32,680 nucleotides of DNA, taken from NCBI GenBank assembly GCA_947853665.1, contig CANTXF010000062.1, positions 1 through 32,680 on the forward strand. The letters run 5' to 3'. Position numbers and translations under genes: made by a program. Positions 1 through 32,680 of the stretch are shown here, in pieces. The DNA comes from an uncultured Deferribacterales bacterium. GTDB lineage: Bacteria > Chrysiogenota > Deferribacteres > Deferribacterales > Mucispirillaceae. The first letter of the stretch is position 1, and each line of letters opens with the position of its first letter. The notes under the pieces are model-generated. The model did no database searches. It saw only the letters and a list, made by a program, of their open reading frames with translations, and was not told where the DNA came from.

Positions 1-152
1 CCTACCGTTATGCCGTCGGAGGCAGCCTTTACTCCGTTTGCCGTTATATGCTTGCTCCAGCTATCCGGCGTTACGTATGCCGCATTCTGCGCGAAAGCGG
101 GAACGGCTAAAAACACGCCACACAAGGCGCATAATATATGCTTTAATTTCAT
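1..152 (-). CDS. Sec-exported protein, N-terminal fragment; candidate gamma subunit of the molybdoenzyme
   Basis: Only the first 50 codons are in the window; the gene runs off the left edge. The start is an ATG at 152-150 on the minus strand. The fragment begins MKLKHILCALCGVFLAVPAF and continues AQNAAYVTPDSWSK, a classical Sec signal peptide with a probable cleavage site after AFA. It lies 18 bp downstream of the TorD-type chaperone gene and in the same direction, so it is probably the fourth gene of the operon. Periplasmic molybdoenzymes such as selenate, chlorate and dimethylsulfide dehydrogenases use the order alpha-beta-chaperone-gamma, where gamma is a secreted heme-b protein. Position and signal peptide fit that role, but no heme-binding region is visible. 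A DmsC-type membrane anchor is unlikely, because such anchors do not begin with a cleavable signal. A periplasmic cytochrome c or substrate-binding protein remains possible. Confidence 0.75.
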   Translation of the reverse strand, partial: MKLKHILCALCGVFLAVPAFAQNAAYVTPDSWSKHITANGVKAASDGITV

Positions 153-170
153 AGATATACCCTTTAAAAT

Positions 171-857
171 TTATGCTTCGGCACTTTTAATTACTTCCCC
201 CAAGTCTTTCAGAAAGAGACGGTCTGCCTTTATAAAGCCTTCCGCAGCAAAGGACATCCCTTTAAAAAATGCGGAATGGGAACAGTTTCTTACGTCCGCG
301 CAAAGCCTGTATATCCATTTTTCTATATGGCCGGACATAAAAGCTATTTGCCTTCCGATGCTTTCTTCCAGTAGTTCCGGCTCGTCTTTTTCCGCCGCTT
401 CTAGAGATTTCCCAGAAAGAAACGCCATAAAATCCAATTCCGCTTTTATATGGTCTTCAGGCTCTTTAAAACTTTTATCTCTACCCAGCCCCTCTCTGAA
501 ATATTCTTCCATAACCTGATCCCGTTCGTCCTGCATAGTCATGCCGCTGAGGGAGAGATATACGGATTCGTGGGGAGTTACCGGTTTAACGCCGTTCAAA
601 ACGTCGCTTATAAGGAAAACCGCCGCAAATTCTTTAGCGGCCCCGTCCTCAAAGTCTGCCCCCTCTTCGACGGATAAAACCATATCCGCACCCTGAACAG
701 CCTCCCGGATATCACGCTCCACGCCCATAGTCCTTATTACGGGCATAATCCTTTTTAATGCTTCCAGATAGGTATTGTCGGCCTCTTTGTAAAAAAATAC
801 GCCCAGCAGGGAATAGATAATCCTTCGGGCTGAGAGATAATCTAATATTTCATCCAT
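171..857 (-). CDS. TorD/DmsD-family molybdoenzyme maturation chaperone
   Basis: A 228-residue, mostly helical, cytoplasmic protein without signal peptide. It carries the family hallmark EPEDHIKAELDFM at residues 132-144 (family pattern E-P-x-D-H with a downstream E-L-x-F-M) and TPHESVYLS around residues 94-102, which matches the other conserved TorD segment. Proteins of this family bind the Tat signal and apo form of their cognate molybdoenzyme, keep it from early export and help insert Mo-bisMGD. The gene follows the iron-sulfur subunit by 64 bp and shares its direction, so it is very probably dedicated to the catalytic subunit encoded two genes upstream. An AGAGG sequence sits just before the ATG. 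The family assignment is firm, but the subfamily (TorD, DmsD or NarJ-like) cannot be settled by eye. Confidence 0.88.
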   Translation of the reverse strand: MDEILDYLSARRIIYSLLGVFFYKEADNTYLEALKRIMPVIRTMGVERDIREAVQGADMVLSVEEGADFEDGAAKEFAAVFLISDVLNGVKPVTPHESVYLSLSGMTMQDERDQVMEEYFREGLGRDKSFKEPEDHIKAELDFMAFLSGKSLEAAEKDEPELLEESIGRQIAFMSGHIEKWIYRLCADVRNCSHSAFFKGMSFAAEGFIKADRLFLKDLGEVIKSAEA

Positions 858-921
858 AACGCCTCTTTAAAAAACGGGATTATTCTTCAAGGCGCGGCGT
901 TAACCGCGCCCTGAAAGAAAA

Positions 922-1707
922 TTATCCTTTTTTCTTGAAAATAACGTTGGGCTTGTTCAGCAAAGCGTCTGGAAAGCCTTTCCTTTCGTCGTTCTCAATA
1001 AGGTTATCCACGGCTTTGGGATATTTGGCCCTCAGCTCTTCCATAGGGCCGGCGTCCAGGGCTCTGTTCCAGCAGGCCGCAACGCAGGCGGGTTTTAACC
1101 CTTCCGAAATACGGTCCTTACACAGGGTGCACTTCGTCATACGGGGGCGTTTAGGATTTTTCGCGTCGTAAGAAGCGAAATTTTCATCATAAAACTGCGG
1201 AGCGTCCCAAGGGCATGCGTCTTTACAGCGGCCGCATGAAATACAGTTTTCCGCAGACACGCGCAAAACGGCTCCAGTGGTTTCGTCTTTATAGATATTA
1301 GCCATAGGGCACGCTTTAAGACAGCTGGGGTCGGAACAGTGGTTGCAGGATACGGAAAGATAGCGTCTGTCTATATCCTGTATGAATTCGTTATTAGTCC
1401 CCAGTTTTACCAGACCTCTTTCATAGCTTTCCATTCTGCGCCAGCTTTCCTTCATATAAAATTCTTTATACAGTTTATAGTTATTGCCTCCGGTTTCCGA
1501 ATCTATATACATGCTTCCGTTATCGAATTCCTGTACGGCGGCTCCGTCGGAATCATCCGCAGGCGCCGGGGTCATAAAATCCTCAGCAGTGCGCGTATTT
1601 ATAAGCGCGTCTCCCCTTTTATCCTCATTCCACTGCTTGCAGGCAAGAACGCAGGTTTTGCAGCCCACGCAGCGGCTTTGGTCGAAATAAAATCCCCATT
1701 GGCTCAT
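922..1707 (-). CDS. Four-cluster ferredoxin-type electron-transfer subunit (DmsB-like beta subunit)
   Basis: A 261-residue protein with sixteen cysteines in four groups: C13/C16/C19/C23, C121/C124/C129/C133, C155/C158/C161/C165 and C193/C196/C208/C212. This is the standard arrangement of DmsB/NrfC-type subunits carrying four [4Fe-4S] clusters, and no ligand cysteine is replaced. It has no signal peptide, as expected for a partner exported by hitch-hiking on the Tat signal of the catalytic subunit. DmsB is about 205 residues long. The extra length here is mostly an insertion between the first two cysteine groups (about residues 30-118), similar in position to the longer beta subunits of selenate- and nitrate-reductase-type enzymes. 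The gene begins two bases after the catalytic-subunit stop codon, so the two are almost certainly translated together. It relays electrons between the Mo site and a downstream donor or acceptor. Confidence 0.92.
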   Translation of the reverse strand: MSQWGFYFDQSRCVGCKTCVLACKQWNEDKRGDALINTRTAEDFMTPAPADDSDGAAVQEFDNGSMYIDSETGGNNYKLYKEFYMKESWRRMESYERGLVKLGTNNEFIQDIDRRYLSVSCNHCSDPSCLKACPMANIYKDETTGAVLRVSAENCISCGRCKDACPWDAPQFYDENFASYDAKNPKRPRMTKCTLCKDRISEGLKPACVAACWNRALDAGPMEELRAKYPKAVDNLIENDERKGFPDALLNKPNVIFKKKG

Positions 1708-1709
1708 AG

Positions 1710-4700
1710 TTATGCCCTCCTGTCAGCAGGCAGCGTAAGACTTACTTCACACGGGCCGCTCTGGGCGTTGGTTGCCTGGCCCACATATTGCTCGGTCGTT
1801 CCCACATCAAGCGTCAGGATATTTTCCGCCCCGCCTATATCCACCGGAACAGTTACCTGATGGAACTCTTCCGTAATATCGTCCTGCATCCATACCTTTA
1901 CCTTTTCGGTGGGATGGGCTCTGTACCAAGCTCCGTGTTCCACGCTGACCACTCCGGGCGGAATCTGATATACAACCGACGCAGGCAGTTTCGTGCAGCC
2001 CCTGTCGTTATAGACATACACCATATCGCCGTCCTTTATGCCCCTTTCCGCCGCGTCCAGAGGGTTCATTTTAACGACCTGCGTAAACTCGTCCTTAATC
2101 ATAGCCACGTTGTCCAAAACCGTATGGGCCCTGTTCCTGGCTTTATTGGTCATATAATAGAGCCGGTAGGTATCGCCGCTTAAAGGAGATTTAAAGCCGG
2201 TAAAATCCTTTCTCGGGTCGTTATCCTGAAAGAATTTTTCATATCCTTCCATATGGGGCTGATAAGACGCCGTAGCGTTGCGCACGCCGTTATAGTCTAC
2301 GGTAATATCTCTGCCCACAGGGTCTTTGGTATTTACGTCATAACGGGTTTTCTTTCTTATCTTTCCCCACAGGGGAGACCAGAAATTTATTTTGCCGGTC
2401 GAATTTTCAAGCTTCCCGGGTATGCAGTGGTTAAAATCTCTGAATCCGACGAGGGTCTTATCTTTTTCAGGAGGTATAACCGCCTGGGTTGAGCCTTTGG
2501 TTACGAGATCCTCGTAGGAAAACTGCGCGTCCGCCCTGCCGGTGGCTTTTTTATACCATGAAGAAGGCGAAAAGGCCGCAAGAGACGCTTCGCCCAAGGG
2601 AGCGTCCACATAGCCGGAGCTGGGATATGTGGAACCTATGCGGGCGTTTAAACGCTCTACAAGCTCGTACTTTATCTCGTTATCCGTTCTCGTGTCATAC
2701 AGGCGGTCTATTGCCTGTTCCCAGGGAAACAGGGCAGCGGTTGAAACTTCAAGCGTGGTGCCCGATTTCTCATAGTGGCTCGTAACGGGAAGGATAATCG
2801 TAGAGTAAAGGGCGGACGGCGTCATAACCTGATCCAGGCATATAACCGTGGGTATTTTCTTGATGGCGGCTATATTTTTATTAATATTCTCGGCGGTGGT
2901 AACGATATTGTTTTCCGTCATAAACCAAACGTCCACCTCTACCAGGTGTCTGCCGTCGGGAACGTTCTCAAGGTTTACCGGGGTTACGTCCTTATACTGG
3001 GTCTGCCCGTTTTCATCGGTATACTTCTGCTTGGAGGTGGTTCTCTTCACATCCTTTTTAAACTGCTCGGCGGTACGCCTGTCCTTTCCCGTAAGCACAA
3101 GGTGGGCCCAGTTGTTCATCGGGATATAGATGGCGTTCATAAGAGAAGCGTCTCCAAGCATACCGGAAGGAGCGACGAGCCCTATATCAAGGCCACCTGT
3201 AACGGCCGGATTAAGCCCCACCGCGGCGATATCCGGATGGGCCATCATAGAGAAGCCCGCGCCTCCTCCGGCTTTATCTATATTTCCCGTCATGGCGGCA
3301 AGAGATATCATAAGCCAGACCCACTCAAAGCCGTTCCATGCTCTTTGAGGCCCGCCGCCCACATCCAGAAGGGCCGACTCCGCCTCGGCGTATTTAAACG
3401 CCAGAGCCTCTATAACGTCCGCAGGAACGCCTGTAAGCCGTTCGGCGTAATTAAGGACGGATTTATACGAAGCGTCCCCGACCGAGGCCGCCTGTTTAGG
3501 CTGTTTATAAAGATAGCTTTCCGTATTGGCATCTACCTCCGCTCCGGCCCAGTCTACCTCCAGACTCAGCAGATATTCGGAAAAAGACTCTCCCGCCGGA
3601 ACTTTAAATCTTGCCCCGGTATAGGCGAAGTCTTTTTTAAATTTTTTGCCGTCTTCGTCTTTAAAGTCTTCCGGCGATTTCATGTTTTTGCTGTGTCCGT
3701 ACGTAAAGGATGAAACTGTGCTGTATGCGTTGCCGTCCGCATCGGTAATGGGCTGACCCGTTCCTGGGTCCACGGCGCAGGGCGCGGTACTAATGCACTC
3801 GTCCCCCGGGAAAAAGCCGAAAGACTTGCCGTTATCTTTATCAACGTAAGAATGGTCGTACAAATCGTTTTTATATATTACGTAAGCCATGGCAGCCGCA
3901 AGGGCTCCGTCGGTAGCCGGGCGGCACGGTATCCAGCCGGGAATATCCACCGTTTTCGACTCCCCTCCTCTCGAATACTGATAGCCGGGAACGCCGGAAG
4001 CTATTATTGCCGCAGAATCGTTATAATTGGTAGTAATGGAAACGACCGGAATACCCATTTCTCTGGCTTTGGTATTATACCAATGGGCATGGGCAACATG
4101 ATATGTGGTCCTGCTAGGGTCGAGACCCCAGGTTATTATGAATTTGGAATTGAACCTGTCGCTTAAATTGTTGGTAAGAGCGTCCACGCCAACGGCGTCG
4201 TATTTTGCACCGTCCACGGCTCCGGTGGATTCGTTCCCCAGGAAATGTATGCACGGAGCCACCTTTTCGTCCATAAAATAGTCGAACTGGCTCAGCGTGC
4301 CTATCCATTTTATCATGAGGGGCGTATAACCCAGCTCCGCCTTTCTTTCCACGGCTTTTGCGATAGCCTCTACGGCGGCGTTCATAGCGTTATCCCAGGT
4401 AACGCGCTTGAAGCATTCCACCTTGCCCCTGTCCTCCTCGCCAGCGCCGAACCACCTTAAAGGGTATTTGAGCTTATCGGGCTGGTAAAGCCTCTGGATA
4501 TACGAATACCCTCTTACGCAGGCGCGGTATTGTATATCGTTAAAATTTTCACCTATGGATTCGTCGCTTGCGGCGCTTCCCTCTCTCGGAATATCACCGG
4601 CGGAAGTAAATTTTACTATTCTGCCGTTTTTTACCTGAAGCTTATGGACACAGCGGGCCCCGCAGTTATAAGCGCCCGACGAAAAACATTGTTTCATCGT

Positions 4701-4874
4701 TTTATCCATTACCAGGTTATCGGTGGGAGAAAGGGAGCTCTCCGGCCCGTAATAGCTCGTATCGTCGTTTTTGGAACACCCATACATAGAAGCCGCGGCG
4801 GCCACCGCGCCTATGCTTTTCAGCAGGCCGCGCCTTGAAACTTCAGCTTTTTCTAAAAGCTTTCCAAGTTTCAT
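1710..4874 (-). CDS. Tat-exported Mo-bisMGD oxidoreductase, catalytic subunit (DMSO reductase superfamily, DmsA-like)
   Basis: A 1054-residue protein starting with a twin-arginine signal (SRRGLLK, residues 13-19) and hydrophobic stretch, so it works in the periplasm. The N-terminal iron-sulfur ligands are C63, C71, C75 and C119; the text NCGARC and RACVRGYSYIQRLYQPDKLK strongly resembles DmsA. The Mo-ligand position aligns, by eye, with S216 in FLGNEST. ITWGLDPSRTTY (about 247-258) and the C-terminal molybdopterin dinucleotide-binding segments (MNPLDAAERGIKDGDMVYV, SVEHGAWYRAH) are typical. It is longer than DmsA (about 785-815) because of several insertions. A clear AAGGAGG ribosome-binding site lies at 4881-4887. 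The substrate is not predictable: DMSO, TMAO, selenate, arsenate, tetrathionate or another oxyanion are all open. The operon context (beta, chaperone, secreted protein) supports a soluble periplasmic or membrane-associated reductase or dehydrogenase. Confidence 0.93.
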   Translation of the reverse strand: MKLGKLLEKAEVSRRGLLKSIGAVAAAASMYGCSKNDDTSYYGPESSLSPTDNLVMDKTMKQCFSSGAYNCGARCVHKLQVKNGRIVKFTSAGDIPREGSAASDESIGENFNDIQYRACVRGYSYIQRLYQPDKLKYPLRWFGAGEEDRGKVECFKRVTWDNAMNAAVEAIAKAVERKAELGYTPLMIKWIGTLSQFDYFMDEKVAPCIHFLGNESTGAVDGAKYDAVGVDALTNNLSDRFNSKFIITWGLDPSRTTYHVAHAHWYNTKAREMGIPVVSITTNYNDSAAIIASGVPGYQYSRGGESKTVDIPGWIPCRPATDGALAAAMAYVIYKNDLYDHSYVDKDNGKSFGFFPGDECISTAPCAVDPGTGQPITDADGNAYSTVSSFTYGHSKNMKSPEDFKDEDGKKFKKDFAYTGARFKVPAGESFSEYLLSLEVDWAGAEVDANTESYLYKQPKQAASVGDASYKSVLNYAERLTGVPADVIEALAFKYAEAESALLDVGGGPQRAWNGFEWVWLMISLAAMTGNIDKAGGGAGFSMMAHPDIAAVGLNPAVTGGLDIGLVAPSGMLGDASLMNAIYIPMNNWAHLVLTGKDRRTAEQFKKDVKRTTSKQKYTDENGQTQYKDVTPVNLENVPDGRHLVEVDVWFMTENNIVTTAENINKNIAAIKKIPTVICLDQVMTPSALYSTIILPVTSHYEKSGTTLEVSTAALFPWEQAIDRLYDTRTDNEIKYELVERLNARIGSTYPSSGYVDAPLGEASLAAFSPSSWYKKATGRADAQFSYEDLVTKGSTQAVIPPEKDKTLVGFRDFNHCIPGKLENSTGKINFWSPLWGKIRKKTRYDVNTKDPVGRDITVDYNGVRNATASYQPHMEGYEKFFQDNDPRKDFTGFKSPLSGDTYRLYYMTNKARNRAHTVLDNVAMIKDEFTQVVKMNPLDAAERGIKDGDMVYVYNDRGCTKLPASVVYQIPPGVVSVEHGAWYRAHPTEKVKVWMQDDITEEFHQVTVPVDIGGAENILTLDVGTTEQYVGQATNAQSGPCEVSLTLPADRRA

Positions 4875-4880
4875 ATAAAT

Positions 4881-4980
4881 CCTCCTTACTGCAAAAAATA
4901 AAATATAAAAACAAACATAGTTTATTTTATATTTAAATAAGCATATCTTTTGCTTCAGGATTTTTACAAGGACGGTTGCG
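4881..4980 (-). promoter_or_regulatory. Upstream region of the molybdoenzyme operon
   Basis: This is a strongly AT-rich stretch between the regulator's terminator and the catalytic-subunit start. It contains the AAGGAGG ribosome-binding site (4881-4887) six bases before the ATG. On the minus strand a possible sigma70-type pair is TTGTAA followed 18 bases later by TATGCT, which is only a weak match. No convincing FNR or NarL box was recognised. Confidence 0.4.
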
Positions 4981-5009
4981 AAAAAAAACGGAGGGACATT
5001 CCCTCCGTT
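4981..5009 (-). terminator. Intrinsic terminator of the MocR-type gene
   Basis: A perfect 10-bp stem (AACGGAGGGA at 4987-4996 and TCCCTCCGTT at 5000-5009) with a 3-base loop directly follows the stop codon of the regulator. On the minus strand it runs into a T tract (eight A on the plus strand at 4981-4988). It insulates the regulator from the molybdoenzyme operon. Confidence 0.9.
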
Positions 5010-6455
5010 CTATTCTATGGAATCTCTGGCATTTCCGGCGAATCTCGATATCCCCAGCTCGAGATCCTTTTCCGAAAGGGCGTAAGGCAGTATGGAAAAA
5101 TACCTGGAATATTTTTTATCGTACATTTCTCCGGAAGCGCAGACCACCCCCCCCCGATTATTTTTAAGCATTTTCTTTATGTTTACGTCGTCTCTTAATT
5201 TCAGCCAAAAGGAATATCTGCCCGGCGTTTTATCCCACACTGCTATATCGGCCATATAACGAACCAGCAGTTTATCGGTATAAAGCCACCGTTTTGACAG
5301 CTTCAGCCGGACTTCTTCCAGAAAGCGGTCATAAGAACCGTTTTCAAGCATTCTTTCGACCACGCAGTTATTCAGATTAAAAGGATAATGAGCCATTTGA
5401 GAGGAAATATCAGTAATATGCTCCGTAAGATAATCCGGAACAACTATCCAGCTTACGTCCATCCCGATGGTATAAGGAAGGAGAACGGAGCCTATATATA
5501 TTACCCGGTTGTTGGTATCCATAGCTTTTAAAGGCCTGATGCGGGAAGAAGCAAGGTCTCCTATGGCGTCGATTTCGATGACAGGCATATCAACAGACCG
5601 GCAGAAATCCATAAGCTCCGCCCGACGGAGCGCGCTCATCGTCGTTTCCGAAGGCCCGTGATGGAAAGGGGTAACGACTAATATCGCCCTTTTGGAGCGG
5701 CGCACGCAGCGTTTAAGCTCCTCCACGCTTATGCCTTCCCCATCGGTGGGCACGGCAACGATATTAATGCCGATGGAAGAAGCTATCGTCATAGAGGAAA
5801 GAGCCGACGGCGCTTCCGTGTATATAGTGTCCCCCCTGCCCATAAGCGCCATAAAAAGCAGATTTAATGAGCTGAACACACCGCACGTTACGATAATATT
5901 GGAAGGGGAAACGTCTATCCCCCTTCCCGCAAGCCTCCGGGCTATAAGGCTGCGGAAAGAAGCCCGCCCCTGAACCTCGTAGATATTGAGCCTGTCGGAA
6001 TCCTCAAGGCCCAGCAGTATTTCTTCCATCGCCTTCTTGGCGATTTTATTATACCCGAAGCTGCTGTGGAGCGAAGCAAGGGATAAATATACGTTCGATC
6101 TGTCGCTTGCGCCGTTTGCCAGATCGTGGAGAACCGGGCTTCTTTCATGACGCCAGCCGCATGATATAAAATTATCCCAGTTGGGAGAGTTTTTAATGAA
6201 ATCCGTCCATACGCCGTTTGCAACATAAGAACCGGAGTCAGGCCGTATATCTATGACATCTTCGTTCTGAAGATGCTCAAGAGCCTCGTATACCGTATTT
6301 TTACTGGCATTGAAAAGACCGGCGAAGAAACGCCCTCCCGGAAGTCTGGAACCGGGCGGAAGCCTGTGCTCCTTTATATAAGACCTTATCCCCTCCGCCA
6401 CCTGCCTATAGCGCGGCAGCCATGTTTCCGCGTTCACGGCGGTACTTTTTCCCAT
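5010..6455 (-). CDS. MocR-like regulator: GntR helix-turn-helix fused to an aminotransferase-like domain lacking the PLP lysine
   Basis: A 481-residue protein. Residues about 13-80 form a GntR winged helix (PPGSRLPGGRFFAGLFNASK, then TVYEALEHLQNEDVIDIRPD), and residues about 125-478 are a fold-type I aminotransferase-like domain (NIIVTCGVFSSLNLLFMALM, then TPFHHGPSETTMSALRRAEL). In ordinary MocR proteins the PLP lysine lies in a GSFSK-like motif; here the matching segment is GSVLLPYTIG (322-331), with Leu326 where lysine is expected, and the usual EDDYD segment reads EIDAIGD. Cofactor binding is therefore doubtful. Codons 434-437 contain nine consecutive G on the coding strand. It has its own terminator and is encoded just upstream of the molybdoenzyme operon in the same direction, so it may regulate that operon or the efflux operon; neither is shown. 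Confidence 0.9.
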   Translation of the reverse strand: MGKSTAVNAETWLPRYRQVAEGIRSYIKEHRLPPGSRLPGGRFFAGLFNASKNTVYEALEHLQNEDVIDIRPDSGSYVANGVWTDFIKNSPNWDNFISCGWRHERSPVLHDLANGASDRSNVYLSLASLHSSFGYNKIAKKAMEEILLGLEDSDRLNIYEVQGRASFRSLIARRLAGRGIDVSPSNIIVTCGVFSSLNLLFMALMGRGDTIYTEAPSALSSMTIASSIGINIVAVPTDGEGISVEELKRCVRRSKRAILVVTPFHHGPSETTMSALRRAELMDFCRSVDMPVIEIDAIGDLASSRIRPLKAMDTNNRVIYIGSVLLPYTIGMDVSWIVVPDYLTEHITDISSQMAHYPFNLNNCVVERMLENGSYDRFLEEVRLKLSKRWLYTDKLLVRYMADIAVWDKTPGRYSFWLKLRDDVNIKKMLKNNRGGVVCASGEMYDKKYSRYFSILPYALSEKDLELGISRFAGNARDSIE

Positions 6456-6520
6456 ACGGCGCCTCCGATCATCTTATATATTATTATTTATATTATACAC
6501 CCTGCGGACAAGGACGGTTT

Positions 6521-6559
6521 GAAAAAAGTTCACGGAGACGGTTTTATAAAACGCTCCGT
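6521..6559 (-). terminator. Probable terminator of the efflux operon
   Basis: Arms ACGGAG (6532-6537) and CTCCGT (6554-6559) enclose a 12-bp palindrome GTTTTATAAAAC (6541-6552), with a small bulge on one side. On the minus strand the hairpin is followed after four bases by a T run (gaaaaaag on the plus strand, 6521-6528). It lies downstream of the permease gene and upstream of the regulator start. Confidence 0.55.
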
Positions 6560-6680
6560 TATTCCACTTTTAAATAAACTGATATTATTGAAAATACTAT
6601 AGTATACATATAATATTTACAGATGTTTCCTTTTCGAATTATACCGCAAAAATATTTCCGGCGGATATAATATAAAAGCC

Positions 6681-7895
6681 CTATTCGTGGCGCAGCGCGT
6701 CTATGGGGTTAAGCTGGGAAGCGCGTTTTGCCGGAAGATAACCGAAAAACACCCCTATAAAGGCGGAAAATATAAAAGCTATAACCGCTATGCTCACATC
6801 GTAAACGAAAGGCACGCTCATAAGCTTAGCCATACCCATGGAAATAAAGAAAGAAAGGAATATACCTATAAGGCCGCCCAGAGAGCTTATGGTAATGGAT
6901 TCTATGAGAAACTGCAGCAGCACTTCCTTTTCGAGAGCCCCTACCGCCAGCCTCGTGCCTATCTCTTTTGTTCTTTCAGTAACGGAAACGAGCATTATAT
7001 TCATTATACCTATGCCGCCTACAAGAAGGCTTACTCCGGCAATGCACCCAAGGAAAACGGTAAGCATTCTGGTAGTGGAGGATACGGTCTCCTGTATCTC
7101 CTTTGTGTCCATTATTTCGAAAGTGTCCCTGTCGCCGCTTTTTATATTGCGCATATCACGCAGAATATTAGTTATCTGGGAGCCTGCGTCTTTGGAATCC
7201 GCCCCGTCCTCGACGGAAACCATTATCATGTTTATATTATTAAGGGACTTGGTTGGACTTATGCCGCGCTGAAAAGTTTTCAGAGGGAAAAGTATAACAT
7301 CGTCCTGGTCGTTTCCCATACCGCCCTGCCCTTTGCTCTTTAGAACTCCCACGCTGTCGCATATCATATCAGCAACTTTTATTTTGGCTCCAAGAGGCGA
7401 AGCCCCCTTAAAAAGAGCCTTGCTGACGCTCTCGCCTATTATGCACACGTTGGAACCGGCCCTGTATTCGCTGTCGGTAAATTCTCTGCCCTGGGCCATT
7501 TCCCATCCGCCGACGATAAAATAATCGGAAGTAATCCCGGTAGCCTGGGTCTGGGTGTTATACTGAGCGAATTTTGCCACAACGCTTTTGCTGGATAAAG
7601 GCGAAACCGCCTTTAAAGAATGCACCCTGTCCTTTATGGCGTCCGCCTCCCGCTGAGTGAAGCGCCTGCTCCTGCTGCCTCCGCCCGGGTCGAAAGAGCG
7701 CGAAGGAAGAACCATTATTATATTGCTTCCCAGGCTCGATATCTGGTCCTTTACCATTTGAGTGGTACCGTTGCCGAGGCTTATCATCACAATCACGGAG
7801 CCTACGCCTATGATAATGCCAAGCATCGTCAGAACGGCTCTTAGCAGATTTCTCCTTATCTGGCGGAAAGCCAGCATAAAAGCGTTCAGTATCAT
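6681..7895 (-). CDS. macB: MacB-type ABC transporter permease
   Basis: A 404-residue inner-membrane protein of the FtsX/MacB permease family. The N-terminus (LNAFMLAFRQIRRNLLRAVL, then TMLGIIIGVGSVIVMISLGN) forms the first membrane helix. Residues about 50-270 are a periplasmic MacB core domain, and the last about 130 residues hold three more helices, beginning with SLLVGGIGIMNIMLVSVTER and including GALEKEVLLQFLIESI. In MacB the permease and ATPase are one chain; here they are two genes overlapping by four bases (ATGA), as in LolCDE-like and many Gram-negative macrolide-type exporters. It couples ATP hydrolysis in the cytoplasm to substrate expulsion through the adaptor and outer-membrane channel encoded upstream. 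The substrate could be macrolides, peptides, lipoproteins, siderophores or other molecules; the sequence does not tell. Confidence 0.9.
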   Translation of the reverse strand: MILNAFMLAFRQIRRNLLRAVLTMLGIIIGVGSVIVMISLGNGTTQMVKDQISSLGSNIIMVLPSRSFDPGGGSRSRRFTQREADAIKDRVHSLKAVSPLSSKSVVAKFAQYNTQTQATGITSDYFIVGGWEMAQGREFTDSEYRAGSNVCIIGESVSKALFKGASPLGAKIKVADMICDSVGVLKSKGQGGMGNDQDDVILFPLKTFQRGISPTKSLNNINMIMVSVEDGADSKDAGSQITNILRDMRNIKSGDRDTFEIMDTKEIQETVSSTTRMLTVFLGCIAGVSLLVGGIGIMNIMLVSVTERTKEIGTRLAVGALEKEVLLQFLIESITISSLGGLIGIFLSFFISMGMAKLMSVPFVYDVSIAVIAFIFSAFIGVFFGYLPAKRASQLNPIDALRHE

Positions 7896-8569
7896 TGCGC
7901 ACCCGCCAGATTTCCATCCAGAAAATGAATTTCCCGCCCGGCGTATTTCGCCATGTCCGGCTCGTGGGTAACCATTAGAATGGTTATCCCCATATCCCTG
8001 TTCAGCGCCGTAAGGATTTCCATTATCTCTACGCTCCGTTTTGTATCGAGGTTTCCGGTAGGTTCGTCGGCCAGCAGAAAGAGAGGGTTAGACGCTATGG
8101 CCCTTGCTATCGCCACCCGCTGCTGCTGTCCGCCTGAAAGCTGGGCGCTCGTATGGTCGGCCCATCCTTTTAATCCCACCATGTCGAGAGCTTCCAAAGA
8201 TTTTGCACGCCGCGTTTTTCTCGGAACCCCTCTGTAAAGCAAAGGCAACTCGACATTTTCCAGAGCCGTGGTTCTGGGAAGCAGATTGAAGCCCTGGAAA
8301 ATAAAACCTATATAATGCCGCCTTAAAAGGGCCGTTTCGTTTCTCGAGAGGGAAAATACATCCACCCCGTTAAAGTAATATTTGCCGGAAGTAGCCACGT
8401 CCAGACAGCCCAAGATATTGGCCATGGTAGATTTTCCCGAACCGCTGGGGCCCATAAGGGCCACAAATTCCCCGGCCTCTATATCTACGTTTACCCCTTT
8501 CAGGGCCATAAAGGCGCTTTCGCCGGAACCGTAAACCTTCACAATATCCCTAAGCTTTATAAAATCCAT
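7892..8569 (-). CDS. MacB/LolD-type ABC transporter ATPase
   Basis: A 225-residue cytoplasmic nucleotide-binding subunit. Walker A is GPSGSGKST (residues 40-48), the ABC signature is LSGGQ (144-148) and Walker B is FLLADEP with the catalytic glutamate at 169, followed by TGNLD. The Q-loop region reads FQGFNLLPRT. This is the MacB/LolD/FtsE class of ATPase, which powers mechanotransmission rather than classical substrate translocation. The gene starts 11 bases after the adaptor gene ends and overlaps the permease gene by four bases, so the stoichiometry of the complex is probably set by translational coupling. All catalytic motifs are intact. Confidence 0.94.
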   Translation of the reverse strand: MDFIKLRDIVKVYGSGESAFMALKGVNVDIEAGEFVALMGPSGSGKSTMANILGCLDVATSGKYYFNGVDVFSLSRNETALLRRHYIGFIFQGFNLLPRTTALENVELPLLYRGVPRKTRRAKSLEALDMVGLKGWADHTSAQLSGGQQQRVAIARAIASNPLFLLADEPTGNLDTKRSVEIMEILTALNRDMGITILMVTHEPDMAKYAGREIHFLDGNLAGAQ

Positions 8570-8580
8570 CGGGAAAGGCC

Positions 8581-9843
8581 TTATTTACCCGTTTTTACGC
8601 CGGTTATAACAGGAGTTTCCGGGCTTATGGCGGAGCCTATAACTTCCACGTTTTTACCGTCCGATACGCCAAGAGCCACTTCAAGCTTTTCCGGCGCGCC
8701 GTTTTTCAGTATCCACAGCGTTCCCCTGTCGCCCGTTTTGCGCACTTCCTCAGTCTTCTGGCCGCGCCTTCTCGGGGGAGGCCCGAAAAAACCGCCCTTT
8801 TTAGCAGGCTCTGCGGAAGACATTACCGACGACGGGTCGAAATAAAGGGCGGAAACAGGCACGAGAACAGCGTTTTCCGAGCTTGCCGTAATAATATCCG
8901 CCGTGGCGCTCATACCGGAGCGAAGAAGATAATCTCCGTTATCAATGTATATGGTGGTTTCGTAGCTCACAATGTTGTCGTCCGACGAAGAAGCGCCGAT
9001 ATTTACCCTGTCCACCACGGAGCTGAATACTCTGTCAGGATAAGCGTCGACCGTGAAATTTACGCTCTGCCCTTCTGCCACTTTGCCAACATCGGCTTCC
9101 GAAACCTTAACGACAAGCTTCATTTTTTCGAGATTTTCCGCCACGGTAAAAAGCTCCGGCGTAGAAAAAGACGCGGCCACAGTCTGCCCGGCGTCCACGC
9201 TACGCGTAAGGACGACCCCGTCTATAGGGCTTACTATTATGGAATTTTTAAGGTCTATTTTAGCGCTGTTAAGGTTGGTTTCGGCTTCCTTTATCGCGGC
9301 TTTCTTAACTTCGATTTCCGCCAGGGCCGTCTGATAGTCCATACGCGCGCTCTCCATTTCGGAAGCAGAGGGAGATTTACCGTCCGTGGCCTTATACAGC
9401 CTGCGGAGCCGCTCATAGTTCCACTGTTTGTTGGCAAGAGAAGCCTGGGAAGCCTCAAGAGCCGCTCTGGCGGAATAGAGCTGGGCGTTATATCTGGCTA
9501 TCGTCTGGTTTATGGTCTCAGGGTTGATAACGGCAAGTACGTCGCCTTTCTTTACCCTGTCGTTTTCTTCGACTAACACCTCCGAAATGGTGCCAGAAAG
9601 CTGGCTGCCTATATTTACCTCGTTAGTGGCGTTTATGGTGCCGCTGGCGCTTACGGTTGATTCCACGCTGCCCACGTAAGGAGCGGCGGTAATATATTCC
9701 GGCGCTTTATCCCGCCCTGCGAAAAACCACAGCGCCGCAGCCGCCAAAACGGCCGCAATGAAAACGAATATCGCCAGCTTCACAAAAAAGCGTTTCTTTC
9801 CCGGTCTGATATTTGCGTACATTTCTTCAGTAGTCAGTGCCAT
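8581..9843 (-). CDS. macA: MacA-type periplasmic adaptor (membrane fusion protein)
   Basis: A 420-residue protein with one N-terminal membrane anchor (about residues 22-44). It has a split lipoyl (biotinyl-lipoyl) domain: VNIGSQLSGTISEVLVEEND at about 80-100, and after the hairpin NSIIVSPIDGVVLTRSVDAG. The coiled-coil hairpin between them is rich in alanine, glutamate and glutamine, and beta-barrel and membrane-proximal domains follow. This is the HlyD/MacA family that bridges the inner-membrane permease and the TolC channel. Near the C-terminus a proline- and arginine-rich insert (FGPPPRRRG) interrupts the membrane-proximal domain and looks like a flexible loop. The gene overlaps the end of the outer-membrane factor gene by 17 bases and precedes the ATPase, completing a tripartite exporter. 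Confidence 0.92.
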   Translation of the reverse strand: MALTTEEMYANIRPGKKRFFVKLAIFVFIAAVLAAAALWFFAGRDKAPEYITAAPYVGSVESTVSASGTINATNEVNIGSQLSGTISEVLVEENDRVKKGDVLAVINPETINQTIARYNAQLYSARAALEASQASLANKQWNYERLRRLYKATDGKSPSASEMESARMDYQTALAEIEVKKAAIKEAETNLNSAKIDLKNSIIVSPIDGVVLTRSVDAGQTVAASFSTPELFTVAENLEKMKLVVKVSEADVGKVAEGQSVNFTVDAYPDRVFSSVVDRVNIGASSSDDNIVSYETTIYIDNGDYLLRSGMSATADIITASSENAVLVPVSALYFDPSSVMSSAEPAKKGGFFGPPPRRRGQKTEEVRKTGDRGTLWILKNGAPEKLEVALGVSDGKNVEVIGSAISPETPVITGVKTGK

Positions 9844-11284
9844 TTTCCACCATTTTAAGGGGCCTGCCGAAGCCGCCGCCGAAAGCCTTATATAAATTTA
9901 TGGATGAAGTTATATCGTTAAGCTCCGAGGTAGCAAGAGACGCTTTAGCGTTCAGAGCTTCGTTTCTGGATTTAAGCAGTTCCACTATATCCGTAAGGCC
10001 GTTTTCATATTTTCCGGCCACAAGGTTCATGGTTTCGGACGTGTTTTTATAAAGAATTCTGGAATTTTCAAGAATGTTGCCAGAAGCTCCCGCCTGAAAA
10101 ACGGAATCCTCTATTTCGCCCAGAGCGGTGCTTACCGTTTTACGCAGAGTATATTGGGCCTGCTTTTCCGCTTCCTGCTGGATTCGCAGGTTTTCGTAAA
10201 GCTCCTTCCTGTTAAGCAGGGGGGCGGAAAGCGAACCGGCTATCTGCCATATAAGGTCTCCAACTCCGGAAGAAGACGCGATTATCTGCCCTATGCTGCC
10301 GTTTATGGTAAGCGTTGGATAAAGGGCGGCCTTACGCCCGGCGGTCTGATATATCTGAGCGTTAAGCGCGTCTACGGAGGCCATTACGTCCGGCCTGTTC
10401 AGCAAAGCCTCGGCCGGTACGGATTCCATATCCGGCAGCTTCGGAACGGGCATAACGTACTCCGAATCAGGGTCGAAACCGAGCTCGCCGCCGCCTATCA
10501 GCACAAGAAGGGCGTTCCTGCTTTTTTCCAGCTCGGTTTCAAGGTTCTTTACCGAATTATACGCGCTGAAAAAATCATTCTCCGCGCCCATAAGGTCGGA
10601 GGCTTCCACAAGGCCAAATTCCAGCTTCTGCCTGTAAACTTCCACAAGGGCTTCGTAATTGTCGGCTATTTCTTTATAAACCTTTATCCGTCCGGCCGCG
10701 CTGCGTATGGAAAAATAATAGCTTGCCACGTCTCCCAGAAGAGACACTCTGCCCGCCAGCAAATCCTTTTCCGCAGCGTGGAACTGCTCTTTAAGGGCTT
10801 TCCTTGCGGAATTGGCCCTGCCGAAAAGGTCTATCTCCCATGAAAAGGACGCGCTGATATTCAGATTATTCTGGGCCGATCCCATAGTTTTTTGGTAATT
10901 GCCGTCGCTGTAAGAGTAATCGGCCCCGACCGAAACCGTGGGAAAAAGATTCGCTCCCGCAATTATTGCTTCCGACCGGGCCTGGCGTATTTTTGAAGCC
11001 AGTATAAGAACGTCCGGGCTGTTTTCGAGAGCTCTGGCCATAACGCGTTCCAGATCCGGATCTCCGAACATGTAAGAGATATTTTTCAGAGGATCGCCGG
11101 AATCCGGAATTTCCCCGCCCTCTAAAGATTCGAGAATGGAGGCGTTTCTCACGGACTGAGGCACGGAAGCAAGCTCCGCCGCCTGCTTTTTGTCCACAGG
11201 ACGGGCGCACCCGTAAACGAATAATACCGACGCCGCTAATAACAATATTGTTCTGAACATAAAAAAGCTTACCATATATCGCAT
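9827..11284 (-). CDS. TolC/NodT-family outer-membrane efflux lipoprotein
   Basis: From the chosen start the product has 485 residues. A short hydrophobic N-terminus ends in VYGC, with a probable lipidated Cys at residue 26, as in NodT/OprM-type channels. The body has the two repeated OEP halves, with NRPDVMASVDALNAQIY, SFSWEIDLFGR and KYENGLTDIVELLKSRNEAL as typical family segments. It forms the trimeric outer-membrane duct of the efflux pump. The longer reading frame begins with a TTG at 11344; I chose the ATG at 11284 because the 20 extra residues lack a ribosome-binding site and would spoil the signal peptide. ATGs at 11275 and 11260 are also possible. First gene of the operon outer-membrane factor - adaptor - ATPase - permease. 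Confidence 0.88.
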   Translation of the reverse strand: MRYMVSFFMFRTILLLAASVLFVYGCARPVDKKQAAELASVPQSVRNASILESLEGGEIPDSGDPLKNISYMFGDPDLERVMARALENSPDVLILASKIRQARSEAIIAGANLFPTVSVGADYSYSDGNYQKTMGSAQNNLNISASFSWEIDLFGRANSARKALKEQFHAAEKDLLAGRVSLLGDVASYYFSIRSAAGRIKVYKEIADNYEALVEVYRQKLEFGLVEASDLMGAENDFFSAYNSVKNLETELEKSRNALLVLIGGGELGFDPDSEYVMPVPKLPDMESVPAEALLNRPDVMASVDALNAQIYQTAGRKAALYPTLTINGSIGQIIASSSGVGDLIWQIAGSLSAPLLNRKELYENLRIQQEAEKQAQYTLRKTVSTALGEIEDSVFQAGASGNILENSRILYKNTSETMNLVAGKYENGLTDIVELLKSRNEALNAKASLATSELNDITSSINLYKAFGGGFGRPLKMVENGTDY

Positions 11285-11346
11285 GATTTTTTCACTTAAA
11301 TTATATGCAGCCGTAAAAATATACGTTATATTATGCTTAAACAAAG

Positions 11347-11358
11347 TTAACCGGTTAA
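11347..11358. promoter_or_regulatory. Perfect 12-bp palindrome TTAACCGGTTAA upstream of the efflux operon
   Basis: The site is exactly self-complementary and lies about 60 bases upstream of the chosen start of the outer-membrane factor gene. Dyads of this size are typical of dimeric repressors (TetR, MarR or GntR class) that control efflux pumps. It is a candidate operator only; no such regulator is encoded next to it. Confidence 0.4.
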
Positions 11359-11570
11359 AGGTTCATTTCTTTTTTATCGGTTCCATTTATATATAATCCG
11401 TGGTATATTATTATAAACAGTCATCTAACAACGCGTATAAAAATGTCAAATATTTATAGCAACGGCGCGGCCCTGATATTTACCGCCGCGGCAAGCCGTC
11501 CCGTTGTAAATTGTGCCATGATCCCCTCTTATTACGTCTTGAGGGAGCGTTTATTATATCGGACGGTTTT

Positions 11571-11753
11571 CCCTAACGCAGGCAGTTACGGGAAATATTT
11601 ATAGTGCGGCGGCCTGCTCTGCGGCAATAAGGGATCTCCACCCCCGAGCGTGCGGCAAGACGCTGTATGAGGGCCGAATCCGCTGTTCATGCCTTACGGC
11701 GTGCAACGCAGCGGAGCAGAATTTTAAGCGGATATGCCTAATGGCGCAGCCGT
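11571..11753 (+). repeat. Dispersed intergenic repeat, copy A
   Basis: This copy matches the reverse complement of 32461-32676. The best-conserved core is GGGAAATATTTATA (11590-11603), identical in both copies and followed by a GC-rich block and TGCTC/CGGCAAT in each. It starts with CCCTAACGC, as do the ends of copy B. A second shared block is CCCCCGAG near 11640. The right end is more decayed than in copy B and lacks an obvious terminal inverted repeat. The boundaries are approximate. Confidence 0.65.
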
Positions 11754-11801
11754 ATTAAACTATATATGTGCGGATAATCAGCGTATTCCAAAGGAACATT
11801 T

Positions 11802-14800
11802 ATGGAATTCAGAAATCTGATAAACGAATTGCAGGAAATAATCTATATCGCGGACGCGGAAACATACGAGCTTTATTTCCTGAACGACAAAGGGCGCCTT
11901 GCTCTGGGCGTCAAAGCCTACGACAGGCGCAAATGCTACGAGGTTCTCCAGGGCAAAAGCGCTCCCTGCGAATTCTGCAACAACAATATGCTGGGCCGCT
12001 CCGATTTTTATATATGGGAGCACAGCAACTCCAACAACGGCCGCCATTATATACTTAAAGACAAACTGATAATATGGCGCGGAAAGCTTTGCAGGCTTGA
12101 AATAGCCCTGGATATAACGGAAAAGGAAAGCACCAGCCTCGCAGTAAAACAAAAGCTGGATCTCGAGAGGGTTCTGGTGGATTGTATCAAAACCCTTACC
12201 GCCGGAGAGAGCCTGGACGAAGCAGTAAACGCAGTTCTGGAAAAAATATGCCGTTTTCACGAAGCGGACAGAGCGTATATTTTTGAGCTTGCCCGCGAAA
12301 AGGGTATTATAAAAAATACCTACGAATGGTGCATGGAAGGCGTGCAACCCCAGAAAGAATTTTTACAGGAAATTCAGGCACCGCCCTACTGGCTCCGCCA
12401 TTTCGAAAAGCAGGAAAACATCATAATCGAAAATCTGGAAAACGATAAAAACATCTCTCCGGAAGAATACGACATCCTGAAAATGCAGAATATAAAAAGC
12501 CTTATGGTAGTGCCTTTTTATAAAAACGGCCGGTGCGCCGGGTTTGTAGGCGTGGATAACCCCGGGCACATGCTTTATGAAATATCACTTTTAAAATCCC
12601 TTACATATTTTTTCGTTACGGAAATGAAAAAGCGGCGCATAGAACGCCGCATGGAATATATGAGCTATCACGACGCGCTTACCGGGGCGAACAACAGAAA
12701 CAAGTATATCGGCGCCCTGGAAAGCCTGGAGGGTTTTCCCGTAAAATCCCTGGGAGTGGCTTTTATAGACCTTAACGGACTTAAAGAAATAAACGACAAA
12801 TACGGCCACTCGAGAGGGGACGAAGCCATAAAAGGCACATGCCGGGTAATAAAAAATCATTTCCGCCATGAAGACGTTTACAGGATAGGCGGAGACGAAT
12901 TTGTGGTAATAGCTTCCGATATGCCGGAAAACACCTTTCTGAACCGTATAGACGCTGTTAAAAAGGAAATAGAGGAAACGAAAAGCTACAGCGTGGCGGT
13001 AGGATGCGTCTGGACGGATAAAAAAACCGATATACGCTCGATAACCGAAAAAGCCGACAATATAATGTATCTTGATAAAAAACGCCATTATTCAGCAGGA
13101 GGTTCCGGCGAATACGGCAAAAAGAGGCCTGCCGCCTGCGGAGCAAGCCTCCCGGACGATATAATGACGGAACATCCGGCCGAAAGCAGCTGCGAGGCTC
13201 TTTGCCGAGATACTTACGGCCATATATTCAGGGTAAACGCGAAAACGGCCGCGGTGACCCACCTGCACGCGGATAAAAACCTCGACTACGACCCGGTGTC
13301 GGGAACGGCCTATCAAATGGTAAACCACGTTTACGACAACCGGCTCCACCCCAACGACAAAAAAATGTTTAAGGAAATCTGGCAGGCTATAATAAACGGC
13401 TCCGCCGACCGGGCAGACTTTGAATACAGAATGCTCGGCAGAGATAAAAAATACCGGTGGACTAAAGTATGCGCCGTAAGGGAGCCAGGCGGGGACGTAT
13501 GCGTCGGCATAAAAGACCTTACCGCCATGTTTGAAAAATACCAGTTGTATAGCGACCACATAACGGGGCTTATGACGCAGAATATGTTTTACGCCGAAGC
13601 AAAATCGCTGATGAACAGCAACCCGGAAAACACATATTACGTCATAATTATGGATATAGATAAGTTCAAGATAATAAACGACATATACGGAACTGAAACA
13701 GGGAACCGGGCTCTTGTATTCATCGCCGAAAAGATAAAAAACAATATCAAAGGCGGCGAAATATGCTCCAAAATGTACGCGGATACCTTTTGCATAATGA
13801 AAAGAGCCTCGTCGGACGAAGAAATAAAGAAATTTATCGGCAGGCTATCGAAAGAGCTTACGGAATCGGAGTTCGGCGGGCTTATGAAATCGTATTACGG
13901 CATAGCGAAGGTTAAAGGCGCGCCGGTGCCCGTGCTTACGGTATGCGACATGGCAAACTACGCCCATAAAGACGCCAAAGAAAAAGGAATACTCTGCTCC
14001 TTCTATAACGAAGGCATGAAACAGAAAGCTCTTGAAATAAAACGGATGGAACAGGAAATGGAAACGGCCCTGAAGGAAGGCCGTTTTAAGGTGTATCTTC
14101 AGCCGAAATACGACACTGCTAAGAAAAAAGTAGTCGGGGCGGAAGCGCTCGTGCGCTGGGCACACTCTGAGCGCGGCATGATACCGCCCGCAAAATTCAT
14201 TCCTCTTTTCGAGCATAACGGCTTTATCGTAAAGCTGGAACATTTCATTTGGGATTACGTATGCGGCCTTCTGCGCAGATGGACGGACGAAGGCAGGGAA
14301 GTGTTCCCCATATCGGTAAACGTATCCCGCGCGCATCTTATGGAAAAAAATTTCGTTAAAAACGCCGTAGACGCTCCGGACAGATGGAACCTGCCCCGCA
14401 GACTGCTGGAGCTTGAATTTACCGAAAGCATTTTTACGGAAAATACGGATAATTTCAGCGCCATAGTAAAAGCACTGCAGCATGAAAATATGACGGTGGA
14501 AATGGACGACTTCGGCTCAGGATATTCCTCGCTTAATCTGCTTAAGAATATACCGGTGGACGTTATAAAGCTGGACTGCGCCTTCTTCGGCAATTCGGAA
14601 AGCATATCGAAGAAAGAAAAGATCATACTGAGCCACACGATAAGCATGGCATCGGAGCTTGGTATAAAAATAGTTGCCGAAGGCGTCGGAATACAGGAGC
14701 AGGTGGATTTCCTGCTGGAGCAGAACTGCGCGGTGATACAGGGATACTATTTTTATAAGCCCATGCCCGTAGACGAGTTCGAAACGGTGGTATTCGGCGT

Positions 14801-14804
14801 CTGA
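11802..14804 (+). CDS. Multidomain cyclic-di-GMP protein: PAS-like, GAF, GGDEF, PAS, degenerate GGDEF, EAL
   Basis: A 1000-residue soluble protein without membrane helices. An N-terminal PAS-like domain (1-110) has cysteines C45, C56 and C59. A GAF domain spans about 120-275. The first GGDEF domain has an intact active site (GGDEF, 363-367). A second PAS with its PAC-like strand covers about 470-575. A second GGDEF-like domain (about 580-735) has YADTF at 659-663 in place of GGDEF and is probably inactive. The EAL domain (about 750-1000) has EAL at 781-783, DDFGSGYSSL and AEGVGIQEQ, so phosphodiesterase activity is expected. The protein may therefore both make and break cyclic-di-GMP under control of two sensory modules. 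The start is supported by AAGGAA about seven bases upstream. It is probably a monocistronic gene or pairs with the kinase-like gene downstream. Confidence 0.93.
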   Translation: MEFRNLINELQEIIYIADAETYELYFLNDKGRLALGVKAYDRRKCYEVLQGKSAPCEFCNNNMLGRSDFYIWEHSNSNNGRHYILKDKLIIWRGKLCRLEIALDITEKESTSLAVKQKLDLERVLVDCIKTLTAGESLDEAVNAVLEKICRFHEADRAYIFELAREKGIIKNTYEWCMEGVQPQKEFLQEIQAPPYWLRHFEKQENIIIENLENDKNISPEEYDILKMQNIKSLMVVPFYKNGRCAGFVGVDNPGHMLYEISLLKSLTYFFVTEMKKRRIERRMEYMSYHDALTGANNRNKYIGALESLEGFPVKSLGVAFIDLNGLKEINDKYGHSRGDEAIKGTCRVIKNHFRHEDVYRIGGDEFVVIASDMPENTFLNRIDAVKKEIEETKSYSVAVGCVWTDKKTDIRSITEKADNIMYLDKKRHYSAGGSGEYGKKRPAACGASLPDDIMTEHPAESSCEALCRDTYGHIFRVNAKTAAVTHLHADKNLDYDPVSGTAYQMVNHVYDNRLHPNDKKMFKEIWQAIINGSADRADFEYRMLGRDKKYRWTKVCAVREPGGDVCVGIKDLTAMFEKYQLYSDHITGLMTQNMFYAEAKSLMNSNPENTYYVIIMDIDKFKIINDIYGTETGNRALVFIAEKIKNNIKGGEICSKMYADTFCIMKRASSDEEIKKFIGRLSKELTESEFGGLMKSYYGIAKVKGAPVPVLTVCDMANYAHKDAKEKGILCSFYNEGMKQKALEIKRMEQEMETALKEGRFKVYLQPKYDTAKKKVVGAEALVRWAHSERGMIPPAKFIPLFEHNGFIVKLEHFIWDYVCGLLRRWTDEGREVFPISVNVSRAHLMEKNFVKNAVDAPDRWNLPRRLLELEFTESIFTENTDNFSAIVKALQHENMTVEMDDFGSGYSSLNLLKNIPVDVIKLDCAFFGNSESISKKEKIILSHTISMASELGIKIVAEGVGIQEQVDFLLEQNCAVIQGYYFYKPMPVDEFETVVFGV

Positions 14805-14929
14805 AACCGCTGATCCGTTAAAAAGCCACAAAAGCGGCAAAGCCTTTTCAATCCATTAAAAGTTGATTTCCCGTATAAAAAATATTATTATAGACTAAAT
14901 AGATAACCGTGTGAACAAAGGAGAAAACA

Positions 14930-15532
14930 ATGAACGGCAACCGGGTAGTGACCATAGGCCGGGAATACGGCTCCGGCGGAAGGATCATAGGCAGGAAGCT
15001 GGCGGAAAAGCTGGGCGTTCCCTTTTACGACAGAGAGCTTATAAAAATGATAGCCGTAGAAAGCGGCATAGCCGAGGAGCTGATAAAAAAAGCGGAGCTT
15101 ATAAGGGAATCCAGCCTTATATACGACGCGTACGACGTAAACTGCCGCATGCCGATTGCAGAACGCATATATAATACCGAAAAGCGCCTTATAGAAGACA
15201 TGGTATCGAAAGGGCCGTGCGTTATCGTGGGCCGCTGCGCCGACTATATACTTAAAAACAACAGAAACTGCCTTAAGGTTTTTGTTTTCGCCCCTTTCGA
15301 GGACAGGGTGCGCCGCGTGACGGAAGAATACAAGCCGGACACGAAAGACGTCAAAAGCTATATAAAAAGGTTCGATAAAGACAGAGCGGCCTATTACGAC
15401 TATTTTACAACGGACAAATGGGGAGATAAAAACCACTACCACATGACGCTGAACAGCAACATAGGCATAGACGTATGCGTGGAAGTGATAAAAGCCGCCT
15501 ACGACAACTGGAACGGAGACATGAGAATATAG
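14930..15532 (+). CDS. Cytidylate-kinase-like family protein
   Basis: A 200-residue cytoplasmic protein. The N-terminus VVTIGREYGSGGRIIGRKLA contains a P-loop variant (GREYGSGGRIIG), followed by LGVPFYDRELI and, in the middle, CVIVGRCADYIL. These are hallmarks of the Cytidylate_kin2 family, which is widespread in anaerobes and distinct from the essential Cmk. Real substrates are unknown; a nucleotide-monophosphate kinase fold is established for the family, but a role in CMP phosphorylation is not shown for this branch. A strong AAAGGAG ribosome-binding site precedes the ATG. It follows the cyclic-di-GMP gene by 125 bases in the same direction; no strong terminator separates them, so co-transcription is possible. 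Isoleucine codons are almost all ATA, the native pattern of this window. Confidence 0.87.
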   Translation: MNGNRVVTIGREYGSGGRIIGRKLAEKLGVPFYDRELIKMIAVESGIAEELIKKAELIRESSLIYDAYDVNCRMPIAERIYNTEKRLIEDMVSKGPCVIVGRCADYILKNNRNCLKVFVFAPFEDRVRRVTEEYKPDTKDVKSYIKRFDKDRAAYYDYFTTDKWGDKNHYHMTLNSNIGIDVCVEVIKAAYDNWNGDMRI

Positions 15533-15937
15533 AAAATACGGGCGGCTAACCCTTGAAATAACAAACCGTATACGAGGTAAAATCCCGCCTGTGCCAGGAA
15601 ACATATATCCTTTCTTAAAAGTTCGGCTGATAAATCCTTAAAAAAACGGCCGCAGACTCTCTTTCTGCCGTCACTCCGGCGGGAGCAGTATTCACTTATC
15701 TTACAAAAGCGTACCTGTAAAACAAAAGCCCTGCCCCTGCCGCATATTTACGCCCACAAGCCTTTCCTGCAGATCTTAACACACCGTAATCCAAGGAGAG
15801 GCTATCGCGTACCAGTCCGGAATTCTCATAACATTAGTGATAGGATCGGGCAAATATTCGAGAGTATCGAGTATTTATGGCATTAAATATTAATTATATA
15901 AGAAAACCGGACTAAATATTTAAAGGAGAATAAGATT
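15533..15937 (+). other. Intergenic region upstream of the hydrolase locus
   Basis: About 0.4 kb without a supportable gene. It holds a hairpin next to seven A at 15640-15671 (terminator-like if read on the minus strand), a run of C-rich sequence around 15725-15765, the inverted repeat at 15852-15876, and an AT-rich promoter-like segment ending in AAAGGAG, the ribosome-binding site for the gene at 15938. No small open frame with a good start was found. Confidence 0.55.
15852..15876. promoter_or_regulatory. Inverted repeat upstream of the exported hydrolase gene
   Basis: Arms AAATATTCGA (15852-15861) and TCGAGTATTT (15867-15876) match as an inverted repeat with one mismatch around a 5-base spacer. 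It lies about 60 bases before the start codon, a place expected for an operator or activator site. The binding protein is unknown; the AraC-family regulator at 18085 is the obvious candidate, although AraC proteins usually bind direct repeats. Confidence 0.35.
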
Positions 15938-16981
15938 ATGAAAAAAATTATTGTGACGGCGATTTTAAGCGCGTCCTTAATGACGGGAACAGGCCTGGCA
16001 AAGGAAAGTAAAAATCCTTTCGGCCTTGTTTATGACGGAGCAATAAGGGAAAATATAGCCGGCAAGGTAAATATACGCCCGGTCAGTTATAAATTGCACG
16101 GATTGAATATTGCCGCCAATATTTACACCCCTGCCGGTTATGACCCGTCCAAAAAATATCCTGCGATAGTTATAGCCCATCCTAACGGCGGAGTAAAAGA
16201 ACAGGTAGCCGGGCTCTACGCGCAGCGTCTGGCGGAAAAAGGCTATATTACGCTGGTGGCTGACGCCGCCTACCAGGGAGCAAGCGGCGGCGAACCGCGC
16301 CACACTGATAAACCAGCCTATCGTGAAGAGGATATTCACGGAATGGCGGATTATATTTCCCAATATCCCGGCGCAGACGTCAGGAGATTAGGAGTTTTGG
16401 GAATATGCGGAGGAGGCGGCTATACGGTTAAAGCCGCGCAGTCCGATAAACGTTTTAAAGCCGTGGCGGCTTTAAGCATGTTCAATTCCGGCCGGGTGCG
16501 CCGCAACGGCTATGCGGACAGCCAGTTGGAAACAATACAGGAACGTTTGAAAAAAGCGTCCGACGCAAGGGCGCGCGAAGCCGCGACAGGCGAAGCATCT
16601 CTTACGGGCAAAATGGATTTCAGCGACGAAGCAATAGCGAAACTGCCCTACGACTTATACAGAGAGGGAGCGGTTTATTACGGCAGGACGCACGCCCATC
16701 CCAATTCTACTTTCGAATATACGGAAAGCAGCCTTATGAATTTGTTTACATGGGACGCTACGGACCAAATAGAGCTTATCAACCAGCCTCTCCTGATGAT
16801 AGCCGGAGAAAAAGCCGATTCCCTTTATATGTCCAAGGACGCCTTTGAAAAAGCGACCGGCACCAAGGATAAGGAATTATTTCTGATTCCGAACGCCACC
16901 CATATTCAGACTTACTATGTGCCCGAATATGTGGACGCCGCCGTAAATAAGCTTGTTAAATTCTTCGGCGAAAAGCTCTGA
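15938..16981 (+). CDS. Exported alpha/beta hydrolase with cysteine nucleophile motif (YcjY/dienelactone-hydrolase-like)
   Basis: A 347-residue protein with a Sec signal peptide (MKKIIVTAILSASLMTGTGL, then AKES), so it is periplasmic. The core shows the alpha/beta hydrolase pattern: IVIAHPNGG near residues 77-85 (oxyanion region), nucleophile elbow GICGGGGY with Cys157, acid candidate D294 in GEKADS, and His322 in NATHIQTYY. A cysteine at the nucleophile position is seen in dienelactone hydrolases and in YcjY-type proteins, which this most resembles. The substrate is unknown; esters or lactones are plausible. It begins after a good AAAGGAG site and ends 12 bases before a second exported hydrolase gene, so the two form an operon. 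Confidence 0.88.
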   Translation: MKKIIVTAILSASLMTGTGLAKESKNPFGLVYDGAIRENIAGKVNIRPVSYKLHGLNIAANIYTPAGYDPSKKYPAIVIAHPNGGVKEQVAGLYAQRLAEKGYITLVADAAYQGASGGEPRHTDKPAYREEDIHGMADYISQYPGADVRRLGVLGICGGGGYTVKAAQSDKRFKAVAALSMFNSGRVRRNGYADSQLETIQERLKKASDARAREAATGEASLTGKMDFSDEAIAKLPYDLYREGAVYYGRTHAHPNSTFEYTESSLMNLFTWDATDQIELINQPLLMIAGEKADSLYMSKDAFEKATGTKDKELFLIPNATHIQTYYVPEYVDAAVNKLVKFFGEKL

Positions 16982-16993
16982 CCAGGTGGAAAG

Positions 16994-18052
16994 ATGAAAA
17001 AATTTTTACTCATAGCTCTGGTAGCAATATTAACCAATGGCTGTGGAGTCTCTGAACGGATTAATATTGGAAAGCAAGGAGTATTTACCGTTGGAGGCAC
17101 AGTAATCCACAAAGAAGGAATTTACGATAATTCTAAATTTATCGCATGGGACAAGCAGAATGAAACCGGTCAAAGTTATCATGCCGACCATGCCTTTGTA
17201 AATTATCAAATCCCAGTAAACGCTAATAAGTTTCCGTTATATTTCATTCATGGATACGGCGGATCAGGTGTTTGCTGGGAAATGACCCCTGACGGACGCG
17301 ATGGCTTTTCGACTTTAATGCTGCGCAAAAGATATGCGACTTACGTCATGGATTTGCCAGGACGGGGACGCGCCGGCCGTACTACTGCTGAAAACATTGT
17401 TAAGCCCATGGCAGACGAAATGTTCTGGTTTGATATATGGCGCATCGGCTTGTGGCCTGATTTTAACGAAGGGGTACAGTTTCCACGTAACCCGGAATAT
17501 ATTACCCAATTCTTCAGAGAATTAACTCCAGATTTGAGCAATCATAATCTTGATATCCCGGCGATTAACGCATTGGCAGATAAAATAGGCGGCGGCATAC
17601 TGGTAACCCACTCGGCGGCAGGTTATCCGGGGTGGAAAGCCGCCATACATAACAATAACATCAAAGGTATAGCGGCCTATGAGCCTGGAGGATATGTTTT
17701 TCCGGAAAACGAAATGCCTGATCCTATGGAAAGCCTCACCGGAACGCTGAGCGGAATTCCAGTCAAAATGGAAGATTTTAAAAAATTGACCCAAATACCA
17801 ATTGTTATATACTTTGGAGATTATATTCCTGAAGAACCAAGCCGGAATCTGGGAAGCGAAAACTGGCGGGTTCGCCTGCAAATGGCAAGGAAATTTGTTG
17901 AAACCATCAACAAACACAACGGAAAAGCAACCATTATAGAGCTTCCGAAGATAGGCGTTTACGGAAACACCCACTTCCTCATGCAAGACCTGAATAGTGA
18001 TGTTATCGCCGATCTGTTGGACAAATGGCTTAAAGAGAATAATCTTAAATAA
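16994..18052 (+). CDS. Alpha/beta hydrolase lipoprotein
   Basis: A 352-residue protein with a lipoprotein-type signal (ILTNGC; probable lipidated Cys17). YFIHGYGGSG (84-92 region) is the oxyanion-hole motif, THSAAG holds the probable nucleophile Ser207, and GNTHFLMQD holds the probable catalytic His327. The segment VMDLPGRGRAGRT is typical of the alpha/beta hydrolase core. Function and substrate are unknown; enzymes of this type act on esters, lactones or epoxides. It is encoded directly after another exported hydrolase. Codon use differs from the neighbours: by my count only about 11 of roughly 29 isoleucine codons are ATA, whereas flanking core genes use ATA almost throughout. This suggests a more recent acquisition of this part of the locus. 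Confidence 0.87.
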   Translation: MKKFLLIALVAILTNGCGVSERINIGKQGVFTVGGTVIHKEGIYDNSKFIAWDKQNETGQSYHADHAFVNYQIPVNANKFPLYFIHGYGGSGVCWEMTPDGRDGFSTLMLRKRYATYVMDLPGRGRAGRTTAENIVKPMADEMFWFDIWRIGLWPDFNEGVQFPRNPEYITQFFRELTPDLSNHNLDIPAINALADKIGGGILVTHSAAGYPGWKAAIHNNNIKGIAAYEPGGYVFPENEMPDPMESLTGTLSGIPVKMEDFKKLTQIPIVIYFGDYIPEEPSRNLGSENWRVRLQMARKFVETINKHNGKATIIELPKIGVYGNTHFLMQDLNSDVIADLLDKWLKENNLK

Positions 18053-18074
18053 TTTTTTAAAAATTTATAAGCCT

Positions 18075-18120
18075 AGAGCGGGCGTCAATCAATGTTTTTT
18101 ATCTGATTGACGTCCGCTCT
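18075..18120 (-). terminator. Long hairpin between convergent genes, overlapping the AraC-type stop codon
   Basis: Arms at 18075-18091 and 18104-18120 form a 17-bp stem with a single G-T type mismatch and a 12-base loop. The stop codon of the regulator (18085-18087) lies inside the left arm, so its last codons are part of the stem. On the minus strand the hairpin is followed by AT-rich sequence with a short T run. It probably ends the regulator transcript and may also stop readthrough from the hydrolase operon. Confidence 0.6.
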
Positions 18121-18975
18121 GGGAGGCTGGCCGAACATCCTTTTATATTCGCGGTTAAACTGGCTCACGCTCTCATAGCCCACCTCGTAGGCCGCGTTAG
18201 CCGTATCGAAATTCTCCGACAGCATAAGCCGCTGGGCTTCATAAAGCCTAAGACGTTTCTGATACTGCAGAGGGCTTAAGCTGGTAACTTTGCTGAAATG
18301 GCGGTAAAATGAAGATTCAGCCATATTAAATCTTTTTGCCAGACTTTCAATTTTAAGCGGCTTGCGGAAATTATCTTTCAGCCATGTAATGGCTCCGGCT
18401 ATCTGGTTGTTTCTGGAACCTTTCGTGTTGACGGAATAAAGGATATCTCCGAGCGGAGAAGTTAAAAGCAGATAATGTATCTCTTTTATAATCATCGGAG
18501 CCATGACCTTTTGCCTCTCCGGCCGTTCGGACAGCAATATAAGGCGATAAAAGGCGTCTAGCAGCCCTTCGTCCGCTTCCGCCGCCATCATCCCGCGTCC
18601 CGAGTTTTCCGCGTGCGGATAATCCGCCTGGCTCAAAAGCCGGCCTATAACGTAATTATCCAATTCCAGAATGAGCGTCATAAAAGGTTTTTCCGGGCTT
18701 GCTTCGATAATGCTGCCTACGGTGGGAATATCGATAGATGTAACCACAAGAGTATTCTCTTTATATGTAAACCTCTCCGAACCTAAAACCGTCTGCTTTT
18801 TGCCCTGGAGAACTATAATGGCCATAGGCTTATAAAAACAGTGCTGATTAAACGTAGGCGCGGTTCTCAGGGATAGGCTGAATCCCGGTATACCGGTAAG
18901 GAATATCCCCGGTTCGGGAAAAAAATCCATTATCTTATTTTTTAACAGGTCTCGTTTTTCTTTCAGGCTGTCCAT
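18085..18975 (-). CDS. AraC-family transcriptional regulator with AraC_N-type sensor domain
   Basis: From the chosen start the product has 296 residues. The N-terminal about 175 residues resemble the AraC_N cupin-like domain (YKPMAIIVLQGKKQTVLG, VTSIDIPTVGSI). The C-terminal double helix-turn-helix is clear: SLAKRFNMAESSFYRHFSKV, then ANAAYEVGYESVSQFNREYK and MFGQPP. A longer frame starts at 18996, but a GGAG site sits 8 bases before the ATG at 18975, which I prefer. It is convergent with the hydrolase operon and divergent from the decarboxylase/cupin gene, the usual arrangement for a local activator. Related regulators (YqhC group) often sense reactive carbonyl or electrophilic compounds; that role here is an inference. 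Its 3' end lies in a long hairpin. Confidence 0.9.
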   Translation of the reverse strand: MDSLKEKRDLLKNKIMDFFPEPGIFLTGIPGFSLSLRTAPTFNQHCFYKPMAIIVLQGKKQTVLGSERFTYKENTLVVTSIDIPTVGSIIEASPEKPFMTLILELDNYVIGRLLSQADYPHAENSGRGMMAAEADEGLLDAFYRLILLSERPERQKVMAPMIIKEIHYLLLTSPLGDILYSVNTKGSRNNQIAGAITWLKDNFRKPLKIESLAKRFNMAESSFYRHFSKVTSLSPLQYQKRLRLYEAQRLMLSENFDTANAAYEVGYESVSQFNREYKRMFGQPPRADVNQIKNID

Positions 18976-19229
18976 AAAATTTGCTCCGTAAATCACATGA
19001 TAAATTATATTTCTCCGTATGCAAACACAAATTGAGAGAAAAAGGCAATTTTTTGACAGTATCGGATATATAAATAACGGAAAAGAAAACTAAAATAAAA
19101 TAAGGCAGAAAAGCTGCCAAAATATATTTTCCGGCCGGGCGTTCGGCTAAAATAAAAGCGGCGCATGAACATGGACAGCCGTAACATTAACGCCTGAATA
19201 CCAATATGCCGGGCAAAGGAGCAGCATTA

Positions 19230-20252
19230 ATGATGAAAAATGTTTTGATTTTACTGACGTTCGTAATAATTACGCTATCGGGGGAAAATATCATGGCAGA
19301 AGAAACACTGAACGCCAGGCAAAAAGCAATCGCTTCAGCAGCGTCTTACGCCGCGCGCGGAAATCAGGACGGCCTTAAACTGGCGCTAACCGACGGCCTT
19401 AACGCAGGCGTCGCGGTCAATGAATTTAAAGAAATACTGGTGCAGGTTTACGCTTACTGCGGATTTCCAAGAAGCTTAAACGCACTGAACACGCTTATGG
19501 CTGCGGTGGAGGAACGCGGCGGAAAAGATAAGCAGGGCAAAGCCCCAGGTAAAAAGCCGGAAGGAAGCAGCCTTATATACGGCGCGGAAAATCAAACGAA
19601 GCTCATCGGCAGGCCCGTCTCCGGTAAAATTTATGAATTTGCCCCAGTAATCGACGAATATCTTAAAGCTCATCTATTCGGCGATATATTTGCGCGGGAC
19701 AACGTCGATTGGCAAACCAGAGAACTGGCCACCATAGCAATGCTTGCCTCCTTAACAAATACAGAAAACCAGCTTAAGAGCCATATATCAGTCGGAAAAT
19801 ATAACGGTTTAACCGATAAGCAGATAGAAGAAATTCTTGAAATTGCAGGCCGCGCGAAAGCGGCAGACACACTTTTCGGCTTTGGGGATGAAAACGCCGC
19901 TTACGCTGAATATTTCAGCGGCAAAAGCTATCTCCAGCCGTTAACAAAAAAGGGCATAAACGCATCCAACGTTACCTTTGAACCAAAATCCAGGAATAAC
20001 TGGCATATTCACCGTAAAAGCGGGCAAACACTGCTTGTAACATCGGGCAGAGGGTATTATCAGGAATGGGGAAAGCCTGCGCGGGAACTTAAAGCCGGAG
20101 ACGTAGTAGAGATAGAAGAAGGCGTAAAACACTGGCACGGAGCGGCAAAAGACAGCTGGTTCACGCATATTGCACTATCTGCGCCTGTGAAAGAGGCTTC
20201 CACCCAATGGCTTGAACCTGTATCCGACGAAGAATACGGCAGACTGAAATAG
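19230..20252 (+). CDS. Exported carboxymuconolactone-decarboxylase-like protein fused to a C-terminal cupin
   Basis: From the chosen start the product has 340 residues. The start is the ATG at 19230, 8 bases after AAAGGAG; a frame-extending ATG at 19206 has no such site. A Sec signal peptide (VLILLTFVIITLSG, cleavage probably near ENIMA) is present, unusual for this family. Two carboxymuconolactone-decarboxylase-like (AhpD-fold) units follow: one around VAVNEFKEILVQVYAYCGFP and one around DWQTRELATIAMLASL. The AhpD CxxC is absent; the first unit has a lone Cys77. The C-terminal cupin carries candidate metal ligands H259, H261, Q266 and H301 (WHIH...KHWH). Known relatives act in the cytoplasm on lactones, peroxides or quinone-like compounds; the substrate here is unknown. 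It is divergent from the AraC-type gene. Confidence 0.87.
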   Translation: MMKNVLILLTFVIITLSGENIMAEETLNARQKAIASAASYAARGNQDGLKLALTDGLNAGVAVNEFKEILVQVYAYCGFPRSLNALNTLMAAVEERGGKDKQGKAPGKKPEGSSLIYGAENQTKLIGRPVSGKIYEFAPVIDEYLKAHLFGDIFARDNVDWQTRELATIAMLASLTNTENQLKSHISVGKYNGLTDKQIEEILEIAGRAKAADTLFGFGDENAAYAEYFSGKSYLQPLTKKGINASNVTFEPKSRNNWHIHRKSGQTLLVTSGRGYYQEWGKPARELKAGDVVEIEEGVKHWHGAAKDSWFTHIALSAPVKEASTQWLEPVSDEEYGRLK

Positions 20253-20279
20253 AAACGGCATACGGCGCGCCGCCTGATT

Positions 20280-21311
20280 TTACGACAAAGCGCTCCGGCA
20301 GACGTTTCGCCTTGAAATATCCACTACGGAAAGCATGCTGTCGTTCATCCTATCAAGAAGGGCCTCCACGCCCTTCTCCACTTTATAGGCCATTTCTTCC
20401 TCATAAAGCGGCACTACCTGATAAAAATTAATTTCCCCGCCAGCTACCTGGCATACGGCGGCACCGTCTCCGAAAGGGGCGGGAGCAAGCAGAATGGAAC
20501 CGGTAAAACCAGCGTTTTCAGCCAGCGGATGCCCGCAGGAAACGGTATGCCCCCAGCCCAGCCATGTGCCTCCGCGGCCCGGAAAACGCGCCAGGGATTT
20601 AAGCAGACGCACAGGCCAGCGCCATCTTTCATCTTCGCTTTTAACATTCCATTCCGGAGGCAGGCAAAGAAGAAGCTCCGCACGCTCAAGCATTACGCCG
20701 CAAAGCCCCTCGGGCACGTTCATCTCGCGGGCGCCCATGCCCACCGTTACAAGCGTGTAAAAATTTCTTTCCGGCGAGGGCTCCGCCATAAAAATATCGA
20801 CCTGTATATCGGGCGACACTATTTCGCGCAGTACCTCCGAGCAGGAGCCGAAATACCTGACGATATGCTCCGAAACTGCTCTGAGCGACTCCTGCGGATA
20901 TATTACTGGGTCGTAATCATCAGCAGCTGCGCAGTCCGCCGTTTTAAACGTCGTTTCCATACCAAGCCTGCCGCGGCACCAGCGTATAAAAGTCCTTGTG
21001 TCCCCGTCTTCGGGGTCAAGCTCCAGAGCCCTTTCAAATTCCTCCAGAGCAAGCCTTTCCATCTGCATAAAATAGTAGGAATATCCAGCCCTGAAATGCC
21101 AGAGAGGGTCTCCCGAGCCCTGGTCGGCAACGGAAAAAAGAAGGTCGAGAGCATCCGGATACCTGCCCGAATTATTGTAGGCTCTGGCAAGAATGCCTTT
21201 AAGAGCGTAGTCCATTCCCTCTTTGCCGAGACCTTCCAGAGTTTTTATTATTTTTTCGTGTTCGTCTCCGTCGTGCCAAAGCATCAGCAATTCAAAAAAT
21301 TCGGGATTCAT
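20280..21311 (-). CDS. TPR protein with suppressor-of-fused (SUFU) domain
   Basis: A 343-residue cytoplasmic protein. Residues about 30-115 form tetratricopeptide repeats (ALKGILARAYNNSGRYPDAL, then LWHFRAGYSYYFMQMERLAL and EEFERALELDPEDG). The rest, about 140-335, resembles the bacterial SUFU domain: FYTLVTVGMGAREMNVP, LLLCLPPEWNVKSED, WPVRLLKSLARFPGRGGTWL. Bacterial SUFU domains are described as immunity or chaperone-like proteins in polymorphic toxin loci, though most have no tested function. No toxin gene is adjacent, so this may be a stand-alone member. A strong GGGGAGG site lies 5 bases before the ATG. It is convergent with the decarboxylase/cupin gene and divergent from the BI-1 gene. 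Confidence 0.78.
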   Translation of the reverse strand: MNPEFFELLMLWHDGDEHEKIIKTLEGLGKEGMDYALKGILARAYNNSGRYPDALDLLFSVADQGSGDPLWHFRAGYSYYFMQMERLALEEFERALELDPEDGDTRTFIRWCRGRLGMETTFKTADCAAADDYDPVIYPQESLRAVSEHIVRYFGSCSEVLREIVSPDIQVDIFMAEPSPERNFYTLVTVGMGAREMNVPEGLCGVMLERAELLLCLPPEWNVKSEDERWRWPVRLLKSLARFPGRGGTWLGWGHTVSCGHPLAENAGFTGSILLAPAPFGDGAAVCQVAGGEINFYQVVPLYEEEMAYKVEKGVEALLDRMNDSMLSVVDISRRNVCRSALS

Positions 21312-21489
21312 TTTACCTCCCCATCACGCTGTTCATAATACTATCACGAAGAATAAGAGACGTCTTTATATTTTTTAACGTAAATATATCCCAAAGCAGA
21401 TAATCGTAGAAAATAATTATGCGGCTATGCCTAATATATAACCAGACCTACGGTGTACCGCCGTTTTTTTAATACGCCGCGCCGCCGCC

Positions 21490-21518
21490 TTGCGCAAAAC
21501 AATCCCGTATGTTATATT
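21490..21518 (+). promoter_or_regulatory. Probable sigma70-type promoter of the BI-1 gene
   Basis: TTGCGC (21490-21495) and TATATT (21513-21518) are separated by 17 bases and lie 36 bases before the start codon. Four of six positions fit the -35 consensus and five of six the -10 consensus. Confidence 0.5.
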
Positions 21519-21553
21519 TAAAATGTCTGAAAAATCGTTAAACGGAGAAATTT

Positions 21554-22258
21554 ATGAATTACTATCAAATGGAGCAAAGGAGAAGCGGAACGCTGACAGA
21601 TTCCGCCTATATCCGCCAGGTATATGTATGGATGACGCTGGGCCTGGCCATAACGGGAGCGGTCGCCATGCTGGTGGCCGGTTCGCCGGAGCTGAAAAGG
21701 CAGATTTTCGGCAATACGGCAGTCTTTATCGTGCTCACAATCGTACAGCTGGGGCTGGTGATAGCCCTGAGCGCCGCCGTGCAGAAAATGTCGGCAGGTA
21801 TGGCCACGATAATGTTTCTGCTTTATTCGGCAGTTTCGGGAGTCACTTTTTCAAGTATTTTTATGGTATATACGGCGGCTTCCATTTCAACGGCCTTTTT
21901 CGTATCGGCCGGGACCTTCCTGATAATGAGCGTTTACGGCACCGTTACCAAAAGAGACCTTACGGGGCTGGGCAGCTTCCTTTTTATGGGGCTTATAGGG
22001 CTTGTTATAGCCATGGTGGTAAATATTTTTCTGAAAAACTCCACGATGAGCCTTATAATAAGCTGTATAGGCGTGCTGATATTTACCGGCCTTACCGCCT
22101 ACGATACGCAGAAGCTTCGCAGAATAGGCGCTGAAATAGACGTAAACGATTCTCTGAATATGCGCAGAATGGTCATAATAGGAGCGCTGACTCTGTATCT
22201 GGATTTTATCAACCTGTTTTTAATGCTCTTAAGCCTTTTGGGAGGCAAAAAAGAATAA
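21554..22258 (+). CDS. Bax inhibitor-1 / YccA-YbhL family integral membrane protein
   Basis: A 234-residue protein with about seven membrane helices starting near residue 28 (VWMTLGLAITGAVAMLVAGS). Family hallmarks are SSIFMVYTAASISTAFFVSA and the C-terminal LIISCIGVLIFTGLTAYDTQ segment with conserved aspartate. The protein starts MNYYQMEQRRSGTLTDSAYI and ends in GGKKE, as typical family members do. Members function as calcium-leak or stress-related channels and, in E. coli (YccA), modulate FtsH; the role here is unknown. The start follows CGGAGA by a normal spacing, and a plausible promoter lies at 21490-21518. The gene is single and is followed by a short GC hairpin. Confidence 0.93.
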   Translation: MNYYQMEQRRSGTLTDSAYIRQVYVWMTLGLAITGAVAMLVAGSPELKRQIFGNTAVFIVLTIVQLGLVIALSAAVQKMSAGMATIMFLLYSAVSGVTFSSIFMVYTAASISTAFFVSAGTFLIMSVYGTVTKRDLTGLGSFLFMGLIGLVIAMVVNIFLKNSTMSLIISCIGVLIFTGLTAYDTQKLRRIGAEIDVNDSLNMRRMVIIGALTLYLDFINLFLMLLSLLGGKKE

Positions 22259-22265
22259 AGCTGAA

Positions 22266-22283
22266 AGGCGGCGTCAGCCGCCT
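22266..22283 (+). terminator. Short GC hairpin after the BI-1 gene
   Basis: AGGCGGC and GCCGCCT (7-bp perfect stem, 4-base loop GTCA) lie 8 bases after the stop codon. The following sequence (CTCCCTATCTTT) is only weakly T-rich, so termination strength is uncertain. Confidence 0.45.
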
Positions 22284-22495
22284 CTCCCTATCTTTCCTGC
22301 GTAAAAAATATCTGTTCTTACTTTTTCCGCCGCTTCCGGGCTGCCGTTTAGAGGGAATCGGACGGAAACCGGCGCTTTAAATTTCCGGCGCGGCTTTTTC
22401 CGGCAATGAGCCTGGCGGCGGTATGCCGCAGACAGCTTACGGAAGCGCAATAAAAACGCATTTTTCCCGATGCCGTATTTTTTGATGGAGGCCCC

Positions 22496-23764
22496 ATGGA
22501 AAATAAACCGGATAACGCAAACGTCTGGAAATTTCGCTTAAAGGATAAAATCGCAAACATTTCCCATGTCTCCCTGAAAGAAGACGTTTGGTTTTCGCCG
22601 GAACATATGAAGCTGTGGTTTTACGGTTACCGAACCTCGAAGGATTATAAAGCCTCCATCTGGGGAAAGAAAACTGATTTTTCATTTTCCATCGCTCCTC
22701 CCGGAACGCCTGCCGACAAACTTCCGGAGGCGCCGCCAGTAAGAAGAAAAGCGGCAAAGCTTTCACCTAAACGGCAGGCCTGTATCGATTCGCTGAAATT
22801 AAAAATAAAGGAGCTTAAAGCCCGTCTTCCGAAGCTTCCTGACGAAGAGATGGAAAACCGGTATTGGGATTATCTGGACCGCCAATCTTTTATGGACAGC
22901 CTCCAGAGTGCCGCAGCAGTCTGGGATAATAAGGAATCCGATATACCCGTAAAATGCTTTGAAACCGGCAAACGGCTTACAGGCATGCTGCCCATGCTGA
23001 AAGCCATGCGGCTGCCGGACGAATTGATGCGTGACGATACTAAATTCAGTATAGTATTGCTGCGGCTCTTACAGTTTGCCAAAATCGTCGAAGAAAACGC
23101 CGGAAAAAACAATATAAGCTTGCCCGAAGGGCTGCGCGATCTGATTGATTTTATAGATGACTTTACCGACAGGATGATAGACGGAGGGAATAAACTGTTC
23201 GGTATAGAGCGAAGAATAACGATGGATGAGCATAACGCAGTTATGGAAATGGACGGAGAGGCCATGTTCGGAAATAAACCGGTAGAAGAACGGCTGGCCA
23301 TGCTGCAGGAGCTTTGGGAAAACCGTCTGCTGTCTCCGGTTGACAGGATAGAGTATCTGGAACAGGCCATAAATCTAATAAGGAATCAGGAGCACAAAAG
23401 AACAGAAGCCGAGCCATGTCCCCACAGGGAGCTTATTAAAAGGCACATTGCCGCCATCGGCATATATATGAAGGAACTGGAAAATGATGGAGAACGGGCC
23501 TGGCGCATGCGTATGGCAAAGGGTCTGTACGGCAGCCTCGTATCATGGAGAGAGGCTGCGGGTGAGCCTCCTCTGACGCTTGAAGACTTTGCTGGTCAAA
23601 TCGATTTGCAGTCCATGCACATCAAAACAAAAGAGAGCGGGGACGGGATCGTTTCCTGCGATATGGAACTTTATTTCAGGGACAGGGACGATTCCTTCGC
23701 AGGGCATATAATGTACGCCCTTGTAAGAAACGGCGCCGTAAAAGAAATAACCCTGATGGGATAA
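22496..23764 (+). CDS. Hypothetical protein, 422 residues, unrecognised
   Basis: I do not recognise this protein as a whole. It has no signal peptide or membrane helix and is charged and helical, so it is probably cytoplasmic. Residues about 1-70 look like a small beta-rich domain (VWKFRLKDKIANISHVSLKE, FSPEHMKLWFYGYRTSKDYK). A proline-rich linker (APPGTPADKLPEAPPVRRK) leads to a long helical region to about 365. The last about 40 residues (CDMELYFRDRDDSFAGHIMY, then ALVRNGAVKEITLMG) end in the pattern D-x-x-F-x-G-H...G, which resembles the C-terminus of DUF2262-type proteins; this match is tentative. The start follows GGAGG closely. It is separated from the BI-1 gene by 237 bases and convergent with modD. 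Codon use is like the rest of the window. Confidence 0.8.
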   Translation: MENKPDNANVWKFRLKDKIANISHVSLKEDVWFSPEHMKLWFYGYRTSKDYKASIWGKKTDFSFSIAPPGTPADKLPEAPPVRRKAAKLSPKRQACIDSLKLKIKELKARLPKLPDEEMENRYWDYLDRQSFMDSLQSAAAVWDNKESDIPVKCFETGKRLTGMLPMLKAMRLPDELMRDDTKFSIVLLRLLQFAKIVEENAGKNNISLPEGLRDLIDFIDDFTDRMIDGGNKLFGIERRITMDEHNAVMEMDGEAMFGNKPVEERLAMLQELWENRLLSPVDRIEYLEQAINLIRNQEHKRTEAEPCPHRELIKRHIAAIGIYMKELENDGERAWRMRMAKGLYGSLVSWREAAGEPPLTLEDFAGQIDLQSMHIKTKESGDGIVSCDMELYFRDRDDSFAGHIMYALVRNGAVKEITLMG

Positions 23765-23776
23765 GGTTTTCCTATT

Positions 23777-23912
23777 TTTCATAAGGCGGCGAAAATAATC
23801 CACCGCTTTCCGCTTTAAGCCTTCATAAGCAAAACCGCTTCGCAGATGGAACACGGCGGAGCGCGCCAGCCATTATCAGTAAATAAAGCCTTTAAGAGGC
23901 CGCCTTATGAAA
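23777..23912. repeat. 136-bp segment bounded by 14-bp perfect inverted repeats
   Basis: TTTCATAAGGCGGC (23777-23790) and its exact reverse complement (23899-23912) bound the convergent intergenic region. The right arm covers the stop codon and last codons of modD. The interior has no gene. It could be a small miniature-element-like insertion or a long-range hairpin serving both convergent genes. Confidence 0.55.
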
Positions 23913-24747
23913 CCGGCGTTATCTTTACCTTTATATCCACGGGCGCGGCATGGTAAGGCTTTGAGGTAACAAGCATATCCACTCCGCAGGCCGCGTACCG
24001 GCCGGCGTTTTCAAGATTTATGCCTCCGGTAGCAGAAACGAGTATATGGGGATAGCGTTTTTTAAGGCCGGAAACGCAGTTTTTCAGCTCATCAGGCCCG
24101 AATTTTTCACACTGAATAACGTCTGCTCCCAAAGCCGCAAAAAACTCCGCTTCATCCGGGTTTTCAGCCTCGGCTATTATCTTATGCTCGCAGAATTTAC
24201 TTTTAAGAAGTTTGAAACGTTCCTCGAAGCGGCAGCCGCAAAGCTCCCTGTGGGCTTTAAAAACAAGAGCGCTGTCGCTGAGCCCCAGCCTGTGCGGCAG
24301 ACCTCCTCCGGCCATAACCGCGTTAAGGGCCAGCTTTTTAGTGCCAGGCATCATTTTGCGGGTAGTGAGTATCTGAATATTTTTATTATATTTTCTGGCC
24401 TCAGAAACCATCTTTTCCGTAAAGGTGGCGATTCCGCCGCAGTATTCAAGCAGATTCTGACACACCTTCCAGGCCTTGTTAACGCCCTGCGCGCCGCCCT
24501 CCGCCTTAAGCAGCCTTTCGCCTTTGGCCGCCTGGCGGCCCGATTCCTTAAATTCCGATACGTCAAGCCCCAGCATAACGCATATACGCCCCGCTTCCTC
24601 CGTTCCGCTTACCGTTATATCCGAATTTTTCGTGAAAAACTCTATTTCCGCCCGGCATCGCAAATCCAGCCCGTCGGTGGTGATATCCATATACGGAACG
24701 TCCTCCTCTATCAGAAAAGCAAGCTCGGAATCGTTAAGCCGTATCAT
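23905..24747 (-). CDS. modD: ModD, quinolinate-phosphoribosyltransferase-like protein linked to molybdenum
   Basis: From the chosen ATG the product has 280 residues, in the usual ModD range. It begins MIRLNDSELAFLIEEDVPYM, then DITTDGL, the characteristic ModD/NadC opening. ILTTRKMMPGTKKLALNAVM and GGGLPHRLGLSDSALVFKAH correspond to the NadC active-site segments, with differences typical of ModD. The C-terminal HILVSATGGINLENAGRYAA is the conserved TIM-barrel phosphate region. A longer frame uses GTG at 24753; I chose the ATG two codons later because AGGCGG is then correctly spaced. ModD genes usually sit with molybdate ABC transporters; here the gene is alone but lies in the same window as a Mo-bisMGD enzyme. 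Its reaction is unproven in general. It is divergent from a cytochrome c gene. Confidence 0.87.
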   Translation of the reverse strand: MIRLNDSELAFLIEEDVPYMDITTDGLDLRCRAEIEFFTKNSDITVSGTEEAGRICVMLGLDVSEFKESGRQAAKGERLLKAEGGAQGVNKAWKVCQNLLEYCGGIATFTEKMVSEARKYNKNIQILTTRKMMPGTKKLALNAVMAGGGLPHRLGLSDSALVFKAHRELCGCRFEERFKLLKSKFCEHKIIAEAENPDEAEFFAALGADVIQCEKFGPDELKNCVSGLKKRYPHILVSATGGINLENAGRYAACGVDMLVTSKPYHAAPVDIKVKITPVS

Positions 24748-24888
24748 ATACACCCGCCTTATTATTTATTATTTTCAGTATGTTACGTTATATAAACCGG
24801 AAAGCGGCAAGTCAACGCAAAAAATAGACGCCGATTCTTACGTTGACAATAAAGCGGCCTATATTAAGCTGGAACAAAGGAGGAACGC

Positions 24889-25947
24889 ATGAAAAAAATT
24901 ACGGCATTAGCCGCTTTCGCGGCCGTTATAATAATATTTGCAGGCATAAACGTCAGGGCGGAATATAACCTTGGCAAATTCAAAGTCGGGCAAACCCTCA
25001 CAGACCCGGAAGGAGTGCTGTTTTTTAAAGAATACAGGTCGAGGCCGGAACAGCCATGGCCGGAAATAAAGCTTACGGAAAAAGACATCCCAAAAGGCCC
25101 CAGAGGCGAGATGATACGATACGCGGTAGACATACTCACAAATACGGAAAGCATAATCGGGCCTTACGGCAAGCTGAAATGGGGAGAGCCTGAGATAAAC
25201 TGCGTCGCCTGCCACATGGCGGATGAAAACGGGCTGCCGGGAACAAAAGAATACGCCCTGCCCTTTTTAAACCTGCTTAACGATTATCCTAAACTCGATA
25301 TAGAAACGATGAAAATCATAACGGTTACCGACAGGGTTCGCCAAATGGTTCACGGCGGCCCAAAATGGACGGACGACACAAAAGAGATGAAAGCCGTTAT
25401 GGAATATTTTAAATGGCTTAAGGAATCGTATAAAATTAAAAACGGAGTGCGTATCGACGGCACGTTCCTTATAAAAATGGACTTTCCCGACCGTCCGGCA
25501 AATCCTGTGTCCGGAGAAAAAATATATAAGGAAAACTGCGCCATGTGCCACGGGCCGGAAGGCAGGGGAAAGAAAAACCCGGGTTATGAAAAAGGAGCGG
25601 GCCACATATATCCGTCCCTGCTGGCGTGGCCTGACGGCGGCCATATGTCCATGATACCGTTCCTGGCGAGGTTCATATACCCTACCATGCCCCCAGGAGC
25701 CACGGCTTCAGACCCTATACTTACGCCGGGAGAAGCCATAGACGCGGCGGCGTATATAAATACCGGCTTTGCCAGAAATCCCATCCAGGGTTCCGAAAAC
25801 AGAGCCGGCATAGAAGCCGCCTATTCGAAGGCGCCATCCCTGAAGCCGGAATATTTCGCCGTGCCTCAGCAGATCCTTGACCCGAAGGAATATATAAAAA
25901 TTAAATACGGGCCATGGAAAAACCCGAACTTTTTTCCAGGAGAATAA
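24889..25947 (+). CDS. Periplasmic diheme cytochrome c, TsdA-like
   Basis: A 352-residue protein with a Sec signal peptide (about residues 1-24, cleavage near VRA/EY). Heme-c sites are C105-V-A-C108-H109 and C217-A-M-C220-H221. The second domain, with ENCAMCHGPEGRG, GGHMSMIPFLARFIYPTMPP and ILTPGEAIDAAAYI, matches the architecture of TsdA thiosulfate dehydrogenase/tetrathionate reductase, with M267 as a possible axial ligand. TsdA enzymes have a cysteine heme ligand in a C-x-x-R-S-M-N-G segment; the matching segment here reads DRVRQMVHGG and has no cysteine. A thiosulfate/tetrathionate function therefore should not be assumed; an electron-transfer diheme cytochrome is the safer call. A very good AAAGGAGG ribosome-binding site precedes the ATG and a strong terminator follows. 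Confidence 0.9.
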   Translation: MKKITALAAFAAVIIIFAGINVRAEYNLGKFKVGQTLTDPEGVLFFKEYRSRPEQPWPEIKLTEKDIPKGPRGEMIRYAVDILTNTESIIGPYGKLKWGEPEINCVACHMADENGLPGTKEYALPFLNLLNDYPKLDIETMKIITVTDRVRQMVHGGPKWTDDTKEMKAVMEYFKWLKESYKIKNGVRIDGTFLIKMDFPDRPANPVSGEKIYKENCAMCHGPEGRGKKNPGYEKGAGHIYPSLLAWPDGGHMSMIPFLARFIYPTMPPGATASDPILTPGEAIDAAAYINTGFARNPIQGSENRAGIEAAYSKAPSLKPEYFAVPQQILDPKEYIKIKYGPWKNPNFFPGE

Positions 25948-25955
25948 AAAATACC

Positions 25956-25982
25956 AATCCCCTCCCGCGAGGGGATTTTTTA
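25956..25982 (+). terminator. Intrinsic terminator after the diheme cytochrome gene
   Basis: AATCCCCT (25956-25963) and AGGGGATT (25970-25977) form a perfect 8-bp stem with loop CCCGCG, followed by a T run. It starts eight bases after the stop codon. Confidence 0.9.
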
Positions 25983-26011
25983 TTTCCGAATATAACACTT
26001 AAGGAGAATGT

Positions 26012-27751
26012 ATGTATTTGAAAAAAATGGCGGCACTGTTCGCTCTGACCTTATCGGCGGCTCTTTTTGGCTGCCACGGCGACGGCGGCGTCAATCCGGC
26101 AATATATCCGCCCGCCGCTCCGGAAAATATAAGCGTGCGCGGCGGAGACGGAACATTACTGGTCTCTTGGAGCCTTGCTGACGACGCGGAAAATTACGGA
26201 GTTTATATCTCCGAGCTGGAAAACGGCGATTACAGACCGGTACAGACCGTATTTGCCCCGGCTGTTACGATAACCGGCCTTAATAACGGCACCGCCTACT
26301 GGGTAAGGGTAAACGCGGTTAATCTGGGAGGATCAAGCTCTTTTTCGAAAGCGGTTTCCGGAACTCCTGACGCTTACGCGTCTTTGCCGAAAGGCCCTGC
26401 CGGGTTTACGGCCGAACCGGGGGACGGAAAAGCAATTCTGGCATGGTTACAATCAGAAAACGCGGAAAGCTACAATATTTACGTTTCCGAGGACAACGGA
26501 ATAAATTTCTCTTTCCTATACAACCTTACCGGGCTGTCATACACGGCAGAAAGCCTTATAAACGGAGATTCATACATATTTGCCGTAACGGCCTTGAACG
26601 GTGCCGGCGAAAGCGGCATGGCAAAATCCTCCCCGGTAATTCCGGCGGCTCCAGGCTATCCGCCCGCCGCTCCAGAAAATATGACCCTGTCTCCCGGAAA
26701 CGGAAAAATAACCGTGTCGTGGAGCCCTGTGGCGGGAGCGGAAGGCTATATAGTGTATGAAAGCGTTAATCCGGGAGGAATATTCTACCCTGCGGGCACC
26801 ACAAAAAGCACGGACTGCATGGTAGGCGGCCTTGTCAACGGCTCGCCCTACTGGTTTACCGTAACGGCAGTGAATAAAGCCGGAACCGGAGAACCGGCGG
26901 CTGTTCTGGAGGCCGTGCCGTCAAACCACGTAACCGTGCCTGATATAGTAAAGGGCGTAACGCTGACGGCCGGAGACGGAACGGTATATCTGGAATGGCG
27001 TCCGTCAGCAGGGGCGGAAAGCTATAACGTGTACCACGCGGAAGCGGAAAACGGCCCCTTCTCTCTGTTGGGAAACACGCCCGAAACAAGCTATGAAGCT
27101 TCCGGCCTTAAAAACGGCGTTACCCACTGGTTCAGAATAACGGCGCTAAACAACGCGGGAGAAAGCCCTGCCTCCGTATCCGTGTTCGCTTCAACGCGCG
27201 CGCCGGTTGCTCCGAAAGCTCCGGTCGGGATATACGTCAAATCCGCCGACAAGGCGGCCTACGTCTCATGGGCACCGGTTTTCGGAGCCGCTCTATATAA
27301 CGTTTATACGGCGTCTGCTGAAACGGGACCTTTTGTGAAAGCTGCTTCAAACGTTTCTTCTCCATATACGGCCTCGGGGCTTATAAACGGGAAGAAATAC
27401 TGGTTTACGGTAACGGCTGTAAACAATGCGGGAGAAAGTCCGCAAAGCGCGCCTGCGGGCGTTACGCCGGAAGTTCCTGCAAAGGCCCCTGCCGCGCCTT
27501 CCGCTCTTACGGCCTCCGCTGATAACGGCGCGATAATGCTTAAATGGAACCCTGTGCCCGGAACGTCGTGGTATAACGTATATATGAGCCAAAGCGAAAA
27601 AGGTATGTACATAAAAATACGCAGCGCCTCAGAAGCGTCGGAAACGATAGAGGGGCTTGAAGTTACCGGCCCAGTGTGGTTTAAAGTATCGGCGGAAAAC
27701 GCCGGAGGGGAAAGCCCCATGAGCGCTCCCGCCGCCGCATCGCTAAACTGA
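26012..27751 (+). CDS. Lipoprotein made of six fibronectin type III domains
   Basis: A 579-residue protein with a lipoprotein signal (ALTLSAALFGC, probable lipidated Cys21). After a short linker come six fibronectin type III domains of about 85-95 residues, the first at about 34-119, the second at 128-213 and the third from about 218. Each carries the pattern G-D/N-G...W...A-x-x-Y-x-V/I-Y and ends near NGxxYWFxVTAVNxxGES. Domains 1 and 3 both open with YPPAAPEN, pointing to internal duplication. No catalytic domain is seen, so a surface or periplasmic binding, spacer or adhesion role is likely. AAGGAG lies 5 bases before the ATG. Terminators upstream (25956) and downstream (27771) make it a single-gene unit. 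Confidence 0.92.
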   Translation: MYLKKMAALFALTLSAALFGCHGDGGVNPAIYPPAAPENISVRGGDGTLLVSWSLADDAENYGVYISELENGDYRPVQTVFAPAVTITGLNNGTAYWVRVNAVNLGGSSSFSKAVSGTPDAYASLPKGPAGFTAEPGDGKAILAWLQSENAESYNIYVSEDNGINFSFLYNLTGLSYTAESLINGDSYIFAVTALNGAGESGMAKSSPVIPAAPGYPPAAPENMTLSPGNGKITVSWSPVAGAEGYIVYESVNPGGIFYPAGTTKSTDCMVGGLVNGSPYWFTVTAVNKAGTGEPAAVLEAVPSNHVTVPDIVKGVTLTAGDGTVYLEWRPSAGAESYNVYHAEAENGPFSLLGNTPETSYEASGLKNGVTHWFRITALNNAGESPASVSVFASTRAPVAPKAPVGIYVKSADKAAYVSWAPVFGAALYNVYTASAETGPFVKAASNVSSPYTASGLINGKKYWFTVTAVNNAGESPQSAPAGVTPEVPAKAPAAPSALTASADNGAIMLKWNPVPGTSWYNVYMSQSEKGMYIKIRSASEASETIEGLEVTGPVWFKVSAENAGGESPMSAPAAASLN

Positions 27752-27770
27752 AAAATAAAGCGGGCTTTAT

Positions 27771-27799
27771 AAAAACCGGGCGGCAGCGCCCGGTTTTTT
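27771..27799 (+). terminator. Intrinsic terminator after the fibronectin-domain gene
   Basis: AAAACCGGGCG (27772-27782) and CGCCCGGTTTT (27787-27797) form an 11-bp perfect stem with loop GCAG, continuing into more T. The A-rich left side could also terminate minus-strand transcripts. Confidence 0.9.
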
Positions 27800-27890
27800 A
27801 ACATACGGTCCTTAAAGACGGTTATTGTATATCACGGGCGGATGTGCTATTTTCGCCGTTGAATTTTTCAAACCGGAGGCTCCGACCACC

Positions 27891-28919
27891 ATGAAATCCG
27901 CCTGCGCGGCGCTTTTCTTATTTTTACTTACGGGATCCGCATGGGCCGGGGAAAGCGTAACGCCCTACGAAAAAAGAAGCCTGTCCGTAATAAGCGACAA
28001 CGACGCTTATTCCAGCTCCTGGCGGGATATGTATTACACAGCGGGCAACAGACTCGTATATACTGACAGAGAGCGGGATTATTGCGGCGAAAAAACGGCT
28101 TACGAAAAGGATTCGTCATTCAAATGCTCCGCTCTGCGGCCTCTCGGCATGATAAGCCTGCTGAAAGGCCCCAAGGCAACTAAATGGGATATAGCCCTGG
28201 CTCAGGAAATATATACTCCGAAAAATGAAAACGCTCCGGCGGAAGGAATACAGGATTATCCTTACGCAGGGCTGCTTTATATATCCGCCGGTCTTACTCA
28301 CAGAAACAAAAACACGGAAGAAAGGCTTAAACTCCTGGCAGGTGTGGCGGGCCCCGCCGCAATGGCCGAACAAACTCAGAAATTTATACACTCCTTTTTG
28401 GGAATAGGCAGAAAAATGCCCGGTTGGGACAGCCAGATGAATAACGAACCCGTGGCAAATCTGTACTACCGGATAACAAAAAAATATTTCCTCCTAGAAC
28501 ACTCCGGTCTGGGTGCGGATATTTTGCCGTCCGCCTCGGCGGCTTTCGGAAACGCGGACATATACATTGCTATGTCAGGGCGGATACGGCTCGGCTATAA
28601 TCTGGACGGGGATTTCGGCGTTTCGTCGGACGACGGCCCGGCAGATTCGTCAACGCCCCACGACGACGGGTTCGGTATCTATATTTTTGCCGGAGCCACA
28701 GGAAAATACGTTATCAGAAACATAATAATAAACGGAAATACTTTCGGCCACGGCTCGGGCCTTCATATGGAAAACCTTACTTACGGGTTTGAAATCGGTG
28801 CGGCGGTATTATTTAAAGGAACAAGAATAAGCTATACCTTTAACCGCCGCAGCCGGGAGTTTTCGTCCCAGTCCTCTCACTCGGAATTCGCGTCGATAGC
28901 AGTTCAGATCGCCTTCTGA
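27891..28919 (+). CDS. LpxR-like lipid A deacylase family outer-membrane protein (DUF2219)
   Basis: From the chosen start the product has 342 residues with a Sec signal peptide (MKSACAALFLFLLTGSAWAG). The longer frame opens with TTG at 27825 and would hide the signal; I chose the ATG at 27891, preceded by GGAGG. The mature protein opens with SLSVISDNDAY and then DMYYTAGNRLVYT, and continues with DYPYAGLLYISAGLTHRN and GWDSQMNNEP, the family signature of LpxR. Catalytic-type residues by analogy are N37, D38, T50 and H137. LpxR is a 12-strand calcium-dependent barrel that removes the 3'-acyloxyacyl chain of lipid A; alternating strands and the terminal phenylalanine (VQIAF) fit an outer-membrane barrel. 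Activity in this organism is inferred only from the motifs. Confidence 0.87.
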   Translation: MKSACAALFLFLLTGSAWAGESVTPYEKRSLSVISDNDAYSSSWRDMYYTAGNRLVYTDRERDYCGEKTAYEKDSSFKCSALRPLGMISLLKGPKATKWDIALAQEIYTPKNENAPAEGIQDYPYAGLLYISAGLTHRNKNTEERLKLLAGVAGPAAMAEQTQKFIHSFLGIGRKMPGWDSQMNNEPVANLYYRITKKYFLLEHSGLGADILPSASAAFGNADIYIAMSGRIRLGYNLDGDFGVSSDDGPADSSTPHDDGFGIYIFAGATGKYVIRNIIINGNTFGHGSGLHMENLTYGFEIGAAVLFKGTRISYTFNRRSREFSSQSSHSEFASIAVQIAF

Positions 28920-28940
28920 CAGGCAAAGGCGCGAAACGCA

Positions 28941-28980
28941 TAAAAAAATCCGGCGCCGAAACGCCGGATTAATAGATTTT
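28941..28980. terminator. Bidirectional terminator between convergent genes
   Basis: AATCCGGCG (28947-28955) and CGCCGGATT (28962-28970) form a perfect 9-bp stem with loop CCGAAA. Seven A flank it on the left, giving a T tract for the minus-strand cytochrome transcript; on the plus strand the following ATAGATTTTTT gives a weaker signal for the LpxR-like gene. Confidence 0.85.
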
Positions 28981-28995
28981 TTAAGAAAAAACCTT

Positions 28996-30156
28996 TTATC
29001 TGAATTTCTTAACGTCCGCCGGAGTTATCTTTACAGCCGGGTTGCCGAACCGACCCGTTACGAAAGAGGCTATTGCGGCTATTTCTCCGTCGTCAAGCTC
29101 GCCGGAAAAAGCGGGCATAAAAGCGGTTTTACCGCCGTAAGTACGCTCCGTGCCGTTTAATATCACCATAATAAGGTTATTGGGCTCCGAAGCTCCCACC
29201 GTTGAATTATGGGTCAATGAAGGAAATCCGCCTACAGCCGCAGAATCGTTCCCCTCTCCCGTAAAGCCGTGGCAGGAAGCGCAGTATCCGTTATAAAGGA
29301 CGGCTCCGTCCTTATCCTCCGGCTTATCGAGGCGCACCATGGCTTTTCTCAGGGAATTGACACCGTCATAAGGCTCTCCCCATTCAAAACGGGCTTTCTC
29401 CTCCCCTCCGCCGTAAGGGGCGGCGCTTTTAAGATACACGGCGACAGCCTTTCTGTCGCTATCGCTCAGAAGCCCGGAAGAAACCTCCACGAAAAGCCCC
29501 ATGCCGGATATGGCGTTTCCCTTTCCGGGCACCACGCCGTCTTTAAGATATTTTTCTATATCCTCCGAGCTCCATTTGCCTATCCCGGCCGCCGGGTCGG
29601 AAGTGATATTGTAAGCAGTCCATTCCGTTTCATAAACCCCGCCGGAAAGCGGCTTTCCGCCTTCCTCAGGGGAATGGCAAGCCCCGCATCGGCCCAAAGC
29701 CTCAACGAGATACATGCCGCGGTTATACTGAGGGGTTTTGGAGGTATCCTCCTTAAATGGGGAAGCGGCGGGAAGCGCTCCGCCTACCGATATTTTTTCG
29801 CCCGGAAAGGCGGTTTTCATATAATATTCGTACAGCTTAACCGTGTCTCCGTCCGTAATGCGGGCGTAATATTTCCACGGCATAATATCGCCCATATCGG
29901 AGCCGTCGGGAAGCTTGCCCTGACGCAGGGCGGAAGCGAACTGGGCTTCCGTAAGAGCTTCGGTGTTCAGGGGTATTTTGCCGGAATCGTCATCACCGGA
30001 AGTCAGGGAATGACATTCGGCGCAGCCTGCCGCCGCATAGAGATATTCGGGCGTATCAGACGCGGTTTTTTCCTTTTTACCGCAGCCGCAAACGAAAACC
30101 AACATAGCTAGAACCGCGCCGTATAACGCGATATGGCGTTTTTTATGGAATATCAT
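28996..30156 (-). CDS. Triheme cytochrome c lipoprotein, subunit of an FAD dehydrogenase complex
   Basis: A 386-residue protein with a lipoprotein-type signal (AMLVFVCGCG). Three heme-c motifs, C45-AE-C48-H, C157-GA-C160-H and C292-AS-C295-H, sit in three cytochrome domains of about 110-130 residues. RGMYLVEALGRCGACHSPEE followed by TAYNITSDPAAGIGKWSSED is the hallmark of the cytochrome subunit of gluconate, sorbitol and alcohol dehydrogenases. It should take electrons from the flavoprotein and pass them to quinone or other periplasmic carriers. It is somewhat shorter than typical family members (about 430-480), mainly at the C-terminus, which usually has a membrane-binding segment; here the lipid anchor may replace it. 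It is the last gene of the operon, 10 bases after the flavoprotein. Confidence 0.9.
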   Translation of the reverse strand: MIFHKKRHIALYGAVLAMLVFVCGCGKKEKTASDTPEYLYAAAGCAECHSLTSGDDDSGKIPLNTEALTEAQFASALRQGKLPDGSDMGDIMPWKYYARITDGDTVKLYEYYMKTAFPGEKISVGGALPAASPFKEDTSKTPQYNRGMYLVEALGRCGACHSPEEGGKPLSGGVYETEWTAYNITSDPAAGIGKWSSEDIEKYLKDGVVPGKGNAISGMGLFVEVSSGLLSDSDRKAVAVYLKSAAPYGGGEEKARFEWGEPYDGVNSLRKAMVRLDKPEDKDGAVLYNGYCASCHGFTGEGNDSAAVGGFPSLTHNSTVGASEPNNLIMVILNGTERTYGGKTAFMPAFSGELDDGEIAAIASFVTGRFGNPAVKITPADVKKFR

Positions 30157-30166
30157 TAATCTCTCC

Positions 30167-31771
30167 TTACCCTTTCGCGGTTTCTTTTAAAAGAGCGTCC
30201 GCAAGACGCAGGCACAGGGCGCTTATCGTAAGGGTGGAATTTACCGTTCCGGCGCTCGCCATAACGCTGCCCGACGCTATAAAAAGATTGGGATGGTCGT
30301 GGGTTCTCAAATCCCTGTCCACTACGGAATCCTTAGGGTCGTCGCCCATTATCGTAGTTCCCATCATGTGGTTGTTGTTCATATAGGAATCCGTATAGGC
30401 TATCTCCGTGCCGCCGAAAATTTCCGCCAGCTTTCCGAAATGCCCTCTGGTAAAAGCCGCCCCTTTATCCACATAATCGTCTATGGAATAATGTATCTCC
30501 GGATAGGGAATACCCAGAACGTCCTTAAAGCTTCCGCTTACAGTAACTCTGTTTTCCGGCCTGGGAAGAATATCGAACATACTGTTGAAAATAACCCAGC
30601 GGGAGGCGTAATCCCTTATCATGGAGTTTAGCTTCTCGCCGTAGATACCTTTCGACAGGAGATATTCCGTTATACCTCTGGCGGAGGAATAATTGCCCAG
30701 GTTTATTTTTACGGCCGCCCTTTCCTTCCTGAAATCGCCGTCGCAGAAATCCGGAATACAGCTTGCCCTCATAGGCCCCCGCCCCGGATACATGGGCTCT
30801 TTGGAGAGAAAACGCACGCTTGTTCCAGGATGGTCCATAAGGTTGCGCCCCACCTGGCCGGAAGAGTTGGCCATGCCGTCAGGATATTTCGAACTGGCGG
30901 AAATAAGCAGCAGCTTGGGGATCTCTATGGCGTTGGCGGCAAGAACGAATATCTTTCCTTTGACCCTGTGAGACGAACCGTCCGGCGTTTTGTATAAAAC
31001 GGCGCTTATACGGCCCTTATTGTCGTGCTCTATCTTATAAACAACGCAGTTTTCATGTATAACCGCCCCGGCCTTCTCCGCCTTTCTTACGGCCGTTTCC
31101 CCGGTATATTGGGCTTCTATGGGACATATAGGCATACAGTTGCTGTTCCCCGCGCAGGCGGGCCTTCCGTCGAAGGGTCTGGTGTTTCTGGCCACAGGCT
31201 CTGTTATAAGATTATAACCGGAAGGCTTTATGGTATCTCCAACCTTTTTGTCAAAGGAAGGAAGAGCCATAGCCGGATTGGGAAAAGGCTTGGACCTGGG
31301 AGCGGGCCAGCCTTCTTCCGGGCCTCCGACGCCCATCTCGACTTCCGCCTCATAATAGTAAGGCTCAAGCTCGTCGTATGTAACGGCCCAATCTCTGCCA
31401 ACTCCGTATTTAGATTTCATGATGAAATCGCTGGGGAGCATACGCCATGCCATACCGGCCCAGTGCCACAGGGTTCCGCCCACCATACGCATATATCCCG
31501 CCGGATATCCGTGAGGCCCCGCCTGAACGGGATAATTATTACTCGGCGAATATTGGGGATGAATGGCGTATGGCGCGGGAGGATAAGGCGACTGGAAATC
31601 TCCCTTATAGGGGGAGTTCCTGAAATTTTCCACAATGTGTGATCTGGTTACCCTAGGCCCGGCCTCAAGTATAAGCACATCCGCCCCTTTTGCCGCCAGT
31701 CTTGAGCCTATAAGACACCCGGACACACCGGAGCCGACAATGACCACGTCGGCGGAATTTTTTTCATTCAT
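30167..31771 (-). CDS. GMC-family FAD dehydrogenase, catalytic subunit (gluconate/sorbitol/glucose dehydrogenase type)
   Basis: A 534-residue flavoprotein. The FAD-binding Rossmann motif is GSGVSG (13-18) with DVLILEAGP after it. The conserved MVGGTLWHWAGMAWRM segment (about 96-111) and the C-x5-C-x3-C motif C206/C212/C216 (CAGNSNCMPICP), which holds a [3Fe-4S] cluster in related FAD-dependent glucose dehydrogenases, are intact. The catalytic pair is probably H468 (NNNHMMG) and N511 (AGTVNSTLT). It has no signal peptide; export is expected with the Tat-signal small subunit encoded just upstream. The enzyme oxidises a sugar acid, polyol or aldose in the periplasm; the exact substrate is not predictable. 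Short spacings (3 and 10 bases) tie all three subunits into one operon. Confidence 0.92.
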   Translation of the reverse strand: MNEKNSADVVIVGSGVSGCLIGSRLAAKGADVLILEAGPRVTRSHIVENFRNSPYKGDFQSPYPPAPYAIHPQYSPSNNYPVQAGPHGYPAGYMRMVGGTLWHWAGMAWRMLPSDFIMKSKYGVGRDWAVTYDELEPYYYEAEVEMGVGGPEEGWPAPRSKPFPNPAMALPSFDKKVGDTIKPSGYNLITEPVARNTRPFDGRPACAGNSNCMPICPIEAQYTGETAVRKAEKAGAVIHENCVVYKIEHDNKGRISAVLYKTPDGSSHRVKGKIFVLAANAIEIPKLLLISASSKYPDGMANSSGQVGRNLMDHPGTSVRFLSKEPMYPGRGPMRASCIPDFCDGDFRKERAAVKINLGNYSSARGITEYLLSKGIYGEKLNSMIRDYASRWVIFNSMFDILPRPENRVTVSGSFKDVLGIPYPEIHYSIDDYVDKGAAFTRGHFGKLAEIFGGTEIAYTDSYMNNNHMMGTTIMGDDPKDSVVDRDLRTHDHPNLFIASGSVMASAGTVNSTLTISALCLRLADALLKETAKG

Positions 31772-31774
31772 CTA

Positions 31775-32296
31775 TCAACCCTCCCTGTCAGCCGCAAGAG
31801 GCGGATTTACCCAGGAGCCGTAGGCCCCGGTGGAATAAGACGGAATAACGGCAATATCCGCCACTGGAGCGAACATTAAAGCGTCCTCATAAGCCACGGC
31901 CACGGCGTTCTTGCCTTCGCCGACCACGCCGAGATACCACGCCCTGGCTATTTTTCCCGGAACGGCGGAAATGTCCCCGGCTTTTTTATTAAGCTCCTCC
32001 TGAAGATTTTCGGCGGAAACTCCGGAAGAAGCCGCAAACTTATCGAGAGCCCGCAAATTTTTAACGAACTCTTTATCGCTTACTGAAAGGGAGGCGAATA
32101 TCTTTCTGCCGAGAACCGGGTCCAGCTTCGCCCTCCCGGTCAGGAAAAGGGAGGTTTTCATAAAAACGGCAAAATCGTCCTCCGCTCCGAAAACGAATCC
32201 GGGCGTGCCAAACGAACCGGCAAAAACCGCCGCGCCCGCGGCGAAAAGGAAACCACGCCGCCTTACCGGCAAATCGAATAGTTTTTCTGCGACCAT
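31775..32296 (-). CDS. Small subunit of FAD dehydrogenase complex (gluconate 2-dehydrogenase subunit 3 type), Tat-exported
   Basis: From the chosen start the product has 173 residues. A Tat signal is present: LPVRRRGFLFAAGAAVFAGS. The mature part has the small-subunit pattern FMKTSLFLTGRAKLDPVLGR followed by LSVSDKEFVKNLRALDKFAA. This subunit is needed for folding and export of the flavoprotein, which lacks its own signal. A longer frame starts at 32308, but GGAGAAAG inside that extension is ideally placed for the ATG at 32296, so I chose the shorter form. The C-terminal part ends with TGAYGSWVNPP, typical for this family. It is the first gene of the dehydrogenase operon and lies next to a 0.4-kb non-coding stretch with a repeat. 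Confidence 0.88.
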   Translation of the reverse strand: MVAEKLFDLPVRRRGFLFAAGAAVFAGSFGTPGFVFGAEDDFAVFMKTSLFLTGRAKLDPVLGRKIFASLSVSDKEFVKNLRALDKFAASSGVSAENLQEELNKKAGDISAVPGKIARAWYLGVVGEGKNAVAVAYEDALMFAPVADIAVIPSYSTGAYGSWVNPPLAADREG

Positions 32297-32460
32297 ATCT
32301 TTCTCCATATTAAGAAATAGGCGTAATATAAAAGCACTGAAAAAATTATATTAAACGACCGTATTTCATATTACTCCCTGTGTGAAGGCGCGTCAACGTA
32401 TATGCGGAATCTATTGAAATTATATCTTTCCGGCACGGCGTCAATAAAGAAAATAAAAGG
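32297..32460 (-). promoter_or_regulatory. Upstream region of the FAD dehydrogenase operon
   Basis: AT-rich sequence between the start of the small-subunit gene and the repeat copy at 32461. It should hold the operon promoter, but no convincing pair of boxes was identified. Together with the repeat it makes up the gene-free last 384 bases of the window. Confidence 0.35.
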
Positions 32461-32676
32461 CGGCTATCCCCTAACGCAGATAGTTATGGAAGATATTTAT
32501 AATATCAGCTCCAAAGCGCCGCAAACATTCATATTAAAACCTGCGCGGCAAGGCAAACTCGGGGGCTAACCCTTTAGACAGCGCCTGGGCGAACGATTTT
32601 AGTATTATTATTCATTGCCGTGAGCAAGCCGCCGTATTATAAATATTTCCCATAACTTTATTAATCCGCGTAAGGG
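32461..32676 (-). repeat. Dispersed intergenic repeat, copy B, with terminal inverted repeats
   Basis: The left end (CCCTAACGC from 32469, then AGTTATGGAAGATATTTATAATA) and the right end, read on the minus strand (CCCTTACGC ending at 32676, then AGTTATGGGAAATATTTATAATA), form terminal inverted repeats of roughly 40-48 bp. The minus-strand reading matches copy A at 11571-11753, including the identical core GGGAAATATTTATA (32638-32651 here). Between the arms there is no open frame. The structure resembles a miniature inverted-repeat element. Confidence 0.7.
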
Positions 32677-32680
32677 TATA

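Follow-up and report, generated by a model that had tools for sequence, protein, structure and literature searches.

The four genes at 15.9–20.3 kb of the window, the whole 32,680-nucleotide stretch of an uncultured Deferribacterales genome that was analysed here, are best read as a horizontally transferred, dedicated regulon in which an AraC_N activator would act through two operators upon three exported enzymes that destroy electrophilic compounds, an interpretation that we consider somewhat more probable than all others together. All four are real ORFs with clear family matches, and the neighbourhood outlined by the original prediction, two exported alpha/beta hydrolases accompanied by an AraC_N regulator and an exported CMD-CMD-cupin fusion, is borne out (Table 1). 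Since this unit is conserved elsewhere and has one operator in common, it is very probable, as judged from comparative sequence analysis, that the adjacent AraC_N protein regulates its members together.

Table 1. Features of the locus, of the remainder of the window, and of two related operator types elsewhere in the genome
Feature	Position	Strand	Details
Operator 1 (predicted), upstream of hydrolase operon	15838..15877	+	TGATAGGATCGGGCAA-ATATT-CGAGAGTATCGAGTATTTA
Candidate -10, hydrolase operon (predicted)	15897..15902	+	TATAAG; +59 from operator start
Gene 1, exported YcjY/PA2218-type alpha/beta hydrolase (DLH superfamily)	15938..16981	+	Sec signal peptide; Cys157 nucleophile
Gene 2, exported SulE/esterase-713-type alpha/beta hydrolase, possible lipoprotein	16994..18052	+	Triad Ser207-Glu230-His327
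Gene 3, AraC_N (YqhC-group) transcription activator	18085..18975	-	Pfam AraC_N, HTH_18; single Cys
Operator 2 (predicted), divergent regulator/CMD-cupin spacer	19033..19072	+	TGAGAGAAAAAGGCAA-TTTTT-TGACAGTATCGGATATATA
Candidate -10, CMD-cupin gene (predicted)	19091..19096	+	TAAAAT; +58 from operator start
Gene 4, exported CMD-CMD-cupin fusion	19233..20252	+	Cupin of TM1010 / (R)-hydroxynitrile-lyase type
SUFU-domain bacterial protein	20280-21311	-	N-terminal TPR region; Pfam SUFU 1.1e-42
Exported fibronectin type III protein	26012-27751	+	About five domains
LpxR-family outer membrane lipid A deacylase	27897-28919	+	Pfam 3.8e-75
GMC oxidoreductase, multi-haem-domain cytochrome c, small Tat-type protein	28996-32308	-	Resembles membrane gluconate/sorbitol dehydrogenase set
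Second operator type	G000:C16:249062-249098 (L074); G000:C61:2373-2409 (L075)		TGAGCARATCGGGCAAG-N5-GG-N3-TATCGTATCT
Third operator type	G000:C1:2457-2494 and 3459-3496 (L076)		TCGGCAGAAAATGATA-N2-TTTT-N-GRCAGTATYGCATAT

The exported enzymes

Gene 1 matches the Pfam DLH family (1.1e-10), its nearest relatives in the PDB being E. coli YcjY (5xb6, 5e-57) and P. aeruginosa PA2218 (2hdw, 4e-46), and both Cys157 and His322 are invariant in all 33 homologues compared. Gene 2 belongs to Abhydrolase_6 and is related to Parabacteroides BDI_1566 (PDB 4q34, 2e-86), SulE (1.5e-55) and esterase 713 (3e-42). Its Ser207, Glu230 and His327, invariant in 39/39 homologues, align with Ser209, Glu232 and His333 of SulE, a triad established by mutagenesis (PMC10356948). 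Like the SulE family, described as having a Ser-Glu-His triad without GxSxG and a signal peptide (PMC10356948), gene 2 combines such a triad with a THSAAG motif in place of GxSxG and an N-terminal signal.

Gene 4, starting at the ATG at 19230/19233 (preceded by AAAGGAG) and not at 19206, contains CMD (1.3e-19) and Cupin_2 (4e-9) domains and has PDB relatives 2f4p, 4bif and 4uxa. Homologues of known structure thus extend to the two hydrolases as well as to the CMD and cupin domains of the fusion. Residues His267, His269, Gln274, His309, His311 and Cys85 (numbered from 19206) are invariant in 16/16 proteins; Cys85, within YCGFPR, is the sole invariant cysteine of the CMD domains, from which the AhpD/RclX CXXC motif is absent. 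Two specific identities were considered for this protein and rejected, a strict (R)-mandelonitrile lyase (NCBIfam MandnitrLy, NF049940; 5e-36, 123.3 bits, below the cut-off of 140) and the 4-carboxymuconolactone decarboxylase PcaC (TIGR02425; 67.4 bits, below the equivalog cut-off of 155.7).

N-terminal export signals are found on genes 1, 2 and 4 of the window, and the alphaproteobacterial and Bacteroidales orthologues carry them too, in part as lipoprotein-type and in part as plain Sec-type signals, so that location in the envelope is a conserved property. The proposal that all enzymes of the locus leave the cytoplasm is thereby upheld, with a reservation concerning the lipoprotein nature of gene 2. 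Here the lipobox (LTNG-C) is atypical, while close alphaproteobacterial orthologues mostly carry a (M/V)(T/S)A(A)C lipobox and other orthologues plain Sec signals; export of gene 2 is thus well supported by these predicted signals, and lipidation less so. The accompanying suggestion that export is unusual for such families is only partly right, and does not apply to the SulE family, since SulE itself is reported to possess a signal peptide (PMC10356948).

The regulator and its predicted operators

Gene 3 contains an AraC_N domain (PF06719, 2.9e-42) and an AraC-type HTH (HTH_18, 1.5e-19). Its start is the ATG at 18975 and not the GTG at 18996, as indicated both by a Shine-Dalgarno sequence and by the orthologues, which places its single cysteine, in the sequence QHCFYKP, at residue 46. 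This cysteine is kept in close orthologues of the regulator and replaced in more distant AraC_N proteins; that it might serve in sensing electrophiles is at present a guess.

Upstream regions of the orthologues have in common a 40-bp direct-repeat site, TGAtAGaATcaGGCAA-N5-TGAGAGcATc.gGTcTtTA, whose half-sites are spaced by 21 bp and agree in 8-11 of 16 bases. This site, predicted here by comparison as a new element, stands at the promoters of both transcription units of the locus, the second copy lying in the divergent spacer adjacent to the regulator, as in the AraC_N (YqhC) group. A scoring matrix built from six alphaproteobacterial sites alone gave 40.4 bits at operator 1 and 37.2 at operator 2, compared to -2.6 at the third-best place in the window and a maximum of 8.5 in 20 shuffles. 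With up to three mismatches allowed, the pattern has no matches in shuffles of the window, and the two operators are its only matches in the 2.43-Mb genome; in six alphaproteobacterial carrier genomes 9/9 matches fall at the locus and a reversed control gave none. These counts and those that follow are the more independent evidence, the pattern having been first spotted among upstream sequences to which the window itself had contributed. Across 96 related alphaproteobacterial genomes, the two that encode the regulator are also the two that have operators with no more than one mismatch, and two further genomes have one three-mismatch match each, of the kind expected by chance. A shorter shared word, AGTATCG, was discarded as a motif, being not conserved in orthologues and superseded by the full site. 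A diverged form of the operator, e.g. TGATAGTATTAGGCAAAAATTAGACTGTATCATATATTGT, is seen upstream of the CMD-cupin gene in 6/6 genomes of the same family (L077-L082).

The distance from operator to candidate -10 element is similar at both promoters of the window and at most orthologous sites. At offsets of +58 and +59, half-site 2 would overlap the -35 region, the classical position for activation by AraC-type proteins.

Conserved linkage and ancestry

Conservation of the neighbourhood was assessed at 44 SulE-like loci taken from named genomes, with gene 2 serving as an anchor without regard to its neighbours. Co-occurrence in other genomes, on which the original prediction had been made to depend, was indeed found: all four genes appear in the same order and orientation on three contigs of gut-type Alphaproteobacteria (L005, L007, L040), a fourth locus (L045) begins inside gene 2 and has all the rest, and another (L004) has genes 1-3, the orthologues at these loci being 68-79% identical to those of the window. 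Genes 4, 1 and 2 stand in a row at five other loci (L018, L021, L029, L030, L031). Within 6 kb of the anchor, a CMD/cupin gene is present at 33/44 loci, a YcjY-type gene at 25/44 and both at 22/44, and the AraC_N regulator at 7/44, while the flanking genes of the window (cytidylate kinase-like, SUFU-TPR, Bax1-I, GGDEF/EAL) occur at 0/44. In the Bacteroidales version, cupin and CMD genes are separate and stand beside gene 2; a YcjY gene is usually near, and the AraC protein is a different one that lacks the AraC_N domain. Recurrent partners at other SulE-like loci are aldo/keto reductase (AKR), flavodoxin, FMN reductase, RibD-like reductase and Fe-ADH genes.

When 16 CMD-CMD-cupin proteins were placed in a tree, the window copy joined the four from gut Alphaproteobacteria with a support of 100/100 and stood away from the six same-family copies, so that vertical inheritance of the CMD-cupin gene within the family was rejected. 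Gene 2 is found in 0/14 other same-family genomes searched, and elsewhere in the order in a single genome. Taken together, the tree and this near-absence indicate that the four-gene unit most likely moved horizontally; the GC profile is unremarkable and shows no composition anomaly that would add to this evidence.

Proposed parallel AraC_N circuits in the same genome

The genome encodes two further AraC_N regulators, and two other operator types have exactly two matches each within it (Table 1). The second type stands before a dehydrogenase-like gene next to one AraC_N paralogue (contig C61) and, on contig C16, before a flavodoxin/cupin/CMD/AKR group, and the third on either side of the other paralogue, which adjoins AKR, cyclophilin-like and flavodoxin genes; both patterns were derived from the matched places themselves, so that only their absence elsewhere constitutes a test. 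By inference from this proximity, each operator type would belong to its adjacent AraC_N regulator, which suggests that the three are insulated paralogous circuits. Among these three regulons, that of the window alone has exclusively exported-enzyme targets. One genome would then hold three AraC_N regulons side by side, each with an operator of its own.

Proposed function and alternatives

Given a regulator from the AraC_N (YqhC) group and, in other genomes, reductase and flavodoxin neighbours, an electrophile/carbonyl/ester detoxification regulon is the best reading, and detoxification of this kind at the gut-bacterial cell envelope is most likely its purpose. The activator would bind the two direct-repeat operators and switch on the bicistronic hydrolase operon and the divergent CMD-CMD-cupin gene, presumably by way of half-site 2 overlapping the -35 region, upon sensing electrophiles, perhaps through its only cysteine. 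The three enzymes, exported to the periplasm or envelope, would destroy electrophilic compounds there: the two hydrolases, SulE-type esterase and YcjY-type Cys enzyme, may open esters or lactones, in an order and on substrates that are conjectural, and the metal-cupin/CMD protein may act on the resulting carbonyl or oxo-acid. These enzyme families are promiscuous, and consequently their names do not fix the reaction.

The idea that the enzymes form a periplasmic pathway for a lactone, ester or reactive carbonyl compound sensed by the regulator is in part sustained, by the conserved unit, the common operator and the export kept in orthologues. However, the cytoplasmic reductases and flavodoxins of the wider neighbourhoods favour a general electrophile/carbonyl defence over a catabolic pathway devoted to a single compound. 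The same partners weigh against a nutritional role, in which exported esterase and lactonase would act on a dietary or plant ester, freeing an acid or alcohol that the cell could use, and the regulator would sense that compound. The CMD and DLH families are named for steps of aromatic catabolism, two hydrolases and a CMD protein could work in series, and it is mainly gut-type bacteria, from several phyla, that show the linkage; yet the recurrent partners are not catabolic genes or transporters, and the CMD-cupin protein scores under both the PcaC and the hydroxynitrile lyase equivalog cut-offs, leaving this role rather unlikely.

Lower still stands the inactivation of signals or antibiotics (quorum quenching or xenobiotic resistance), whereby the hydrolases would open acyl-homoserine lactones or the lactone and ester antibiotics of neighbours. 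An envelope position would suit an attack on incoming compounds, gene 2 is kin to a xenobiotic esterase, and gene 1 weakly matches the model of the AHL lactonase UilS (NF047920; 1.5e-17), but with 64.3 bits it falls far short of the equivalog cut-off of 400, so that identity with UilS was rejected. To our knowledge these hosts do not typically signal through AHLs, which further counts against such a role, and the CMD-cupin protein and the reductase neighbours would be left unexplained; we therefore regard it as improbable. As for a fortuitous assembly of unrelated genes, each family is common by itself, but gene order conserved across phyla, a unique common operator and correlated ancestry render it exceedingly unlikely, and cross-phylum linkage together with the common operator led to its dismissal.

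Returning to detoxification at the envelope, a bolder form of this reading may be offered tentatively, as a possibility with the odds against it: a mobile, self-contained defence module passing between gut phyla, with a single-cysteine AraC_N sensor, a private operator and exported enzymes only, could be the periplasmic counterpart of the cytoplasmic YqhC response. Its target would be one particular ester, lactone or carbonyl toxin of gut origin, and the two paralogous AraC_N regulons of the same genome would be insulated from it. More broadly, the findings point to an envelope arm of reactive-compound defence shared by horizontal transfer among gut Alphaproteobacteria, Deferribacterota-like bacteria (as would follow from the present locus) and, with other regulators, Bacteroidales. 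They also supply, for an AraC_N regulator from a lineage distant from Enterobacteria, a precise predicted operator together with two target promoters, and with such an operator the inducer should be searchable by a simple reporter.

Relation to known systems

The locus had been put forward as an undescribed small system. Within the literature searched no description of the combined four-gene set and its operator was found, and in this sense the term holds; it does not extend to the components, all of which are of known families, or to the architecture, which parallels that of yqhC-yqhD-dkgA. Gene 1 is homologous to YcjY and PA2218 along approximately 290 residues, its N-terminal export signal falling outside the region aligned with YcjY, and scores far under the cut-off of the UilS lactonase model. 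Gene 2 shares full-length homology and the same Ser-Glu-His triad with SulE, esterase 713 and BDI_1566. For SulE, detoxification by de-esterification is proven (PMC10356948), but the enzyme acts on sulfonylurea herbicides, which are not expected as substrates of gene 2 in a gut bacterium. The cupin of gene 4 is homologous to TM1010 and to (R)-hydroxynitrile lyase of the Granulicella tundricola type, with a conserved HxH...Q...H arrangement of likely metal ligands, and differs from these in being fused to two CMD domains and exported. A shared theme is offered by Pseudomonas aeruginosa, in which RclX, a CMD-superfamily protein protecting against HOCl, is controlled by the AraC-family regulator RclR; however, RclX is AhpD-like with a CXXC motif, unlike the CMD domains of gene 4, and the regulator of the window is of the AraC_N type rather than RclR.

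A close parallel is the carbonyl-stress locus yqhC-yqhD-dkgA of E. coli, whose activator YqhC is 30.5% identical to gene 3 over 272 aa (6e-39). YqhC is reported to respond to glyoxal and furfural, although a direct action of electrophiles upon it has been stated to be unclear (PMC5297802), and was reported to bind the yqhC-yqhD spacer only (PMC8249747). When a 10-kb E. coli stretch around yqhC was scored, this very spacer was the top-scoring place, sharing the half-site AGAAATAGGCAA, but reached only -1.1 bits, so that resemblance to the operator is confined to one half-site; E. coli genomes searched with the spacer of the locus gave no match. YqhD-type Fe-ADH and DkgA-type AKR genes are absent from the locus in the window and present only in some other SulE-like loci. 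The two systems have homologous AraC_N activators transcribed divergently from their targets; in both, the target promoters are few and lie beside the regulator, and a half-site is conserved in the spacer, but the window locus has two operators, and in contrast to the cytoplasmic NADPH aldehyde reductases of E. coli, its targets are exported hydrolases and an exported CMD-cupin protein.
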